Positions 1-64,000 of a stretch of DNA of 64,000 nucleotides are shown in pieces (position 1 is the first letter of the stretch; every line of letters starts with the position of its first letter). The DNA comes from Maridesulfovibrio sp. (GTDB lineage: Bacteria > Desulfobacterota > Desulfovibrionia > Desulfovibrionales > Desulfovibrionaceae), in the NCBI RefSeq assembly GCF_963676065.1, contig NZ_OY780933.1, forward strand, positions 1,538,001 to 1,602,000, in the 5' to 3' direction. Position numbers and translations under genes: made by a program. The notes below the pieces were generated by a model. The model worked only from the letters and a program-made list of their open reading frames with translations, made no database searches and was not told where the DNA came from.

Positions 1-576
1 CCAGCTGATGAAACCGAGCACAGCCATAGCGGTGTACACGATCATAAGTCCGCTGTAACCGGACCAGCCTTTTGCATAGTAGATACCGACATACATGGTG
101 TCGGCGGTGATCCAGAGCAGCCAGTTTTCCATATACTTCCTGGCCAGCAGATATTGGGCTATGAGAGAAAGTACGGTAGTCAGGGCATCCCACCAGGGGA
201 ATGACGCCTCAAGGTAATTCTCCATCAAATATCCGGTGGGGACAAAGGTAACCAGTCCTATCAGAATAAGTCGCAAAGCCAGTTTGCGGTCCACGCGCTG
301 AATCTTCAGCGGGCTGTTGTCTTGGCCGCCTCGCAGCCATTGATACCAGCCGTAAAAGCCGAGAATGACATAGACAAGCTGTAGAAATGCGTCTGAATAT
401 AGTTTGCCCTGAAATACAATGACCATCCAGATTCCCACGCTGACAATCCCGAAAGGCCAACAGAGCGGATTCTGACGCACGCTCAGAAAGATGTATACCA
501 GCCCGGTGGCGATGGAAAGTTGCTCCCCGAGTCCCATTGAGCTTACGAAATTGATTATGAAGTTGATGATTTCCAT
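1..576 (-). CDS. pnuC: PnuC-family nicotinamide riboside/NMN transporter (C-terminus beyond window)
   Basis: Inner-membrane protein expected to import nicotinamide riboside or a related vitamin for NAD synthesis. The 192 readable residues are strongly hydrophobic with several membrane segments, and contain family-typical aromatic stretches such as GWYQWLRGG near residue 75 and WDALTTVLSLIAQYLLARK near residue 115, followed by a tryptophan-rich WLLWITADTMYVGIYY block. The ATG at 574-576 opens the frame, which runs without a stop to the window edge, so the end of the protein is missing. PnuC relatives differ in substrate (nicotinamide riboside, thiamine, riboflavin), so the exact substrate is an inference. 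Confidence 0.85.
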   Translation of the reverse strand, partial: MEIINFIINFVSSMGLGEQLSIATGLVYIFLSVRQNPLCWPFGIVSVGIWMVIVFQGKLYSDAFLQLVYVILGFYGWYQWLRGGQDNSPLKIQRVDRKLALRLILIGLVTFVPTGYLMENYLEASFPWWDALTTVLSLIAQYLLARKYMENWLLWITADTMYVGIYYAKGWSGYSGLMIVYTAMAVLGFISW

Positions 577-773
577 ATATATCCTGTGACGATATGTTTT
601 TTGCGTTGAATAAGTTTTGCAATATTATCGATTTCAGGGATAAAGTCCATTTACGGTCCAGTTTAAAGCCTTGGTTTGATCTGTACCGGTTTTGTTTTTT
701 ATTGCTGTATATTACAGGGTACAGATTGATCTGCTATGTGGATATGAAAAAGATTGAGTCCAAGGAGGACACT

Positions 774-1463
774 ATGAAAACTCTCGGAATTCTCGGCGGT
801 ATGAGCTGGGAATCAACTGTATCATATTACAAACTTCTCAATGAGGGAGTGCGCGATAAACTGGGCGGACTTCATTCCTGCCGCATGATCATGCACAGCG
901 TTGATTTCGCACCTTTTGCGGAGCAGATGGGGCAAGACGACTGGGAAAGCGTAACCGCAGGATTGATTCAGGCCGCAAAGAGCGTTGAAGCAGGTGGATC
1001 AGATGCCCTTATCATTGCTACAAATACCATGCACAAGGCTGCGGATGAAATTCAGAGCGAGTTGAACATTCCCCTGCTGCATATGGCTGATGCCATCGCC
1101 GGGGGCGCGAAAAAGACCGGTGCTTCCAAACTTGGGCTGCTGGGTACCGCTTTTACCATGGAGCAGGACTTTCTGTCCCGCCCGCTGAAGGAAAAGTATG
1201 GTCTGGACGTGATAGTACCGGACTGCGAAGAAAGGGCGATGGTTCACCGGACAATATTTGATGAGCTTTGTTGCGGCAGAATGATGGATGCGACTAGGGC
1301 AGGATACGTAAAAATTATTGAAAAAATGGTCGAACAGGGCGCTGAAACAGTTGTACTCGGCTGTACTGAGATCGGGTTGCTTGTTAGGCCGGAAGATGTA
1401 TCTGTACCATTGATTGATACGGTCCGTGCTCATGTAGATCTTGCGCTTGATTATGTTTTATGA
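774..1463 (+). CDS. Aspartate/glutamate racemase family amino-acid racemase (YgeA/RacX-like)
   Basis: Cofactor-independent racemase of about 229 residues, the usual family length. It begins with the hallmark GILGGMSWEST, has ATNTMH near residue 85 and GCTEI near residue 195. The second catalytic cysteine is present in GCTEI, whereas the first catalytic position is threonine in TNTMH, as known for broad-specificity racemases of the E. coli YgeA type rather than true aspartate racemase. The start is chosen at 774 because a strong AAGGAGG lies just upstream; an upstream extension of the frame to 594 has no such site. Probable role: making D-amino acids or racemising L-amino acids in the cytoplasm. 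Confidence 0.85.
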   Translation: MKTLGILGGMSWESTVSYYKLLNEGVRDKLGGLHSCRMIMHSVDFAPFAEQMGQDDWESVTAGLIQAAKSVEAGGSDALIIATNTMHKAADEIQSELNIPLLHMADAIAGGAKKTGASKLGLLGTAFTMEQDFLSRPLKEKYGLDVIVPDCEERAMVHRTIFDELCCGRMMDATRAGYVKIIEKMVEQGAETVVLGCTEIGLLVRPEDVSVPLIDTVRAHVDLALDYVL

Positions 1464-1497
1464 TTCCTGAAAATAATCAGTTACGGTAGGAGTTTAT

Positions 1498-1950
1498 ATG
1501 TCTGATATGGACATGAAGTTTATGGAAGAGGCCTACAAGCTCGCTAAAAAAAGTTTTGATGACGGTGGATTGCCCATCGGCGCTGTACTGGTTCGTGACG
1601 GTGAAATTATCGGGCGCGGTCATAACCAGCGGGTGCAAAAAGGTGATCCCATCGCGCATGGTGAAATGGATTGCATCCGCAACGCGGGGCGGCAGAAAAC
1701 CTACAAGGATACAACAATCTACACCACATTATCGCCATGTATGATGTGCTCAGGCACTATCGTACAGTTCGGCATTTCCCGTGTAGTTATCGGTGAGAAC
1801 AGGAATTTCGGCGGCAATGAAGAGTTCCTGATCTCGCGCGGTGTACAGGTGGATGTTCTGGATCATCCCAAGTGTATAGATTTGATGGAAAGGCTCAAAT
1901 CCGAAAAGCCCGCCCTTTGGGCGGAAGACATCGGAGCCGCAGGAAGCTAA
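1498..1950 (+). CDS. Cytosine deaminase-type nucleobase deaminase
   Basis: Small zinc-dependent deaminase of 150 residues. The zinc site is visible as HGEMD (H and catalytic E, near residue 52) and SPCMMC (two cysteines, near residue 80). The part after the zinc site, including GENRNFGG and the C-terminal PALWAEDIG, follows the pattern of yeast-type cytosine deaminase more closely than TadA or guanine deaminase, so conversion of cytosine to uracil for salvage is the favoured role. GGTAGGAG precedes the ATG. It starts 34 bp after the racemase and may share its transcript; a hairpin at 2027-2066 probably ends transcription. Confidence 0.8.
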   Translation: MSDMDMKFMEEAYKLAKKSFDDGGLPIGAVLVRDGEIIGRGHNQRVQKGDPIAHGEMDCIRNAGRQKTYKDTTIYTTLSPCMMCSGTIVQFGISRVVIGENRNFGGNEEFLISRGVQVDVLDHPKCIDLMERLKSEKPALWAEDIGAAGS

Positions 1951-2026
1951 GGAAGGCTGGACCAAAGCCGCAGAACTGGGTGAAGCAGTTGAGTACTGGA
2001 AGCAGGTCCCCTTTCATTCTCTACGC

Positions 2027-2066
2027 AAAGCCGTTCCGTAATTCACGGGACGGTTTTCCATTTTTA
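2027..2066 (+). terminator. Rho-independent terminator after cytosine deaminase gene
   Basis: A 12-bp stem with one or two G-T pairs (AAGCCGTTCCGT pairing with ACGGGACGGTTT) and a short loop is followed by CCATTTTTAATTA. It lies between the deaminase gene and the toxin gene and separates their transcription. Confidence 0.6.
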
Positions 2067-2114
2067 ATTATGCCGGATATTGACACGGTGTATCCGAATG
2101 AATACATTTTAAAC

Positions 2115-2417
2115 ATGAATCAGTTCGACAGCACAGATGTCTTTGATAAATGGCTTTGCAAGCTTAAAGATCATGTAGGGAAAGCCCGCATTCTTTCAAG
2201 GATTGATCAGGCTAAGTTCGGACTGTTCGGTGATTGTAAATCTGTTGGTAATAATGTTTCTGAAATGAGGATTTCAGTTGGTCCGGGCTATAGGGTTTAT
2301 TTTACCAAAGTCCGTGACAGGTATTATTTTTTGCTGGCAGGCGGGGATAAATCCAGCCAGAAGAAAGATATTTCAAAAGCACATGTACTGGCTGATGAAA
2401 TAAGGAACGAGGTGTAA
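2115..2417 (+). CDS. HigB/RelE-like toxin of a type II toxin-antitoxin pair
   Basis: About 100 residues matching the killer-protein family related to RelE/HigB (TIGR02683 style): FDKWL near the N-terminus, ARILSRIDQAKFGLFGDCK, SEMRISVGPGYRVYFT and LLAGGDKSSQKKDI. These proteins are ribosome-dependent or free mRNA endonucleases. The start at 2115 aligns best with family length (MNQFDSTDVFDKWL), but there is no clear ribosome site there; GTG at 2088 and ATG at 2070 are alternatives in the same frame. The stop is 2 bp before the antitoxin start, the toxin-first order typical of higBA. Self-regulation by the antitoxin is expected from the family. Confidence 0.8.
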   Translation: MNQFDSTDVFDKWLCKLKDHVGKARILSRIDQAKFGLFGDCKSVGNNVSEMRISVGPGYRVYFTKVRDRYYFLLAGGDKSSQKKDISKAHVLADEIRNEV

Positions 2418-2419
2418 TC

Positions 2420-2716
2420 ATGGCAAAGACAAAGCCTTTTGAAACATATGAACATCTTGATAATGAAGAAGTAATAGCTGAATATTTGAATGCAGCACTT
2501 GAATCCGGCAATCAGGATGTAATGCTTATGGCTGTGGCTAATATTGCCAAGGCTAGAGGGATGAGCCAGTTGGCTAAAGATGCCGGACTTGGCAGGGAGA
2601 GTCTGTATAAGGCTCTTAGTCCCGGTTCTCAGCCGCGATACAGCACTATTATGAAGGTTCTCGGTGCTCTTGGGGTTTCACTACGTGTTGAGCCTAAGGA
2701 TAATTCTATGCAGTAG
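2420..2716 (+). CDS. HigA-like antitoxin with XRE helix-turn-helix
   Basis: 98-residue partner of the preceding toxin, with the addiction-module antidote pattern (TIGR02684 style): an N-terminal toxin-binding part containing EEVIAEYLNAALES, then a helix-turn-helix containing GMSQLAKDAGLGRESLYKAL and PRYSTIMKVLGALGV. Known members bind and neutralise the toxin and repress the operon. A strong hairpin at 2804-2839 closes the pair. Confidence 0.85.
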   Translation: MAKTKPFETYEHLDNEEVIAEYLNAALESGNQDVMLMAVANIAKARGMSQLAKDAGLGRESLYKALSPGSQPRYSTIMKVLGALGVSLRVEPKDNSMQ

Positions 2717-2803
2717 TCTCTCGGCTGGTACTGCCACCGAATCTTACGATATGTATCACACGGGACCGGGGTTGGTTCGTGCCACCGGCAAAACCAGAAC
2801 GCA

Positions 2804-2839
2804 AAAAAGCCCTGCTTTATTTCTAAAGCAGGGCTTTTT
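2804..2839 (+). terminator. Strong bidirectional terminator after TA pair
   Basis: AAAGCCCTGCTTTA and its complement around a short loop, flanked by an A-run and a T-run. It can stop both the TA transcript and transcription from the opposite-strand tRNA-Thr. Confidence 0.85.
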
Positions 2840-2847
2840 GATTGCTG

Positions 2848-2923
<76 letters not shown>

Positions 2924-3035
2924 GCCTTTATATGGTGGCTTTCTTTAGCGGTAATGCCTTTGGCGGCACGCTCAACCGCGTTAGCGGGAGCTTCGTCGAA
3001 AGCCTTAGAGAACCAATTTGCAATGATCTTTATGT

Positions 3036-3068
3036 CAAAAGAAAGGGTCGTAGTGGTCTACGACCCTT
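3036..3068 (-). terminator. Terminator of tRNA-Pro(GGG)
   Basis: Perfect 11-bp stem AAGGGTCGTAG with a 4-nt loop; on the minus strand it is followed by TTCTTTTGAC. It lies about 20 bp beyond the CCA end of the tRNA-Pro gene. Confidence 0.75.
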
Positions 3069-3086
3069 GGGGGTATCTTTTTGACG

Positions 3087-3163
3087 TGGTCGGGATGAGA
3101 GGATTTGAACCTCCGACCCCTTGAACCCCATTCAAGTGCGCTCCCAGGCTGCGCTACATCCCG
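3087..3163 (-). tRNA. tRNA-Pro (anticodon GGG)
   Basis: Minus-strand gene with acceptor CGGGATG pairing with CATCCCG, discriminator A and encoded CCA. D arm GCGCAGCCTGGGAGCGC, anticodon stem CTTGA/TCAAG around loop ATGGGGT (anticodon GGG), T arm GGAGGTTCAAATCCTCT. It is intact and distinct from the tRNA-Pro(UGG) 3' halves seen at 32-39 kb. Confidence 0.93.
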
Positions 3164-3366
3164 ACGTCACGAAGAGAGGTTCTATGGAAATGTGACGGAC
3201 AAGTCAACACCTTTTTTCGGAAAAATAAGATTTATTAAAAGTTCAAGTATTATAACAATTGCGAAACCTTAACTCGTATATCCCAAGAGGATGAGCTAAA
3301 GGCCGGAATCAGGCGCTCGAGACTCATTCGCGGAGCGATTCAGTCAGGGCTATCTCGGGTTTTCAG

Positions 3367-3525
3367 CTAGGTATGCGTTTTTGGCGGCGGCAGGTCTTTT
3401 CCGCAGCGACTGCATTTTATGGTCTTGTCCTTATTCTCAAGACCTACGACATTTTGCTGTCCGCACGCAGGACATTTGCGTTTACGTTTGAATGCCGCCA
3501 TCAGCGTTGAATATATTCCCCACAT
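3367..3525 (-). CDS. Small zinc-ribbon protein (44 or 52 aa)
   Basis: Minus-strand short gene with two CxxC knuckles: KCPACGQQN and KCSRCGKD, separated by about 20 residues, in a basic protein ending PPPKTHT. The two knuckles make a four-cysteine zinc ribbon. Two in-frame starts exist, ATG at 3523-3525 (adds MWGIYSTL) and ATG at 3499-3501; neither has a strong ribosome site. Role unknown; nucleic-acid or protein binding is only suggested by the fold. It stands alone between the tRNA genes and a secreted protein gene. Confidence 0.6.
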   Translation of the reverse strand: MWGIYSTLMAAFKRKRKCPACGQQNVVGLENKDKTIKCSRCGKDLPPPKTHT

Positions 3526-3599
3526 TATGATAATTCCCGTGTTTAAAATTACTTGGCTCGGAGTCGGGCAGTACTAGCCCGGAAACTGCGGGCTTGGTT

Positions 3600-3632
3600 C
3601 CCGGCAGATTTTAATCGATAAAATCTGCCGGG
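3600..3632. repeat. Perfect inverted repeat
   Basis: 13-bp arms (CCCGGCAGATTTT and complement) around a 7-base loop. There is no T-run on either side, so it is not a standard terminator. It lies between the zinc-ribbon gene and the 3' end of the secreted-protein gene and could be a transcript-end structure or a protein-binding site. The 3526-3729 interval holds nothing else I can support. Confidence 0.6.
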
Positions 3633-3729
3633 GAGGGGATATGATGCTTTATTTTGATCGGGAGTGCATTAAAAACCGTACCGATTATACCATACGTTCA
3701 GTGAATAAAGCTGCGCTGTACAGGTTGTC

Positions 3730-4905
3730 TTAATGCCATTCGCACCGCCAACCGGCATAGCCGCCCTCTGAAAAAAGGCGGATTTTATAAACACCGGGGC
3801 TTACGGTGATATGTTCAGACATGCCGACGACAACTTCTTCCACGAGCTGATTGTCTTTGGTCAGAATTTTTACCCTGTAGCGCTGCTTTCCCTGCTTGTA
3901 AGGATCGGTGAAGCGCAGGGTGGTTCCTGATACAGTGCTAAGTTCCCATTCGCCCCGGCTGTCTGCGGTACCGGCCTTGAGGCTTCCGTGAGCCAGACGC
4001 CAACTTGCGGCCAGATTTCCGCGAATCTTTCTGGCGTAATTCATCTTGGGCCGGGGCTGCTGGGGAACATTCTGCACTGCGGGGGGCGGTACGGACTGTG
4101 AACCGCCGGAAATCTTTGTACCCCAGACCCGGTTACCGATCTGGTTTTTACCTTCAACTTTTCTGCCGTCAGCTGAAAGGGTCAGGGTATCCACCCATCT
4201 ACCGTTACTCCAGATTATTTTTACCACGCCGCGTGCGGGATCAAGGCATTGCCAGCTGTTGCCGTTTCCGGGCATGCGTCCACCTGCATAGAACTGTGCT
4301 TCTGATCCGGTAAACCACTTCCACTTGCCCACTAACTGCTCACAACCGTTGCCGCTAGTTCCGTATGGGGAGTTGCCTCCTGCTGTCGCGCTGGAGGGCG
4401 GCGAAAAACGCAGGCTGTTAATGCTTTGGTAGACCAGGTTCTGGTATTGCTGTGCAAAAGATTCGGCAAATACACCGATGGCGACAACCGCCCCGCCGTT
4501 GGCGTATGTGAAAATGGCGTAGGCATGAAGTCGGTTGCCGTTATAAAATGAACTGTATTCCCGAAAGATTGCCGGGTGGTTGTCCTGCATTATATTACGG
4601 CTGTTTATCCTGTTTTGAAAATAGGCACCGCCACGATTCAGGATTCCTTTTTCCATGTGATCGGCAATGGTTTGCAGTCCGGGATTGTTTCCTGGTGCGG
4701 CATAGACTTCAATGAAGGCGTTGCGGTCCGGGGATATGACCTGTTTTTTTAGGTCGTTGGATAAACCTTGTGTGTTTTGGGTCCATGCGGTGGGTGTTTG
4801 GATCCAAAAATCATAATCACCATAAGCTGTAGCTTTATGCGTTCCGGACAGCAGAAAGACCGCTGTCAGCAGGATGTAAATGAGTAGGCATTTGTTATTT
4901 CGCAT
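3730..4905 (-). CDS. Secreted protein of unknown function
   Basis: 391 residues starting with a clear signal peptide (basic start, LLIYILLTAVFLLSG core, cleavage probably after KATAYG). Residues about 30-165 contain FWIQTPTAWTQN and a region that looks like a PsbP/DcrB-type fold (hydrophobic strands, YAIFTYANGGAVVAIGVFAES). A glycine/serine linker follows, then a domain beginning CEQLVGKWKWFTGSEAQFYA and containing GRWVDTLTLSADGRKVEG. A proline/glutamine linker leads to a C-terminal beta-rich domain. GGAGG precedes the ATG. I do not recognise the full protein; an envelope role is inferred only from the export signal. Confidence 0.75.
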   Translation of the reverse strand: MRNNKCLLIYILLTAVFLLSGTHKATAYGDYDFWIQTPTAWTQNTQGLSNDLKKQVISPDRNAFIEVYAAPGNNPGLQTIADHMEKGILNRGGAYFQNRINSRNIMQDNHPAIFREYSSFYNGNRLHAYAIFTYANGGAVVAIGVFAESFAQQYQNLVYQSINSLRFSPPSSATAGGNSPYGTSGNGCEQLVGKWKWFTGSEAQFYAGGRMPGNGNSWQCLDPARGVVKIIWSNGRWVDTLTLSADGRKVEGKNQIGNRVWGTKISGGSQSVPPPAVQNVPQQPRPKMNYARKIRGNLAASWRLAHGSLKAGTADSRGEWELSTVSGTTLRFTDPYKQGKQRYRVKILTKDNQLVEEVVVGMSEHITVSPGVYKIRLFSEGGYAGWRCEWH

Positions 4906-5036
4906 AGTGTGCCTCCGGCTAAATGAAAGTTTTCAGGCATTCTCATTATAGGCCGGATTCAGGCTTTTTTGCAATTACTAAGCGAAAATTTCAATGCCGG
5001 CTGCTTGTCGGCAAGATGGGATAAAATACAGTTGAT

Positions 5037-6191
5037 TTAAAGAGCGTTAGTTAATATCTCCCGCAATTCCTGTTTAGTCAGCTCGATAGGATTACCTTTC
5101 ATACTGCTGGCCCGCGCGGCTTTGGAGGCTAAGGAGTCGAAATCTCTTTCCTGCACACCTATTTCTCTCAGTCCGGGGATTTTCATCGCGGCGCAGACGT
5201 CTTTTACCCATTCAATACCATCCGCAGCTATGGCGGAGCTGTTTCCGGTCAGGATCTGCGCGGTTTCATCATAAGCGTTCAGTGCCGGATTTTGCGGGTC
5301 GCGATTCTTCAGGGCGCGGATATTAACTTCCATTACATAAGGCAGAAGAGCTGCACAGACCGCCCCGTGCGGAGCCTTGAATTCTCCTCCCAGAGGGGCA
5401 GCGAAACCATGGACCGCGCCTAATTTGGCGTTGGCAAGGGTGATGCCGGAAAAAAGGCTTGCCAGTGCCATGCCGGTGCGTGCTTCTGCATTCTGCCCGT
5501 CTTTGTATGCTTTAAGCAGAGACTGTGCTCCGTGTTTCAACCCTTCGCGGCAGAGTGCATCAGTCATTGGCGAAGAAAATTTTGAGACAAAAGATTCCAT
5601 GAGCTGGGTCAGGGCATCCAGACCGGTGGCCGCGGTTACTTCCGGGGGAGCAGAAATGGTCAGCAGCGGATCAACAACGGCGAGATCGGCAATCATGTCA
5701 GCGGAGCGCAGGCTGACTTTTACTTTGTGCTCAGCGCAAAGAAGTACCGCGTTGGTTGTTACCTCCGAGCCGGTTCCCGATGTGGTGGGAGCGGCGATGA
5801 GCGGCAGGGGCTTTTCTTCCAGCGGCATTCCCTTGCCGACTACTTCCAGATAATCCAGCAGATCCCGTTTGTTGGGAATGAGTGCGGCTATGGCCTTTCC
5901 TGCGTCAAGAACGCTGCCGCCGCCGACAGCGACAACTACGTCGCAGCCTTTGGCGCGGGCTTCTGCCACATGGTTGGCAATCAGTTCCGTCTCCGGTTCT
6001 TGCGATATGGAAATAATATGCGGGTCCAGTCCCTTTTCTTGCAAAATTTTAATGAGCCATTGCACTCTCCGGGGGGACTTTCCGGTAACAAGGCAGACAT
6101 TGTTACCCATGGCAGCTGCATGGGCGGGGATCGAGCGGGAACTGTCCGCTCCGAAGACAATTTTGGGTGCGGTGGAAAATTGAAAGTTCAT
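5037..6191 (-). CDS. Iron-containing alcohol dehydrogenase
   Basis: NAD(P)-dependent group III dehydrogenase of about 384 residues, the normal length. Visible motifs: GGGSVLDAGKAIA (nucleotide binding, near residue 95), APTTSGTGSEVT (near 135), and the metal-binding block HGFAAPLGGEFKAPHG with its histidines (near 265). The likely start is the ATG at 6189-6191 (MNFQFSTAPKIVFG), which fits family N-termini; GTG at 6207-6209 would add six residues. Members interconvert alcohols and aldehydes; in sulfate reducers they feed ethanol or similar alcohols into energy metabolism, but the substrate cannot be read from sequence. It is monocistronic. Confidence 0.88.
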   Translation of the reverse strand: MNFQFSTAPKIVFGADSSRSIPAHAAAMGNNVCLVTGKSPRRVQWLIKILQEKGLDPHIISISQEPETELIANHVAEARAKGCDVVVAVGGGSVLDAGKAIAALIPNKRDLLDYLEVVGKGMPLEEKPLPLIAAPTTSGTGSEVTTNAVLLCAEHKVKVSLRSADMIADLAVVDPLLTISAPPEVTAATGLDALTQLMESFVSKFSSPMTDALCREGLKHGAQSLLKAYKDGQNAEARTGMALASLFSGITLANAKLGAVHGFAAPLGGEFKAPHGAVCAALLPYVMEVNIRALKNRDPQNPALNAYDETAQILTGNSSAIAADGIEWVKDVCAAMKIPGLREIGVQERDFDSLASKAARASSMKGNPIELTKQELREILTNAL

Positions 6192-6392
6192 GACGGAAGG
6201 ATACCTCACAGATTTTGTGTCCGCAATTTGTTTATTGAGCTGTAAGTTGTAACAAAAACTATGCTGGTTTTGCTGATAATGCGCACAAACCTGTAATGAA
6301 AACGAAGTCTTCCTGTAATGTCTTTACGCAAAAATTTGAGCATAAATTCCACGTTCTGGGGAGTAAAAATTACGCATATCAGGAGTTATACA

Positions 6393-7502
6393 ATGGAAAG
6401 ACGCGATTTCTTAAAGATGGGTATTGTTGCCGGAGCCGCAGTGGCTGCTTCCGCAATGCCAGCACTGGCTGAGGCTTCTTATACTGAGTTCACCATTAAA
6501 GATTGCATGGAGCTGACACCAAAGCAGATGGCGGAGAATTCCGGCGCTGTAATGGAATCCTGGAAGTATATTCAAAAACAGGCTGCCAGCATAAGAAATC
6601 CTAAACTGCGTAAAGCAGTACAGGAAATAATCGAAAATCCTGCTCCCAGGCTTTTGAACGCCGTTGCCGGACGCAAGAAAGAAGTTTACAAAGAACTTAA
6701 AAAGAAAGGCTGGCTTGAGGGTGTATCCTATGATGCCTTTTTGCCTGAAAACGGATCTGCCAAAAATGCCAATCAGCCTTTCTACGCCGCACCGGGCAGC
6801 GGGTATACCAGCCATCACTGCTATCCCGGAGGCCTTGCTACCCATACAGCCTTAAATGTTGAAATGTCTTTGGCCCTGTACGACAATTACAAGAACATTT
6901 ACGGATTCGATCTTGACCGCGATGTTGTCGTTGCCGCTCAGATTCTGCATGACCTGCATAAACCGTGGGTTTTCCAGTGGCAGAAAGACGGTTCCAGCCG
7001 CAATGAAAACAAGCTTGCCGGAACCGGTGAACATCATGTTCTCGGTTTGGCTGAGTCTATTACCCGCGGTCTCCCTGCCGAGGTCTGCGTGGCGCAAGCC
7101 TGTGCCCATAACCATCCCGGATTTTCAAAAGACGAGGAAAGTCCGGTCAGATGGCTTAAGGCCGCAGCTGTAATTGCCGATGTTGAGCCTGTGGAATATG
7201 GTCTGCTTGCCGCTGATGGCAAAACTCTTCCTTTGCAGCGCAGCATGGAAGCTTTTGTTACCCACTTAGGTGATCATGATTGGATTCTGACTGTTCCGGC
7301 AGCCAAATGGCTTATCCCGGTCATGGAAGATATTGCAGTGCAGGATTACGGTATGACCAAAGCTGAGACCAAATCAGCCAAGTTCCATGCTTTTCGTAAT
7401 ATTGTTTTCAGTCAGGCCACGATAATGGCTCTTTATCACCTGATGCAAAAGGATGGTAGAGAAGCTCTGCGTAAGCAGGTCCACACAATCGTAAAAGCTT
7501 AG
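6393..7502 (+). CDS. Tat-exported HD-domain protein
   Basis: 369 residues. The N-terminus MERRDFLKMGIVAGAAVAASA is a twin-arginine signal with an alanine-rich core and likely cleavage after ALA. The mature part carries an HD-type metal site: SHHCYPGGLATH (near residue 145), ILHDLHK (near 192), EHHVLG, AHNHPGF and IADVEP. HD proteins are usually cytoplasmic phosphohydrolases, so Tat export is unusual. Start 6393 is chosen because AGGAG sits 9 bp upstream and it begins the Tat motif; the longer frame from 6318 lacks this. A strong terminator follows. Substrate unknown. Confidence 0.75.
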   Translation: MERRDFLKMGIVAGAAVAASAMPALAEASYTEFTIKDCMELTPKQMAENSGAVMESWKYIQKQAASIRNPKLRKAVQEIIENPAPRLLNAVAGRKKEVYKELKKKGWLEGVSYDAFLPENGSAKNANQPFYAAPGSGYTSHHCYPGGLATHTALNVEMSLALYDNYKNIYGFDLDRDVVVAAQILHDLHKPWVFQWQKDGSSRNENKLAGTGEHHVLGLAESITRGLPAEVCVAQACAHNHPGFSKDEESPVRWLKAAAVIADVEPVEYGLLAADGKTLPLQRSMEAFVTHLGDHDWILTVPAAKWLIPVMEDIAVQDYGMTKAETKSAKFHAFRNIVFSQATIMALYHLMQKDGREALRKQVHTIVKA

Positions 7503-7520
7503 CTGTTTGATGTATCGATA

Positions 7521-7565
7521 AAAAAAGAGGGTGGTTGCCGATTTTCGGCAGCCACCCTCTTTTTG
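7521..7565. terminator. Strong bidirectional terminator
   Basis: Long GC-rich hairpin (AGAGGGTGG...CCACCCTCT with an inner TGCCG/CGGCA stem) flanked by an A-run and a T-run, between the convergent HD-domain and TSCPD genes. Confidence 0.9.
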
Positions 7566-7583
7566 TTAGATTGAAAATTCTGT

Positions 7584-7895
7584 TTAGCTTTCCATGTATT
7601 CGGTCAGAGCTTTACAGAGCTGGTCAGCGCAGGAAGTAGATTTTTTACCGCAGGTGATTCCTTCAAGGGTCAGAATTATCTTTTCAAGTTCCATCCCGGT
7701 TACAAGGGCGGAAACCGCCTTGAGGTTACCGTCGCAGCCGCCGGTGAATTTCAGGTAAGTGACTTTATTGTCTTCCACTTTGAAGCGGATCAATTTTGCA
7801 CAGACTCCTTTAGGAGTGAAAGTCCGACTGCCTTCGGGAGCGTCTATGCCTCCCATGGGTGTGAGCGCGCTTGGCTGTAGGGTGATATTTTCCAT
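7584..7895 (-). CDS. TSCPD-domain protein (TIGR03905-like)
   Basis: 103 residues with the pattern of the small stand-alone TSCPD family: GVCAKLIRFKVEDNKV, FTGGCDGNLKAVSALV, and ITCGKKSTSCADQLCKAL near the end. The domain is also found at the C-terminus of some ribonucleotide reductases. The name-giving TSCPD reads TSCAD here. Three cysteines typical of the family (VC, GGC, SC) are kept. Biochemical role not established. Confidence 0.75.
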   Translation of the reverse strand: MENITLQPSALTPMGGIDAPEGSRTFTPKGVCAKLIRFKVEDNKVTYLKFTGGCDGNLKAVSALVTGMELEKIILTLEGITCGKKSTSCADQLCKALTEYMES

Positions 7896-8116
7896 TTTTT
7901 CCTCTGTATTTGATTAAAGTCATATCCGCGTATGGAATTGCGGGTAGTCTTGAATTTATTTTGTCGATATTTTTCATCATGAAAATACAGCTAAGGTCAA
8001 GGTCGTTTTCGGATCTTATTCAGACTTATTTTTGACTTTTTTAGCTTAGTGTGAAATTTTTTTGCTGTTTGGCAAATAACGAAAGTATGTTTGAAATTTA
8101 TTAAAGGATGAGTGGA

Positions 8117-9466
8117 ATGCAGAAACAAATTTCGGATAGTCTGTCTAATGATTTTCCCGCTGCGTTCGAGAAATATCCTGCACGGCTTCAGGTCGAGGTC
8201 ACCACCCGGTGCAATATGCATTGCTCCATGTGTGTGAAATACGCCCCTGAGAGTGATATTCCGGAAACAGACCTGAGTCTTGATGATTTCAAAAAACTGG
8301 GTCCGGCTTTGGAAAATTGCGAGAAGCTGGTTCTGAACGGTATCGGCGAACCTCTGCTGCATCCTGATCTTGCGGCTATGGCCGCTTTTGCCCGGAAGCG
8401 TATGCCTGAAAACGGCAGCATCGGTTTTCAGACCAATGGGCTACTTTTTACGGAATACCGGGTGCAGGAATTGGTTGCTGCCGGGGTGGATACATTTTGC
8501 ATATCCGTTGATTCCCTTGATCCATCCTCCACAACTGGAGAATTGCACGGACAGTCCAGCACTGACCGACTGGCGCGCACCTTTGCTATGCTCAGGCAGG
8601 CCGGACAGAAGGCAGGAAAGCGGGTAAGACTGGGTGCTGAATTTGTGCTCATGGCTGAAACCTATGCGCAATTGCCCGGAGTCATTCGCTGGGCGGCGGA
8701 GCAGGGTGTTGAATTTATGCTTTGTTCACACGTGCTTGCCTATGATCAATCCTTACAAAATCAATCCCTGTTTAACCCCAACACTTCAGATGCGCTTGAA
8801 ATATATGAAAAATGGAAGCATATCGCCCGTGATAAGGGGCAGGATTTGCAGAATTATTTCAGTTTTGTCTGGAATCCGGGAAGAAATAAAAAGCGGGAGC
8901 AGCTTTTTGATCTCATTCGGGAAATGCGCGCAGAAGCGGAAAGTCGCGGCGTCTGGTTGAATCTGCGAAGTCTCGCGGACTGGGACAGGCGCGGCAACAC
9001 CGGGGAGCACCGGCAGTTGCGCGAAGTCTACGCCCGCTCGGAAAAATCGGCAGCGGAGCTTGGTGTGAATCTACATCTGCCGCCGCTTATGGCTGCAAAT
9101 GAATTAAGCTGTTCATTTGTTGAAAACGGAACTGCTTTTATTACCTCAAGCGGGGATGTCTCACCATGTCAGTTTCTGTGGCATACCTGCACCTGTTTTA
9201 TGGATGGCAGTGAAAAGCTGCTCCGGCAGAAACATTTCGGAAATATCTCGGGAAGAGATTTCAGTGAGATATGGGGTTCCAAAGATTATTCAGGTTTCCG
9301 GGCTGAAGTGCTCAGGTATGAGTATCCGTATTGCTCAAACTGTCCAATGGTTCCCTGCGACGATATTATCGGCCGGAGCAATGAGTTTGAGTGTGATTGT
9401 CTTGGGGTAGAGGTCCCATGCGGACATTGTCCATGGGCCATGGGAGGCTTGCAGTGTCTGATGTGA
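8117..9466 (+). CDS. Radical SAM/SPASM maturase-like protein
   Basis: 449 residues. The radical SAM cluster motif CNMHCSMC lies near residue 35, followed by GIGEPLLHP and SVDS typical of the barrel. The C-terminal third is cysteine-rich (SPCQFLWHTC, YCSNCPMVPCDD, CDCLGVEVPCGHCPW), consistent with a SPASM region binding extra Fe-S clusters. The pattern resembles the radical SAM proteins annotated as putative metalloenzyme maturases (TIGR04311 style). Start 8117 has AAAGG at proper spacing; ATG at 8108 overlaps that site. No obvious peptide substrate gene is adjacent. Confidence 0.8.
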   Translation: MQKQISDSLSNDFPAAFEKYPARLQVEVTTRCNMHCSMCVKYAPESDIPETDLSLDDFKKLGPALENCEKLVLNGIGEPLLHPDLAAMAAFARKRMPENGSIGFQTNGLLFTEYRVQELVAAGVDTFCISVDSLDPSSTTGELHGQSSTDRLARTFAMLRQAGQKAGKRVRLGAEFVLMAETYAQLPGVIRWAAEQGVEFMLCSHVLAYDQSLQNQSLFNPNTSDALEIYEKWKHIARDKGQDLQNYFSFVWNPGRNKKREQLFDLIREMRAEAESRGVWLNLRSLADWDRRGNTGEHRQLREVYARSEKSAAELGVNLHLPPLMAANELSCSFVENGTAFITSSGDVSPCQFLWHTCTCFMDGSEKLLRQKHFGNISGRDFSEIWGSKDYSGFRAEVLRYEYPYCSNCPMVPCDDIIGRSNEFECDCLGVEVPCGHCPWAMGGLQCLM

Positions 9467-9495
9467 TCTGTACCGGGAAATGAAAAAATAAAATG

Positions 9496-9537
9496 AAAGT
9501 GGCGGTATCATAGTAGAATGATACCGCCACTTTTTTA
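9496..9537. terminator. Bidirectional terminator between radical SAM gene and glpR
   Basis: Perfect 16-bp stem AAAGTGGCGGTATCAT with a 6-base loop, A-run on the left and T-run on the right, between convergent genes. Confidence 0.9.
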
Positions 9538-10326
9538 TTCTTCTTCGGGGTCCGGTTCGGTTACAAAGAGGTCTACCTCTTTGCTTTTCATTAAGTCGCA
9601 AAAGACCTGTGGGGGCCTTTTGTCGGTAAAGATAGCGTCGATCTCGCCTAAATCGGCTATGCGGACCATGGCATTGCGGTTGAATTTGGTATGGTCGGTA
9701 ACCAGAAAGATGTTGCGGGCGTTGTTGATGATTTCGCGGGCCACGCGCACTTCATGATAATCGTAGTCGAGCAGCGTTCCGTCCTCATCAATACCTGAAA
9801 CACCGATAATACCGTAATCAACTTTGAACTGCTTAATGAATTCAACAGTCGCTTCGCCGGTAATCCCTTTATCCCGCTGGCGGACCATACCTCCGGCAAC
9901 AATGACTTCGCAATCGTTGTTGCTCATGGTCTGGGCCACATTAAGGTTGTTGGTGATTATGCGCAGGGATTTATGGTTGGCAAGCGCTTTGGCTACTTCT
10001 TCAGTAGTGGTCCCGATATTGATGAACATGGAAGCATGCTCAGGAATGTGCTTTGCTACCATTTCGGCAATGAGGCGTTTTTCCTGATGCAGGATGTTCC
10101 GACGCGCGCTGTAATCAACGTTTTCAACGCTGGAAGCCCTGCCGGCACCGCCGTGAAACCTTTGTAGCAAGTTGTTTTTACAGAGTTTGTTGATGTCTCT
10201 TCTTATTGTCTGGGGGGTAACTTCAAAATGCTGCGCAAGAGATTCGATTGGTGTAAAACCTCTTTCATTAACAATATTAAAAATTTCCCTTTGTCTTTTC
10301 GATAATGAATCGAGATTAAACTTCAT
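9535..10326 (-). CDS. glpR: DeoR-family repressor, probable GlpR
   Basis: About 263 residues: N-terminal DeoR helix-turn-helix (SKRQREIFNIVNERGF, then VTPQTIRRDINKLCKNNLL) and a C-terminal sugar-phosphate sensing domain (FINIGTTTEEVAKAL, VIVAGGMVR, GISGIDEDGTLLDYD, VTDHTKFNR). Placed divergently from glpD, so it most likely represses the glp genes and responds to glycerol 3-phosphate. The start is uncertain: the ATG at 10324-10326 gives normal length, but a TTG at 10357-10359 has a better ribosome site (AGGAAGGGG). Palindromic ATTCGTTTC-type sites lie in the upstream region. Confidence 0.85.
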   Translation of the reverse strand: MKFNLDSLSKRQREIFNIVNERGFTPIESLAQHFEVTPQTIRRDINKLCKNNLLQRFHGGAGRASSVENVDYSARRNILHQEKRLIAEMVAKHIPEHASMFINIGTTTEEVAKALANHKSLRIITNNLNVAQTMSNNDCEVIVAGGMVRQRDKGITGEATVEFIKQFKVDYGIIGVSGIDEDGTLLDYDYHEVRVAREIINNARNIFLVTDHTKFNRNAMVRIADLGEIDAIFTDKRPPQVFCDLMKSKEVDLFVTEPDPEEE

Positions 10327-10448
10327 GCCTTTATTCTTTCTTTTTTGTTTTTCAGTCAAAATCAGCGTCCCCTTCCTTTCGTCACCGAACAAATTTGTCC
10401 GTATAATGAGAGACTTCGATATTTTTGGTTGTTTCTCTACCCAAAGGT

Positions 10449-10475
10449 ATTCGTTTCATGTAAAATGAAAACGAT
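10449..10475. promoter_or_regulatory. Candidate GlpR operator near glpR promoter
   Basis: Imperfect palindrome ATTCGTTTCAT-N5-ATGAAAACGAT upstream of glpR. Its left half is identical to the arm of the perfect palindrome upstream of glpF (13104-13127). Confidence 0.5.
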
Positions 10476-10803
10476 TGCATTCTGTTTTCATTCTGTAGCA
10501 GTCCTAGCACACACGCGCAAGGCATAGACATTATTTTATACAGGATGAATTTATTATGCCTGCAATAATTTTCGTTTTTGAATGAAGATGGAGTTAAATT
10601 GAATGTTTTTGGAGTGTTGAGTTCTTTTTATTACTGATCAAAGTGATAATTTTGATTCGCTGATCGAAAATATTTTTTATTATATAAGGCTTTGTTTTTA
10701 TTGGATTTATAAATTAATGTTTCGCCAAGTGAAAATAAATTCTTGTCATACTGTTTTCAATATGTCACATTTTGTTCAAAAGCGAAACGGAAAGAGGTGG
10801 CTT

Positions 10804-10824
10804 ACGAAATTTTTAGCGTTTCGT
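10804..10824. promoter_or_regulatory. Candidate GlpR operator upstream of glpD
   Basis: ACGAAA-N9-TTTCGT inverted repeat about 120 bp before the glpD start. The half-site TTTCGT is shared with the other candidate sites. The 10327-10943 intergenic stretch is AT-rich and holds no other feature I can support. Confidence 0.45.
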
Positions 10825-10943
10825 CTTTTTCTGATGCGTGGGAAAGGTTCGGTTCAGGTGATTAGGCTTACCAGGAGACCGGGCTATACATTAATTACAA
10901 TTTTTATCCGGCGTTCGCGGTCGGTTTATAGAGTGGGGGTTGC

Positions 10944-12506
10944 ATGAAACGTTCAGATTTTATCCAGCAGATGGAAGACAGTTCAAAGGTCTGGGACTTC
11001 ATCATTATAGGTGGCGGTGCTACCGGGCTTGGTTCCGGTCTTGATGCGGCTGCCCGTGGTTATTCCGTACTTCTTCTTGAGCAGGGAGACTTTGCCGAGG
11101 CTACTTCCAGCCGCAGTACCAAGATGGTTCACGGCGGTGTGCGCTATCTCGCGCAGGGTAATATTTCGCTGGTTATGGAAGCCCTGTATGAGCGCGGTAT
11201 TCTCAAGCAGAATGCTCCGCACATGTGCTACAATCAGAAATTCATCGTTCCTGATTATAAATGGTGGGGTCTTCCTTACTACGGCATTGGTCTGAAGTGT
11301 TATGATATGCTGGCCAGAAAATACAGCTTCGGCCCGTCTCAGATCTACTCCAAGGGATCTGTTATGAAAGAGGTTCCCGGTGTTCTTGCCAAAAAGCTTA
11401 AAGGCGGCGTGACTTACCATGACGGACAGTTTGACGATGCCCGTCTTGCCCTGACTCTTGCCCGGACTATGGCCGATATGGGCGGTTGTCCCATGAACCA
11501 CACCAAAGTTACCGACCTTGTCAAAAGTTCCACCGGCTATGTCTGCGGCGTTAAAGCTGAAGACAAACTCTCCGGCAAATCTTATGAACTGAAAGCCAAG
11601 GCGGTTATCAATGCCACCGGTATTTTTACCGATGACATTATGAATATGGATAACGGTGATCACAAAAAACTCATCGCTCCCAGTCAGGGTATCCATATTG
11701 TTATCGACCGTGATTTTCTCGGTGGCGATACCGGTATCATGGTTCCCAAGACCGATGACGGTCGCGTAATTTTCTTCGTGCCCTGGCATGGCAAAGTCGT
11801 TGTCGGTACCACTGACACCGCGCTCGATTCTGTATGTATGGAGCCCAAGCCGCTTGAAGAAGAAATTAATTTTCTCGTGGAGCACTCCGCAAGGTACCTC
11901 TCCAAACCTCCGACCCGTGCGGATGTACGCAGTGTGTTCACCGGTATTCGTCCTCTGATTGCAGCGGGTGATTCCGAATCAACTTCTGCTCTTTCAAGGG
12001 ATCACTACCTGACTGTATCTCCCAATAAGCTGCTGACTATCGCCGGCGGTAAGTGGACTACCTATAGACATATGGCTGAAGATTGCATTGATAACGCAAT
12101 CCAGATGGGCGGTCTTCCTTTCCGTCCCTGCGTGACTAAGAACGTTAAACTGCATGGTTATACTGAAGAATTTGATCACAATGACCATATGCATGTTTAC
12201 GGAAGTGAAGCCGTTGAGATTGAAGCCTTGGCGGAAGAGTATCCCGAACTTGATACCCGTATGCATGAAAGGCTTCCTTATTCATGGCTTGAAGTTGTCT
12301 GGGCTGCCCGTAACGAATGGGCTCAGACCGTCTCCGATGCCTTGGCCCGCAGAACCAGAGCTCTCATCATTGATGCCAAAGCTGCCAACGAAGTGGCTCC
12401 CAAGGCTGCTGAAATTATGGCAAAAGAGCTTGGTAAGGATGAATCCTGGATTAAAGATCAGACCGAACATTTTCAGGAGTTGGCTAAGAATTACATCGTA
12501 GATTAA
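10944..12506 (+). CDS. glpD: FAD-dependent glycerol-3-phosphate dehydrogenase
   Basis: 520 residues, usual length for aerobic-type GlpD. The FAD-binding motif IIIGGGATGLGSGLDAAARG is near residue 20, followed by SSRSTKMVHGGVRYL, typical of this enzyme. Internal GTTDTA and the late TIAGGKWTTYRHMAEDC block also match. It oxidises glycerol 3-phosphate to dihydroxyacetone phosphate at the membrane and passes electrons to quinone. It stands between glpR and glpF-glpK, so the pathway glycerol uptake, phosphorylation and oxidation is complete here. GlpR control is inferred from operator-like palindromes. Confidence 0.95.
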   Translation: MKRSDFIQQMEDSSKVWDFIIIGGGATGLGSGLDAAARGYSVLLLEQGDFAEATSSRSTKMVHGGVRYLAQGNISLVMEALYERGILKQNAPHMCYNQKFIVPDYKWWGLPYYGIGLKCYDMLARKYSFGPSQIYSKGSVMKEVPGVLAKKLKGGVTYHDGQFDDARLALTLARTMADMGGCPMNHTKVTDLVKSSTGYVCGVKAEDKLSGKSYELKAKAVINATGIFTDDIMNMDNGDHKKLIAPSQGIHIVIDRDFLGGDTGIMVPKTDDGRVIFFVPWHGKVVVGTTDTALDSVCMEPKPLEEEINFLVEHSARYLSKPPTRADVRSVFTGIRPLIAAGDSESTSALSRDHYLTVSPNKLLTIAGGKWTTYRHMAEDCIDNAIQMGGLPFRPCVTKNVKLHGYTEEFDHNDHMHVYGSEAVEIEALAEEYPELDTRMHERLPYSWLEVVWAARNEWAQTVSDALARRTRALIIDAKAANEVAPKAAEIMAKELGKDESWIKDQTEHFQELAKNYIVD

Positions 12507-12530
12507 TAGATCATATATTGTAATTTACCT

Positions 12531-12572
12531 GCACAGGTGTTGATGTACCCCTACTGCATCAATGCCTGTGCT
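12531..12572 (+). repeat. Long imperfect stem-loop after glpD
   Basis: GCACAGGTGTTGATG pairs with CATCAATGCCTGTGC across an 11-base loop, about 25 bp after the glpD stop. No T-run, so possibly an mRNA 3'-end stabilising hairpin upstream of the true terminator. Confidence 0.5.
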
Positions 12573-12667
12573 GAATGTTACATATTCATATTTCGCACTG
12601 TTCTCAGTGTAAGATATTCTCCAAAGAACGATGGGGGGCTTCCCTACCCCCATCACCACTTCCCTTT

Positions 12668-12703
12668 GCCGTCGGTCGCCTGGGCCGACGGCTTCTTTTT
12701 TTT
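12668..12703 (+). terminator. Terminator of glpD
   Basis: Perfect 8-bp GCCGTCGG/CCGACGGC stem, 9-base loop, then TTCTTTTTTTT. Confidence 0.85.
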
Positions 12704-13103
12704 ATTCAAGTAAAGAAAAATAGTGCTTCTGTGTTTGAAGCTGCGTGTATTCGAAATCCATTTCTTTGCATGGATGTTCGTTTCGTATGCATGTCTGTCT
12801 GCACGAGTGGCTTTGTGTTTACCGCAATGTGTCATTTTCATTTCAGGTAAACTGCCATGATATGTTGTTGTGTGCCATAAAACCCCTGCTATTGGCGAGA
12901 ATAGATGGATTTGAAGAAAATAAATATTTCAATAATAGATGTTGCAACTGTTTAATATCAAACTATTTTTACTAAACCGAAAGCATAAAGTGAAGATTTC
13001 TTTTCGATTTTGAACATTATGGGGTTGATTTTTTGTTTGTTACAAAATAGTGTTCATCCATAGGAAATGGAAAAGCGTAAGAGTTAATCGAGCGCGAGGT
13101 GGT

Positions 13104-13127
13104 ATTCGTTTCCGAAAAGAAACGAAT
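13104..13127. promoter_or_regulatory. Perfect palindrome upstream of glpF, candidate GlpR operator
   Basis: ATTCGTTTC-CGAAAA-GAAACGAAT, a perfect 9-bp inverted repeat about 40 bp before the glpF start. Its position relative to glpF and its similarity to the sites near glpR and glpD make it the best operator candidate of the regulon. The rest of the 12704-13103 gap is AT-rich without a gene I can support. Confidence 0.65.
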
Positions 13128-13164
13128 TTGTGTTTTAACTGCTTTAAGAGATGTGGGAGTGATT

Positions 13165-13872
13165 ATGAGTCCTTTCTTAGGCGAAGTAATTGGTACTATG
13201 ATTCTGACTCTTTTTGGTTGCGGCGTAGTTGCGAACGTCGTTCTTGAAAAGTCCAAAGGTCAGAACGGCGGCTGGATTGTTATCTCCATGGGTTGGGGAT
13301 TTGCTGTTGCATTTGCAGTGTATGTTGCTGGTAAATATTCCGGTGCACACATCAACCCTGCTGTTACCCTCGGCCTTGCTGCCGGCGGCTATTTTCCCTG
13401 GGCACAGGTTCCCCTTTACATTGCCGGCCAGATGCTCGGTGCGTTCCTCGGTGCAGTACTTTGTTACTTCACCTACAAATGCCACTGGGAACCCACTGAC
13501 GATGCAGCCCTGAAACTGGCTGTATTTGCTACCGGACCTGCTATTCCCTGCACAACTGAAAACTTTCTCTGCGAATTTATCGGCACCTTCTTCCTGGTTT
13601 TTATCCTTCTCGGAATCGGTGCAAATGAATTCACACAAGGCCTTAACCCCTTGATCGTCGGTTTCTTCATTATGGCTATCGGCCTTTCCCTTGGTGGCCC
13701 CACCGGCTACGCTATCAACCCTGCTCGTGACCTCGGTCCCCGTATCGCTCATGCTATCCTGCCCATTCCGGGTAAAGGCGGCAGTGACTGGGGATATGCA
13801 TGGATTCCTGTTGTTGCACCCATATGCGGCGGTGTTGCAGGAGCCCTCGTATACAAAGCTATCGTAGGCTAA
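13165..13872 (+). CDS. glpF: Glycerol facilitator (aquaglyceroporin)
   Basis: 235-residue MIP-family channel with six membrane segments and both pore loops: HINPAVT near residue 68 and AINPARD near residue 185. Aspartate after the second NPAR is typical of glycerol-conducting rather than water-only channels. Start 13165 is chosen for GGGAG at good spacing and because it begins right before the first membrane segment; the longer frame from 13099 runs through the operator. It is followed by glpK, with which it forms the uptake-and-trapping pair. Confidence 0.93.
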   Translation: MSPFLGEVIGTMILTLFGCGVVANVVLEKSKGQNGGWIVISMGWGFAVAFAVYVAGKYSGAHINPAVTLGLAAGGYFPWAQVPLYIAGQMLGAFLGAVLCYFTYKCHWEPTDDAALKLAVFATGPAIPCTTENFLCEFIGTFFLVFILLGIGANEFTQGLNPLIVGFFIMAIGLSLGGPTGYAINPARDLGPRIAHAILPIPGKGGSDWGYAWIPVVAPICGGVAGALVYKAIVG

Positions 13873-13914
13873 GTCTCTCGCGATTGTCGGATAGATAGGA
13901 ATAAAATGATAAAA

Positions 13915-13939
13915 CGGGGCGAATTACCGTTTCGCCCCG
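13915..13939 (+). terminator. Intra-operon hairpin between glpF and glpK
   Basis: Perfect 9-bp stem CGGGGCGAA/TTCGCCCCG with a 7-base loop, followed by ATTATAAAAAGG rather than a T-run. It may be a partial terminator or mRNA processing site that sets the glpF to glpK ratio; the ribosome site of glpK begins right after it. Confidence 0.5.
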
Positions 13940-13959
13940 ATTATAAAAAGGGGAAATAA

Positions 13960-15450
<1,491 letters not shown>

Positions 15451-15493
15451 TAAAACATACGCAGCTTAGCTGCTGTAACTTACTGTACATAAT

Positions 15494-15527
15494 AAAGGGT
15501 ATCCTTCGGGGTACCCTTTCTGTTTTT
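15494..15527 (+). terminator. Terminator of glpFK
   Basis: AAAGGGTATCC pairs with GGGTACCCTTT around a TTCG tetraloop, followed by CTGTTTTT. Confidence 0.85.
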
Positions 15528-15602
15528 GGATGCTCTTATTTTGTTACAAAGCAGGGTGCCTGTAGCTATTTTTAATAATAAATTTTATAGCCTATCATTA
15601 AT

Positions 15603-15878
15603 ATGCTGGACAAATCTTCCGCCATAGAAACTGTTATACGAAAACTTAAGAAGGTTCCCGTCGGCCGGGGTCTTGACCTGCGTACCTATAAACGTGACCG
15701 CTCCATTCTTATCCTGCGTACGGGCGAAGACTCTTTCAAAATAGTTGAGGATGGCTTTGCACAAAAACAATTCACCGAAAATCTGAAGGGGCTTAAAAAG
15801 CTTTTAAAAAAACTTTTGAAAAGCGAATTTCCGCGTAGCAATAAGATCCGTGTTTATGATGCTGCGGAAGATTCATAA
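15603..15878 (+). CDS. Conserved-looking small basic protein, unknown function
   Basis: 91 residues, lysine-rich in the second half (GLKKLLKKLLKSEFPRSNK). Predicted mixed alpha/beta with RSILILRTGEDSFKIVEDGF in the middle. No recognised motif. It stands alone between glpK and the glycosyltransferase gene and has no clear ribosome site, so the exact start is uncertain. Confidence 0.5.
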   Translation: MLDKSSAIETVIRKLKKVPVGRGLDLRTYKRDRSILILRTGEDSFKIVEDGFAQKQFTENLKGLKKLLKKLLKSEFPRSNKIRVYDAAEDS

Positions 15879-15957
15879 TGAGTTCTTTCGTCTCCTGCAA
15901 AGATGTCTAAACCTGGCATTCGCTTAATTAAAGAGGAATGTTTTTCAGCATGCATCC

Positions 15958-17214
15958 TTGCGGATACCATCTGTTTACTTTATCAATAAACTTATGCAGA
16001 GCTCCAATCAGCCTATCCTCTACGCGCAGAGTAAATACAAGGAAAGTGTCATCGATCGCCCCCTCCTCAACCTTGAGGCTGGAGCAGGGCAGACACGGTT
16101 AAATATTATCCTTCCCCATTTTTTTTCCCGCTGGGCATTTGGAGGTGTTGTCTCGGCCTTACAGGTATCCAAACCCCTGACAGCTCATTATGAATCCATA
16201 CGTTTCTTATCCCTCAATGCTTTGGGAAAGGCTGATGAGATGTTCGATTTTAATAGTTTTGTGGAAAACCCTGAAGGTAAGACCATTCAGCATGAGGCCG
16301 TGTACGGGGAGCAGCCTCTGGCTACAACTGCCGGTGACGTGTTCTTTTGTACATACTGGATTAGTACACTTGTCTGGGAGGAACATGCGCGATTGATGGA
16401 GCAGGCGGGGAATGCCAAAACCCCGTTTTACTATTTTATTCAGGATTATGAACCGGGATTTTATCCCTTTGGTTATCGTTTTGCCATGAGTCAGGCTTCC
16501 TACCGACATCATGAATATACACATGCCTTGTTCAATTCCAATACTCTCGCTCAGTGGTTTGACGAAGAATCCTACCCCTTTGCCGAGCGAAACGTGGTTG
16601 TCCCTTCCTTGAACCCTTTGCTGCGTGATCGACTTGATGAACTGGATTGGAGGCTGGAGAGCAAGAATTCAGAAAAAGTTGTTATTTTCTTTTATGGCCG
16701 TCCGGAACAGCCACGGAATTGCTTTGCCTCTATCCTTTCCGGTCTGGATATCTTCTTTAATGAGATGACTCCGGAAGAACGGGCCGGATTCCATGTTATA
16801 AGCGCAGGGCAGGAGCATGAAGATATTATTCTTTCATCCGGCGTCCCTATAAAAAGCATGGGCAAACTTTCCATGGAAAAATACGCATCTTATCTGGAGT
16901 TCTCGCATATAGGCATCTCGTTTATGGTCTCTCCGCACCCGTCCTATCCTCCTTTGGAAATGGCTTCGTTCGGACTTTATACCATTACCAATGATTTCGG
17001 TCCCAAAACAATTTCCACATGTCACCCAAACCTGAAGAGCCTTCCCGCACCGGATCCAGTCTTGCTGGGAGCTGAGCTGCACAAAGCCGCCAATTGGGCG
17101 GCAAAGCGCAAAAATGCCGTCCATAAAGCAGTTCTGCCCAGTTGTATCAGTCCTTTGTCCTGGGAAGAGAACGCACGTGCTTTGGGGCTTTCTCCTATTC
17201 ATCCTGTCATATGA
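15958..17214 (+). CDS. WsaF-like glycosyltransferase
   Basis: About 418 residues. The N-terminal half has RLNIILPHFFSRWAFGGVVSAL and FFCTYWISTLVWEEH, with YYFIQDYEPGFYPFGYRFAMS in the middle, a pattern I associate with rhamnosyltransferase WsaF-type enzymes. The second half contains VIFFYGRPEQPRNCF and a nucleotide-sugar binding style segment ISFMVSPHPSYPPLEMASFG with the conserved proline/glutamate. Role: transfer of a sugar in surface polysaccharide synthesis. The start is unclear: TTG at 15958 has no ribosome site, while AAAGAGGA precedes an ATG at 15938 in another frame. Confidence 0.65.
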   Translation: MRIPSVYFINKLMQSSNQPILYAQSKYKESVIDRPLLNLEAGAGQTRLNIILPHFFSRWAFGGVVSALQVSKPLTAHYESIRFLSLNALGKADEMFDFNSFVENPEGKTIQHEAVYGEQPLATTAGDVFFCTYWISTLVWEEHARLMEQAGNAKTPFYYFIQDYEPGFYPFGYRFAMSQASYRHHEYTHALFNSNTLAQWFDEESYPFAERNVVVPSLNPLLRDRLDELDWRLESKNSEKVVIFFYGRPEQPRNCFASILSGLDIFFNEMTPEERAGFHVISAGQEHEDIILSSGVPIKSMGKLSMEKYASYLEFSHIGISFMVSPHPSYPPLEMASFGLYTITNDFGPKTISTCHPNLKSLPAPDPVLLGAELHKAANWAAKRKNAVHKAVLPSCISPLSWEENARALGLSPIHPVI

Positions 17215-17468
17215 CCGGAAAGACCGGTTGTCGGATATATGCTTAATAGCTGATGATTCGGTCTATTTTATTCGGGCATTTCAAAGGGTAACGGCTTTGA
17301 TTTCTTGATGGGTAAAGATCGTGGTGATCTTGGTGCGTAATACTGCTGTTATTTCTTGACTCAGGAAGAGGGGAGTAGGTAATAATAGAAACTGATCCTA
17401 TATAAATGTCGATTGGTTCATGGAGTTTTATTAATAAACCCAACCCGCACAACGTGCAGGAGACAGTC

Positions 17469-18110
17469 ATGGAATCAGGAATACCTTTACTTGGTGATGA
17501 CTTCCCGGAATTGGAAGTCGTTACTACTCACGGCGTCCTAAATTTGCCTAAAGACATGTCAGGAAAGTGGTTTGTCCTTTTTTCTCATCCGGCGGATTAC
17601 ACACCGGTTTGCACCACCGAATTTGTGGCCTTTCAGAAACGTTTTGCAGACTTCAAGGCTCTTAATTGCGAACTGATCGGGCTATCCATTGATCAGGTCT
17701 TTTCACACATTAAGTGGACTGAGTGGATTAAAGAAAATCTGGATGTTGAGATTGAATTTCCCATCATTGCAGATGATATGGGGAAAGTCGCAGCCAAACT
17801 TGGGATGGTGCATCCCGGTAAAGGTACCAATACCGTACGGGCTGTTTTTATTGTTGATGATAAGGGTAAGCTCAGAATTATGTTTTATTACCCTCAAGAA
17901 CTGGGCAGAAACATGGATGAGATTTTGCGGGCGGTTAAAGGCATGCAAACATCTGACGCAAAGGGAGTCGCAATCCCTGCAGGCTGGCCAAATAATGAGT
18001 TAATCAAGGACTCGGTTATCATCCCTCCAGCAAACAATGTTAAAACAGCCAAAGAGCGCACTGGAGCTACTGACTGCTACGATTGGTGGTTTTGTCATAA
18101 AAAGATTTAA
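17469..18110 (+). CDS. 1-Cys peroxiredoxin (Prx6 type)
   Basis: 213 residues. The peroxidatic cysteine is in DYTPVCTTE near residue 48, preceded by [31 protein letters not shown] and the long C-terminal part ([16 protein letters not shown]) are typical of the Prx6 subfamily, which reduces hydrogen peroxide and organic peroxides. A further cysteine lies in the last residues (WWFCHKKI). Start 17469 is supported by CAGGAG; the longer frame from 17406 is not. Fits oxygen defence in an anaerobe. A terminator follows. Confidence 0.9.
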
Positions 18111-18188
18111 GGTTCGTAAATCAAAAACATAAAGTGGATTGTTGAGTTCTGGGTCTGCTTTCAACAATATGAAATTGTTTTCAGTCAC

Positions 18189-18222
18189 AGGGCCGGTCTA
18201 GACAAAGGCCGGCTCTTTTTTT
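18189..18222 (+). terminator. Terminator of peroxiredoxin gene
   Basis: GGGCCGG pairs with CCGGCTC (one G-T) around a short loop, followed by an eight-base T-run. Confidence 0.75.
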
Positions 18223-18360
18223 GTTTTATAAATACACCAGCTAATTATAGCTCAACATAATAACTTAGAAAGTATAGTGAAAAACTTCACAAAGTAGAGT
18301 GTTGCTGCTACAAAGGTTGAAACACAGCATCTGATAACTCCTATCTTCTACCATGCTGAC

Positions 18361-19233
18361 ATGAAAAAAATATCAATAATCTGGTACCTTGTGGTCATAT
18401 CCTTCCTTTCTGTCGACAATGCGTTTGCAGAAGCAGAGGTTTACTGGCCAAGCTTTGATCTTCCCCCACTCTTTATATACGACGAGCATGGCAACAGATC
18501 AGGGCTGGGAGACGACTTGAATAAATATATGCAGCAGCGTCTTTCTGGCTGCGCTCATCTAAACACAATAACGTCTCCGAAAAAAATACTCCTTGAGGCT
18601 AAGCAAGGTAAAAAAATGGTTATTACGGGAGTTTTAAAAAATACTAAGAGACAGCACTATTTATATTACTCAAAATATCCCTGCAGGATGTCATGGAGCA
18701 TGGTTGCTATCATAAGAAAAGAAGATAAAAACAGGCTCACAACAGATGGTAAGTTCCCATTAACTACCAATATTAAAAACAACAAGCTCAAGTTTAGCTA
18801 TATTAATGGTGTATATTACGACAAACTTACTGATTTGATTAGCAAAGTTAAATGTGAAAACAGAAGTACTGCAAAGAGTATATCCAGCATAGATACCAGT
18901 CATCAAGTGAACTTGCTTGTTAATAAAAGAATAGATTTCTTTTTTGCTGACCCCCTCATTATATTTGAGATGCAAAATCAAAAGAATAAGCACAATATTG
19001 AATTAGTAGAATGCGTAGAACTTCCAGTTATGCCCATGTATGGTTACTTTGCAACACCCAAAACATTATGGGGATACAATATGATGAAAAAAATAAATAA
19101 AATACTTAAGCAGGTAATATGTTCCGGACAACTTAAAAGAATGATTAATAGCTGGATTCCTGACAACCTTAAAGGCAAATTTAAAGAAGGTTACAGTAAG
19201 GGAATCGCAGAGAAGGTTGTATGCGGCCATTAA
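18361..19233 (+). CDS. Periplasmic substrate-binding-like protein (SBP family 3 fold)
   Basis: 290 residues with a signal peptide (MKKISIIWYLVVISFLSV, cleavage likely after AFA). The mature N-terminus EVYWPSFDLPPLFIYDEHGN and later HQVNLLVNKRIDFFFADPLI resemble the two-lobe family 3 binding-protein fold (compare TIGR02285-style proteins). No permease gene is adjacent, so it may be a signalling or orphan binding protein. The gene is more AT-rich than its neighbours, which hints at transfer. Confidence 0.6.
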   Translation: MKKISIIWYLVVISFLSVDNAFAEAEVYWPSFDLPPLFIYDEHGNRSGLGDDLNKYMQQRLSGCAHLNTITSPKKILLEAKQGKKMVITGVLKNTKRQHYLYYSKYPCRMSWSMVAIIRKEDKNRLTTDGKFPLTTNIKNNKLKFSYINGVYYDKLTDLISKVKCENRSTAKSISSIDTSHQVNLLVNKRIDFFFADPLIIFEMQNQKNKHNIELVECVELPVMPMYGYFATPKTLWGYNMMKKINKILKQVICSGQLKRMINSWIPDNLKGKFKEGYSKGIAEKVVCGH

Positions 19234-19358
19234 TGTGACTTAATAATCATTCAATATATAAAACTTAAAAAAACTAGGTATTTAATTGTTTTATGTCTCG
19301 CAAACACTCGCAAGGACAGGGAGGAGTGTTCAAAGGTCCACGGGGACCTCGCTTAACA

Positions 19359-21263
19359 TTAAGGGATAGGTAGTCTGATCGTAAAACGCGTCCATTCACC
19401 CGGAACCGAATTCACCTCCAGAGCCCCTTCATGCTGCTCTTTGATAATGAAATAGGATATCGAAAGCCCCAGTCCGGTTCCCAGTCCGACACCTTTGCTG
19501 GTATAGAAAGGGTCAAATATTTTCTTTTGAAGGTCCAAATCAATACCGGGACCGTTGTCTTCTATTTCAACAACAGCCATGTCATTTTCCTCTCTTATTC
19601 GGCAAATGAATTTTGGACTGTCCCCAGCATATTCTTTTTCCGACATAGCTTCAGCACCATTTTTGAGAAGGTTGAGGAAAACCTGCTGAATCTCATTGTC
19701 GCTACAAACTACAGGGGGCATATTATCAGAATATTGCCTGACTATTTCTATCTTCCTAAAATCATAATGCTTCTTCAGGTTGTAGTCGTTTGCAGCCAGT
19801 TCTATTGTTTTATCCAAAAGTTCTTCCAGATGGTAAAGGCCGCGTTTACTTTCACTTTTACGGCTGAAGTTAAGCATGTTGGAGACAATTTTTGCCGCAC
19901 GATTTCCACAATCAAAAATGCCGTTAAGCATTAGTGGTATTTTCCTTTTGTTCAAGTAGCGGCGTAGCTGCTCGAGCGTAAATCCGCATTCATCGGCAAC
20001 GGACTTATTCAACTTCAGATCTGCCAGAAGGCGTTTATGTATGTTTTGGGCGTGACCAAGAATTCCGGCCAGTGGATTATTGATTTCATGAGCCATTCCA
20101 GCTGCAAGCCCGCCTACAGAAAGCATTTTTTCTGATTGTATTATCATCTGCTCAAACTGCATCTTCTGCGTTACATCATCAATACGGATAACCGCTCCTT
20201 GACTCCCGTTACTAATTAACGGGTAGATGGTGATTTCCTCATAGCGAACCATACCTTCTGCCGTTCTGGTTTGCACAGAATCAGTTTCAGCTACCTTGTC
20301 CTTCATTGCCGTATGAATTTTTTCAATTTTTCCCTGCATTTCAGGCAAAGCGATTTCCAACTGAAGGCCTAATGCGTCTTTTGAAGTGAGACCGCTGATT
20401 TTCTCGGCCTCAGTATTCCAATGAGTAATTTTTAATTCCTGATCAACCCCCACAAGAACGGAGGGCATGGAATTGATTATATTAGCCAGATAATTTTTGG
20501 TCATGCCCAGTTCTTTTTCAGCAAAACGACGAGCCCGCTCATTGCGTCCAAGCGCTATAAAGCAAATGGCCAGAGTCATAACTCCGACAATCCATATGGT
20601 TAAAAAAGTCGTGTCTGTCTTTGTTGTAAATGCGGACAGGGTGGCCTGATATTCAGACATTGGCACAACTACACTGATTCCGCCCCTGATATCACCTTCT
20701 ACGTATCCCTGATAAGCATGGCATTTCAGGCAAGGTTTTTCGGTTACCATAGCCCGCATGAAACGAAGAACCGGTTTTCCGGCCTCCACAGCCATTTCGT
20801 GGAACTCAACATTATTATTGTTAAATTGTTTTAACGCCGTTTTTTCCCATTCGACAGGCTTATTTGAAGGACGTATTGGGTTTAAGCTTGTGATATGAGC
20901 ATGCAAACCAGCTTCGGTATTCATCATTGAATAGACCATCCGCATCATATACGCGGGGTTTATCATGGTCATATTCTTACCGCTGGTAGTAGCAACATCC
21001 CGGTCCGTCACCTTGAGAAAATCATTGGGAAGCAAATTAGGTGAAATTTCCGCGTAAAGACCACCGAGCCCGGAAACCCAGTGACGGTAGGTTAGATCTT
21101 TTTCGTAGGCCACCTCAGCCTCTCTTAAAGCAATTTTATACGTATGTTCTTTTTCAACCTGCACTAAAGAATTATGAAGGATGTATAGTGTAGAGCTCCA
21201 CAAAGCAGTCAGGAGTGCTCCGGAAAAAATAAGTTTATGATAGTATTTCAATATATTTCTCAT
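19359..21263 (-). CDS. Sensor histidine kinase with periplasmic haem-type (DUF3365/Tll0287-like) domain
   Basis: 634 residues. An N-terminal membrane segment (LIFSGALLTALWSSTLYILH) is followed by a periplasmic domain of about 190 residues containing CLKCH, a haem c attachment motif, in the context MVTEKPCLKCHAYQGYV that is typical of DUF3365. After a second membrane helix near residue 225 come a PAS domain (NIINSMPSVLVGVDQELKITHWN), a HisKA segment with the phosphoacceptor H in GMAHEINNPLAG, and an ATPase domain (DNGPGIDLDLQKKIFDPF, GLGTGLGLS). It likely senses redox state or a haem ligand. No response regulator gene is adjacent. Confidence 0.88.
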   Translation of the reverse strand: MRNILKYYHKLIFSGALLTALWSSTLYILHNSLVQVEKEHTYKIALREAEVAYEKDLTYRHWVSGLGGLYAEISPNLLPNDFLKVTDRDVATTSGKNMTMINPAYMMRMVYSMMNTEAGLHAHITSLNPIRPSNKPVEWEKTALKQFNNNNVEFHEMAVEAGKPVLRFMRAMVTEKPCLKCHAYQGYVEGDIRGGISVVVPMSEYQATLSAFTTKTDTTFLTIWIVGVMTLAICFIALGRNERARRFAEKELGMTKNYLANIINSMPSVLVGVDQELKITHWNTEAEKISGLTSKDALGLQLEIALPEMQGKIEKIHTAMKDKVAETDSVQTRTAEGMVRYEEITIYPLISNGSQGAVIRIDDVTQKMQFEQMIIQSEKMLSVGGLAAGMAHEINNPLAGILGHAQNIHKRLLADLKLNKSVADECGFTLEQLRRYLNKRKIPLMLNGIFDCGNRAAKIVSNMLNFSRKSESKRGLYHLEELLDKTIELAANDYNLKKHYDFRKIEIVRQYSDNMPPVVCSDNEIQQVFLNLLKNGAEAMSEKEYAGDSPKFICRIREENDMAVVEIEDNGPGIDLDLQKKIFDPFYTSKGVGLGTGLGLSISYFIIKEQHEGALEVNSVPGEWTRFTIRLPIP

Positions 21264-21805
21264 TGAAAATTAAGATTGAGGTTATGGCATATTACCAGAC
21301 AAAAGAACGCTAATCCATAGCAATCTTAATATTGAAGAGCGGTATTAAACAGCATTTGTAAATTTCAACATGCTTTATTTAATATAAAAATCAAAGTGTT
21401 TGAGTGCGGCGGCTGAATTGCATTTGAAGAATATTTTTTCGTATTTATAAGGTATGTTGTGACTTTTCTGGCAGGGGGCTGCTCTTGGTTTTTTACTCCA
21501 TGTCTCTTATCTGCTTCATCTTGAGTTCCACCGAATTCTCAATGGGTAAAATTTGGATGTCCAAGCTTTATGGCATCAGCTGATCTTCTTTCTGGGGATA
21601 GTCTTCTAAGGCATGGTCGAAGTAGGTCACGTTGGCAGCTAACATATTAAAATAACTACTGTGCCAGCATCCTCGCTTCCCGGCAAGATATAGGCATGCA
21701 TCTTTGCATTGACAGCGCGATGTAAAAAAGTGCAAATTAAGCATCAAAATTAACGCTCATTAAATAGCCAGTTTGTCGTAATTGTTAATTAAGAGGAGAA
21801 ATCAA
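21264..21805. other. Intergenic region, possible gene remnant
   Basis: AT-rich interval. On the minus strand around 21545-21645 a short frame reads MLAANVTYFDHALEDYPQKE and continues beyond a stop for about 25 codons, which looks more like a decayed gene than random sequence, but no family is recognisable. Nothing else is supported here apart from the ferredoxin ribosome site at the right end. Confidence 0.3.
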
Positions 21806-21985
21806 ATGCATAAAATTGACCCTGATGAATGCCAGTTTTGCGGTGCATGTCAAAGCGCATGTCCTTCTGAGGCCATTATTCACCCCGATGGAACCAACTA
21901 CTACGCAATAAATGAAAATTGTACCGACTGTGGAGCGTGCGAAGCAGAGTGCGGATTCAATGCAATTTTGAGCGACGACAGCTAA
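21806..21985 (+). CDS. 2[4Fe-4S] ferredoxin
   Basis: 59-residue bacterial-type ferredoxin. Two cluster motifs are seen: CQFCGACQSACP near residue 9 and CTDCGACEAECG near residue 38, each CxxCxxCxxxC. AAGAGGAG precedes the ATG at 21806. Acts as a soluble low-potential electron carrier in the cytoplasm. It is monocistronic with its own strong terminator. Confidence 0.93.
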   Translation: MHKIDPDECQFCGACQSACPSEAIIHPDGTNYYAINENCTDCGACEAECGFNAILSDDS

Positions 21986-21999
21986 GCTAGAAACAAAAA

Positions 22000-22033
22000 T
22001 ATTGACCGGCTGTTTAAAAACAGCCGGTCAATA
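22000..22033 (+). terminator. Terminator of ferredoxin gene
   Basis: Near-perfect long stem TATTGACCGGCTGTTT with a 4-base loop and flanking A/T runs; may act in both directions. Confidence 0.88.
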
Positions 22034-22079
22034 TAAAAAAATTGTATTATTATATTTCAAAAATGTTGATAATTGCTAT

Positions 22080-22286
22080 CTATTCCCCTAGATCTACGTC
22101 TTTAAGAGATAAGATGTATGATTTATTAATCCACTCATCTCCTTCTTCTTCATTAAGATCATCTAAATAATTTTTCTGTACGCATATAAATTCTAAAGAG
22201 TGCTTCTTAACATACGAATCAACATCAAGGTCTGCCTCTTTACTTAATTTATTGAGTATTGCTACTTGAATTTTATTTAAATTCAT
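22080..22286 (-). CDS. Small acidic protein, unknown function
   Basis: 68 residues, N-terminal helix MNLNKIQVAILNKLSKEA followed by an acidic stretch DDLNEEEGDEW. AAAGGAG lies at proper distance before the ATG, which makes it a credible gene. No recognised domain. Confidence 0.6.
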   Translation of the reverse strand: MNLNKIQVAILNKLSKEADLDVDSYVKKHSLEFICVQKNYLDDLNEEEGDEWINKSYILSLKDVDLGE

Positions 22287-22524
22287 GACTTGTGCTCCTT
22301 TGGTGTTAGGTTCGCGGCAAAGTTCTTCAGCGAGTTTCGTTTTTGAAAAAAGTGTCTTCGCTGCATAAGGTTCATGGGTGTCGTTTTACAAAAAAACTAA
22401 TTGTGCTTTTATAGGCTTGTATTTAAGTCAGTAAAATACTTTTTTTGTAAATAAGTTTGAGAAAATCGCAAATAAAACATATCGTAATTACATGCAACCC
22501 TAAAACTTCAACCGGAGAGTAAAA

Positions 22525-22773
22525 ATGCAAAAAGGAACCCTTGAAAAGATCTTTGAGTACGCCTCCATGCCCTTACATGGAACCCTATCTCGCAAGCTGA
22601 GAAAAAACCTTAAAATTCAGGTTAACGAGGGCGCTGTTTATGAAGCGGCAGTGCTTTTTCTCGGTGATGATTTTATAAGGATCACCGAAGAAAAGGAAGG
22701 TCTTTCCATGAATACCTACTACAACTGGGAAGATATCTCATCTGTAAGAACATACAGTCCTATCGAGGACTGA
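22525..22773 (+). CDS. Small protein, unknown function
   Basis: 82 residues, probably an SH3/Sm-like small beta barrel by alternating strands (VYEAAVLFLGDDFIRITEE, MNTYYNWEDISSVRTY). CCGGAGAG precedes the ATG and a very strong terminator follows. No assigned family. Confidence 0.65.
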   Translation: MQKGTLEKIFEYASMPLHGTLSRKLRKNLKIQVNEGAVYEAAVLFLGDDFIRITEEKEGLSMNTYYNWEDISSVRTYSPIED

Positions 22774-22783
22774 TATAACGTTA

Positions 22784-22830
22784 AGAAAAGGGCCCCTTGC
22801 AGCTAAAAAGCCGCAAGGGGCCCTTTCTTT
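22784..22830 (+). terminator. Strong terminator
   Basis: 17-bp arms around AAAGGGCCCCTTGC, with A-run and T-run on either side. Confidence 0.9.
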
Positions 22831-23091
22831 CCATTCAACGCGTTAACTGTGCTAAATATTATATGGGAGCTTGGTTGCAGACTTTAACAGTGTGATGTTA
22901 GTACAACTATATATAAATATGGCACAAAAATATCGGAACAGATCGGGGGTGAGGATTCATCACAACTTGATCCGTTTGTGTTGAGACTACAAAGCAAAGG
23001 AATGCGGCATTTTTTATGCTTTGCACCTTTAATTTGAAGTAACTATTTTTACAATGTCACTGTAATTAAGTGATTTTTGTCAGGAGTTAAT

Positions 23092-24228
23092 ATGGGTGAA
23101 CTCGTCCTTGCGGGCGCCGGGCACGCGCATATGCTGCTAATGGAAGCCATCCCCGATATCATTGCGGACGGACACCGCGTAACGGTTATCGGGCCGGACG
23201 ACTGTCACTATTACTCGGGTATGGGACCGGGTATGCTCGGAGGTTCTTACTACCCTGATGAAATCAGCTTTCCCGTTAAGTCCATGGTGGAAAGCCGAGG
23301 CGGTGATTTCGTTCTCGGCAAAGTTGTACGTATAGATCCGCACAAGCGGCTGGTCATACTTGAAGCCGGACAGGAAATTCCCTACGACGTACTTTCCTGT
23401 AATCTTGGCAGCTTCGTACCAAGTGGGCTCATGGGCGAGGACTGCACCGATGTCTATACTGTAAAGCCCATACAAAATCTTTTTCAGGCCCGTATAAGAA
23501 TTCAGGAAATATCCTCCGAGCGCCCGGTACGCATCGGCATATGCGGCGGCGGTCCCGCAGCTCTTGAAGTGGCCGGAAACGCTTGGGCTGCGGCCAAGGA
23601 GCAGAGCTGTTTGGGTGCGAAAGTACAGATCTTTACGGGTAGTACCTTTCTTCGCAAATTTCCGGACAGTGTGCGTAACCTTGCTCTTAAAAACCTGACT
23701 AAACGCGGAATCGAAATTGTTCAGGGTAGTTACGTTGAACGTGTGGCAACCGGCGGCATTACACTACAGAACAAACAACACTACGAACAAGACATCATTT
23801 TTATGGCTTTGGGTGTGAAGCCATCTAAAGTGTTCGCCGCTTCGGATATGCTCATTGGTAAGGATGGCGGACTAATGGTCAACAGCTACCTGCAAAGCAT
23901 TTCCCATCCTGAAATTTTCGGTGGGGGCGATTGTATCTGGTTCGAGCCGAAGCCACTGGATAAAGTCGGCGTCTATGCCGTACGCCAGAACCCCGTGCTT
24001 GTTCACAATGTGCGGGCGCAGCTTGAAGGCAACAGCCTTAACGAATTCAATCCGGGCGGTTCCTATCTCCTCATATTTAATACTGGAGGGGGGAAAGGAA
24101 TACTGCAAAAGTATGGATTGAGTTTTGGTGGGGCACCGGCTTTCTGGATTAAGGACTATATAGATAATAAATTTATCGAGCGGTTTAATAAGAATGTATC
24201 TGCTCCGTCTATTCCAGACATATTGTAA
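23092..24228 (+). CDS. FAD-dependent pyridine nucleotide-disulfide oxidoreductase (NDH-2/SelD-N-terminal-like)
   Basis: 378 residues with two dinucleotide-binding folds: LVLAGAGHAHMLL at the N-terminus (FAD) and IGICGGGPAALEVAGN near residue 145 (NAD(P)H). GAGHAH and YYSGMGPGMLGG fit the subfamily in which the domain is sometimes fused to SelD (TIGR03169 style), and FGGGDCIWFEPKPLDKVGVYAVRQ is the late FAD-contact block. It likely oxidises NAD(P)H with quinone or another acceptor. Start 23092 is backed by CAGGAG. No SelD domain is present. Confidence 0.8.
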   Translation: MGELVLAGAGHAHMLLMEAIPDIIADGHRVTVIGPDDCHYYSGMGPGMLGGSYYPDEISFPVKSMVESRGGDFVLGKVVRIDPHKRLVILEAGQEIPYDVLSCNLGSFVPSGLMGEDCTDVYTVKPIQNLFQARIRIQEISSERPVRIGICGGGPAALEVAGNAWAAAKEQSCLGAKVQIFTGSTFLRKFPDSVRNLALKNLTKRGIEIVQGSYVERVATGGITLQNKQHYEQDIIFMALGVKPSKVFAASDMLIGKDGGLMVNSYLQSISHPEIFGGGDCIWFEPKPLDKVGVYAVRQNPVLVHNVRAQLEGNSLNEFNPGGSYLLIFNTGGGKGILQKYGLSFGGAPAFWIKDYIDNKFIERFNKNVSAPSIPDIL

Positions 24229-24391
24229 AAAATGTTCACTTAGAAGAAAGAATAAAGTATAAGAAATTGTAAGTAGTGTTTTTTTGAAGAATTTTGTTTT
24301 TACACATTAATTCAGCATCTTGTACTTAGAAAATCTTTTAAAGTTATCAGGCGATAGGCACGACTCACGATTTTGATAATAGGAGAGAAGT

Positions 24392-26431
24392 ATGCGATCA
24401 CTTTCGGCCAAATTTTTAGTCCCCACTCTGGTATTAATTCTTATTTGTATGGTTGCAATGGCCTCACTAATCTATAATAAGTCTTACTCCTCAGCACAGA
24501 AGTCAGCTGAAGCTCTTAATGAAGCTAAGCTTGCAAACTCTGTTTCCCTTATCGATATGTGGATAAACGGACTTAAGAAGGAAGTTTCATTGGCAGGCAG
24601 ACTTTCTAGCGTGATTGATGCCGCCGCTAACGGGAAAAATGATAAAGCTGTAAGGGATGCTGCAGAAAAATCATTACAAAAGATAAATAATAACAGGCCG
24701 GTACTGCCTAGAATTAATATTCTTGATATGAATGGTGATACCGTAGGTTCTACCAGTGCGAAATCCATTGGAAAAAAATACGGAGACAGAAACTATTTTC
24801 AGCAGGCGGCAAAAGGGGAAATATTTCTTTCTAAACCGCTGATCAGCCGTACAACCGGAACTCCGGTAGTTATCATTTCCGCTCCGATCAAAAAAGATGA
24901 CCGCATAATCGGTGTCATCGCCGCGATCATTGAGATCAGTGTATTTGCCGATAAATTTATCAATAATATTAAGGTGGCAGATACAGGTTATATCTATATT
25001 CTCGATGGTAATGGGCTTATCATTTCCCACGTGAACAAAGATCTCATTGCCAAAGTTAATGTTGCTGATGAATATGACTGGGGAAAGGATATCGTCCGTC
25101 AGAAGAATGGTAACCTGAGATATGAATTTGAGAACTCGGAACGACTTACTTTTTTTGATCAATCCCCTGTTACCGGGTGGATTACCTGTTCCACTGCCCC
25201 GGAAGAAGAATTCATGAAAGAGGCTGAAGCTATCGGAATGTTTATCATATATTCCGCACTGGCGATTGTTCTCATCATAGGGGTCGGGGTTTTCTTTATT
25301 CTTAAAATGAATGTTATCGTACCCGTCAGTGGAATTGTGAGCGCTGCTTCTGAAATTGCGGAAGGAAAGTTGGATACTAAACTTGATGTAAACCGCAATG
25401 ATGAGATCGGTGTACTGCAATCAAGTCTGCTCAAAATGGTGGAAAGACTGCGTCTGAAAATATCTGAAGCAGATGAAAAGACAGCACAAGCCGAGGAAGA
25501 ATCCCGCCGGGCACAGATTGCCACGGAAGAAGCGGAGGAAGCCCGGCAGCAGGCAGAACATGCAAAGAGCGAAGGGATGCAGCAGGCAGCAGGTGAGCTG
25601 GAAAAAATTGTGAATCAGGTTATAGCATCCAGTTCCGATCTGGATGAAAAAATACGCAGGTCCCATTCCGGTGCCGACACTCAGAAAGAACGGGCAACTG
25701 AATCAGCTACAGCTATGGAAGAGATGAATGCCTCGGTAATGGAAGTTGCCAGCAACGCGTCACAAACAGCTACCATGGCCGATGAAGCAAAGCAGGAAGG
25801 AGTTAAGGGCGGTGAGGTAATTACTCAGGTGGTGAGAAGCATCAAACAGCTTAATTCCGAAACTGATATGCTTCAAAAGGAGCTTAACAACCTTGGTGTT
25901 CAAGCCGATTCCATCAACATGGTCATGGGTGTGATTAATGATATTGCAGACCAGACAAACCTTCTGGCACTTAATGCGGCAATCGAAGCTGCAAGAGCCG
26001 GTGAAGCCGGGCGAGGGTTTGCTGTTGTTGCCGATGAGGTTCGCAAGTTGGCAGAAAAAACAATGGATGCGACTCAGGAAGTGGGAGAAGCAATTAAGAC
26101 AATACAAGCCGGAACCTCCAAGTCCATAGACCGCATGCAGGAGACTTCCAAGGTTGTTGACAACAGCACGGAACTGGTCGATCAGGCTGGATCTGTAATT
26201 AGAAAGATTATGCAGATGATAGAAGAAACCTCAGACAGGGTCCGGGCAATTGCAGCGGCTTCGGAAGAACAATCCGCCGCTTCAGAGGAAATTACCGGCA
26301 GCATGACCGAGGTTAATTCCATCGCTAATGAAACCGCAGATCTTATGTCTGACTCTTTACAATCAATGCATGATCTTTCAGATATGTCCGCCAGACTGCA
26401 GAATCTCATAGAAGATCTTAAGAACAGTTAA
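24392..26431 (+). CDS. Methyl-accepting chemotaxis protein with dCACHE sensor
   Basis: 679 residues. Membrane helix at residues 8-28, a periplasmic double-CACHE domain (about 30-285, with [20 protein letters not shown] typical of CACHE), a second helix near 290, a HAMP domain, a coiled coil rich in E/A/Q, and the signalling tip [20 protein letters not shown] with [18 protein letters not shown]. It senses a small molecule and controls flagellar motion through CheA/CheW encoded elsewhere. GGAGAG precedes the ATG. An insertion sequence begins 16 bp after the stop codon. Confidence 0.95.
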
Positions 26432-26484
26432 ACAATACAAACTTGATGAGCCGTCCTAAAATAGATTGACGGTTAATTGGTTTA

Positions 26485-27291
26485 CTACAGGGCTGTGGGG
26501 GTACCCCCACAGCCCTGTTTATGTATTTGGTTCGGTGTTTTCATTTTCAAACTAAGATGAGGACGTTCAGAATTATATATTTCAATAGACTCTTTTACGA
26601 GTGAATTTAACTCATCAAAACTAGTGCATTTAAACACCAAAAATTCTTGTTTTAAAATTCCATTTATACGTTCAGCTAACGCATTTTGGTAACAATCATA
26701 CCCATCTGTCATAGATGGGACCATTTCGGCTTTCTTGAGCTTGTTTTGATAAATGGACGATGCGTACTGCAATCCACGATCTGAATGGTGGATTGTTTTG
26801 TTTCGCGTTTTTCGGTTTTTGATAGCCATATCTAAAGCTTTAGCGGTCCCTTCGGCACTAAGATCAGAACTCAAATTGTGACCTACAATTTTTCTGCTAA
26901 AAGAGTCTGTAATTAGTGATAGATAGTATGTTTTATTTAACGTTTTTACGTAAGTTATATCACTAACAAAGACTTCTTCTGAATACTGAGGCTTAAACTC
27001 CTTCAATAAATTAGGATGTTTTTTGAGCCAATGCTTTGAATTTGTAGTTTTTGTGTAATTTTTTCTTGTTTTTATCAGTAAATGCTCTCTGCGCAATAAT
27101 GCGAAAAAGGCATCCCGTCCAAGCTTGATTCCACGAGCTACAAATTTCTCACGCAATAAAAAATAAAGCTTACGCGTTCCCAGCCGAGGCATTCTGGCCC
27201 GCAGACTCAAAACAAGTTTCTTTACTTCTTGGAACTGTTTTTCCCGTACCTTATGGCGTTTTTCAGCCTGATATATCGATTGCCGACTCAC
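26485..27291 (-). CDS. IS3-family transposase OrfB (DDE integrase core)
   Basis: 268 residues with an IS3 N-terminal helix region (TRKLYFLLREKF) and the rve catalytic core: first D in FVSDITYV, second D in HHSDRGLQY, and E in NALAERINGILK. The frame upstream of its first ATG reads KQISLSACCRQLGVSRQ in -1 relative to OrfA, so an OrfAB fusion by -1 frameshifting near 27320 is likely, as known for the family. Confidence 0.93.
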   Translation of the reverse strand: MSRQSIYQAEKRHKVREKQFQEVKKLVLSLRARMPRLGTRKLYFLLREKFVARGIKLGRDAFFALLRREHLLIKTRKNYTKTTNSKHWLKKHPNLLKEFKPQYSEEVFVSDITYVKTLNKTYYLSLITDSFSRKIVGHNLSSDLSAEGTAKALDMAIKNRKTRNKTIHHSDRGLQYASSIYQNKLKKAEMVPSMTDGYDCYQNALAERINGILKQEFLVFKCTSFDELNSLVKESIEIYNSERPHLSLKMKTPNQIHKQGCGGTPTAL

Positions 27292-27320
27292 CCCGAGCTG
27301 TCTACAGCAAGCAGATAAAC

Positions 27321-27719
27321 TTATTTGCTTTGTTTCCTGAAGACCTCGTGCAGCTCGGGGGTAAGTTTTTTTCTTATGGAAGTACCCAGTTCTCTGTCAG
27401 AAATATCAATCATTTCGTTGAGAAGCATAGTTTTGATCTTCTCTTCCTGAAGCTCTTTTTCAAGACGCTTGATCTTTTGTGCTGGAGTCTCTTTAGATTT
27501 TGGCATTCTTTTCAGATGTACCATAGGTTTGCTCCAGTCAAGGGTTCCGTGCTTTCTCAGCCAGACTAAAACAGTGCTGCGGCCTTGAATCCCGTATGTC
27601 TTTTGGGCTTGCTTGTAGGTCATTTCGCCTTCTTCTACCATCGCAACAACCGCTAATTTAAAGCCCATTGTGTAATCGCGCTGACTTCGCCTTACTCTTT
27701 GACTTTCTTCCTTTTTCAT
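27321..27719 (-). CDS. IS3-family transposase OrfA (helix-turn-helix)
   Basis: 132 residues: a transposase helix-turn-helix (FKLAVVAMVEEGEMTYKQA, YGIQGRSTVLVWLRKHG) and a C-terminal leucine-zipper-like coiled coil (AQKIKRLEKELQEEK). It binds the terminal repeats and supplies the N-terminus of the OrfAB fusion. Confidence 0.9.
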   Translation of the reverse strand: MKKEESQRVRRSQRDYTMGFKLAVVAMVEEGEMTYKQAQKTYGIQGRSTVLVWLRKHGTLDWSKPMVHLKRMPKSKETPAQKIKRLEKELQEEKIKTMLLNEMIDISDRELGTSIRKKLTPELHEVFRKQSK

Positions 27720-27768
27720 AAAATAGGTCCTTTGGGTGTAAACCTATTTCAGGACGGGACATGAACAA

Positions 27769-27806
27769 TTAAAAGGCCGGTCTCGCAGGAGATCGGCCTT
27801 TTCTTT
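27769..27806. terminator. Bidirectional terminator
   Basis: 14-bp arms AAAAGGCCGGTCTC (one mismatch) around GCAG, with A and T runs. It lies 8 bp beyond the IS. Before the insertion it would have been right behind the chemotaxis gene; it also serves the minus-strand gene at 27821. Confidence 0.85.
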
Positions 27807-27820
27807 TAGCTGGTGCAGTT

Positions 27821-29512
27821 TTAATACCTAGTTTTTAGTCTGACATGGTATTCTTTCATCTCCGGTGTGGGGTTATCCTTATCTAATGGATCAAGTAGGC
27901 TGAGTGTATCATCGAGCATTTGTTCATCAAGGCGGTTAATTTTCTTTGATGCTGCATGCAGGTCCGTATCAGCTGCATCGATCCTTCCATCAACCGTCTT
28001 GTTTACTTTAGTGGTCTTAAAACCGTTTTTTTGCGTTCCCCGTACACTCGTTGAGATTGTGTCCGGCCCGTGATGGTTAAAAATAGCATTTTCTTCAAGC
28101 GATATCGTCGCAGTGTTTTTCTCTCTTCCATATTCAAAGCTGCTATCTGTGTGCGATGCGCTTTTTATTGTTGTCGGTGACTCACTTTCCGTCAGACCAT
28201 GTCCGGTCCAGAACTCAAGACCATGGTGCAGGGGATTCTTCCGTGCTTTTTCCGTCTCTTTCTGTTCTGCAACCTTCTCACCGTCTTTATAAATTTCGCT
28301 TGACCATTTTAAGTCATAAGGTCGGTCATTAACGGTATCGTCTTCAACCATAAAAGCACTTTTATAGTGACCTTTGGAAGTATGGTCCTTTACGTTATCC
28401 AGGTAAAATGATGACCGGGCCGAACCATCCATTAACGGGTCTGCCAAAAGCTGCGATGCCGACTTCGCTGAATTCCCCGCGGTGTATTTATATTCCGAAG
28501 TTCCTAGCATTTCGAGTAAGTTTGGACGTTTCTCCAGTTTTGAAGATTCTGTTTCCTTAATCTTAGCCGAACTATGCTCTTTTTTTACCAACTCACCCTT
28601 GTTATACCAGAATACTTGCATGTTCTGCTTTACGACTCCGTCATCAGGACCGGTGGAGTCCTTGTATGACTCATCCCAGAGAGTCTGCTGCTGGATATTG
28701 CCATCAGTATCGAAAATTGTGGTGTTAATTTGCAGTGACGATTTTTGCTGCAATTCTATGGTCGACCTTGCTGCCATACTGTTGTTTTTGACATTAGCGC
28801 GGTTAGTTAAGTTCTGGAAATTTCCCTTTTGCTTGATATGGGCTTCCTTTGTTTTTCTACCATTATGGTACTCAATAATTGCAGCTTTATATTCGGTTCT
28901 GTGCTTATCAGTCGTATTTTGTTGTACTAATGAATTGAAGTCGCCGGAAATTTCAGTTGTGCCATATGATGCCATAGTGTCCTTGATAGACTTGGACTCG
29001 AGTAACATGGAATCCTCCATGGTTCGTGTAACTTTGCCGTCATCAAACCATTGCGCATATCTGGATACTTTGGCAGCAGATTTATCCCCAGTTTTTAAGC
29101 ATGTGAACTGTGTGGTTATTTCTTGAATTAACTTATTATTTTCATCAAAAATCTGGGTGTTGAATACGGCTCCGTCCTTATTTAAATTACCTTCGACTTT
29201 TCGGACGAGTTTGTCATCGTCATATTCTTCAATCGTCAGTTTTGACCCTTCTATTTTTACATTCTGGATGTTTCCGTTATCAAGCTTGAATTGTCCATTT
29301 CCGAAGTCAAAGGTTGACCATGAGTGATCTTCTTCTGTTGGCTTCCTTGTCTCCGCTTTAAAAATATTGAAAGCTTCACCGGATATAGTAACTTTGTCTA
29401 ATTTTGCTTCATGATTTGAATTTGAGTTCTGCTCACGTATTTTATCAGCATCAAATGTTTTGCTTTCTACCGGAGCGGTTCTAAACCCGAATGATGATAT
29501 AGCGTCTGACAT
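27821..29512 (-). CDS. Large hydrophilic protein with repeated beta motifs, unknown function
   Basis: 563 residues, no signal peptide or membrane segment, highly charged. The first third to half holds repeated short units of the type aromatic-D-x-x-G/N-K/N-x-hydrophobic (IFDENNKLIQE, WFDDGKVTRT, IFDTDGNIQQQ, FWYNKGELVKKE), reminiscent of antiparallel MORN/YwqK-like hairpins. KLDKVTISGEAFNIF near residue 40 resembles the DxVxlS segment seen in some flagellum-related proteins, though this is weak. The gene is monocistronic. Function not assigned. Confidence 0.7.
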   Translation of the reverse strand: MSDAISSFGFRTAPVESKTFDADKIREQNSNSNHEAKLDKVTISGEAFNIFKAETRKPTEEDHSWSTFDFGNGQFKLDNGNIQNVKIEGSKLTIEEYDDDKLVRKVEGNLNKDGAVFNTQIFDENNKLIQEITTQFTCLKTGDKSAAKVSRYAQWFDDGKVTRTMEDSMLLESKSIKDTMASYGTTEISGDFNSLVQQNTTDKHRTEYKAAIIEYHNGRKTKEAHIKQKGNFQNLTNRANVKNNSMAARSTIELQQKSSLQINTTIFDTDGNIQQQTLWDESYKDSTGPDDGVVKQNMQVFWYNKGELVKKEHSSAKIKETESSKLEKRPNLLEMLGTSEYKYTAGNSAKSASQLLADPLMDGSARSSFYLDNVKDHTSKGHYKSAFMVEDDTVNDRPYDLKWSSEIYKDGEKVAEQKETEKARKNPLHHGLEFWTGHGLTESESPTTIKSASHTDSSFEYGREKNTATISLEENAIFNHHGPDTISTSVRGTQKNGFKTTKVNKTVDGRIDAADTDLHAASKKINRLDEQMLDDTLSLLDPLDKDNPTPEMKEYHVRLKTRY

Positions 29513-29874
29513 TTTTTATTCCCCAGATTTTGAAGATAGACAATTAAGCTGTAAATAATATCGTCACGTCCTCAGTATATCTTTATACTCAATATCAAAA
29601 AAATAAATTCATTGTTTAATGTTTTTTCAATAGCACATGGGGGGAGGCAGATGAGAACTATGCCTAGGCTGTCGCTTCAAAATTCAATGAACAGGTAGGC
29701 GGCGAAGATCGTTTATAAGCGGCGGTATGGGCCGGTAATGGTTTTTCGCAGGGTTCAATTAAAAGTTGTCTTTAATCTTGAGCTTAAATAAGAGCAGCCC
29801 CCTTCTCATAGCGAAAGAGGGCTGCTCAAAAAGGATACAGGGTACGGGTAAAAGTATCCTTATCTTCTTACTGG
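29513..29874. other. Intergenic region with bidirectional terminator at 29792-29832
   Basis: Apart from a 10-bp-plus GAGCAGCCC/GGGCTGCTC hairpin flanked by A and T runs that ends the gene to the right (minus strand), this stretch shows no gene or repeat I can support. Confidence 0.7.
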
Positions 29875-31692
29875 TTACCTTCTGAGTCTGTAGCGTAAGC
29901 GCAGGAGCAAGGGACTAAGCATAAGCAGCAACCATTCTACACTGAAGGTTGCCTGCGGATTCAAAGTGCAGCCCGTTCCGCTGCTGCCTGAACCAGTCCC
30001 CACTGCTACCGGGTCAGTTATTTTACCGAGGTTGGAATCCTCGTCGTAGTCGCCGTTATCCTTGACCACAAAATAGATATAATACTCCGTGCCGAGGGTT
30101 ACGTCGTCAGTTTGGCTCATGTAATTTCCGTCTGCATCTGTAACCCACCAGTAGCCGTCAAGATTATATTCAGGTCCGCTCAGGGCGTAATTTTTGTATG
30201 CCTTGGAGGTTCCACCTGTGTTGTAAAACTTCATCAGGATCAGGTCGGAGACCTTCCCGGTTGGGATGGAAGTGGAACTGATCCTGAAAGTTGCCGTAGC
30301 TCCATTGGAGCTTACTGTGGCATTGAAAGAAACCACTTCCGTTATAGGCTCGAAGTCTCCTGACTGATATTTAGAATTAAGGTCGGTAGTGTCCAACTCT
30401 TTGGAACAACTGTTCTGTATGGCTACCTCTACGCCAGTTGCCTGAGTCTGACTGGCTTCTATAGATTCTCCGCGCCCTGTATTTTCAATGTCTTTGCGAA
30501 ATTTGGGCCATGGAGTTGAGGCCAGTCCTCCCGAATTAGTTTTTACGGCATATAATTTACCGTCATCTGACCCGAAATAAACTGTTCCATCGCTTGAAAT
30601 TGTCGGTGAAGACTTTATGAAGTCTCCAGTCTCAGCTATAAGAACAGGAGCTTCTTGTGGGTTTTTTGAGTCTACAGCATACAGCTTATTCCCCACGGCG
30701 ATGTAAATAGTCCCGTCACTGGCGACGGCGGCAGAAGAAAACATACTATTCTGCCCATCGAATAAATCCCATTTTTCTTCACGATTAGGAGATAACGCGT
30801 ACAATTTATTAGCTGCTGCTATAATAATAGTTCCATCTTCCGTTATCACAGCTGAATTGTTGATAGTCACGAATTGTCCAAATGCAAACCTCCACTTTTC
30901 TTTACCGCTCGGGGATATTGCGTAAAGGTTTTCATCGCCTGATCCTACATAAATGGTTCCGTCAGCGGCAATGGCGGGAGAAGACACGATAGACTTGTCC
31001 GTTGGAAAAGACCATTTTTTCTTTCCTTCAGGGGTTATTGCGTAAAGGTTTCCATCGTCTGATCCTACATAAATGGTTCCGTCAGCGGCAATGGCGGGGG
31101 AGCTGTAAATACTATTCCCTGTAGGAAAAGCCCATTTTTGCTTTCCATCAGAGGTTATTGCGTAAAGGTTTCTATCGTCTGATCCTACATAAATGGTTCC
31201 GTCAGCGGCAATGGCGGGGGAGCTGTAAATACTATCCCCTGTAGGAAAAGCCCATTTTTGCTTTCCATCAGGGGTTATCGCGTAAAAAGACTTATCGGTT
31301 GATCCGACATAAATAGTTCCATCAGCAGCAATGGCGGGGGAGCTTCTAATACTGCCTGTTATGGGACATTCCCATTTTTGGCTCCCGTTCGGGGATATTG
31401 CGAAAAGATTATTTGAATCGGAGTCGGCTGTTCCTACATAAATGGTTCCATCGCTAGCAATAGCAGGGGAAGACATTATCTTTACATTTGCACCGAGACT
31501 TAACGGCCAACCATTTGTATTTGCAAAAGCAACTGAGTGTTGCAGTAGCACTGTAGTTAAAATTGCTATTGAAATAAACAAGCGCAAATTAGTGCTGAAA
31601 TTACCAAAATACGAAAGTGCCCCTTCTCTTGTGAAGTTATATATATAATTAGAGCATGCACTAAGAGGGAAATAGTATACTTTTCTCATCAT
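29875..31692 (-). CDS. Secreted PQQ-like beta-propeller protein with C-terminal sorting-type tail
   Basis: 605 residues. A membrane/signal segment at about 35-55 (LFISIAILTTVLLQHSVAFA) is followed by at least eight blades built on SSPAIAADGTIYVGS-x-D-x-NLYAI-x-P-x-GKxKW, the PQQ/BamB-like propeller repeat. Four to five blades are nearly identical at DNA level with a 120-bp period. A linker and a beta domain follow (residues 420-570). The C-terminus has GTGCTLNPQ, a hydrophobic helix and RLRYRLRR, the layout of CTERM-type sorting signals (GlyGly/JDVT-like), suggesting envelope anchoring. Ligand unknown. Confidence 0.75.
   Translation of the reverse strand: MMRKVYYFPLSACSNYIYNFTREGALSYFGNFSTNLRLFISIAILTTVLLQHSVAFANTNGWPLSLGANVKIMSSPAIASDGTIYVGTADSDSNNLFAISPNGSQKWECPITGSIRSSPAIAADGTIYVGSTDKSFYAITPDGKQKWAFPTGDSIYSSPAIAADGTIYVGSDDRNLYAITSDGKQKWAFPTGNSIYSSPAIAADGTIYVGSDDGNLYAITPEGKKKWSFPTDKSIVSSPAIAADGTIYVGSGDENLYAISPSGKEKWRFAFGQFVTINNSAVITEDGTIIIAAANKLYALSPNREEKWDLFDGQNSMFSSAAVASDGTIYIAVGNKLYAVDSKNPQEAPVLIAETGDFIKSSPTISSDGTVYFGSDDGKLYAVKTNSGGLASTPWPKFRKDIENTGRGESIEASQTQATGVEVAIQNSCSKELDTTDLNSKYQSGDFEPITEVVSFNATVSSNGATATFRISSTSIPTGKVSDLILMKFYNTGGTSKAYKNYALSGPEYNLDGYWWVTDADGNYMSQTDDVTLGTEYYIYFVVKDNGDYDEDSNLGKITDPVAVGTGSGSSGTGCTLNPQATFSVEWLLLMLSPLLLRLRYRLRR
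30946..31330. repeat. Tandem 120-bp coding repeats
   Basis: The block reading TCCTACATAAATGGTTCCGT recurs at about 30946, 31066 and 31186 and in slightly diverged form near 31306, each spaced exactly 120 bp (40 codons). Near identity at DNA level, including silent positions, points to recent blade duplication or gene conversion. Confidence 0.85.
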
Positions 31693-31930
31693 TTACCTAT
31701 TCTATTTTAGAATTTTATCAGGTTACACAAAGAAGATAGAAACTATCTGGAAACCACAACTTTGCCCCAATATAAGACGATCATTTCTAGCCTAACGATT
31801 ATTGGAATTAATTTGAGATACTAAAATATACATCATGAATCGGGTTTGTGTCTGTCCGTCAAAAGACGTACATTTCATTAATGCTGAAGTGATGGGTGTA
31901 GTCCAAAAAGGTTTCCCCTCCGGTTACCCA

Positions 31931-31969
31931 CGAAAAAAGGCTTACAACAATGAATGCTGTAAGCCTTTG
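31931..31969 (-). terminator. tRNA-Pro terminator copy A
   Basis: AAGGCTTACA stem with loop and a T-run on the minus strand. It lies just beyond tRNA remnant A. The same hairpin recurs beside copies B and C. The 31693-31930 stretch to its left shows no gene. Confidence 0.7.
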
Positions 31970-31976
31970 AATTTAC

Positions 31977-32103
31977 TGGTCGGGGCAGGATTATTTCATT
32001 CGCCGCGTCCTGCGGCTCACCCTTGGGGCGGTCTCCGCTTCGCTGCGCCGTGCAAATTGTTTTCCTGACAATTTGTGAACACTCGGCATCTTGCTCCCAA
32101 AGC
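31977..32103 (-). tRNA. tRNA-Pro(UGG) 3'-half remnant A, with 80-bp insertion
   Basis: On the minus strand this reads from the anticodon loop (TTTGGGA, anticodon TGG) through the T arm to acceptor CCCCG-ACCA, but the T loop is split by an 80-bp insertion (31996-32075). The 5' half is absent. A partial copy of this kind is the normal footprint of integration at a tRNA 3' end (attachment site). It is the leftmost of four. Confidence 0.8.
31996..32075. repeat. 80-bp hairpin-rich insertion, copy 1
   Basis: GC-rich block with several short inverted repeats (for example GCCGCGTCCTGCGGC and CAAATTG-N9-CAATTTG). It is inserted in the T-loop part of the tRNA remnant, at the same position as copy 2 (34048-34127). 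The two copies differ at very few positions. It is missing from remnants C and D, which define the uninterrupted sequence. Confidence 0.8.
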
Positions 32104-32250
32104 CTTCTTTGGATGTGACAACCGCTGAATTAATTGAATAACTTTTGGTGTTGGGAACATGGGTTCCGAGATTTTTGGGGATTCTTGGGGGTGAATGGTT
32201 CCCCGTGTTTTTTTCTTCTACAGCATTTTCAAAACTTACATTTTCTTACC

Positions 32251-32286
32251 AAGGCGGACCTGAATCACCTGTTTCAGGTCTGCCTT
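32251..32286 (+). terminator. Hairpin inside module 1
   Basis: AAGGCGGACCTGAA pairs with TTCAGGTCTGCCTT; a matching hairpin sits at the same place in module 2 (34303-34339). It lies between the attachment site and the rhs fragment and may shield the module from upstream transcription. Confidence 0.6.
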
Positions 32287-32323
32287 ACCAGTTAATTTGA
32301 AATTTTAAATACTGGAGGAAAGA

Positions 32324-33094
32324 ATGAAATCTTTCACTGATTATCGGATGGAGCGTAGACCCCGCAGTGAATTGACAACCGGATCTGTTTTATTTGGTTG
32401 CTGATGATCAGGGAAATGGGCTAAAAAGAATTATATATGATTAGTTTGGAAATATATTAACATATATAAATAAACGATTTCCTCTGCCCAAGATCCGCTT
32501 GGCTATGGCGGCGGTGATGTGGATGTTTATGGGTATTGTCTGGATGATCCGATTAATTTTAATGATCCTTTGGGACTAACCACTGGGGGAATTTGGGGAA
32601 ACATGCCGCGTAGGCATAATGTGAAGATGTGGTATATATGGAAGGCTGGTGAAGGAGCTTGTAAAGATTGTTTAGCAAAAAATAATAATGTTTTTGAAAC
32701 ACCAACTATGGAGAGGCCACATCCCAATTGTCGGTGTCAGCAAGTTGAGTGTCAAACTTGGGACGAGTTCACCAAGTGGGAAGAAACAAAAAGATTGGGT
32801 AATGGGCCAGCGACAATGTCACAACCTGTTTTTCCTCCTGGAACAACGACCGTTGGCGTAACGTGGAGAAGAAAAATTCGTATTGAAGAGGGTCGGACAG
32901 TAAAACATTTCAGAATGATGGAAGGAAACATTGAACTTTTGTATTCAAAGTCCGAAACAAGAGTTGTCATAAAAACGGAAGAAAGAGACGGTACCGCACA
33001 CAAAGTAAACACAAATTACGGTATCGAGAATGGAGATTCATGGTGGGCGACTAATCCATGGACGGGAAAAACAATCGGAGGTAGCTGTGGTTAG
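32324..33094 (+). pseudogene. Rhs C-terminal toxin fragment, module 1 (5' part broken, tip intact)
   Basis: Starts well (GGAGG then ATG at 32324, MKSFTDYRMERRPRSEL) but a 1-base insertion relative to module 2, an in-frame stop and a deletion of about 160 bp of the Rhs core destroy the frame. From 32519 a clean 191-codon frame remains: VDVYGYCLDDPINFNDPLGL, the end of the Rhs core, then the toxin tip with WYIWKAGEGACKDCLAKNN and ERPHPNCRCQQVEC. The HPNCRC and CxxC pattern resembles the phage Mu gpF-like (MuF) fold. Overlaps the immunity gene by 8 bp. Confidence 0.7.
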
Positions 33095-33710
33095 TCGATC
33101 ATTAGTTATCATAATCATTTTTGTGTTTGCACATGGTGCAGCATATGCCGCTGATATTGATGCCAAGATGTTTCTTGGACCTAGTCTTGGTGAAACAATT
33201 ATTTTAAAGAATTCAGGCGATGGAGGAGTAACCAAACGGACGTGTTCTTTTATTTCTGATTCTGGAACTTATTATATTGAAGAAAGAACAAGACTGCCAA
33301 AGAAGAAGATTCACCCTAAAGGTTTTCCACCTGAAATAGTCAAAATAATCATGGGTGAAGCTGACCTGATTAATCATTATCGGCTGTATGTAAAAGATGG
33401 GCGACTAATTCTTGATAGTATTACTTTTAAGGGAGAAAAGAATATCATGGTCGACTTTGTCAGCAGACGTTGGTCTCAGTTTGGTAAGTCTCCGACAGAT
33501 AAGATCAAAATTGATTATGTTATAGCTAAAGAAGATAAAAAAGTTGTTATGGGAAAGTTGCGGAATCTTGTACACGTGAAATATTCGTATGACCTTGATG
33601 GTCTTCACTATGCGCAGTCGTATGTGTTGGCTTCAGGGTTAGGTATTATTCGTAAAAGGAACTTATCCCCCGGTCCTAATGAAGTTATATCTACTTTAGT
33701 TGAAGAATGA
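33087..33710 (+). CDS. Exported immunity candidate for Rhs tip, module 1
   Basis: 207 residues starting at a GTG with GGAGG 5 bp upstream, overlapping the toxin stop. N-terminal signal peptide (SLVIIIIFVFAHGAAYA, cleavage before DIDAK). The mature part shares with its module 2 counterpart MFLGPSLGETI, the KIKIDYVIAKEDKKVVMGKLR block and the LASGLGIIR end. Position after a toxin tip and sharing of the pattern with module 2 suggest an immunity protein; export would mean protection in the periplasm. Direct proof is lacking. Confidence 0.65.
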   Translation: MVSRSLVIIIIFVFAHGAAYAADIDAKMFLGPSLGETIILKNSGDGGVTKRTCSFISDSGTYYIEERTRLPKKKIHPKGFPPEIVKIIMGEADLINHYRLYVKDGRLILDSITFKGEKNIMVDFVSRRWSQFGKSPTDKIKIDYVIAKEDKKVVMGKLRNLVHVKYSYDLDGLHYAQSYVLASGLGIIRKRNLSPGPNEVISTLVEE

Positions 33711-33717
33711 CAGATTC

Positions 33718-33988
33718 AAAGCCAGTCTCCCCGGAGGCTGGCTTTTTGCTTTATGCGGCATCTTGCTATCTTACCAAGTGTACTGGTAGCAGCGTATTCT
33801 GTGTAAAAAGCAAATCCAGTGTATCTATTTGAAAATGTGTACTAATTTTCAGGAACTGTCTCTCCCTATATCAAGGCGCGTTCAGCTGATTTTATCATAT
33901 ATTTTTCAAAAGGTTCCCAGCAACGAAAAAGCCCTTATGCAAAGTATAACGGACGTTTGATGTGTGCCAAAGTGTGTGCCAACGAAAA
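33718..33988. repeat. Long direct repeat, copy 1 (about 270 bp)
   Basis: Begins with an AGCCAG-type terminator (33718-33748) after the immunity gene and runs to the tRNA terminator. It is nearly identical to 35941-36208, with only scattered differences, and contains the tandem TGTGTGCCAA arm-like motifs (33961-33982). No gene is visible inside. Confidence 0.88.
33961..33982. promoter_or_regulatory. Arm-type site candidate beside remnant B
   Basis: Two direct copies of TGTGTGCCAA spaced 12 bp. The same layout (TGTAGACCAA twice at 12 bp) is found between the prophage attachment site and its integrase gene at 38958-38988, suggesting recombinase arm sites. Confidence 0.45.
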
Positions 33989-34028
33989 AAGGCTTACAAC
34001 AATGAATGCTGTAAGCCTTTGAATTTAC

Positions 34029-34155
34029 TGGTCGGGGCAGGATGATTTCATTCGCCGCGTCCTGCGGCTCACCCTTCGGGCGGTCTCCGCTTCGCTGCGC
34101 CGTGCAAATTGTTTTCCTGACAATTTGTGAACACCCGGCATCTTGCTCCCAAAGC
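34029..34155 (-). tRNA. tRNA-Pro(UGG) 3'-half remnant B, with 80-bp insertion
   Basis: Same structure as remnant A: anticodon loop to CCA of tRNA-Pro(UGG), interrupted at 34048-34127 by the 80-bp block, and followed on the minus strand by the AAGGCTTACA terminator (33983-34020). Marks the boundary between modules 1 and 2. Confidence 0.82.
34048..34127. repeat. 80-bp hairpin-rich insertion, copy 2
   Basis: Same block and same insertion point as copy 1. Removing it restores exactly the remnant C/D sequence GATGATT|TGAACACCC. Confidence 0.82.
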
Positions 34156-34302
34156 CGTTTGAGAATGTTTCAAGCGTTGAATTAATTGAATAAAATTTCG
34201 CATAGGGGACATTTTTTCGAGATTATTAGGGATTTTTGGGGTGAATGGTTCCCCGTGTTTTTAGTTCGCCTACGGCATTTTTCAAAAGTTAAATTTCTTA
34301 TC

Positions 34303-34339
34303 AAGGCGGACCTGAGTTACCTTTTTCAGGTCCGCCTTG
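34303..34339 (+). terminator. Hairpin inside module 2
   Basis: AAGGCGGACCTGA pairs with TCAGGTCCGCCTT around a short loop; counterpart of 32251-32286. Confidence 0.6.
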
Positions 34340-34396
34340 CCTGTTAATTTGAAATTATAGGGGGAACGCAAGTGCTTTGAATCACATGGATTCTGA

Positions 34397-35302
34397 GTGT
34401 CTTCCCAAAATTTTAAATACTGGAGATCAGAAATTAAATTTTTTACCGATTACCGGATGGAGCTCCGACCCCGCAGTGAATTGACTACCGGATCTGTTTT
34501 TATGGTTGCTGATGATCAAGGAAATGAGGTAAAGCGAATTATATATGATTCGTTTGGAAATGTACTTGTGGATACAAATGAACAATTTCATCTGCCGCTA
34601 GGTTTTGCATCCGGGCTTAATGATCAAGATACCGGGTTGGTTCATTTCGGGTTCCGGGAGTATGATCCTGAAGTCGGTCGTTTCACTGCCCAAGATCCGC
34701 TTGGCTATGGCGGCGGTGATGTGGATGTTTATGGGTATTGTCTGGATGATCCGATTAATTTTAATGACGGATTGGGTTTGGAGGCTGGTGGGATTGGCCC
34801 TATAGAATTTCCTCCTCGTAAGTATAATGTACTGAAATGGTATATCTGGAAAGCCAATGAAGGAGCGTGTGAGGCGTGTAAAAAATTGGATGGTAACGTG
34901 TCCGAAACCCCGACAATGGAACGTCCTCATCCGAATTGCCTCTGCCAGCAGATTGAGTGTACTGAGTGGGATGAATTTACTGAATGGGAAGATGTTAGAG
35001 AATTGGAAACTATCAACATAACAATGTTTCCACCGATAATTATTAAAGGATTGCCTGTGCCGGATGTTAAATGGAGGAAAGACTACAGGGCGGAAGAGCA
35101 AAGAGTTAAGAGGCATTATGCTTCGTGCGGTAATTATGGAAGAGGTTCATCTGAAACTACAGAATCTCGTGTGAATAGGAAAGATATGTATAGATATTCG
35201 AAAGCGTACAAAATAAATACGGGGTATGGGATTGAAACAGGTGACCGTGGTTGGACTCATAATCCATGGACGGGTGAAACAGTGTGGTTTTTCTTTGGTT
35301 AG
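34397..35302 (+). CDS. Rhs C-terminal toxin fragment, module 2
   Basis: Open for about 300 codons. Residues 30-130 are the end of an Rhs/YD core: GFASGLNDQDTGLVHFGFRE, YDPEVGRFTAQDPLGYGGGD, VYGYCLDDPINFND (associated core domain). The variable tip has WYIWKANEGACEACKKLDG and ERPHPNCLCQQIEC, resembling the MuF-type CxxC/HPNC signature. The YD-repeat body is missing, so it is an orphan tip. Start unclear: GTG at 34397 opens the frame, but by alignment with module 1 the original ATG has become ATT near 34433, so expression may be impaired. Confidence 0.7.
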   Translation: MSSQNFKYWRSEIKFFTDYRMELRPRSELTTGSVFMVADDQGNEVKRIIYDSFGNVLVDTNEQFHLPLGFASGLNDQDTGLVHFGFREYDPEVGRFTAQDPLGYGGGDVDVYGYCLDDPINFNDGLGLEAGGIGPIEFPPRKYNVLKWYIWKANEGACEACKKLDGNVSETPTMERPHPNCLCQQIECTEWDEFTEWEDVRELETINITMFPPIIIKGLPVPDVKWRKDYRAEEQRVKRHYASCGNYGRGSSETTESRVNRKDMYRYSKAYKINTGYGIETGDRGWTHNPWTGETVWFFFG

Positions 35303-35936
35303 TAGTTTAATTTTTTTATGTTTTTTCGCAATAGCAACTGGGTGCTGCGAGGAGAGTACTAATATAGAAAATGTGGATATATTTTTAGGGCCAGCACTAG
35401 GCGAAACCATAAAAATGAAATCAAGAGATTTTGAAATTATTACGCGACGGACGTGTACGAAAATAAATAACGATGGAAGTTATGAAATTGAAGAATGGAC
35501 AAGGCTTCCTAAACCCAAAAGGATTTCATCAGCAGAAGAGAGAAGCAGGACGAAACTTCCAGAAGGAGCTTACTACTGGGATGATGCACCGGAAGAGACT
35601 CTGTTTAAGTATACTCTCGTCGCTGAAAATGGAAAACTCATTTTCAATAAGGGTAAACGTGATGAGGCTATCTATCTTGATTTAATCAATAGAGAGTGGA
35701 GTCAGGATGTTCGATCTTCGACTGGGAAGGTAAAAGCTGACTATGTTATTGTGAAAGAAGAGAAAAAAGTAGTTCTGGGTAAGTTACGCAAACTTATACA
35801 CGTTAAATATTCACTTGATCTTGCAGGGATGCACATTGAGCAATTATACGTGGTGGCTTCTGGGCTGGGTATTATCCGAGAAGAGAATTTAGCTCCCGGC
35901 TCAAACAAACTTAGGTCTACTTTGGTTGAAGAGTAA
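35274..35936 (+). CDS. Lipoprotein-type immunity candidate, module 2
   Basis: About 220 residues. The N-terminal hydrophobic segment ends in a lipobox-like AIATGCCEES, so it is probably a lipoprotein. The mature part parallels the module 1 protein (IFLGPALGETI, KVKADYVIVKEEKKVVLGK, VASGLGIIREENL). It overlaps the end of the toxin frame. Start is uncertain: GTG at 35274 or TTG at 35295, the latter aligning with the module 1 GTG. Function as immunity protein is inferred from position. Confidence 0.62.
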   Translation: MKQCGFSLVSSLIFLCFFAIATGCCEESTNIENVDIFLGPALGETIKMKSRDFEIITRRTCTKINNDGSYEIEEWTRLPKPKRISSAEERSRTKLPEGAYYWDDAPEETLFKYTLVAENGKLIFNKGKRDEAIYLDLINREWSQDVRSSTGKVKADYVIVKEEKKVVLGKLRKLIHVKYSLDLAGMHIEQLYVVASGLGIIREENLAPGSNKLRSTLVEE

Positions 35937-35940
35937 ATTT

Positions 35941-36208
35941 AAAGCCAGTCTCCCCGGAGGCTGGCTTTTTGCTTTATGCGGCATCTTGCTATCTTACCAA
36001 GTGTACTGGTAGCAGCGTATTCTGTGTAAAAAGCAAATCCAGTGTATCTATTTGAAAATGTGTACTAATTTTCAGGAGCTGTCTCTATCTATCGAGGCGC
36101 GTTCAGATGATTTTATCATATATTTTTCAAAAGGTTCCCAGCAACGAAAAAGCCCTTATGCAAAGTATAACGGACGTTTGATGTGTGCCAAAGTGTGTGC
36201 CAACGAAA
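35941..36208. repeat. Long direct repeat, copy 2
   Basis: Near-identical to 33718-33988, including the terminator (35941-35970) and arm-like TGTGTGCCAA pair (36182-36203). It ends modules 1 and 2 in the same way. Confidence 0.88.
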
Positions 36209-36249
36209 AAAGGCTTACAACAAAAAATGCTGTAAGCCTTTGAATTTAC

Positions 36250-36296
36250 TGGTCGGGGCAGGATGATTTGAACACCCGGCATCTTGCTCCCAAAGC
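36250..36296 (-). tRNA. tRNA-Pro(UGG) 3'-half remnant C
   Basis: Uninterrupted 3' half: on the minus strand GCTTTGGGAGCAAGATGCC, the GGTGTTCAAATCATCC T arm and TGCCCCGACCA. The tRNA terminator hairpin lies at 36205-36240. Boundary between modules 2 and 3. Confidence 0.85.
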
Positions 36297-36626
36297 CGTG
36301 TAATGTTGTTTCAGTCATTGAAATAATTGAATAAATTTTCGTATTGGGGACATTCTTTCGGTATTTTTAGGGGTGAATGGTTCCCCGTTTCCTTCCCGTA
36401 AACAGTTGTTTTTGGGGGGTGATTATTTGTCTTTAAGGCCCATAGATGGAGGGCAGCTTGGGGTATAAATGTAAGGGTTATGAGAAGTGGGCTTATGTAG
36501 CATTTCAGACCATGAAAAAGGGAAGGTTAGGTCTTAGGGTGTCGCAGAAGTATAAAGGGCATTGACAGAGAGTTTTTCTGGTGATTACTCTTGTAATTTA
36601 ATCACAAAAATAACAAGGTTGCCTGC

Positions 36627-38432
36627 ATGCCGAATCTTCCAAGATTTACTCTTGATGTTTGGAAAAACATTCCAGAAACGAAAAATTTATTATTATTCGC
36701 TCAAGCTGTAGATATACAATTGTTTGATCATTCCTTTGATTCTTTTAGAGCTCCTGTTCTAAATACACATAGTTCAGCTATGGAACTACGACGTCTTATT
36801 ATTAATTATTGTCAATCAAAAGTGAATAAAGGTGTTTTAAATCATTCAATAGAAGAGTTTAAAATAAAGATGGGGTCAGATGATGCAATTACAAATAAAA
36901 AATTATATTCATGTATAATTGAAGATATTGCATTCAATATTAATGATAAAGATAAGCTTAAAAGTTTGATACGTCTTTTATTGACTGATCTAGATAGTAG
37001 ATATTATGATAGCTTGGTCGATAAAATCAAGATTGTTGTGAGTAGTGAACATCTAGACTTATGTATTTTTGGATTAGCTTCTAGTTTTATTTCTGAACTT
37101 GAACTAAAAGGTTTTGATAGACGGTATATTTATAGAAAAAGTTTGAAATATTTTTTTAATAAAAATATTAGACCACGGGAAATCACTACATCGGAATGTA
37201 TTTCTGAATATATAAGCTTATTTGAAGGTGAAGATAAGCAATGGGTTGTTTTAATATCAGTTTCTAATTCAATATTAGAATTTAGTGATAACGCTAAGGA
37301 TATTGGTATAGAAATCCTCGATTCTTTGCCTAGTGAGTTGTCTTCGTTGGTTCGGGCTAAAGAATTTTACCGTGCAGGTGGTGAGGAGTCGTTAATCAAA
37401 CTTGTGCTTGATGCCAAGGATCCGCATTCAGCAAGTGTATTTTCTAGGAAGGTGGTGGATTTCTTTTGTGATATCTGTAAGTTTCATCGACACAGTCTTA
37501 CACTGAATGTTGGTAAAAAGATATTTGTTCGTGAGCTGCCATCGGGGAATCCTATTGTTCTTCCGAAGAGTGTGAATCCTCTCTTATGTGGAGTCGAGCA
37601 GCGTCAGCATGAGGATGATGAACATTTGCAGCTGACATTGTCGATATTCAATGGTGATCGCTTTAGTAAGAGTACTCAAGATTATTTTTTATTTATGAAG
37701 GCACTTGATTTTCATCATGCCGCGATGCAGTCAATCTCAGAAGAGAATCAATTGTTAAATTTATGGTCAGCAATTGAAGGCTTTTTACCCCCTTGCATGG
37801 GAAGTACTGATAGAATTGTACATTATGTTAGTTATCTAGCCCCGTGTCTTGTTGTAACATATTGTGAATACTATTTAAAAGCTGTATATAGAGAGTTCTG
37901 TTTGTCTCCCTTTAATTTTAATGAATTTCTTGCTGATATCGAAGGAGATAATGATTTTCAAAAGATGGTTAAGTTGATTGCTTGTTCAGAGTATAATGAA
38001 GTCAGGAATACTATGTTATATTCTCTGGATAATTATCCAATACTTTACAAACTTTTTTTTGAAGCTAATGACCATTTTAAATCACCTAAAAGTGTTTCTC
38101 AATTTATCTCTACGCATAAAAAGAATTTAGAATTACATTTGAGACGTATTTATACCGTTCGAAACGCGATTGTACATAATGCTCATGCTGAGGTTGGTCC
38201 TAGCTTAAGAACTCTTATAATCAATTTGCATAATTATTTTGATGTAATGATTTCATCTGTTTCTAAAATGAGTAGTGTTGTTCCCCCGAACAATTCTGTT
38301 TATTCAACTTTAGAGAGGATGGTTATATGTGAGCGTATTTATTTAGAAGAATTGAAAAAGAATAAAGATTTATTTACTGTAGAAAATTATAAAGGAATAT
38401 TTGGAAGTTCAAATCCGCTAAATCCATTTTGA
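36627..38432 (+). CDS. Large AT-rich protein with C-terminal HEPN-like motif, possible defence gene
   Basis: 601 residues in a module whose base composition is far more AT-rich than the flanks. No signal peptide. In the C-terminal part RRIYTVRNAIVHNAH (near residue 535) fits the RxxxxH catalytic pattern of HEPN domains, in a helical context seen in Apea-like HEPN proteins. The rest is helical without a recognised domain. It is the only gene between tRNA remnants C and D. A role as RNA-targeting defence or abortive-infection protein is an inference from motif plus context. Confidence 0.6.
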   Translation: MPNLPRFTLDVWKNIPETKNLLLFAQAVDIQLFDHSFDSFRAPVLNTHSSAMELRRLIINYCQSKVNKGVLNHSIEEFKIKMGSDDAITNKKLYSCIIEDIAFNINDKDKLKSLIRLLLTDLDSRYYDSLVDKIKIVVSSEHLDLCIFGLASSFISELELKGFDRRYIYRKSLKYFFNKNIRPREITTSECISEYISLFEGEDKQWVVLISVSNSILEFSDNAKDIGIEILDSLPSELSSLVRAKEFYRAGGEESLIKLVLDAKDPHSASVFSRKVVDFFCDICKFHRHSLTLNVGKKIFVRELPSGNPIVLPKSVNPLLCGVEQRQHEDDEHLQLTLSIFNGDRFSKSTQDYFLFMKALDFHHAAMQSISEENQLLNLWSAIEGFLPPCMGSTDRIVHYVSYLAPCLVVTYCEYYLKAVYREFCLSPFNFNEFLADIEGDNDFQKMVKLIACSEYNEVRNTMLYSLDNYPILYKLFFEANDHFKSPKSVSQFISTHKKNLELHLRRIYTVRNAIVHNAHAEVGPSLRTLIINLHNYFDVMISSVSKMSSVVPPNNSVYSTLERMVICERIYLEELKKNKDLFTVENYKGIFGSSNPLNPF

Positions 38433-38451
38433 TTTGTATCGTTGATATTTT

Positions 38452-38488
38452 AAGGCCGACTTCGGGTTTATTTCCGAAGTCGGCCCTT
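38452..38488 (+). terminator. Terminator of HEPN-like gene
   Basis: GGCCGACTTCGG pairs with CCGAAGTCGGCC around a 7-8 base loop, followed by CTTATTATT. The 38489-38818 stretch beyond it has no gene I can support. Confidence 0.85.
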
Positions 38489-38772
38489 ATTATTCAAATT
38501 TATGCGAAAATAGTTCGTAAAGAATTAAGCTGTGAATTTTCAAGCATGAATATTTGCAGAGATTGTTAACGACTTGTTCTGTTAAAGATTTGTTCCAGTT
38601 TGGAATGGTTCTTTTGGTTGTGTATGGAATAATAAAATTTTGGGGATAAATACTTATTCACTTTCACTTCGCATTGCCTGCTGTAATTTCCCGCGATTCC
38701 CAACATCACCCACACCAGCACCGCCACTCCAACCCACTCAAAGATTAAAAAGGTTTCCCACCCAATTCCCCA

Positions 38773-38810
38773 TAAAAAAAAGGACTTACATCATAGTAAT
38801 GTAAGTCCTT
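38773..38810 (-). terminator. tRNA-Pro terminator copy D
   Basis: On the minus strand AAGGACTTACAT, loop, ATGTAAGTCCTT then eight T. Same position as in copies A-C but a different stem sequence, so copy D derives from a distinct tRNA-Pro locus variant or integration event. Confidence 0.75.
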
Positions 38811-38864
38811 GAATTTACTGGTCGGGGCAGGATGATTTGAACACCCGGCATCTTGCTCCCAAAG
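38809..38864 (-). other. Prophage left attachment site (tRNA-Pro(UGG) 3'-half remnant D)
   Basis: Uninterrupted anticodon-loop-to-CCA half of tRNA-Pro(UGG); the 55-bp block from the T before GAATTTACTGG to CCAAAG is identical to remnant C. The 5' half is absent on the right, so this is not a functional tRNA gene. It lies about 130 bp from the integrase gene stop, the expected place for attL. An intact tRNA-Pro(UGG) is predicted at the other prophage end beyond the window. Confidence 0.82.
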
Positions 38865-38957
38865 AATGCTGCCTAGTATGAATGTGCTGATATGATTGGA
38901 TAAGTTTGTTTTCTGGTCTACACTTTTTGGACATTTGGGCTACTTTAAGGACATAAA

Positions 38958-38988
38958 TGTAGACCAAGGTGTAGACCAAACGTAGACC
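38958..38988. promoter_or_regulatory. Integrase arm-type site candidate
   Basis: TGTAGACCAA occurs twice at 12-bp spacing, followed by a partial third GTAGACC, between the attachment site and the integrase stop codon. Layout matches the TGTGTGCCAA pairs beside remnants B and C. Confidence 0.5.
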
Positions 38989-38993
38989 GTAAA

Positions 38994-40055
38994 TTATCGC
39001 TTCAGCTTTACGACTTTCCCAGTTGGTTTTTGGATGGATGGTTTCAGATTTACAGCGCGCTGTTTTTCGCCCTGAAGCAGATGGTAATATCTTTTCTGGG
39101 TGGTGGTGATGTCGGAGTGTCCGAGAAGGGAAGATACCGCCGCCAAATCTCCACCATTGCGGAGAAGTTCAGAGGCGTACAGGTGGCGAATGTCGGACCA
39201 TGTAACCTCATAGTTGAGCCCTGCTCGTTTTGCTGCGGTCTGGAGGCTCTTGAACATTTGCTTAACCGGTTTCCCCTTGTATTCGATTATGTATTCGCTC
39301 TTTGCTTTTGAGCGCATAGAGATAAGCCGCCCGTTGTCTTCAGGGGTCAGAGGTATGAAGCGATCTGACTTCTCTGTCTTGGTTCCGCGGACATGGATGG
39401 TTGCGGCGCGAGGATCATGGTCAGACCAGAGAAGGGAAAAAAGTTCTGACGGGCCGGTTCTGGCTCCGCACATCCACGCCACCTCAAGTCCCCATGCAGC
39501 ATGAGGAGCAGCAACGGCAATCATGCGGGTCAGGCCATCAACATCAAGACCCATATTGCGTTTACGCTCTTTGGATTTGCGCCATTTCTTGAGGGGGTTA
39601 TTTGTGGTGATTTCCTGCTCTATACCGTAAAGGAAAACGGCGCGGAGGTATCCGAAATATCTATTCAGAGTTGCAGGCTTTACTTTTTCAGGAGACCATG
39701 CCGTCTCGGTCAGAATGAGCAGATCGGAGTATTCCAGCTGGTCCACGGGCTTGTGAGTGAGAGCAGGCAGGACAGTGTTATTAAGGATGGAACTCCATGT
39801 TTTTAGGAACTCAGCACCGACATTTCGTGCTTTGGCATCCCGCAAATATTCTTGAGCAAGCTCATCAAGATAAACTTCTGAGCCATGGCGAATCTCAACG
39901 CCTCTGGCCTTTTGTAATGAAATTTCTGCGTCACGGACCTTTGCATGCTTTAAGGACTCCGGACCTCTCCCGCAATATTCTCTAACAGGGCTCTTGCGCC
40001 CTTTTACTCTGTACTGGACATAATGACGTCCATCTTTAGTTGTTCCTACTCCCAT
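38994..40055 (-). CDS. int: Tyrosine recombinase, phage integrase
   Basis: 353 residues. N-terminal arm-binding and SAM-like core-binding domains precede the catalytic domain with the first arginine in CGARTGPSEL, a lysine in GTKTEKSDRF, the RH pair in WSDIRHLYASEL, GH in LGHSDITTTQ and the nucleophile tyrosine in KRYYHL. The first histidine of the usual HxxRH box is replaced by serine, a tolerated variation. It recombines at the tRNA-Pro 3' end next to its own stop codon. Confidence 0.93.
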   Translation of the reverse strand: MGVGTTKDGRHYVQYRVKGRKSPVREYCGRGPESLKHAKVRDAEISLQKARGVEIRHGSEVYLDELAQEYLRDAKARNVGAEFLKTWSSILNNTVLPALTHKPVDQLEYSDLLILTETAWSPEKVKPATLNRYFGYLRAVFLYGIEQEITTNNPLKKWRKSKERKRNMGLDVDGLTRMIAVAAPHAAWGLEVAWMCGARTGPSELFSLLWSDHDPRAATIHVRGTKTEKSDRFIPLTPEDNGRLISMRSKAKSEYIIEYKGKPVKQMFKSLQTAAKRAGLNYEVTWSDIRHLYASELLRNGGDLAAVSSLLGHSDITTTQKRYYHLLQGEKQRAVNLKPSIQKPTGKVVKLKR

Positions 40056-40070
40056 GAATGCTATCTATCA

Positions 40071-40310
40071 CTAAACCGCTACGGGCGTAAATCCTTCCTT
40101 GGGCCTGCGCCTGGAGGTGTATTTCTTCTTGGTGAAAGTCTTGCGGTCTTCCATCCAGCTATCAAGGTCAGCGACTTTATAGCGGCTGTTCTTGGGGCCG
40201 TAAGTGGGGATGTGGTCAGCAGTAACGTATCGTCCGAACTGCTTCGCGCTATATCCTACGTACTCGGCTGCGTCTGCTCTGTTTATATATGCGGGCTTAA
40301 TGTCTGCCAT
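40071..40310 (-). CDS. Excisionase-like MerR/AlpA-type DNA-binding protein
   Basis: 79 residues with a winged-helix excisionase pattern: YINRADAAEYVGYSAKQFGRYV then a tail rich in basic residues (TKKKYTSRRRPKEG). Directly upstream of the integrase gene on the same strand, the usual xis place. It probably directs excision. Confidence 0.72.
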   Translation of the reverse strand: MADIKPAYINRADAAEYVGYSAKQFGRYVTADHIPTYGPKNSRYKVADLDSWMEDRKTFTKKKYTSRRRPKEGFTPVAV

Positions 40311-40315
40311 AATCC

Positions 40316-40522
40316 TTACCCCTCAATCCTAATCTTATTCCACAATTCGATTGCGTTCGCCTCATCCTCACCGTAGGGACCATGAAGCCCGCAACTGTGA
40401 CAACGGACATAGAAATTACCCATCTGTTGCTCTCCCCAACGAGACATCTGTGGACGGCAGTTGCCTTTGTGGGTTGATGAGACTTTGCAATTTGGGCATT
40501 TTTTGATTCTGGGTTCTGCCAT
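40316..40522 (-). CDS. Lar-like restriction-alleviation zinc ribbon
   Basis: 68 residues: KKCPNCKVSSTHKGN, YVRCHSCGLHGPYGE and EDEANAIELWNKIR match the small phage Lar-type pattern (CxxC...CxxCG-x-GP-x-EAIxxWN). The longer frame from 40587 is not supported. Known Lar proteins soften type I restriction; here function is by similarity of pattern only. Confidence 0.65.
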   Translation of the reverse strand: MAEPRIKKCPNCKVSSTHKGNCRPQMSRWGEQQMGNFYVRCHSCGLHGPYGEDEANAIELWNKIRIEG

Positions 40523-40525
40523 GCC

Positions 40526-40951
40526 TTACCCCTCAACCCCGGACCCAGCGCAATGGGGGCAGCGTCTGAGCTTTGCAGGGCAACCACCTTTCCCGGTTGC
40601 GTCTACCTGAAGGCAATAGCCGGTCGCTACGGCCTGTTCACCTTCTACGCAGTCATAGCAGTCTGTATAGTCTGTGATCTTGGTTTGCCCGCGCTGGTTG
40701 GTGAAGCAAGCTCTGTTGCGCATATCACAGATATACTGTCTCAATTCCCCAGCAGCCCCGGCAAGCTTTGCGTTCTGGGTGCGGAGGCGGGCGTTTTCGT
40801 CATATGCCTTTTCTGCGTCGTGGAGGGCGGAACGGAGGTTTGCGTTTTCCTCTTTAATGCTGGAAATTTCTTCCATCGCCCGAATGAATCTTTTGCGGAG
40901 ATTCTCGCAACGGATAGATAATTTTCGAATCATTGTTTTGTCGTCTATCAT
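40526..40951 (-). CDS. Phage coiled-coil/cysteine-rich protein, unknown function
   Basis: 141 residues: a helical first half with coiled-coil character (KEENANLRSALHDAEKAYDENARL) and a cysteine-containing second half ending RRCPHCAGSGVEG. In the leftward early operon; its start overlaps the stop of the gene upstream. No family recognised. Confidence 0.6.
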   Translation of the reverse strand: MIDDKTMIRKLSIRCENLRKRFIRAMEEISSIKEENANLRSALHDAEKAYDENARLRTQNAKLAGAAGELRQYICDMRNRACFTNQRGQTKITDYTDCYDCVEGEQAVATGYCLQVDATGKGGCPAKLRRCPHCAGSGVEG

Positions 40952-41124
40952 TCCTTCATTCCTTCATGCTGTTTCTGTCCGAACTGATTATAGTGAGACT
41001 GCATCAATTCTTTCGGACCAATCTTGGGGCATCTTGCCGCAAGTTCTTCAATCATTTTGACTTGTTCTTTCTTGAGGAATCCCGTTTTGTTGCGGCCTGC
41101 ATCGAATTTTATGTATTCGCTCAT
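40948..41124 (-). CDS. Small phage protein, unknown function
   Basis: 58 residues (MSEYIKFDAGRNKTGFLKKE...), overlapping both neighbours by 4 bp (ATGA junctions), which supports translation as part of the leftward operon. No recognised motif. Confidence 0.55.
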   Translation of the reverse strand: MSEYIKFDAGRNKTGFLKKEQVKMIEELAARCPKIGPKELMQSHYNQFGQKQHEGMKE

Positions 41125-41501
41125 GCTGCATCCTTCACTTTTCTAGCCGATTCCAAATCACTGGCACCGCTGCTGTATTCCTGTGCCGTGTATTCGTAAT
41201 AAGACTGAAGTTCTCGCAATGCGCGGGCAAGGGTTCCGTCTGTCTTCTCTGCCAACCAACGAGCCTTTAAGCCGAACCCAGCACTCCTCACCGTATATTC
41301 AATACCCGGCTTTCCAAATCTGGTGTGTTCTCGCCGGACAACTTCCAGTGTTGAAGTCCTGTTAAATCCAGCGGTTTTGATTCCCGTAGCTGTAATGTAC
41401 TCTTTGGGATTCTCTGCCCGGTGAACGGTCCACTTGTAACCCGGCATGATTTTGACGAGTTCTTTCCGAAATGCAGTGGAATTGAATTTTTTATCTGCCA
41501 T
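41121..41501 (-). CDS. Phage protein, unknown function
   Basis: 126 residues, basic, with KIMPGYKWTVHRA and a KARWLAEKTDGTLARALREL helix. No assigned family. Overlaps the next gene by 4 bp in the leftward operon. Confidence 0.6.
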   Translation of the reverse strand: MADKKFNSTAFRKELVKIMPGYKWTVHRAENPKEYITATGIKTAGFNRTSTLEVVRREHTRFGKPGIEYTVRSAGFGLKARWLAEKTDGTLARALRELQSYYEYTAQEYSSGASDLESARKVKDAA

Positions 41502-41516
41502 ATTCCCTCCCGCCGC

Positions 41517-42074
41517 TTACGCGGATTTACGGTGTGCGTAGAGCGATTCTTCGTAGGCGAAGAGTTGATCCCACTCATGCACAGTGTTTTCATTGTTGAA
41601 ACGCGCTTTCTTGCCCTGCATTTGCCCCCCCCAATCCAGCATTTTTGTCCAGAGTTCGGGATAATTGCTTCGCAGTATTCGCAATGACTCCTTACTGGTG
41701 ATAGGACAGCAGAAGCAGGAAACACGATTAAAGTGGTCATATGGTGAGCCGGGGCCAAAGAATCCAAGTTCCCGGCAACCTTCGAGTGCTTCCGCTTCGG
41801 TGATTCCCCACTCAATCAAGGGGAACCTGCACTTATATTTTGTACTGTTTAAGTTTTTGGACTTGGTTCTATGGGCTTCATCCGCAGCAATGCCGATGCA
41901 AGAAACAACATCCGGCACTTGCAATAGGTACTTGTCTTTGACTTCATTCTTCCGGGTCGTACACCAGCGTCTTGAAGCTGACGGCCAGCCTTTACCAATC
42001 ATGCTCAACTTGCCTTTATCTTCTCCCGTCCGTTTAAAAACGGGGTGATTGAACATCAGGTGCTGCGCGTACAT
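41517..42074 (-). pseudogene. PAPS reductase-like protein, C-terminal part (frame broken)
   Basis: 185 residues beginning MYAQHLMFNHPVFKRTGEDKG, containing KGWPSASRRWCTTRK, FPLIEWGITEAEALEGCRELG and CFCCPITSKESLRILRSNYP, as in phage PAPS-reductase/adenine-nucleotide alpha-hydrolase-like proteins. It is the continuation, in the -1 frame, of the PP-loop part at 42056-42238. One extra A in the run GAAAAACT near 42076 would join both into one protein, so this is a frameshifted gene, a sequencing error or a programmed shift. Confidence 0.65.
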
Positions 42075-42238
42075 AGTTTTTCAAGCTGGTTTATATGCTG
42101 AACCATCCAAGGGAATTCCCAGCCCATATCTACGTAAACAGCTGAGTGGATGGGGATGCCCCGGCGGATGAATTCAAACCCCATGAAGAGGGAGTCTTTG
42201 CCGCCGGAAACGTTCAGCACATAATTAACACTACCCAT
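42056..42238 (-). pseudogene. PAPS reductase-like protein, N-terminal PP-loop part (frame broken)
   Basis: About 60 residues with the PP-loop LNVSGGKDSLFMGFEFIRRG and VYVDMGWEFPWMVQHI, ending in a stop shortly after QLEKL. Start 42238 has GGGGG upstream. PP-loop proteins activate substrates by adenylation; in phages such proteins are found beside DNA-modification genes, but their reaction is not settled. Confidence 0.65.
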
Positions 42239-42725
42239 CACAACCCCCAACCACAGGTTTATAAAAAACTATCCAATGAGTTTTCAGATTCTGGGTAGTC
42301 CGGTGGCCACATATGGGCCGCTGGGAAAAACAGGCCAGAATTTCATTCACTTTTATTTGTGTCTCGTTCCATTTAAAGATCATGGTGCCCCCCCCCGCGA
42401 GGACTCGCCAGCATTCACTGAAGCCTTGGGCGAGGTCTTCACGCCATGTTTCCTTATTCAGCTTGCCGTACTTCGCGGCCTGCCATGATTTAGGGCCTGC
42501 ACGTTCAAGGTGCGGCGGGTCAAAAATAATAAGATGAAAGGATTCATCCTCGTGCGGAAGGTCGCGGAAGTCCGCCACCTGATCTGGGTGAACCTTTAGC
42601 AAGCGTCCGTCACACAGGGGGTGTTCTTCGTCCCGGATGTCGCAGAAGTGAACTAACGGGGTTTCCTTATCGAAATAGAACATCTTGGAGCCGCAAGCGG
42701 GGTCTAGGATTTGGGGGGTAGTCAT
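42231..42725 (-). CDS. Phage SAM-dependent (DNA) methyltransferase
   Basis: 164 residues from ATG 42725 (MTTPQILDPACGSKMFYFD). DPACGS is the SAM-binding motif I and FDPPHLE the catalytic DPP(H/Y) motif of amino-methyltransferases acting on adenine N6 or cytosine N4. WRVLAGGGTMIFKWNE is a typical later strand. Lies next to the C5 methyltransferase gene in the leftward operon; probably protects phage DNA from restriction. Confidence 0.75.
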   Translation of the reverse strand: MTTPQILDPACGSKMFYFDKETPLVHFCDIRDEEHPLCDGRLLKVHPDQVADFRDLPHEDESFHLIIFDPPHLERAGPKSWQAAKYGKLNKETWREDLAQGFSECWRVLAGGGTMIFKWNETQIKVNEILACFSQRPICGHRTTQNLKTHWIVFYKPVVGGCDG

Positions 42726-42727
42726 AC

Positions 42728-43858
42728 CTAAACTGCCTCCTCGATCGAGCCACAAAATTCAGCTGAATTAGTCATTACTTCGCATCCTTCCCCAAAGAGC
42801 CACAAACGCCAGCGCAGCATCCACAGGCACCACTCCGTTTCCGAGCAGGCAAAGCTGCTCTGCCCTTTGGCCCACCCCATAAGTTGCTCCACCCACATTG
42901 GATTTAACTGTCCTTGGTTCTTCCCAGCTGTGCTGGTATTCTCCGGGGCCTGCGGGCCAGAGGTCTCCGCGATAAAGTTCGGTAGCTGAGACATATGTCC
43001 TTTTCCCCTGGCTCGATGCTCCTTCGAGTTCGTGCCTTTGAAGTCCCGCGCGGCCGGAGTCGGAAATCTTTCCACGCTGTTCATCATCTGCGGAAGACTC
43101 TGTCCGGACATGTTTTCCGTGATAGTCCCGCCCCGTTTGGAATCCGTTGCTGCGGGAGTTGCCCAATTCACCTGAGAACCTAGCCCGGGCGAAGTTCTGT
43201 TTCTCTCGCAGGGGCAGTCCCTGTGCTGTGAGGCCTTCGGAGTTGTCCAGCGTTGAACAACCATATCGTTCAAATTCTGTGACCAGCCCTGTGCCTGTTT
43301 CCGTTGATTGCGCTTGTTGCCCGCAACATCTCCGCTGCGGAAATCCCGTGCTTGGGGTGTCTGCCAGTTCTGCGAGGATAAACAGCCTTGCTCTTTCATG
43401 CGGCGCGCCGACTTCCTCCGCCGAGAAGATTCCTGCCTCAACCTTGTAACCATCTTCTTGAAGCTCCCTTCGGATTCGGGCAAAGCCACGGGTAAGGTGA
43501 GCTGCGACGTTCTCGAAGAACAGCCAGCGCGGATTAACTTCCCGCACAATCCTGCGGATTGCAGGCCAGATATAACGAGGGTCGTTTTCTGCAAGACACT
43601 CCCCGGCGTTACTGAAAGGCTGGCACGGGTAGCCGCCAGTGATGATATCCACGATTCCACGCCACGGCTTGCCGTCGAAGGTTTTAACATCGTCCCAGAC
43701 AGGAGCTTCATCCATTCCCGCCTTGCCCATCCGCGCCACGAGAGAGGCCGCGGCATAGGCTTGCCGTTCGACAACACAAACGGTTCGGTACTGATCTGGC
43801 AGGACGAGCGATAGGCCCGCTTCGAGACCGCCGCCCCCGGCACATAGAGCCAAGCCAT
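42728..43858 (-). CDS. Overlapping frame with phage WxTPxAxD-repeat protein character
   Basis: 376 codons without a stop, same strand, other frame, covering nearly all of the C5-methylase gene. The product is not random: four repeats of W/F-x-TP-x-A-x-D type (NWQTPQARDF, RWTTPKASQ, NWATPAATD, RFPTPAARDFKG) and LNPMWVEQLMGWAKGQ near the end, a signature I know from phage proteins encoded near DNA methylases. The repeats coincide with the repeat units of the other frame. Likely a real dual-coding region; translation of this frame is not shown. Confidence 0.5.
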   Translation of the reverse strand: MAWLYVPGAAVSKRAYRSSCQISTEPFVLSNGKPMPRPLSWRGWARREWMKLLSGTMLKPSTASRGVESWISSLAATRASLSVTPGSVLQKTTLVISGLQSAGLCGKLIRAGCSSRTSQLTLPVALPESEGSFKKMVTRLRQESSRRRKSARRMKEQGCLSSQNWQTPQARDFRSGDVAGNKRNQRKQAQGWSQNLNDMVVQRWTTPKASQHRDCPCERNRTSPGLGSQVNWATPAATDSKRGGTITENMSGQSLPQMMNSVERFPTPAARDFKGTNSKEHRARGKGHMSQLPNFIAETSGPQAPENTSTAGKNQGQLNPMWVEQLMGWAKGQSSFACSETEWCLWMLRWRLWLFGEGCEVMTNSAEFCGSIEEAV

Positions 43859-43862
43859 TCAC
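42768..43862 (-). CDS. Phage C5-cytosine DNA methyltransferase
   Basis: 364 residues with the ordered C5-methylase motifs: ALCAGGGGLEAGL (I), GGYPCQPFSNAG (IV, catalytic cysteine), FFENVAAHLTRG (VI, ENV), HERARLFIL (VIII) and LLGNGVVPVDAALAF (IX/X). The target-recognition part has repeated short units (ELADTPSTG, LDNSEGL, ELGNSRSNG, ISDSGRAG). A second long frame overlaps it almost entirely (42728-43858). Its stop codon region precedes the other methyltransferase. It methylates cytosine, probably against host restriction. Confidence 0.85.
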   Translation of the reverse strand: MNGLALCAGGGGLEAGLSLVLPDQYRTVCVVERQAYAAASLVARMGKAGMDEAPVWDDVKTFDGKPWRGIVDIITGGYPCQPFSNAGECLAENDPRYIWPAIRRIVREVNPRWLFFENVAAHLTRGFARIRRELQEDGYKVEAGIFSAEEVGAPHERARLFILAELADTPSTGFPQRRCCGQQAQSTETGTGLVTEFERYGCSTLDNSEGLTAQGLPLREKQNFARARFSGELGNSRSNGFQTGRDYHGKHVRTESSADDEQRGKISDSGRAGLQRHELEGASSQGKRTYVSATELYRGDLWPAGPGEYQHSWEEPRTVKSNVGGATYGVGQRAEQLCLLGNGVVPVDAALAFVALWGRMRSND

Positions 43863-44488
43863 GCTACCTCCACAACATCACCCAACCCAATAACCGCAAT
43901 CTCAATATCCAGAGAATCAAAACAAGCGATAACCGCTTGCTGATCTTTGGCACTGAGATCGGTAGCCGGAATCTTTCCGAAGCTGGTAATTCTGCTGGTT
44001 GCGCGGGCATGCTTGCCGTAGCCCTTGGAGAGAAGGACCGGACGCCCTACGCGGCAGGTTTTCTCGTTCCAGTGCGGGCCGTACATACGGAGTTCTTCTT
44101 TCTTCTCGCCTGAGAGGAACTTGTTAAAGAATTCTGTGCGTAGGGGGATGAAGAGGGGCTTAAGCTTTGCTGCTGCTTCCAGTTTGTTCAAAGCCTCAAG
44201 CGTCCAATCACCCTCATAAGGCTCAATCACGTAGACGGTATTCTTGCCGCCTTCGCACCAGTGAGAAGGTTTGCCCGAAACCCATTCCATTTCAGGAGGA
44301 CGAACGCCAAGACCATGCCAGTTTTCAGCAAGCACGCTGACAGCGCCATACTGGTTCAGGTAGGCTTTATGTTCACCCATGCGGGCAACGGTTCCGGCAA
44401 AGCAGAAATCGCCGCGCACATCATGCAGGAGCCTTACAACCGGGGTTTCGCCTGCGGGGATTTGCTGGGGGAGGAATTGTTTATTCAT
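43859..44488 (-). CDS. ASCH-domain-like phage protein
   Basis: 209 residues from ATG 44488 (MNKQFLPQQIPAGETPVVRL). The second half KPLFIPLRTEFFNKFLSGEK, KEELRMYGPHWNEK and GRPVLLSKGYGKHARA resembles the ASCH fold, thought to bind RNA or modified nucleotides. The frame extends upstream to 44593 but lacks a ribosome site. It overlaps the methylase start by 4 bp. Confidence 0.6.
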   Translation of the reverse strand: MNKQFLPQQIPAGETPVVRLLHDVRGDFCFAGTVARMGEHKAYLNQYGAVSVLAENWHGLGVRPPEMEWVSGKPSHWCEGGKNTVYVIEPYEGDWTLEALNKLEAAAKLKPLFIPLRTEFFNKFLSGEKKEELRMYGPHWNEKTCRVGRPVLLSKGYGKHARATSRITSFGKIPATDLSAKDQQAVIACFDSLDIEIAVIGLGDVVEVA

Positions 44489-44723
44489 TCTCGGCCTCCG
44501 GGCACACTTCGTGCCAGTAAATTCCCTCAGAATCCCGAAGGTGTTCGTCGTCAGAGAAGACCGGCAGACCGCAGACTTCGCACAGGCTGACAAAATGGCC
44601 TTTGCCCTCGGCTTCTGCGTCCTGAGTCATGAAGCCAAGCTTATGCAGGGCCTGTATCTCCGCTGCGGTGGTTACTTTTACGGCCTTGGATTCGGTGCGG
44701 GTTACGTGGATGGTGTAGGTCAT
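44481..44723 (-). CDS. Small phage protein with CxxC, unknown function
   Basis: 80 residues from ATG 44723 (MTYTIHVTRTESKAVKV). LCEVCGLPVFSDDEHLRD, WHEVCPE and histidine could bind zinc. Overlaps the next gene by 8 bp in the leftward operon. Confidence 0.55.
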   Translation of the reverse strand: MTYTIHVTRTESKAVKVTTAAEIQALHKLGFMTQDAEAEGKGHFVSLCEVCGLPVFSDDEHLRDSEGIYWHEVCPEAENE

Positions 44724-44725
44724 GG

Positions 44726-45154
44726 TTAGGACTCCTGTTTGGTTTTCAAAAGCGAGCAGTATCCTCTCTTGTGGCGTCCGTACTCTGTCTTGAGCCAAGT
44801 CCAAGCCATACAGCCGGAGCCTACGCAATTCTGTGCGGGGTTTTTATCCACTGGGCACAGTTTTCTTTTTGCATCTTTTTCAGTGTACCCAGAGCGGTGT
44901 CTTGCAATCATCGCCTCACGATCTTTGATGTTGCCGGACATTACGTTCCATTTGGTAATTGCTTTATCTTCAATAGAGTACTTGCCGAGAGCGTCTAATC
45001 CTGAACTTTCGCCCGCTTCGACCCGGGGCCCTTTCGCCCAGCATGCGCAGCACGCCACATAGGCTGAAAAAATTTCGTCGTCAGAGTGGTAAATACTCAG
45101 ATGTTTGGCTTCGCCACAGTATGGGCAAGGGTCAATCTCTCTATGGTCATACAT
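44726..45154 (-). CDS. Lar-like double zinc-ribbon phage protein
   Basis: 142 residues. N-terminal PCPYCGEAKHLSIYH, ACCACWAKGP and EDKAITKWNVM follow the Lar-type pattern; a second cysteine set lies near the end (LCPVDKNPAQNCVGSGC). Second Lar-like gene in this operon, which supports an anti-restriction role for the cluster. Confidence 0.6.
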   Translation of the reverse strand: MYDHREIDPCPYCGEAKHLSIYHSDDEIFSAYVACCACWAKGPRVEAGESSGLDALGKYSIEDKAITKWNVMSGNIKDREAMIARHRSGYTEKDAKRKLCPVDKNPAQNCVGSGCMAWTWLKTEYGRHKRGYCSLLKTKQES

Positions 45155-45156
45155 AA

Positions 45157-46281
45157 CTACGCAACCTCCACCTTTTCGCCGTCAGAGGTGACAATGGTCA
45201 TGGTAGTGCCTTCTGGAAGGGTACCCTTGAGGTCTTCCGCTGCCTGCCTTGCTCCGGCCCGCATGCGTCTCCTGAACTCCTCGGGAGAGATTTCAAGGCT
45301 GCTTTCCTGCTTCCAGTGTTCCACCAGAGAATTCAGCAGGCCGAAAGCCGTTTCAACCCGGTCAATCTGGGTGAGCATCGCGCCGTCAATCTCTTCCTGT
45401 TCAAGGTGCGTCACAGCAGGAACGGAAACCTTGAGGATGGGAGTAAGAGCCGAATCAACGTCTATCTCATAGTCAGTGTCGTCGTATGAGATAGTCAGCT
45501 GTGCGCCGACGATAAACTTGCCGTCTTCAACAGCTCTCTTAATGTCGTCGAACTCAGCGTTGGAGCCGACCTCGGAAACCTTGATTGTCTCCTGCGCATC
45601 GGCTGCGGTGATGTTGTCGGATATGAAGGCATGAGCCGAGTCTTCTCCGTGGGAGAAAGTGGTTCCGTTGGCATTCCAGATAGAAGTAAGAAAGTCGTGG
45701 CCGACCATGTTTTTTTCTTCATCAAGCCCCAAGGTCAGCGGCTCTATAACGAACCGAGTTCCGAAGGCAGTGCGGAAGACATCGTCCAAAGCTTCAACAA
45801 AGCCTTTGCTTTTGTCGGTCAGAAACAGCAGGTTTGTTTTGGTGTTCCACCACACATCCGCAACCTTGGGAGTAGGGACTGTGTGAGCCCGCAGCCGGAG
45901 TTTGACCTGCTCCTTGATTTCCCTTTTGCGGTCACGGGAGATGAAATTCTTCCCCTCCTTCTTGGCTTCAACCATTTCTTTATCAATGGCATCTTCGACC
46001 TGTTTATTGAGAGCTGCGCCGGGGATCTTGCGCTCGTCGATACGGACGGAAAACACCACGTACTCACCGAATTCCACATTACCGGGTCCGAATCCGGTAG
46101 AGCGGTAGTCCTCAAAAACGACTGTTCCAGTTGATTTTTCAATATGGGAAAGTTCGTCGATGTCCTCAAAGGAGGCATGCGCAATGGCTTCGTAATCCCG
46201 TGTTTTGGGAAGCAGGGTAAGCTGCTCTTCGGGGCTGACCCGGTACACGGTCAGAGGGTGTGCTTTGAATAAACGGCCCAT
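45157..46281 (-). CDS. RdgC-like recombination-associated protein
   Basis: 374 residues. VPTPKVADVWWNTKTNLLFL, GFVEALDDVFRTAFG and the long C-terminal alpha/beta part (ILKVSVPAVTHLEQEEIDG) resemble the RdgC family, a ring-shaped DNA-binding protein that limits RecA. Set beside RecT and a YqaJ-type nuclease, it fits a phage recombination module. Similarity is moderate. Confidence 0.6.
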   Translation of the reverse strand: MGRLFKAHPLTVYRVSPEEQLTLLPKTRDYEAIAHASFEDIDELSHIEKSTGTVVFEDYRSTGFGPGNVEFGEYVVFSVRIDERKIPGAALNKQVEDAIDKEMVEAKKEGKNFISRDRKREIKEQVKLRLRAHTVPTPKVADVWWNTKTNLLFLTDKSKGFVEALDDVFRTAFGTRFVIEPLTLGLDEEKNMVGHDFLTSIWNANGTTFSHGEDSAHAFISDNITAADAQETIKVSEVGSNAEFDDIKRAVEDGKFIVGAQLTISYDDTDYEIDVDSALTPILKVSVPAVTHLEQEEIDGAMLTQIDRVETAFGLLNSLVEHWKQESSLEISPEEFRRRMRAGARQAAEDLKGTLPEGTTMTIVTSDGEKVEVA

Positions 46282-46341
46282 GTTCTTCCATCCTTGGGGC
46301 GGTTTCCCGCCCCTGTTGTATATGTTGTGACTGTTGATAGC

Positions 46342-47718
46342 TTAGTTGGTAGGGAAGACGTCGGGCAGATCAGCACCGTTTGCCAGCATGGTATATGCTT
46401 CAAGCAACTTGGTGCGGTCCTTCTTGGTCCACTGGTTCTGGCTTTTGCTGACCAACCGTTCCATGTCTTTCAGGGTTCCACCCCAAGGCCCCATAACGTC
46501 TACGAGAATCGTATTCCGGACGGATGCTTGAGAACCTTCATATTCCTCAGCCTTGTCTCCGAGGTTGGGAGAGAGGTCGGCTTCGGTGAGTTCGGTCTGA
46601 GCTTCATGTTCCACGGGCTGTTCATTCTGCTGCGGTTCTTGGTCGAAGAACTCTTCTTCTGCGGAAGGTTCAGCCTGCTCGTTCTGAACAGGTTCGCCCT
46701 GCTTGGTTTTCTGGTTAACCGGCTGAGAAGTGGGCTGCTGATCAAGCTGTTTCTGCTCAGGCTCAACATCCATGGCGGTGTCTTCCTGCTGTGCGGGTTG
46801 AGTCGGTTCGTCGTGGATCGGATCGGTATCGATGTACTGAGGAGTTCCGTCGTTAAGGATCTTGGCATTGTCTCCGGCCATGGCCTGCTGCATTTCAATG
46901 GACATGATGCCCCATTTACTTATGAGCTGGCGGATCATGGTTTTGTAGGCCATGCCATCAAAGTCTTTGTACCAAAAGGAACTGTACTTCCACATATCCC
47001 GATCAGAGACTTTGCCATCCATCAGAAGGCGGTAATCGTCGAGTTTGAAAGCAGCACTGTATGTGTCGGCATGAATTTCCATTTTCTCTTTGGGCCAGTA
47101 CATTGTCTTACGAAAGCCGTTGAGAAGTTCAAACATGCAGTAATAGCCGACAGTGGGAGTGTTCTCGCGCTGCATGGTGTCCTGAATAAGTTCCACTTCA
47201 ATTTCTTCAAAGAGCGGGTCGTATCTTTTCAGTTCGCCTTCTTTAATGGAAATGACGTTCATCTTTTTGTACTGGCCGGAGCGGATAGCAAGCTGAGTAT
47301 ATCCCTTGTAGCCGAGCTGGAAAGTTGCGGTCTTACAACCGGGCATGTTGTTGTATTCGCACTGCTTGTTGCAGAATCGCCAGTCGTTTTTTCTGCTGGG
47401 ATATTTGCACATCTTCTTGTCTTTGAAGGGAACCATATAGAAGTGCCCGAGCTGAGGACTGGGGGAGAGTCCGAGGCTTTCGCCGAGAAGGGCTGCACTT
47501 ACAATCGAACCGGGCTGACAAGCTGCAATTGCAGGGTTGGTCGAAACTGCCGAAACCATGGAAGCGATAAAACGATCACCGGCTTTGGTGCCGATCATGT
47601 TCTGAATGTGCTGTTTGGGGGCAGTTGAGGTGATGTATCTGGAAAAGCTCTGTGCCGGGGTCAGCTGAGGGCTGTTGCCATTTCCCTGGGGGGCCAGTGA
47701 ATTTTTAGGCTGAGTCAT
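46342..47718 (-). CDS. recT: RecT-family single-strand annealing protein with cysteine-rich insert
   Basis: 458 residues. The RecT core is seen in MVSAVSTNPAIAACQPGSIV, SAALLGESLGLSPSPQLGH, YMVPFKD and FQLGYKGYTQLAIRSGQYK. Between the last two there is an unusual insert with four to five cysteines (MCKYPSRK, FCNKQCEYNN, PGCKTA) not typical of RecT. The C-terminal 150 residues are low complexity and rich in Q/E/P. It pairs complementary single strands and works with the nuclease encoded upstream. Confidence 0.88.
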   Translation of the reverse strand: MTQPKNSLAPQGNGNSPQLTPAQSFSRYITSTAPKQHIQNMIGTKAGDRFIASMVSAVSTNPAIAACQPGSIVSAALLGESLGLSPSPQLGHFYMVPFKDKKMCKYPSRKNDWRFCNKQCEYNNMPGCKTATFQLGYKGYTQLAIRSGQYKKMNVISIKEGELKRYDPLFEEIEVELIQDTMQRENTPTVGYYCMFELLNGFRKTMYWPKEKMEIHADTYSAAFKLDDYRLLMDGKVSDRDMWKYSSFWYKDFDGMAYKTMIRQLISKWGIMSIEMQQAMAGDNAKILNDGTPQYIDTDPIHDEPTQPAQQEDTAMDVEPEQKQLDQQPTSQPVNQKTKQGEPVQNEQAEPSAEEEFFDQEPQQNEQPVEHEAQTELTEADLSPNLGDKAEEYEGSQASVRNTILVDVMGPWGGTLKDMERLVSKSQNQWTKKDRTKLLEAYTMLANGADLPDVFPTN

Positions 47719-47730
47719 AATCTATACTCC

Positions 47731-48639
47731 TTAAGCTGCTTCTTTGGTTTCAGAGGGCACGGGGCCGAAGGCGATACCATTGTTGTTCAGGAACGCTTTC
47801 AGCTGCTGAAGCTGGTCGCGGGTAGCGGTGACACGGAAGTCCACGGTTACCTGTTCGGGTTTACGCTGGACTTCTACTGGTCGACGCTGTTCTTCCTGAG
47901 CGGACTGGGTGGACTGCTGAACAGGCTTAGGTTCCGGCTTCGGCTGTGCGTTGGCTGCTGCCTGACGGGCTTTTTCGGCTTCTTCCTTCTTGACCCGTTG
48001 TTCTTCGGCGTATGCTTCACGCTTTGCTTTTTGTTCAAGGAGGCTTTTGTTTTCGGCCAGAGCTGCGGCAATGGAGAAAGTCTTCAAGTAAACCCGGATC
48101 ACCTGATCTTCGAATTCGGTGTTTAATTCTTCAATGGTGGCGATTTCGGTTTCAGTAGTTGCGAAGAAGGCTTTAATTTCTTCCTCGATTTTGTTCATGG
48201 AGTAGGTCTTATTGAGCCAGCGAGAATCGAAAACACGGTCCAGACTCACCAGCTTCTTTACGCTGGATTCCTGTTCTTCCCAGAACTGCTTAATCGCGGC
48301 ATGCTTTTCTTGCTTCAGGCGCTCTTCGTATCCTTTGACCTGGGCGTCGATAGCGGCCCAAGGCTTTTCAACCAGCTCAATCAGCTCCTTGACCTGCCCC
48401 TCGAATATGTTGAAAGGCTCAAGGTATTTCTTCTTCATTCTGATCCGCTCAGCGTTCATGGCTTCCCTGAATTTATTAAGGGTTTTCCTATCTTCTTTGG
48501 CGTCGCTGATAGTGTCGTCTGTGTATACGAGGTCATGATATTTCTCTGCCTTGGTCGCGATTTTTTCCTTGAGTTCTTCGTAGTTGAACTCAAGCTTTTT
48601 CGGAAAATCCTCTTCCTTGGTGAGCATCTTAATTTCCAT
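47731..48639 (-). CDS. DUF1351-like phage protein
   Basis: 302 residues, mostly charged helices: ELKEKIATKAEKYHDLVYTD, DRKTLNKFREAMNAERIRMK and KVKKKYLEPF-type segments typical of DUF1351 proteins found between RecT and exonuclease genes in phages; a Q/P/E-rich linker precedes a final VTVDFRVTATRDQLQQLKAF domain. Likely accessory to recombination. Confidence 0.7.
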   Translation of the reverse strand: MEIKMLTKEEDFPKKLEFNYEELKEKIATKAEKYHDLVYTDDTISDAKEDRKTLNKFREAMNAERIRMKKKYLEPFNIFEGQVKELIELVEKPWAAIDAQVKGYEERLKQEKHAAIKQFWEEQESSVKKLVSLDRVFDSRWLNKTYSMNKIEEEIKAFFATTETEIATIEELNTEFEDQVIRVYLKTFSIAAALAENKSLLEQKAKREAYAEEQRVKKEEAEKARQAAANAQPKPEPKPVQQSTQSAQEEQRRPVEVQRKPEQVTVDFRVTATRDQLQQLKAFLNNNGIAFGPVPSETKEAA

Positions 48640-49288
48640 GTGAAGGCTCCTTTATTTTTGGCAGGATCAAATCCGGCCTGGTGTCTGTTTCAACGTATCT
48701 CCAGAAAGCAAGTTCCGCTTTAAGAAGGTGGATTGTGTCGCCGATGTGGTTAGACCTTTCAAAGTGGTAGTGATTCTCGGTGATACTAACCGAGCCTCCC
48801 CACTCATTTTTTATTCTGGCTTTCAGAATGGCGAACTGTGCGCCTGTGACCAGCATGTAATGAAGCAGCTGAATGAAATAGTTTTGCGGGACCTTGTTTT
48901 TCCACTTGTCGTAGTCGGCCCCGCGTTGGACTGTGGTGGTCTTGATTTCCAGTATTCCGAGTCTCCCGGCCTGATCCCAAAGCATGCCGTCAAGGGAAGC
49001 TTGCAACTGAGGGTAAACAGGGTGCTGGAGAACAACATTTTCTTCGTGCTTAACTCTGAATTCCGGGTAATCCAGCTTGAACATTTCCCGCATAAGAGGT
49101 TCACAAGCCACGCCGTACTTGACGCATTCCTTGTCGGAAATATCTTCGTCTTCCCGGCGTCCGGTCTTCTCTTCCCAGAGTTCGACGTTTGTCTTCCACT
49201 GGCTGAGGCCGAGAGCTACGGAAGCATCGGAGCCGCCGAGCCCTTTTCTGCGGGCCTCAAGCCATTCTTTGCGGGTGGGGGTGGTCAT
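48629..49288 (-). CDS. YqaJ-family phage exonuclease
   Basis: 219 residues of the lambda-exonuclease/YqaJ nuclease fold: LGGSDASVALGLSQWKTN, ASLDGML (metal-binding D) and LGILEIKTTT (E-x-K), followed by FIQLLHYMLVTGAQ. It would resect 5' strands to give substrate for RecT. Overlaps the DUF1351-like gene by 11 bp. Confidence 0.88.
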   Translation of the reverse strand: MTTPTRKEWLEARRKGLGGSDASVALGLSQWKTNVELWEEKTGRREDEDISDKECVKYGVACEPLMREMFKLDYPEFRVKHEENVVLQHPVYPQLQASLDGMLWDQAGRLGILEIKTTTVQRGADYDKWKNKVPQNYFIQLLHYMLVTGAQFAILKARIKNEWGGSVSITENHYHFERSNHIGDTIHLLKAELAFWRYVETDTRPDLILPKIKEPSHGN

Positions 49289-49555
49289 TTAAGCGGCTCC
49301 GTCCAAAACTTCACCCGCAGCAACAGCCCGTTCCACGTAATCCACGAATTCCAGAGGACTGAAGAGCTTACACTTATCAGCACGGGCATTGCCGTAAACA
49401 ACCGGAACAGTCGGAGCGCCGACCTTCTTCATTAGCTCGTTCAGGGCTTTGCACTGACCTTTCTGGATGCCGGCACAAGGTCCGTCGAAGCTCTGGCACT
49501 CATTACAGTACCGCTCCACCAGGCCGTTACCGAGAATTTCAATTAAGCTGCCCAT
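49289..49555 (-). CDS. Small cysteine-containing phage protein
   Basis: 88 residues: YCNECQSFDGPCAGIQKGQC near the N-terminus gives four spaced cysteines and KCKLF a fifth, a likely metal-binding group. Unknown function; directly precedes the exonuclease gene and is translationally close to it. Confidence 0.6.
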   Translation of the reverse strand: MGSLIEILGNGLVERYCNECQSFDGPCAGIQKGQCKALNELMKKVGAPTVPVVYGNARADKCKLFSPLEFVDYVERAVAAGEVLDGAA

Positions 49556-49746
49556 GATTCCTCCCTTTCCAGTTCTGCGCGGGCTTCCGCACGTTCTTCC
49601 GCTGCTTCGTCGCGATAGTATTCGTCACGTTCCATGTCTTCACGGAGTTCGAGGTATTCCTCTTCGGAGTACCAACGGCCTCTGAAAAGAACTTCCCCGG
49701 TGTAATCGTCCCGGCGAAGATTCGAAAAAGTCATGAGGTTATCCAT
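49543..49746 (-). CDS. Small acidic phage protein
   Basis: 67 residues from ATG 49746, which has GGAGG 6 bp upstream. A very acidic charged helix rich in E/R (EEYLELREDMERDEYYRDEA) forms the C-terminal half. Unknown function. Confidence 0.55.
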   Translation of the reverse strand: MDNLMTFSNLRRDDYTGEVLFRGRWYSEEEYLELREDMERDEYYRDEAAEERAEARAELEREESWAA

Positions 49747-49939
49747 GAATCCTCCGGGGGCCTTCGACATTACCTTTGTAGGCTGCTCCAGCCTTGGTCA
49801 GAGCGTAGACGCCCAGGCGGTCGCAAAGCACGTCTGCTTTATCGAGGTTGTCCTTTGAGGGATTCTCAACAGAATCCAGAACCGCCTTCTCTGTTATGGC
49901 TCTCAAGTACAGAGCCGAAAATTTTTCTAAAGCATCCAT
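49739..49939 (-). CDS. Small phage protein
   Basis: 66 residues from ATG 49939 (MDALEKFSALYLRAITEKAV) with GGAGG upstream. Helical; ends KGNVEGPRRIHG. No family recognised. Overlaps both neighbours. Confidence 0.55.
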   Translation of the reverse strand: MDALEKFSALYLRAITEKAVLDSVENPSKDNLDKADVLCDRLGVYALTKAGAAYKGNVEGPRRIHG

Positions 49940-50028
49940 CTTGTCCACCCTCCAATCAGAACTCCGTAAATGATCCCGACTGTCAGTAATTCAAAAAGCA
50001 GAAGTATTGACCATGCCGCAATCCGCAT
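49927..50028 (-). CDS. 33-residue single-pass membrane peptide
   Basis: MRIAAWSILLLFELLTVGII, then YGVLIGGWTRWML. One long hydrophobic helix, ATG preceded by GGAGGTCAGC. First gene of the leftward operon, overlapping the next start by 13 bp. Too short for standard gene calling. Function unknown. Confidence 0.5.
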   Translation of the reverse strand: MRIAAWSILLLFELLTVGIIYGVLIGGWTRWML

Positions 50029-50483
50029 GCTGACCTCCGGCTTTGTTTGGGGTTAATTGGGACTTGGCAAGCGACCTTATAAACCTGCCAAGCCCCGTTC
50101 CTTAATTGCTGCCTCGAACCCTGTGAGGGTGGCGGGACCGGGGAAAGTCCCGCCGAAACCCATTATGGAGGTGTGATGAGTGATAGACACACGAGGGGTG
50201 TATGCCTTCACAGAGTCCGAAGCGGTTTCTGACTTTTTTCGCATGGGGTACGGAGGTTGAGTCAGAAAGAAATCAAAGATCCAAAAGCAAATTCAGATAA
50301 TTAAGTTAGAGTGTTGAGTTATTAAGTTTTTCTAAATAGCTGGCCGACATTCGTGCCGGTCAGTTGCCACAACCATTTGGGAAATTTGAACATATCCAAC
50401 AACTGCCTAAATCGTTACCCGCGTACTGGCCGGACATCGTCGCGACGGATTCGGCGGGGCGTGTTTCGCTGTCGTTGAGGAAA
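50029..50483. promoter_or_regulatory. Leftward early control region (no gene)
   Basis: No supported gene. It contains a perfect 8-bp GGCGGGAC hairpin (50131-50154) and probably the leftward early promoter and leader, since the leftward operon starts at 50028 and two operator-like sites lie at its right edge. Confidence 0.5.
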
Positions 50484-50498
50484 TGATACCAAATGGCA
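50484..50498. promoter_or_regulatory. Phage operator-like site OL1
   Basis: TGATACCAAATGGCA, the reverse complement of TGCCATTTGGTATCA; nearly the same as the site at 52564-52578. Confidence 0.6.
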
Positions 50499-50515
50499 TT
50501 CTTGTGTCAACATAA

Positions 50516-50530
50516 AATTCCATATGGCAT
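50516..50530. promoter_or_regulatory. Phage operator-like site OL2
   Basis: Contains TTCCATATGGCA, a half-conserved copy of the same motif 32 bp from OL1. Confidence 0.5.
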
Positions 50531-50540
50531 TCGAGTGGGC

Positions 50541-50566
50541 AAAAAAAATCCCCGCCGGAGCGGGGT
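50541..50566 (-). terminator. Terminator of lysogeny operon
   Basis: On the minus strand CCCCGC-TCCG-GCGGGG-ATTTTTTTT. It ends the repressor operon just before the operators of the leftward early promoter. Confidence 0.88.
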
Positions 50567-50754
50567 TATCTGCTTGCTAATTCTTCTTCGACTTTCTTGC
50601 GTATTTTTTGTGAAAGATTGCGGGCAAATTTATTGGGATCAGTACTTTCGTCGTCAACCATACGTCTATTCGCTAATTGCGGAAAGTAGTCGGCTTTTAC
50701 GTCTTCCCACGATCGGTATTTTTTGGTTTCATTTTTGGAGTTATTATTCTGCAT
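50566..50754 (-). CDS. Small charged protein in lysogeny operon
   Basis: 62 residues from ATG 50754 (GGAG upstream), polar, with WEDVKADYFPQLANRR and a C-terminal basic/acidic helix (KKVEEELASR). Its start overlaps the end of the Ntn-hydrolase-like gene, so the two are translationally coupled and may act together. No family recognised. Confidence 0.55.
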   Translation of the reverse strand: MQNNNSKNETKKYRSWEDVKADYFPQLANRRMVDDESTDPNKFARNLSQKIRKKVEEELASR

Positions 50755-52033
50755 TTTTATCTCCAAAGTAGTTTTGGAAAAAGTGGTGATTTAAACTTGG
50801 GTCAAAGTAATGTTTTCGTTTGATCCAAACAAAACCATCACCTTTAGTGATTATGGCCACGTCGGTTGGACCGCCTACACTCTCACGATCAAAAGACATT
50901 CGTCTTTTAATACCTGTTAAGTTTACCAACGTTTCAGCAAAAAGCGCAAGTTCTGATTTTGGTAGTATGCTAACAATTTTTAAAATTGGTCCGACGTGAT
51001 TATCATATTTATATTTATGAATTTCGTCATGAAAGCTGTCGGTTAGTTTCTTTTCATATGACTTGGCAAACTCTCTGATATTATTAGCTTGCTCTCCATT
51101 CTGAGATTCGACACTTTGAGCACTTTCGTTAAGCATTGATGTAAAGTCATTGATCATATTGTAAAAAAGACTTTGAATCATACTTTCAAAATGGGGGTGT
51201 ACGCCCGCTGTAAAAACTTCGATCATGTCTCTTTGCGCAAAAGCCATTAGGTCTGAGGGCGTTTTATGACTAATTTGGCTTTCTAAGTCATCTATCCAGT
51301 GTAAATTTCCTCTTAAGGAGAGTCCCACTTTGAACGAAGATACTGCTGGAAAAAACTGATCTTCTCCAAATCCAGCAACAACGACCCCAGAATACGAAGG
51401 TTCGAATGTTGTCTTGGAAAATAACGCGTAGGCAGCGGCTTTAAATTTGATGTAAAGATCTGAAATTTGAGAGCTGAAAGGTTCAATTTGTTTGTATGCT
51501 TCGTTAATACTGGCAGCGTATGTGGAACAAAATTCTTCTTCTGAAAAAGAGTTGGTGATAGGAGCATTGTGTTGTTGCTTAAGTATCTCAAATTCGTCCA
51601 AAAGAACTTCACACACAATCGTATCGACCTCTTCTTTTGAAAGAGAATCTTTTTTATTTGCTTCCCGGTCTACGTAAGCCCCCGCTTTGTTGAGGGCTTG
51701 AGAAATGAAAGAATCTAACCCGAAATATACGTTAGCGGCTTCGTTCTCGGTGTCGCAGGGCAGTCCCTGTAGAAAGAGTCTGAATTCTTGAGCATACTCA
51801 GCTACCGTCGAAAAATGTTTTGTCCCTATTCGATCTCGAAAAACCTTGATAATTGTTTCCCATGGAGTGCCCATAAAATTGGCAGCTGAGTATACCATTA
51901 TCCCTACAGGGTGATGTTTGGAGAGGGTAAAAATTTTTTCTGCTGTTGGGAATATTTTATGCTGGCTGCTTACAGCACTGTCTGCAGCAAGTGCAACGGC
52001 TGTTTTATTTAATATTGCGATTTCTGTAGTCAC
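50744..52033 (-). CDS. Proteasome-like Ntn-hydrolase protein in prophage repressor operon
   Basis: 429 residues. The N-terminus MTTEIAILNKTAVALAADSA lines up with proteasome/HslV beta subunits (T-x-x-x-x-x-x-K/D-x-x-V-x-L-A-A-D), giving Thr3 as candidate nucleophile, the LAAD aspartate, and a lysine in AEKIFTLS about 30 residues from it; VGIMVYSAANFMG matches the following strand. The rest is a long helical extension not found in proteasome subunits. Transcribed right after the repressor (1 bp gap), so it should be made in lysogens. A defence or proteolysis role is inferred. Confidence 0.6.
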   Translation of the reverse strand: MTTEIAILNKTAVALAADSAVSSQHKIFPTAEKIFTLSKHHPVGIMVYSAANFMGTPWETIIKVFRDRIGTKHFSTVAEYAQEFRLFLQGLPCDTENEAANVYFGLDSFISQALNKAGAYVDREANKKDSLSKEEVDTIVCEVLLDEFEILKQQHNAPITNSFSEEEFCSTYAASINEAYKQIEPFSSQISDLYIKFKAAAYALFSKTTFEPSYSGVVVAGFGEDQFFPAVSSFKVGLSLRGNLHWIDDLESQISHKTPSDLMAFAQRDMIEVFTAGVHPHFESMIQSLFYNMINDFTSMLNESAQSVESQNGEQANNIREFAKSYEKKLTDSFHDEIHKYKYDNHVGPILKIVSILPKSELALFAETLVNLTGIKRRMSFDRESVGGPTDVAIITKGDGFVWIKRKHYFDPSLNHHFFQNYFGDKNAE

Positions 52034-52034
52034 G

Positions 52035-52493
52035 CTAACTCCCCTTTTGCTTTGCCGCTGCTTTCTTCATAACAATCTTAGGGTTCTGGTCTGTTTGATT
52101 GCATATCTGGTATACTATTTCAGCGGGAACCGGTTCCTCTCCGGAAAGAATCTTTTTCAATTCTTCTTCCTTTCTTCCAATACTGCGGGCCATATCTGAA
52201 AAAGATATGTCACTGTATTCAATATCTTCCAATAAAATTTTTGCAATGGCGACATCAAAGGCAGATCGAGGGCGCGCGGGCTCGATCTCTTCGGCGTCGC
52301 TGAACACTATGCGAGCCCCAATTGCATCAAGTAGATGACTCAATTTTTCAAAGTCAGGGGCGCGTTGTTCTGCAAGCCATCGCGTAAGCGTGACCGGATT
52401 CATATCCGCATATTCCGCAAGGGCTCTTGCGCTGGAAAAGCGTTTGACGATGGTCTGCCTTAATCCCTCAAGTGTGTCTTCGTATATTCCCAT
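52035..52493 (-). CDS. Prophage repressor, XRE-type
   Basis: 152 residues with an N-terminal helix-turn-helix (FSSARALAEYADMNPVTLTR, WLAEQRAPDF) and a second HTH-like segment (ISFSDMARSIGRKEEELKKI). Divergent to the Cro-like gene, with palindromic operator GATACC-AAAA-GGTATC 12 bp upstream of the start. Likely the lysogeny-maintaining repressor and autoregulator. No LexA-type protease domain is present, so induction must use another route. Confidence 0.78.
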   Translation of the reverse strand: MGIYEDTLEGLRQTIVKRFSSARALAEYADMNPVTLTRWLAEQRAPDFEKLSHLLDAIGARIVFSDAEEIEPARPRSAFDVAIAKILLEDIEYSDISFSDMARSIGRKEEELKKILSGEEPVPAEIVYQICNQTDQNPKIVMKKAAAKQKGS

Positions 52494-52504
52494 AATTATT
52501 TATA

Positions 52505-52520
52505 GATACCAAAAGGTATC
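52505..52520. promoter_or_regulatory. Phage operator OR, perfect palindrome
   Basis: GATACC-AAAA-GGTATC between the repressor and Cro-like genes. Confidence 0.7.
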
Positions 52521-52563
52521 ATTTTTAGCTGCTTCCATACGGTTGTTTGTTGACCTTTTGTAG

Positions 52564-52578
52564 TGCCATACGGTATCA
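52564..52578. promoter_or_regulatory. Phage operator-like site OR2
   Basis: TGCCATACGGTATCA, 8 bp before the Cro-like start; same motif as the sites at 50484 and 52505. Confidence 0.65.
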
Positions 52579-52585
52579 TTGCGGC

Positions 52586-52801
52586 ATGAACATCAAAGAA
52601 GACCTCAAAAAATTCTTGGAAGACACCGGCTGGACGGCTGCGAAGCTTGCAAATGAGGCGAATATTTCGGCCCCGGTAATCACTCGCTTTTTAAGTGGAG
52701 CTCGTAAGGGGCTTCATTCGTCCACCCTCGAAAAACTCTGGCCCTACCTCTACGGCGACAAACGCCCGAAACCCGAAACTAAACACGACCAGGCGGCGTA
52801 A
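52586..52801 (+). CDS. Cro-like regulator
   Basis: 71 residues from ATG 52586 (MNIKEDLKKFLEDTGWTAAK), a compact helix-turn-helix (LANEANISAPVITRFLSG). First gene of the rightward operon, facing the repressor across the operators; the family role is to shut off the repressor during lytic growth. Confidence 0.8.
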   Translation: MNIKEDLKKFLEDTGWTAAKLANEANISAPVITRFLSGARKGLHSSTLEKLWPYLYGDKRPKPETKHDQAA

Positions 52802-52836
52802 CCAATTACGCCCGAAGGTATTCGTGCGTCCAAATT

Positions 52837-53067
52837 TCAAAGAAACGGCAATACCCCCTGGCTCCGCACGATTGGCAACTCAAGTCGTTTCGCAGCGTTT
52901 GAAATCGCCAGATCGTGGGAATCAGAAAGGGATACGTCGGAGCACAGTCGCTCCCGGTGCCACTTGATGTGACCTTGATGAATGATTGCAACCGTCAGCA
53001 GGAGCCCTTTTTCGTCGTGCTGGACGCGGACCCGCGCTGAGGCTGCATTGTGTGGATTGCGGTCCAT
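52837..53067 (-). CDS. Possible small phage protein on reverse strand
   Basis: 76 codons (MDRNPHNAASARVRVQHDEK...) opposite to the rightward operon, in the 308-bp gap between the Cro-like and CII-like genes. KLFLSDSHDLAISNAAKRLE-like content looks protein-like, but there is no ribosome site; may be spurious. If not coding, the gap would be an untranslated leader. Confidence 0.3.
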   Translation of the reverse strand: MDRNPHNAASARVRVQHDEKGLLLTVAIIHQGHIKWHRERLCSDVSLSDSHDLAISNAAKRLELPIVRSQGVLPFL

Positions 53068-53109
53068 GATGAATACATAACTTAAACTCAGAATAGAGGT
53101 AACGAGTAG

Positions 53110-53652
53110 ATGAGAAAGAAATACTCGCTTGAGTCGTGGGAGATAATGGACGAAGCCAAGTCTGTGCTCAAGGACCGCGCACTTTCAAAAGCAATCGGCC
53201 TATCAATCCCCCAGACAAATAAATATTGCGCTAACCCGGAGTGTACCGAAGATACTCATCCAAACCCGTTGGACCGCACTTCAGGGATGATCGTGAAGTT
53301 GTGTGAGTCGGGGGGAGCGAAGGGTCGTGAAGTCGCTAAGCTGGCATTGAATTATCTTGCTTGTGATTGTGGTTTCAAGGTTGTGGATGCAAACAGGCCC
53401 AAACCCGTCACAGACGAACCCCGGGCCGAATTCCTGGAGATTTTTAACCGGGTCAATGAGCTGCAGACGTCAGCCCAGAACCACGAAGATCCGCTCATAG
53501 TCGACTCGTATGCGTCCAAGGTAAAAGATACCACGGACGCTTTTATTGTGCGCTACATGGCCGATTACCGTGAGCGTGATGGCCGAGTCCGTTTTTCCAA
53601 AAAAACAGAACCCCTGTCAGCATGGCAGCGGTTTAAGCAGTGGTTTGGGTAG
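53110..53652 (+). CDS. CII-like phage regulatory protein
   Basis: 180 residues, of the type seen in phage CII-like regulators: SIPQTNKYCANPECTEDTHP and NPLDRTSGMIVKLCE, then a helical C-terminal half. Position after the Cro-like gene and before replication genes fits CII. AGAGG lies upstream. Confidence 0.65.
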   Translation: MRKKYSLESWEIMDEAKSVLKDRALSKAIGLSIPQTNKYCANPECTEDTHPNPLDRTSGMIVKLCESGGAKGREVAKLALNYLACDCGFKVVDANRPKPVTDEPRAEFLEIFNRVNELQTSAQNHEDPLIVDSYASKVKDTTDAFIVRYMADYRERDGRVRFSKKTEPLSAWQRFKQWFG

Positions 53653-53662
53653 GGGAATTGGC

Positions 53663-54565
53663 ATGACTGGCTGGATCAGACTCCATAGGTCGCTTGCAGA
53701 GTGGGAATGGTACACCGATTCCAAGACTCTTCATCTGTTCTTACACCTACTCATAAAAGCGAACCACAAACCTGCCAAACACAGAGGAACTGTGATTGAA
53801 CGAGGCCAGCTTTTGACTGGCCGTAAGCAGCTCGCTTCTGAAACAGGGATTTCAGAGCAATCAATACGCACAGCACTTAATCGCCTAAAATCAACCAACG
53901 AAATAACCATCAAATCAACCAGCAAGCACAGCGTTGTAACTGTCTGTAATTACGATAAATACCAAACTCCAGAAGAAGGAGTTAACCAGCAAAATAACCA
54001 ACCAGCTAACCAACAACTAACCAACGATCAACCAGCAACTAACCACAAACAAGAATGTAAAGAAGATTTAAATACATTGGGGTGTGGGGATCGCGCGCGC
54101 GTTGATCCTCCTGCCGCCTCTTCGCCCGAAAACCGCCCCCAAGAACCACCTCCGCAATCAGGTCCAAAACACACAGACAGCCCGAGCAAATCCAGACCGT
54201 CCTATCAGGGCTTTAAATCCTGCTGGCAGGTTTACCCGCTCAAGCAGGACGAAGAGGCCGCTTGGTGCGAATGGTGCCGACTCGAAGACAAGCAGTTGCT
54301 TCCAGACCCGTGGATGGTTCGTGAAGCCATCATCCTGCTGACTCAGGAAGACGACAAGTTTCAGCGTGGGTACCTCGTTACTTTCGCCAAGTGGCTCAAA
54401 GGCAAGAGGTGGAACGACGAACCTTTCCAGAAACCCGCACAGCAGAACGGAGGACCGCCGGGAATACCCCAAGGCGGACAAGGCAAGGTGGTCCGCATGA
54501 CCAGAGATCAGGCAGTGCATCAGGAGAATTACGAATCGAATCAACGCTTAATGCTGGAGGATTAG
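53663..54565 (+). CDS. Phage replication initiator (O-like)
   Basis: 300 residues from ATG 53663 (GGGGAATTGGC upstream). N-terminal winged-helix region GWIRLHRSLAEWEWYTDSKT with SEQSIRTALNRLKSTNEITI, typical of phage replisome organisers; then an N/Q-rich linker, a proline-rich spacer, and a C-terminal domain (SYQGFKSCWQVYPLKQDEEA). DNA coding for the linker is repetitive (53981-54053) and may be the origin, as in lambda O. Confidence 0.78.
   Translation: MTGWIRLHRSLAEWEWYTDSKTLHLFLHLLIKANHKPAKHRGTVIERGQLLTGRKQLASETGISEQSIRTALNRLKSTNEITIKSTSKHSVVTVCNYDKYQTPEEGVNQQNNQPANQQLTNDQPATNHKQECKEDLNTLGCGDRARVDPPAASSPENRPQEPPPQSGPKHTDSPSKSRPSYQGFKSCWQVYPLKQDEEAAWCEWCRLEDKQLLPDPWMVREAIILLTQEDDKFQRGYLVTFAKWLKGKRWNDEPFQKPAQQNGGPPGIPQGGQGKVVRMTRDQAVHQENYESNQRLMLED
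53981..54053. repeat. Iteron-like repeats, candidate phage replication origin
   Basis: Repeated AACCA-type units (TAACCAACCAGCTAACCAAC and variants) inside the O-like gene, at the same relative place as the lambda origin in gene O. They also encode the N/Q-rich linker, so function as an origin is inferred. Confidence 0.4.
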
Positions 54566-54569
54566 CAGC

Positions 54570-55178
54570 ATGAATTGGCAGAACAAACAGGAACGGGCTC
54601 AATTTCTCGCAGCGTTCACCGCGCTTTCGGAAATGCATGGCAAGGCTTTCTCGGACAACATGAAGAAATTCTATTTTTCGTGTTTTGAGAAATACGACAT
54701 TGCCGTGGTGGTTGAAGCAATGCGCAAGTCAACCATGTCTCTCAAGTTCTTCCCCAAGCCGGTTGAGCTGGTTGAGCTCATCGAAGGACCGAAGGAAGAC
54801 GTCACTGTCACGGCTGAGTTGTGGGCGGACAGAGTTCTCGAAGCAGCAAGCAAGCACGGCAGGAATGCAAACCCTCAATTCTCTGACCCTGTGGTCAACG
54901 CCGTTATCAAGAACAGGTTCGGAAGTTGGGGAGCTGTTTGCAATTCCCCAATCAAGGACCGCATCTGGTTCGAAAAGAAATTTGTGAAGAGCTACGTCGA
55001 ATACGCTGAGCGCGGCATTGAACTCCATGAGCCGGTCAAAGGGCTAAGGGGAACCACTCAGCCCATCATGATTGGCGAAGGTGGACAGGCTTTGCAGGCT
55101 ATCTCCTCCGGTAATCAGAACCGACTCAAGGGGTTGGTGTCCAATCTCGCAGCACAGAAGGCGGTGGGAAATGTTTGA
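54570..55178 (+). CDS. Phage replication-associated protein (P-like, helicase-loading candidate)
   Basis: 202 residues: FLAAFTALSEMHGKAFSDNM, YDIAVVVEAMRKSTMSLKFF and PKPVELVELIEG match the phage protein type that follows O-like genes and has an FPKPxDLxE segment (DUF6475-like). Starts 5 bp after the O-like gene; expected to load helicase or help initiation. Confidence 0.6.
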   Translation: MNWQNKQERAQFLAAFTALSEMHGKAFSDNMKKFYFSCFEKYDIAVVVEAMRKSTMSLKFFPKPVELVELIEGPKEDVTVTAELWADRVLEAASKHGRNANPQFSDPVVNAVIKNRFGSWGAVCNSPIKDRIWFEKKFVKSYVEYAERGIELHEPVKGLRGTTQPIMIGEGGQALQAISSGNQNRLKGLVSNLAAQKAVGNV

Positions 55179-55629
55179 TCACGAGTTCGACGACTTCTGG
55201 GAACAGATCCACCTGACCTTCGGCATTGATCCCAACTCGAAGAGCAAACGGGACGCCAAGAACTTTGCTTTTCAGAGCGTGAAGGAAATCCCCGGCGAGG
55301 TGCTGGAGATTGCCAAGGATCAAATTGCTACTCTGGACAGTTTACCGCGGAACATCGTTAAGCAGGTCCACCACGCTTGGAGTAAGTGGAAGATACGCAA
55401 TCCTGATCGGATTGTTCGTGAGCAGGGAGAAGAGGATCATCCGAAGTGCCCGTTCTGCGAAGATGGAAATATCTTCGTTATCAGCCGTAAGCGCGGTTGT
55501 GCGCCGAGGACTACGTTCTTTGCCTGCGGACATTGCAGGGTAGGCGGGTCTACGCGGGAAGAAATCGAAAGAATAGGCTGGGAAATAACCAACCCGAAGC
55601 GGGTACGGCAGGTCACTCATGCTGCTTAG
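55171..55629 (+). CDS. Phage zinc-finger protein
   Basis: 152 residues from ATG 55171 (GGTGGG upstream), overlapping the previous gene by 8 bp. C-terminal CPFCEDGNIFVI and FACGHCRVGGSTREE give two CxxC knuckles. N-terminal helical part unknown. In the replication block. Confidence 0.6.
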   Translation: MFDHEFDDFWEQIHLTFGIDPNSKSKRDAKNFAFQSVKEIPGEVLEIAKDQIATLDSLPRNIVKQVHHAWSKWKIRNPDRIVREQGEEDHPKCPFCEDGNIFVISRKRGCAPRTTFFACGHCRVGGSTREEIERIGWEITNPKRVRQVTHAA

Positions 55630-55651
55630 CCCCGCTAGACTTTTGTAGACC

Positions 55652-55855
55652 ATGACGATTGAGGAAATGAAAACCAGACACCCGGATTTCTGCAACAATC
55701 ATTGCTGTTGCCGATGTTCAGGCGAGAACGCACGAGGTTGGTGCTACGGAGTGGATAGACCCGACGGGCAGTGCGTGTGGAGCCGGGAAGCGATAACGAA
55801 ATATCTCTGCGAAAAGCGGATTGAACTTAGGAGGCCGATTAGATGCAAGTTTTAA
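55652..55855 (+). CDS. Small cysteine-rich phage protein
   Basis: 67 residues with NNHCCCRCSGENARGWCYG and one more cysteine in GQCVWSRE, suggesting metal binding. Overlaps rusA by 13 bp. Unknown function. Confidence 0.55.
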   Translation: MTIEEMKTRHPDFCNNHCCCRCSGENARGWCYGVDRPDGQCVWSREAITKYLCEKRIELRRPIRCKF

Positions 55856-56298
55856 AATTCACTATCCCCATCACCCCAGTAGCTCAGAAAAGAGCACGTC
55901 ACGCCGTTAGAGGCAAGCATGCCTGCGCATACAAGCACAAAGATCAGAGGTCAGCAGAGCAGGTGCTGAACACATTTCTCAAGGATTTTCAGCCGACGCA
56001 GCCGCTCACAGGTCCGCTGGTGCTGGGAGTACGTGCTTTTCTCCCCATTCCCAAGTCCAAACCTAAGAAATTTAAGGCGGCGGCTCAGGCGGGCGAAATA
56101 AGGCCTATAGTCAAGCCCGATATGGACAACGTGCTTAAGCATATCAAGGACTGCATGAGTCAGATGCGTTACTGGGGCGACGATAAGCAGGTCGTGGAGT
56201 ATCTGCCCGGAACCGGGAAATACTACAGCGATCAGCCGCGATGGGAGATTGAACTTAGGCCGTGGGTGCCTGATATGAAGCCGCTGGAGGAGGCGTGA
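55843..56298 (+). CDS. rusA: RusA-family Holliday junction resolvase
   Basis: 151 residues: KFTIPITPVAQKRARHAVRG, then PKSKPKKFK, the catalytic KPDMDNVLKHIKD and YWGDDKQVVEY, all classic RusA parts (conserved aspartates included). AGGAGG precedes the ATG at 55843. Resolves recombination or replication junctions of phage DNA. Confidence 0.9.
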   Translation: MQVLKFTIPITPVAQKRARHAVRGKHACAYKHKDQRSAEQVLNTFLKDFQPTQPLTGPLVLGVRAFLPIPKSKPKKFKAAAQAGEIRPIVKPDMDNVLKHIKDCMSQMRYWGDDKQVVEYLPGTGKYYSDQPRWEIELRPWVPDMKPLEEA

Positions 56299-56672
56299 TG
56301 GAAACTAAACCGCCTCTTGGCATAATGCCTCGCAAGCTTCATGACGAGTCCCGCCTGAAAGCGCTTTATTTAGCCGCAGCTCGATATAACCAGGCCGAGA
56401 AAACAGTTCCTGCCGAATGGGCAGATGAAATGCTTGAGCTTGAAGTCTCGCTGGAGCTCCACGAATGGAAGCCCAAGACACTGGAGGAAAGGCTTTTGGG
56501 TGTCTTGTTTGATTTTTTCAAGGCTTTGGCATTCATTGCCCTCGCCTATCTCTTCGCTTGCTACGCACTGTCACTGGCCGGGGAGTCTCCACCTTTGACG
56601 ACATTGGTCATGGCGGCATCGTATGCGGTCCTGAAGGGAGTGAGGGAGTGGTGGGAGAGTCGACATGCCTAA
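56298..56672 (+). CDS. Small phage membrane protein
   Basis: 124 residues from ATG 56298 (GGAGGAGG upstream; overlaps the rusA stop). A central hydrophobic helix FDFFKALAFIALAYLFACYA and a second near LTTLVMAASYAVLKG suggest two membrane spans. Unknown function. Confidence 0.6.
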   Translation: METKPPLGIMPRKLHDESRLKALYLAAARYNQAEKTVPAEWADEMLELEVSLELHEWKPKTLEERLLGVLFDFFKALAFIALAYLFACYALSLAGESPPLTTLVMAASYAVLKGVREWWESRHA

Positions 56673-56946
56673 CACCCCGGAGAGAGGTTCATATATTTTC
56701 GTACAGACCTCTGCTGAGTTCTGGAGATACATCAACGCAGAATGGTGGAGCGACAGTGTGCCACTTGAGGCACGAACTTGCGGATTTCTGCTTGAGAAGG
56801 GAGTTCCCTTGTCTCCTGTGTTTGGAGGTGGAGGACAGATGCAGCTTAGGCTCGGATACAAGCTAACCGTAGAGGATGTACCGAGTCTGCACGGCATTAA
56901 ATACACATGGGAGAAGGTCACATGCCTAACACCCTGCACAACATAA
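56665..56946 (+). CDS. Phage protein, unknown function
   Basis: 93 residues (MPNTPERGSYIFVQTSAEFW...). Overlaps its upstream neighbour by 8 bp. No motif recognised. The DNA around its start recurs at 56922. Confidence 0.5.
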   Translation: MPNTPERGSYIFVQTSAEFWRYINAEWWSDSVPLEARTCGFLLEKGVPLSPVFGGGGQMQLRLGYKLTVEDVPSLHGIKYTWEKVTCLTPCTT

Positions 56947-56981
56947 CTACGACCGTTTATGAAATTTTGGAGAGAAATTAA
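56922..56981 (+). CDS. Possible 19-residue peptide
   Basis: MPNTLHNITTTVYEILERN, overlapping the previous gene in another frame; GGGAGAAGG lies upstream. Its start ATGCCTAACACCC repeats that of the 56665 gene. Either a tiny gene or a duplicated start. Confidence 0.25.
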   Translation: MPNTLHNITTTVYEILERN

Positions 56982-56984
56982 TCC

Positions 56985-57206
56985 ATGGCACTTTTTGAGC
57001 TAAATGAAGACACAAAAAAGATACTGGGGATGCCTAACTTCCGATGCGGAGGTCTTGCCCAACTTTTAAGAGGCAAAGGTCATGAGATTCCCTATAAAGC
57101 CAGGGAGGAACAGTCATACGTGATTTATTGGATGCTCGAGCTTTATGAAAAGCATGGGCCAGATTGGAGATTTAAGGCTATGAAATATCTGGAGGAAGGG
57201 AAATGA
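56985..57206 (+). CDS. Small phage protein
   Basis: 73 residues (MALFELNEDTKKILGMPNFR...), with IYWMLELYEKHGPDWRFKAM. Looks like a short helical protein; no family. GGAGAG precedes the ATG. Confidence 0.55.
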   Translation: MALFELNEDTKKILGMPNFRCGGLAQLLRGKGHEIPYKAREEQSYVIYWMLELYEKHGPDWRFKAMKYLEEGK

Positions 57207-57334
57207 CGAGTTTTCAAATTAAACAAATGCTTCAGTTTCGCTTTCTGCGGAACGCAACAGGTGGACAGAAGGGAGTCAAGCGGCTGTTTTGGCTCGGAAT
57301 GCATGACGAACTCAAGGAGATGAACCGTGTCTAG
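57203..57334 (+). CDS. Small basic phage protein
   Basis: 43 residues (MTSFQIKQMLQFRFLRNATG...). Overlaps the previous gene by 4 bp and the endolysin gene by 8 bp; GGAGGAAGGG lies upstream. Coding is supported mainly by this tight packing. Confidence 0.5.
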   Translation: MTSFQIKQMLQFRFLRNATGGQKGVKRLFWLGMHDELKEMNRV

Positions 57335-57800
57335 ACTCTACATCCCCAAACATTTCAGAATCGAAGAACTAGTTTACCCCGGCTTTTACGAAGCCCACAA
57401 ACACCGTGACAATCTGATCTGGTTGGCGTTTGACGTCCGAGTTCTTAAGACCGCTGACCGGCTGCGCGAGAGATACGGCAAGATGACCGTCAATAACTGG
57501 TGCTGGGGCGGTGATCGTACAGAGTCTGGCTTGCGGGCTATGAACACCAGTACAGGAGCTGCACTCAGTCAGCATAAGTTCGGGCGGGCCCTGGATTGTA
57601 TTTTCCATGATTGCACGGCGGAGGAAGTAAGGGCGGATATGCGGAAAGAGGAAATACTGGAGCCTAACAATATGTGGGGTGGCCAGCCTTGCTTTGACCT
57701 CATCACCTGCATCGAGGAATTCCCCGGCATGAGCTGGTTTCATTTTGACGTCAGGAACCGGGACACAAACAAGTATGGCGTTAAGGTGGTGGGGAAGTGA
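57327..57800 (+). CDS. Peptidase M15-type endolysin
   Basis: 157 residues: SQHKFGRALDCIF (zinc-binding H and D) near residue 82 and MSWFHFDVRNRD (second H) near residue 142, plus ENNWCWGG-like loop with SGLRAMNT. This is the M15/Hedgehog-type cell-wall peptidase fold used by phages as endolysin. GTG start at 57327 with AAGGAG upstream. Cuts peptidoglycan at lysis. Confidence 0.85.
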   Translation: MSRLYIPKHFRIEELVYPGFYEAHKHRDNLIWLAFDVRVLKTADRLRERYGKMTVNNWCWGGDRTESGLRAMNTSTGAALSQHKFGRALDCIFHDCTAEEVRADMRKEEILEPNNMWGGQPCFDLITCIEEFPGMSWFHFDVRNRDTNKYGVKVVGK

Positions 57801-57997
57801 AATTTATCGAAGTCGACGTCTACATGCTCGACCCCACCGAATACGGTTGGCTGTGGCTATGCGGCAAGAATACCGCACAGCTCGGACTTACGCAGCGGAT
57901 CAAGGAATACTGGCTGCTAGGGATTTCCGTCGCTCTGACGTTTGAGACTACGGAGAAGGAAGCCAAGGATTTTGTGAAGAAGGAGATTGGGAAGTGA
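57797..57997 (+). CDS. Small phage protein after endolysin
   Basis: 66 residues (MKFIEVDVYMLDPTEYGWLW...), overlapping the neighbours by 4 bp on each side. Unknown function. Confidence 0.55.
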   Translation: MKFIEVDVYMLDPTEYGWLWLCGKNTAQLGLTQRIKEYWLLGISVALTFETTEKEAKDFVKKEIGK

Positions 57998-58215
57998 GTC
58001 AGGAATCCTCAATAGCTCCACGAGCCACCGAGATAGTCCGGACATACGGCTCAATTGAGAAACGGTTCGGTATCGGTGTGAGACTAGTGAAAAAATACGA
58101 AGACGAAGGAGCCCCGATTGTCCGTGATGATCGGGGCGTTCCCAGCTGTGAGATGTGGGAGCTTTGGTGCTGGATCAGGAAACGGGCTGAGAAACGGAAG
58201 GAGAAGCGGGGATGA
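57994..58215 (+). CDS. Small phage DNA-binding-like protein
   Basis: 73 residues; YGSIEKRFGIGVRLVKKYED, GAPIVRDDRGV looks like a winged-helix DNA-binding segment of the AlpA/terminase-small type, ending in a basic tail (RKRAEKRKEKRG). Role unknown. Confidence 0.5.
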   Translation: MSQESSIAPRATEIVRTYGSIEKRFGIGVRLVKKYEDEGAPIVRDDRGVPSCEMWELWCWIRKRAEKRKEKRG

Positions 58216-58847
58216 TGAAGAGTGTAGGTCTTTCAGGTGGCAAAAGTTGGTGCGGTATTGAGTTCAAAGTTTCCGAACAGGCACTTGAATTCCTGGAGCG
58301 TCAGTGCAGGATTCCCCGAAGCAAAAAGAAGCGGATACGGCGCAAGTGGTTAAAGAAATATGGGGTGTTGAAGATTGAGAAGCCCGCTTGTTATCAGGTG
58401 GGCGGACCTAACGGGTTGCTGATTATGCATCCTGAGATTGCGCGTAGGGTAGAAGCGGAAATGCATCGGCAGCAGGTAGAGATGTTCAACGAGATGTTGG
58501 ATAAGACTTTGTTTCATGACATGGCGGCAATAGTGCCTAAGACTATGCTGGTCAGCACTTCTGATCCGGTCGGTGAGCGTTTCTCTTCTTTTGACGAGCT
58601 GACCGAGAAAGCTATGAGCACTATTGCCGCCTCAGTTGAGCAGGAGGTGCTTAATAAAAGCACGCTCCTTGACGCGATAGTGCAGGCAAAGAAGATACTC
58701 GAAGAAGAGGAATCGCCTATCGACTGGGACTCTTATCCCTCCGGACCTATCCCGCGCTTATTCGAACCCTATGGACCGAATAAGGATCGGTTTGAGACGA
58801 AGGAAAGGGGAGGGGGGCATTGGCGGTATCGGTTTAAGTTGGGCTAG
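58212..58847 (+). CDS. Phage protein, unknown function
   Basis: 211 residues, basic in the first third (RIPRSKKKRIRRKWLKKYG), then helical. No recognised domain. Last rightward gene before the reverse-strand cassette. Confidence 0.55.
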   Translation: MMKSVGLSGGKSWCGIEFKVSEQALEFLERQCRIPRSKKKRIRRKWLKKYGVLKIEKPACYQVGGPNGLLIMHPEIARRVEAEMHRQQVEMFNEMLDKTLFHDMAAIVPKTMLVSTSDPVGERFSSFDELTEKAMSTIAASVEQEVLNKSTLLDAIVQAKKILEEEESPIDWDSYPSGPIPRLFEPYGPNKDRFETKERGGGHWRYRFKLG

Positions 58848-58898
58848 TGGAAGGGGGTTAAGTTCTGGCCGTGGAATAAGCGGGCAATTGACTAGGGT

Positions 58899-59438
58899 TT
58901 ACTTCGCAAACCTGACGTCAGGTGTATTTCTGCCGTCTGGGAATACGTGGACAATGGCACCGAATAAAGCGCCAACGTCACCCACGTCAATTCCAAGCTT
59001 GTTACTTGCCGCGATACCTTCAATGTCATAAATCTCACCACGCATCTTACGCCAGAAAGTAGTACTCAGCTCAGCGTGTATGCAATGTCTATTGCTTTCG
59101 CGTTGGGCTTTTTTGAATTGTTTAATATGTTCGTGAGGGTATCCAGTTGAGTAGTGAACAAGTTCAGAATCAAGCGTGATTAAGCCCATCTCATCGCCCA
59201 CCCTTTCCATTCTCTGGCCTAGCCCAAGCAGAAACATCGCTCTTTCGCTGGGAATATTGTACGTGAAGCCGTATCCGCCAGTAAATGTGAGTGTCGAAGG
59301 GAAGGAAGAAGTCTTAGGCGGAGGGCCAGGATTCACATGGGCGAAAGCGCGGGCACTTTCATGAATCTGGTATTTCCACTCGGATTCGAGTTGTCCGAGT
59401 GTGAAGATTGCTTTTTTTACTGCATCATTTATCCACAT
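58899..59438 (-). CDS. Cassette gene 3 on reverse strand, unknown function
   Basis: 179 residues from ATG 59438, which has GGAGAGGT upstream; MWINDAVKKAIFTLGQLESE, a Pro-rich PGPPPKTSSF and HCIHAELSTTFWRKM. It is the last gene of a three-gene minus-strand operon interrupting the late rightward genes. No family recognised. Confidence 0.6.
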   Translation of the reverse strand: MWINDAVKKAIFTLGQLESEWKYQIHESARAFAHVNPGPPPKTSSFPSTLTFTGGYGFTYNIPSERAMFLLGLGQRMERVGDEMGLITLDSELVHYSTGYPHEHIKQFKKAQRESNRHCIHAELSTTFWRKMRGEIYDIEGIAASNKLGIDVGDVGALFGAIVHVFPDGRNTPDVRFAK

Positions 59439-59646
59439 AGCTACCTCTCCCTGCGCGTAGGAGCCTATCAAGAACACCCACCGCTCGGCTATCACATAAA
59501 ACCGGAAGTCCATAACGGCTTGCTCTCAAAATCACCTCGTCCCGATCTTTGGACTCGTACAGCTCCTCGTTCTTCCCAAAGTGCTCACAGCCGTATGCTA
59601 TCCATCTGTCACCGAGTAGATCAATTTGAATCCAGTTGTATCTCAT
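59425..59646 (-). CDS. Cassette gene 2, small protein
   Basis: 73 residues (MRYNWIQIDLLGDRWIAYGC...). Starts at the ATGA overlap with the gene upstream and overlaps cassette gene 3. Looks like a compact alpha/beta protein, family unknown. Confidence 0.6.
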   Translation of the reverse strand: MRYNWIQIDLLGDRWIAYGCEHFGKNEELYESKDRDEVILRASRYGLPVLCDSRAVGVLDRLLRAGRGSYVDK

Positions 59647-59975
59647 ACCCGCTCTAAAGATCCGTCAGGCATCCGTTTGAATAAGTGCTCACGATCAGGA
59701 TCTACATAGACCCTCTTTCCACCTTCTTTGCATCGCAATATCCTGACTTGTCCTTGCTCGTGGAAATATTCAACGTGCCATGCGCCAAAAGAGGAGCCTA
59801 TTTTCGAGGACAGAAAGGCCTGCTCATGTGTTTTATAGATGGAGGGGAAGCCGCAAGGATATGCCTTCTCGAAGTTCCCTATTGAAATCGCAGCACATTC
59901 GCCGACTTTCATGTTGTCACAGATATGGTCAATTTCTTCGCGGTATTCATTCATACCCGCAATTATCCTCTCCAT
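59643..59975 (-). CDS. Cassette gene 1
   Basis: 110 residues from ATG 59975 (AGGGG upstream). NMKVGECAAISIGNFEKAYP and RVYVDPDREHLFKRMPDG-like segments; no family. First gene of the cassette; TTGACA lies upstream at 59983-59990 (minus strand), a possible -35 element of its own promoter. Confidence 0.6.
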   Translation of the reverse strand: MERIIAGMNEYREEIDHICDNMKVGECAAISIGNFEKAYPCGFPSIYKTHEQAFLSSKIGSSFGAWHVEYFHEQGQVRILRCKEGGKRVYVDPDREHLFKRMPDGSLERV

Positions 59976-60005
59976 AAGAACCCCTGTCAACCCCCCCCTA
60001 CCCTC

Positions 60006-60037
60006 GCTCTGGCCTAGCTCTGGCCTAGCTCTAGCCC
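60006..60037. repeat. Short tandem repeat
   Basis: GCTCTGGCCTA in two perfect copies and a diverged third, just after a C-run, upstream of the cassette promoter region. The 59991-60187 interval holds no gene. Confidence 0.6.
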
Positions 60038-60187
60038 GACATGCCCAAAAGTCCGGGTTATAATGCAGGCTACTAATCCAAGACCCGTAGCCCTCCGCTG
60101 TTTTCGTTCAGGAAAGCCTCCCGTCGGCCCTCCGTCCCGACTCATGAGAAAGCGCGGGTACTTGGATTGAACTTAACCAAGTGGGGA

Positions 60188-60343
60188 ATGATTTTGCGGT
60201 CCATCCTCCAAGACAAACTGAATTCGTTACATGTCTCGGCTAGACTCCTCGATTGGGGATTCAAGCCGGGCTTTGTTGCGTGGTTTGCTCCGAAGTGGGA
60301 ACGGGCCGTTCATCCCCTGATTTACAAGGAGGAAAAAGCGTGA
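60188..60343 (+). CDS. 51-residue phage protein
   Basis: MILRSILQDKLNSLHVSARL, then WFAPKWERAVHPLIYKEEKA. This short type (LNxLHVxxRL...YERxxHPLIY) is often found next to phage lysis genes. GTGGGG precedes the ATG; its stop overlaps the following GTG start. Confidence 0.6.
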   Translation: MILRSILQDKLNSLHVSARLLDWGFKPGFVAWFAPKWERAVHPLIYKEEKA

Positions 60344-60531
60344 ATGTGAGTATCTATGAAATCGCAGTCGCGTTGCTTGTAGCATGGCCTCTTCTGGCCG
60401 CTATCGCCGCTGCAACCCCCACACCAAAGGATGATCAGTTTCTGATTGTTCTGCGTAAGGTGCTGGACGCGATTGTTTTTAACTGGGGGCATGCAAAGAA
60501 TGCACTCCCTGAAAACAAGGAGGGCAAATAA
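60340..60531 (+). CDS. Small membrane protein, holin-like
   Basis: 63 residues from GTG 60340 with AAGGAGG upstream (VNVSIYEIAVALLVAWPLLA). One hydrophobic N-terminal helix and a polar tail. Location in the lysis block suggests a holin or holin partner; this is inference. Confidence 0.5.
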   Translation: MNVSIYEIAVALLVAWPLLAAIAAATPTPKDDQFLIVLRKVLDAIVFNWGHAKNALPENKEGK

Positions 60532-60926
60532 TGCGGCGTATTTTACTTCTTGTTTTTATCTTACTCGTGGCTCTGACTCAGGGTTGCGCATTCAAAAAGA
60601 TTTCGGACCTTCCTCCGGCTGACCAGAGCGTGGAATATTCCATCATTCTCATGGAGTCATGGAAGGCTACCTATCACCAGTACAACCAGATTAAGCCTAG
60701 CTTGACTGCTGACCAGAAGATTCTCGCGGCGGACTTTGTGCAGGCTATGAACCTCGCTAAGCCTTGCATCCTTGAAGCTACTCGCTGTGCTGAACTCTGG
60801 AAGATAGCAACCGCTGACCATTCTGCCGAAGCTGAACGTATTTACCGCCAGCAGAGCCAGATTGCAGCCGACATGCTGAAAGAAGCCATGAACATCTGGA
60901 AGAAGCTGAGAGGCGCAAGGGAGTAA
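60531..60926 (+). CDS. Small phage lipoprotein
   Basis: 131 residues with a lipoprotein signal (LLVFILLVALTQGCAFKK: lipobox LTQGC). The mature part is helical. Position beside membrane proteins suggests an outer-membrane spanin-like role, but its size is larger than Rz1. Confidence 0.65.
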   Translation: MRRILLLVFILLVALTQGCAFKKISDLPPADQSVEYSIILMESWKATYHQYNQIKPSLTADQKILAADFVQAMNLAKPCILEATRCAELWKIATADHSAEAERIYRQQSQIAADMLKEAMNIWKKLRGARE

Positions 60927-60932
60927 CCCATT

Positions 60933-61172
60933 ATGGATTTGAGTTGGATTGAAGAAATCGAAGTTACTGACCAGAACGCTGAACAGATTGGCGGAGTCGT
61001 GACCAGTATTGCGGCTCTGGCCGGTGTTGGTGTTGCTCCTGCCGCTCTTATCGGTCTGGGTGTTCAGCTGGGCCTCAAGTGCTGCAATGGCGGATATAAG
61101 CCCAAGGGGCTGGAAGTTCTGCAGGAACTTGCCGCTGAAATTGAAGCTTACCCTGAACTGACTGTGGAGTAG
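60933..61172 (+). CDS. Hydrophobic phage protein
   Basis: 79 residues with a Gly/Ala-rich hydrophobic stretch (VVTSIAALAGVGVAPAALIG, LGVQLGLKC), possibly two short membrane helices; holin-like by context only. Confidence 0.5.
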   Translation: MDLSWIEEIEVTDQNAEQIGGVVTSIAALAGVGVAPAALIGLGVQLGLKCCNGGYKPKGLEVLQELAAEIEAYPELTVE

Positions 61173-61180
61173 AGGCGTTC

Positions 61181-61414
61181 ATGGCACCAAAAGAAGCAAT
61201 ACAAGCCAGTTGCTGGCAGATCGACAGGAATCTCGGCTTGTCTGTGATTCTTGCTCTGGTGCTCCAGTTTGCAACCTGTGTCTGGTGGGCCAGTGAAACA
61301 TCTGCCCGCCTTGACACAGTTGAGCGTGAGCAGGCCCGTTATGACCGGGTGTTGCAGGAGTTATCAACTATCAAGGCCGACATCGGCTGGATTAAGCGGT
61401 CATTGGAGAAATAA
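61181..61414 (+). CDS. Membrane-anchored coiled-coil phage protein
   Basis: 77 residues: one membrane helix (LSVILALVLQFATCVWWASE) then a coiled coil with heptad pattern (LDTVEREQARYDRVLQELST). Resembles inner-membrane spanin or tail-tape-type small anchors. Followed directly by the kinase-like gene. Confidence 0.55.
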   Translation: MAPKEAIQASCWQIDRNLGLSVILALVLQFATCVWWASETSARLDTVEREQARYDRVLQELSTIKADIGWIKRSLEK

Positions 61415-61879
61415 ATGGCAACTAACGTCTGGGATCTATTCGGAAACGTCGTATCTCGCGATCTCCTCGACCTATGTGTAGGCAAGCAGCTTGGCACAGG
61501 CATGAGTCGTGACGTGTACGAGTTCGGGCCTGATCCGTCGTTGGTCATCAAGTTTGAAACCGTAGCTGGGAACTTCCAGAACGTTTTTGAATACGAAATC
61601 TGGAATACGGTCAAAGGGACTGAGGCTGAAAAGTGGTTCGCTCCGGTCCTGAGGATCAGTGACAACGGCAAATGTTTGCTCATGAAGAGGACGGAGGCTC
61701 TTGGATGGAACGAGAAGCCTGCCAAGATGCCCCGGTTCTTAACTGACCTCAAAATACAAAATTTCGGCTGGCTCGACGGCCAGCTTGTCGCTCATGACTA
61801 CGGTTTTTCCTATCTCATGGAAAAGGGAATGAAGCCGGTCATGGTCAATGTTTCTAAGGAATGGTGGAAGGCTGAGTAA
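61415..61879 (+). CDS. Phage protein with kinase-like features
   Basis: 154 residues: VGKQLGTGMSRDVYEFGPDP resembles a glycine-rich loop, LVIKFET gives a VIK lysine, KCLLMKR a hinge, and DLKIQNFGWLDGQLVAHDYG resembles the catalytic N and DFG/DYG segment of protein kinase-like folds. The HRD-type aspartate is not obvious. If real, it is a minimal kinase or pseudokinase between the lysis and packaging genes. Confidence 0.5.
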   Translation: MATNVWDLFGNVVSRDLLDLCVGKQLGTGMSRDVYEFGPDPSLVIKFETVAGNFQNVFEYEIWNTVKGTEAEKWFAPVLRISDNGKCLLMKRTEALGWNEKPAKMPRFLTDLKIQNFGWLDGQLVAHDYGFSYLMEKGMKPVMVNVSKEWWKAE

Positions 61880-62337
61880 TGGCAAGCAAGCGCGAAATTT
61901 GGCTTTGTCACTATCTCGACCAGAGCGACCCGAAAACATACCTCAACGCCGCAGAGTCTGCGAGAGCCGCCGGGTACAAGTGCGCCAAGGATAATTTTAA
62001 GAAGATCGGCTACGTCAACCGCCGGGAATGCGAGAAGCAAATAAACGACTGGCTTGATGATGCGGGTCTTTCCGAGAGTGTTTTAAAGCTAAAGCTCGTT
62101 TCGCTGCTCGATGCCAAAGAAACCAAGTTTTTTCAAAAGGATGGTCTCGTTAAAACAGCCGTTGAGGTTGAAAATTTAGGAGTTCAGCAGAAGGCTCTCG
62201 ACATGGCTATGAAAATGAAGGGCATGTATGCGCCGGAGAAAAAGAAGGTCAGCTTTGAGGATGACGAAGGCAAGCAAGCGGTAGTCGGCTTTTTCGCGAA
62301 AGTCATGGGGGTTGATGATGACCCTGCAGGAGATTGA
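61879..62337 (+). CDS. Terminase small subunit
   Basis: 152 residues starting MASKREIWLCHYLDQSDPKT, with a helix-turn-helix-type segment (NAAESARAAGYKCAKDNFKK) and a late helical oligomerisation part (VQQKALDMAMKMKGMYAPEK). Pairs with the large subunit, overlapping it by 20 bp. Recognises phage DNA for packaging. Confidence 0.8.
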   Translation: MASKREIWLCHYLDQSDPKTYLNAAESARAAGYKCAKDNFKKIGYVNRRECEKQINDWLDDAGLSESVLKLKLVSLLDAKETKFFQKDGLVKTAVEVENLGVQQKALDMAMKMKGMYAPEKKKVSFEDDEGKQAVVGFFAKVMGVDDDPAGD

Positions 62338-63826
62338 ACAGAACGTCCATAGCAAGAAATGGAGACTTGAGAACCTTTACTACATCAAGGACGTAAAGGG
62401 CCAAGAGATCAAGTTCAAGCCCAACTGGGCACAGTCTCGTTTCAACAAGGACGCTCACTCTCGAAACATCATCCTGAAGGCAAGACAGCTGGGGTTGACA
62501 ACATTTGCTTGTATCGACGCCTTAGACGACTGCCTGTTTAAGAAAAATTTTAAGGCTGGGATCATCGCCCACGTAAAGGAAGATGCCCACGAGTTCTTTG
62601 AAGACAAGATTCAGTTTGCCTACGACAGACTGCCCGAAGAAATAAGGGCGGCGAATCCGGCAACTACCGACAAGGCAGGAAAGCTGGCCTTTGCAAACGG
62701 CTCCTCGATCAGGGTTTCGACCTCGTTTCGTTCAGGGACACTGCAAAGGCTGCATGTCTCCGAGTTCGGTAAAATCTGTGCCCAGTATCCCAAGAAGGCC
62801 AAGGAGATCATCACCGGGGCCTTAAACGCAGTTCATACCGGGATGCGTGTGGACATTGAGTCTACTGCTGAAGGTCGCCTCGGCAAGTTCTACGAACTGT
62901 GTACCGAGGCTGAGAATCTTCAGCTTTCAGGCGGCAAACTGACAGATGAAGATTTTAAGTTCTGGTTCTTTTCATGGTTTCAGCATCCGGAATACCGGCT
63001 TGATCCACACGGGGTGCAGATCACCAAGGAGATGCAGGACTACTTCGCCAAGGTCGAAGCGGAAACTGGCATCACCTTAGAGCCTGAACAAAAGGCCTGG
63101 TACGTCAAAAGGTACGCGGTTCTTGGTGACGACATGAAGCAGGAGTTTCCGTCCACTCCTGCCGAAGCTTTTGAACAGACGATTCAGGGGGCTTACTTCT
63201 CCAGTCAGTTCCAGAAGATTCGGAAAGAAGGACGGATTTGCCGGGTTCCGGTTCAGGGCGGAGTGTCCGTCGACACATACTGGGATCTTGGGATGAACGA
63301 TGTAATGGCAATCTGGTTTGTTCAGGTCATTGGCCGGGAGTGCAGACTGGTCGATTACTACGAAAATTCCGGCGAAGGCTTGGAATTTTACGCCAGAGTC
63401 CTTCAGGAAAAGAGGGTTGAGAGAGATTTCTTCTACGGGACTCACTACGGGCCTCACGACTTGGAGGTCCGGGAATTGGGAACCGGGATAAGCAGGATTA
63501 AGCGGGCTGGGCAGCTTGGGATTGATTTTCAAGTAGTCCCAAGGGTTGGACAGAAGTCAGACTCCATTGAAGCTGCTCGTAATGCACTAAGTCTTTGTTG
63601 GTTTGATGATGAGCATTGCTCACTGGGTATTCAGAGACTGGAAGGATACCGCAAGAAATTTAACGACGTGCTCGGGACTTATTCATCACAGCCCCTGCAC
63701 GACATCTGCTCAAACGGAGCAGATGCATTTCAGCAGCTTGCAATGGCCTGCCCGCTGTTTAGCGGCAGAGGACGAGGGTTCAAGTCCCGCCCAATCAAAA
63801 AAGTTTCAAGGAGAGGATGGACATAA
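62318..63826 (+). CDS. terL: Terminase large subunit
   Basis: About 502 residues. ATPase part: variant Walker A in LKARQLGLTT, LHVSEFGK as Walker B, and DIESTAEG as coupling motif. Nuclease part: VDTYWDLGMNDVMAIW with catalytic aspartates and GPHDLEVRE. It powers packaging and cuts the concatemer. Start at 62315 or 62318, both after a G-rich ribosome site. The stop overlaps the next start (TAATG). Confidence 0.9.
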   Translation: MTLQEIEQNVHSKKWRLENLYYIKDVKGQEIKFKPNWAQSRFNKDAHSRNIILKARQLGLTTFACIDALDDCLFKKNFKAGIIAHVKEDAHEFFEDKIQFAYDRLPEEIRAANPATTDKAGKLAFANGSSIRVSTSFRSGTLQRLHVSEFGKICAQYPKKAKEIITGALNAVHTGMRVDIESTAEGRLGKFYELCTEAENLQLSGGKLTDEDFKFWFFSWFQHPEYRLDPHGVQITKEMQDYFAKVEAETGITLEPEQKAWYVKRYAVLGDDMKQEFPSTPAEAFEQTIQGAYFSSQFQKIRKEGRICRVPVQGGVSVDTYWDLGMNDVMAIWFVQVIGRECRLVDYYENSGEGLEFYARVLQEKRVERDFFYGTHYGPHDLEVRELGTGISRIKRAGQLGIDFQVVPRVGQKSDSIEAARNALSLCWFDDEHCSLGIQRLEGYRKKFNDVLGTYSSQPLHDICSNGADAFQQLAMACPLFSGRGRGFKSRPIKKVSRRGWT

Positions 63827-64000
63827 TGCAGACAGCTCTACCTCAAGCAGTCACAGGCCAACCTACGGGGTTTAAGAAAGGGATGCTGTCCGTAATTCCC
63901 AATTCTGTTCTTGAGGAGCAGGAGAAGGCAGAGGCGCAGCGTAGAACAGACTTACGTCAATCCCGTCCTGAAATAGTGGGTCTTGCTGCTCATGTCCGTA
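63826..64000 (+). CDS. Probable portal protein, N-terminal part (cut by window edge)
   Basis: 58 codons readable (MQTALPQAVTGQPTGFKKGM...), ending SRPEIVGLAAHVR. GLAAHVR-type segments occur at the start of some phage portal/head-tail proteins, and a portal gene is expected after terminase. AAGGAGAGG lies upstream. Confidence 0.5.
   Translation, partial: MQTALPQAVTGQPTGFKKGMLSVIPNSVLEEQEKAEAQRRTDLRQSRPEIVGLAAHVR

Follow-up and report, generated by a model that had tools for sequence, protein, structure and literature searches.

Why would a dormant prophage keep the gene for a predicted proteasome-like enzyme, together with that of a tiny companion protein, directly behind its own repressor gene? 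This arrangement occurs in a 64,000-nt stretch of Maridesulfovibrio sp. DNA (contig NZ_OY780933.1, positions 1,538,001 to 1,602,000; hereafter the window). The first-pass annotation of the window had reported a gene after the prophage repressor with a proteasome beta-type N terminus and a 300-residue extension, followed by a coupled 62-residue gene and a strong terminator. We first asked whether this description was correct. The 429-aa ORF begins (V/M)TTEIAILNKTAVALAADSAV, carries EKIF and starts with GTG 1 nt after the repressor's stop codon (52035-52037). The 62-aa ORF overlaps its end by 11 nt, and a GC-rich hairpin with a T-run follows directly. Hence, the observation is real, though two points required correction. 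The coordinates originally given, 50744-52493, cover the repressor and the enzyme but leave out the 62-aa gene and the terminator, and the extra length of the enzyme is not a terminal extension but two helical inserts inside the fold. The features of the locus are as follows.

52035-52493, minus strand: prophage repressor gene, 152 aa, first gene of the operon (HTH_26, E 1.4e-6; PHROG transcription regulators, best E 3.6e-6)
50744-52033, minus strand: proteasome-type Ntn hydrolase gene, 429 aa, GTG start; fits PMI-4
52028-52030, minus strand: codon of Thr2, equivalent to mature Thr1, the candidate nucleophile
51980-51982, minus strand: codon of Asp18, taken as Asp17 of the proteasome
51935-51937, minus strand: codon of Lys33, taken as Lys33 of the proteasome
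51416-51751, minus strand: predicted helical insert 1 (residues about 95-206), after helices H1/H2
50966-51196, minus strand: predicted helical insert 2 (residues about 280-356), between H3 and H4
50566-50754, minus strand: small partner gene, 62 aa
50550-50565, minus strand: putative intrinsic terminator right after the partner gene
52505-52577, no strand assigned: operator-like cluster between the repressor and a divergent small gene (sites 52506-52520 and 52563-52577; a further half-site 52535-52543)
50485-50531, no strand assigned: second operator-like cluster (sites 50486-50500 and 50517-50531)
50483-50510, minus strand: leftward early promoter-like site in the second operator-like cluster (TTGACA, 16 nt, TATCAT, TG before the second hexamer; 11 of 12 matches)
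52495-52522, minus strand: weak promoter-like site in front of the repressor (ATGATA, 16 nt, AATAAT; 9 of 12 matches)
52550-52579, plus strand: rightward early promoter-like site (TTGACC, 18 nt, TATCAT; 10 of 12 matches)
52586-52801, plus strand: divergent 71-aa gene, Cro-like by inference only (HTH-like by eye, no PHROG match)

To determine if the enzyme has the fold of a proteasome subunit, we predicted its structure as a monomer with AF2 (pLDDT 93.2, pTM 0.90). Residues 2-407 of the model aligned with residues 1-191 of yeast beta5 (Z 18.8, rmsd 2.9 over 183 residues), and model residue 2 was the first to align, with residue 1 of beta5. In an alignment of 129 enzymes, Thr2 was kept in 127 (1 Ser, 1 gap), while Asp18 and Lys33 were kept in all 129. 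This alignment comprised the window enzyme and 128 of 129 listed relatives: the shortened enzyme of locus L082 was left out (L numbers denote the collected loci), and L056, a fragment, and near-identical enzymes had been dropped beforehand. The two inserts held no invariant or nearly invariant column. A near full-length PHROG match (E 3.7e-101) was obtained to a family of unknown function. A sequence search against solved structures gave no hit, Pfam, NCBIfam and PADLOC gave nothing above cut-off for either protein, and the Pfam Proteasome family (PF00227) scored 16 bits over residues 1-40, below its gathering score of 22.4. Foldseek on the whole model returned proteasome chains at best E 1e-4, with target TM 0.57 and rmsd near 20, because of the inserts, and a BFVD fold search gave no match at E <= 0.001. 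We conclude that the ORF encodes a proteasome-type Ntn hydrolase, with fold and catalytic residues assigned by prediction and conservation.

We next examined whether the small gene is a regular companion of this enzyme. From 511 cellular and 193 viral relatives found, 80 of each were retrieved. Removing duplicates, near-identical enzymes, incomplete genes and loci with under 300 bases downstream left 137 non-redundant loci. By strict criteria (an ATG ORF of 34-95 aa on the same strand, starting -60 to +50 nt from the enzyme's stop), a small ORF with a median length of 60 aa followed the enzyme gene at 130 of 137 loci, against 151 of 670 control genes. Four more loci had such an ORF with a GTG or TTG start and two (L025 and L136) had an ATG start deeper in the overlap, giving 136; only L052 had none. 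A profile grown from the window's 62-aa protein had 55 hits, itself included, among 29,412 six-frame segments (12 loci were left out as duplicates or fragments), and all 55 lay directly behind an enzyme gene. In 395 genomes there were 8 partner hits, of which the 4 strong ones, the window's own included, all lay beside an enzyme gene. In genome G083 the enzyme gene is interrupted while the partner gene is intact. dN was below dS in all unsaturated close pairs but one, L124/L126, which has no synonymous change. In most diverged pairs the partner is less conserved than the enzyme.

Perhaps the partners all belong to one family? Iterated profiles divided them into a main cluster of 51, a Bacteroidetes cluster of 13, enteric phage clusters of 11, 6 and 3, three more clusters of 3, and 34 clusters of one or two. 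Hence, not every enzyme has a partner of the window's type, and what is shown is common place and size, not common descent. Database searches with the partner family gave one PHROG match (E 0.0023), in 1 of 47 members, and none in Pfam; these members were the window protein and 46 of 51 listed partners (L003, L072, L083, L095 and L105 were left out, the last four by choice). The gene can be missed by annotation: it is not annotated in the E. coli prophage we looked at, while in several phage records it is.

In the window, repressor, enzyme, partner and terminator appear to form one operon between the two operator-like clusters, the position where lambda keeps rexA-rexB. The numbers of promoter- and terminator-like sites in the region (6 and 4) are not above shuffles (means 4.4 and 2.5); it is their place, and for the terminator the predicted fold (z -3.03, 1 of 200 shuffles as good), that speak for them. 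Similarly, the operator pattern had 10 matches in the window, not more than shuffles (mean 7.1; 20 of 100 shuffles as many), and although 8 of the 10 lie in the two clusters, the pattern was written from those sites.

Elsewhere, the pair lies behind CI, behind endolysin or inverted beside Q. The nearest sizeable upstream gene on the same strand is a CI-type repressor in L123, L132, L143 and L145, with short mechanical ORFs between in all but L132. In E. coli (strain H3) the pair is inverted between Q and a methylase, an interval that holds other cargo in the 4 other strains looked at. Of 5 other-cargo proteins from this interval, 1 matched a candidate defence family (PDC-S05, E 8.5e-10) and 4 matched none. 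A search for E. coli alleles of four other viral variants gave no match for three and mainly repressor DNA for one. The pair also occurs on Streptococcus satellites and plasmids, and its carriers range from ANME archaea to E. coli prophages, many of them bacteria and archaea outside recognised phages. Its distribution is patchy: it is absent from the 16 other genomes of the host's family searched.

We wondered if the surroundings of cellular loci might reveal a function. Homologues outside phages in a clear housekeeping operon had been named beforehand as grounds for rejecting the initial reading. Only the first half of this condition applies: many relatives lie outside recognised phages, but among 143 nearest neighbours (3 of 146 were excluded because they overlap the module) no Pfam family recurred in more than 2, with 25 of 171 families listed. 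The same 143 neighbours matched 229 PADLOC families; the 25 listed, mainly methylases and RmrA, had at most 3 neighbours each, and there was no control set, so these counts do not show a defence-island signal. No PADLOC 2023 family matched enzyme or partner at E up to 10. ThiF and multiubiquitin proteins were found only at L025, L027 and L029 among the flanks searched, and are also annotated at L201; hence, we did not make a ubiquitin-like linkage part of the explanation.

We favor the view, with a probability of about 0.4, that this is a mobile two-gene accessory module, consisting of a PMI-4-type N-terminal-threonine hydrolase and a small partner dedicated to it that controls or feeds the enzyme. 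In this prophage the pair is the tail of the repressor operon and so should be made in every lysogen. In this model, Met removal would expose Thr1, and the partner, made in step with the enzyme, would dock through its short aromatic/Pro motif and C-terminal helix and keep the enzyme off or give it its specificity. A competing infection would then disturb the complex and free the hydrolase on a target whose loss stops the infection. Our analysis shows the predicted fold, the conserved catalytic residues, the gene order, the near-universal partner linkage and the mobile sites. Binding of the partner, its control of activity and expression in lysogens are inferred, the last from layout only, while infection as trigger, the target and a protective outcome, including superinfection defence as the leading idea for the module's purpose, remain guesses. 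A bolder form of this reading is tentative, though not excluded: a mobile two-component immune system in which a slowly evolving enzyme is held by a faster-evolving small clamp or sensor protein that infection displaces, carried by prophages, satellites, plasmids and chromosomes of bacteria and archaea.

The interpretation offered in the first-pass annotation was thus supported in part. The Ntn/proteasome beta fold with candidate Thr, Asp and Lys, the operon with the repressor and the linkage with a small gene were supported, the linkage being much stronger than could be known from one sequence; superinfection defence stays a hypothesis. The description of the protease as self-activating was not supported, since Thr follows the start Met directly, there is no propeptide, and Met removal would be enough. 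The novelty of the enzyme was not supported either, as it fits PMI-4 (Fuchs et al. 2021, PMC8665760). For the pairing, searches confined to open-licence PMC papers, with PMC9519451, PMC9122126 and PMC13022661 searched by term, yielded Fuchs et al. 2021 and no title or abstract on it or on defence by it.

Could the small protein have another role? It might be a propeptide working in trans, an assembly or folding chaperone for an enzyme that does an unknown, non-defence job, such as quality control or specific processing, that helps its carrier. The missing propeptide is consistent with this, as are the partner's small size, close coupling and lower conservation, and propeptides can be supplied to proteasome beta5 in trans, as PDB titles state ("propeptide expressed in trans"). 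However, this does not explain the rex-like and moron-like places in phages, and HslV, BPH and Anbu assemble, as far as is known, without such a partner. We consider this reading unlikely, and only slightly more likely than one in which the small protein is the substrate, cut by the enzyme or ligated, whole or in part, to other proteins, as connectase does with its recognition motif or as Pup is attached in actinobacteria. The enzyme core is conserved around the catalytic residues and the inserts are not, a [FYLIV][FYLR]P motif is present in 47 of 51 main-cluster partners against a shuffled mean of 5.4 (maximum 14), and connectase shows that this fold can be a ligase (PMC8665760). Yet only 68 of 130 partners hold even a loose form of the motif (shuffled mean 13.7, maximum 27), 0 of 130 end in GGE or GGQ as Pup does, and no ligase or ATPase family recurs among the nearest neighbours in the 25 of 171 Pfam families listed.

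A toxin-antitoxin or addiction module that keeps the prophage or plasmid in place is less likely still. Two coupled genes, one small, on prophages, satellites and plasmids would fit, and in one E. coli strain the same prophage interval carries a PemK/MazF toxin; however, neither protein matched a toxin-antitoxin family, and the intact partner beside the interrupted enzyme gene in G083 argues, as a single case, against a freely toxic partner. Least likely is a role in phage regulation, in which the enzyme degrades the repressor or an antirepressor and sets the threshold of induction. The enzyme gene shares its operon with a repressor that shows HTH matches and no peptidase domain, and repressor and Q families are the commonest among viral neighbours. 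However, the commonest repressor family matched only 10 of 141 neighbours of 48 viral loci, and at cellular loci HTH_3, for one, matched only 2 of 143. Moreover, L145 has a repressor with a UmuD-like match, which needs no extra protease.

How does the module compare with known systems? With lambda rexA-rexB it shares position, behind the repressor and before a terminator and the leftward early promoter/operator, as judged here from sequence matches; no family link was found, the enzyme's one strong PHROG being of unknown function and the partner having none. Like Pup in the actinobacterial proteasome operon, the partner is a small, partly disordered, helical protein encoded next to a proteasome-type gene, but it lacks the GGE/GGQ end and its gene lies behind the enzyme gene. 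Connectase is likewise a proteasome-like Ntn enzyme with a helical insert (PMC8665760), but it lacks H1/H2 and has its insert between S3 and S4; here helices 58-69 and 77-89 are present, the loop at 37-42 is short, and the inserts lie elsewhere. The phage proteasome homolog PPH has about 140 residues and lacks H2, in contrast to the 429 aa and the helix 77-89, taken as H2, of the window enzyme. 20S proteasome beta subunits and HslV share the predicted fold and the catalytic Thr, Asp and Lys but not the two large inserts; with 28 HslV-type sequences from the phylum, local hhalign gave only a weak match (E 0.0018, probability 14.6, 40 columns, limited to the first 40 residues), and the global alignment was not significant.

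The closest known system is PMI-4, Proteasome homolog with Multiple Insertions 4 (Fuchs, Alva, Lupas 2021, PMC8665760), a sizeable family (501 sequences at 90% identity) without known function or partner. By architecture and occurrence the window enzyme fits it: a proteasome-like core with Thr1, Asp17 and Lys33, a long insert after H1/H2, another between H3 and H4, no propeptide, and carriers among bacteria, archaea and phages, PMI-4 being the only PMI listed from phages in their Table 1. The new element is the small gene, which provides a first handle on this family, brings the question of what it does within reach of simple pull-down, activity and plaque assays, and points to a use of the proteasome fold in conflicts between mobile elements. 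Fuchs et al. report finding no genomic context suggestive of a function for PMI-4; here a small gene follows the enzyme gene at nearly every locus examined.

To see how the proteasome-like gene is placed in the prophage, we first mapped its surroundings. The window carries the following features.
52035-52493, minus strand: 152-aa HTH repressor
50744-52033, minus strand: 429-aa ORF with a GTG start, beginning one base after the repressor stop
50566-50754, minus strand: 62-aa ORF, overlapping the end of the large ORF by 11 nt
50565-50550, minus strand: intrinsic terminator directly behind the 62-aa ORF
52505-52577: cluster of palindromic operator-like sites between the repressor and a divergent small gene
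50485-50531: second cluster of operator-like sites just beyond the terminator, over a promoter-like site (TTGACA-16-TATCAT, 11 of 12 matches)
52522-52495: weak match to a maintenance promoter (9 of 12)
38997-40055: integrase
46345-47718: RecT-like
48632-49288: RecE-like
53546-54562: DnaD-like
62312-63823: terminase large subunit

The last five are the assignments made among 10 proteins scanned; of the others, four had no match and one matched an unknown PHROG. The surroundings are a prophage. Of 10 matches to the operator site pattern in 64 kb, 8 (four sites, both strands) fall in the two clusters. However, the total is not above that of shuffled sequences and the pattern was written from these very sites, so only the layout counts. 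Repressor, enzyme and partner thus form one operon between the maintenance promoter and the leftward early promoter, the place that rexA-rexB occupies in lambda. Because the maintenance promoter is only a weak match, expression in the lysogen is inferred from layout. The repressor itself shows HTH matches in both halves and no peptidase domain, so SOS-type self-cleavage is not evident.

We next asked what kind of enzyme the 429-aa ORF encodes. The Pfam Proteasome model reaches only 16 bits (cut-off, 22.4) over residues 1-40, while PHROG 5990, of unknown function, matches residues 1-421 (E 3.7e-101). An AlphaFold2 model built from 129 sequences has a mean pLDDT of 93.2 and a pTM of 0.90. Foldseek ranked proteasome chains first (best E 1e-4), but with poor whole-chain superposition (rmsd near 20). 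When those chains were re-aligned with VIA-align, model residues 2-407 were placed on residues 1-191 of yeast beta5 (Z 18.8, rmsd 2.9, 183 residues, 11% identity), with Anbu at Z 18.0. Thr2 thus falls on the catalytic Thr1. Thr2 is kept in 127 of 129 sequences (one Ser, one gap), and Asp18 and Lys33 are kept in 129 of 129. By profile, similarity to HslV-type sequences of the host's phylum is weak and confined to the first 40 residues; hence, membership in the superfamily rests on predicted fold plus catalytic residues. The first-pass annotation had described the extra residues as an extension. In the model they are instead two helical inserts, about residues 95-206 after H1/H2 and about 280-356 between H3 and H4, not an extension at one end. 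Two relatives of 279-281 aa match only the ends of the PHROG profile, as expected if the inserts are additions to a plain core. The host also has a separate gene (contig C1 of its genome, 1925068-1925583) that matches Pfam Proteasome above its cut-off, presumably HslV, so the prophage enzyme is not its only proteasome-type protein.

Is the small ORF a regular companion of the enzyme gene? To test this, we collected relatives from GTDB species genomes (80 fetched of 511 found), viral contigs (80 fetched of 193 found), phage and plasmid records (13 and 10, one plasmid match being partial) and the host's phylum (12 of 395 genomes, some with only fragments, weak hits or insert-less forms, and none of the 16 other genomes of the host's family). 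Among 137 non-redundant loci with a complete gene and at least 300 bases downstream, 130 have an ATG ORF of 34-95 aa that starts between -60 and +50 of the enzyme's stop, compared to 151 of 670 other genes in the same loci (Fisher p about 1e-60; genes of one locus are not independent, so the p is only indicative). Of the seven misses, four have such an ORF with a GTG/TTG start, two (loci L025 and L136) have, as read by eye, an ATG ORF that starts deeper in the overlap, and one (L052) has none. The median length is 60 aa, and 67 of the 130 overlap the enzyme gene.

Starting from the window's 62-aa protein alone, an iterated profile collected 55 segments, its own included, from 29,412 six-frame segments; all 55 lie directly behind the enzyme gene and none elsewhere. 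In the 395 genomes of the phylum, the partner profile had 8 hits at E <= 0.01. Four were strong (E <= 1e-10, own included), and all of these lie beside an enzyme gene. One of these enzyme genes, in genome G083 (locus L194, 1007-1689), is interrupted after about 89 matching residues, while its partner gene is intact. The other four hits were weak (E 0.002-0.006) and fell in frames of 135-583 aa in genomes without a PMI-4 hit. The phylum's remaining full-length enzyme (genome G042) is followed by a small ORF of another cluster, and at the two insert-less relatives we saw no partner of the window's type. One of these, an insert-less PMI relative of 281 aa, is followed instead (locus L009, 1756-2155) by an 89-aa ORF and what looks by eye like the start of a MazF/PemK-type gene.

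The main cluster of partners shares, by eye, Y.S..E(F/Y)....(F/Y)(F/L/Y)P followed by ..LG..LA..SL..I...L; 47 of 51 hold [FYLIV][FYLR]P, against a shuffled mean of 5.4 and maximum of 14. Other clades have other sequences with the same place and size, so homology of all partners is not shown. AlphaFold2 modeling of the window partner gave a low-confidence N-terminus and helices at 16-23, 25-30 and 40-61 (mean pLDDT 76.6, pTM 0.38). In close pairs with unsaturated sites, dN is below dS (for example, 0.05 against 0.30, 0.06 against 0.56 and 0.18 against 1.07), with one exception, the pair of loci L124/L126, which has no synonymous change. The ORF thus looks like a gene under constraint, with the reservation that part of it often overlaps the enzyme gene. 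In most of the diverged pairs, though not all, the partner is less conserved than the enzyme.

We then examined where the pair is found. At cellular loci, 143 nearest neighbors match 171 Pfam families, none in more than two neighbors, so no fixed operon beyond the pair is seen. At 54 non-redundant viral loci and phage records, with neighbors taken as mechanical ORFs of 90 aa or more, the pair runs against both neighbors in 11 and with both in 23; the rest are mixed or at contig ends. Among 141 neighboring proteins of 48 viral loci, the commonest PHROGs are repressors (phrog_4, 10; phrog_8, 8; phrog_2328, 7) and Q antiterminators (phrog_79, 9; phrog_943, 9), beside one unknown (phrog_5735, 9); one protein can match several of these. 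Of 10 upstream same-strand genes chosen for a closer look, 4 are CI-like repressors (loci L123, L132, L143 and L145; short mechanical ORFs lie between repressor and enzyme in all but L132), 2 are endolysins, 1 has an unknown PHROG and 3 have none. In three Streptococcus satellites that we read, the pair sits behind a putative transcription regulator at the element's end, while in a fourth it is not at the end. On plasmids of Mesorhizobium and Rhizobium (loci L025, L027, L029 and L201), the PMI-4 gene lies within a few kb of multiubiquitin-domain, ThiF-family and DUF6527-like genes, in two different arrangements: a ubiquitin-like system beside a proteasome-like enzyme. A ClpP-like gene is also annotated in the Rhizobium plasmids, and in L201 the enzyme match comes in two pieces.

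In E. coli, one allele occurs in 9 of 5,426 genomes, inverted between Q and a DNA methylase. To learn what else this prophage interval (Q antiterminator to DNA methylase/tRNA-Gly, tRNA-Thr; loci L200 and L233-L236) may hold, we looked at four other strains out of thousands of records with matching flanks. Depending on the strain, the interval carries two unnamed coupled inverted genes (343 and 179 aa), a PemK/MazF toxin, an ORF6N protein or an unnamed gene. This is how exchangeable prophage cargo behaves.

How might the pair work? The analysis itself establishes the predicted fold, the catalytic residues, the gene overlap, the linkage and the mobility. From these we infer that the enzyme needs only Met removal to expose Thr1, and that, since the partner is made in step with it, a physical or catalytic relation between the two is likely. 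On present evidence we favor, tentatively, control of the enzyme by the partner, with a conflict-related purpose (superinfection exclusion or a similar protective role in the lysogen), because of the rex-like, moron-like and satellite positions and the patchy distribution. Against a role in defense stand the lack of any known defense match for enzyme or partner and the lack of a demonstrated defense-island signal; of five other-cargo proteins at the E. coli interval, one matches a candidate defense family. The partner might instead be a trans-acting assembly factor or a dedicated substrate that is cut or ligated, and the pair might be an addiction module or serve phage regulation.

The pairing of the enzyme with a small gene appears to be new, as far as our searches of open-licence PMC papers go, which did not find it described; should the immune reading prove right, it would deserve a stronger claim to novelty. 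The enzyme family is known, though without a known function. Fuchs, Alva and Lupas (2021; PMC8665760) defined 22 new proteasome-like families. Inserts at these two places together are given for PMI-3 and PMI-4, and among PMIs only PMI-4 is listed in phages in their Table 1. Judged by such features rather than by direct comparison with the published sequences, the enzyme therefore fits PMI-4 on every feature tested.
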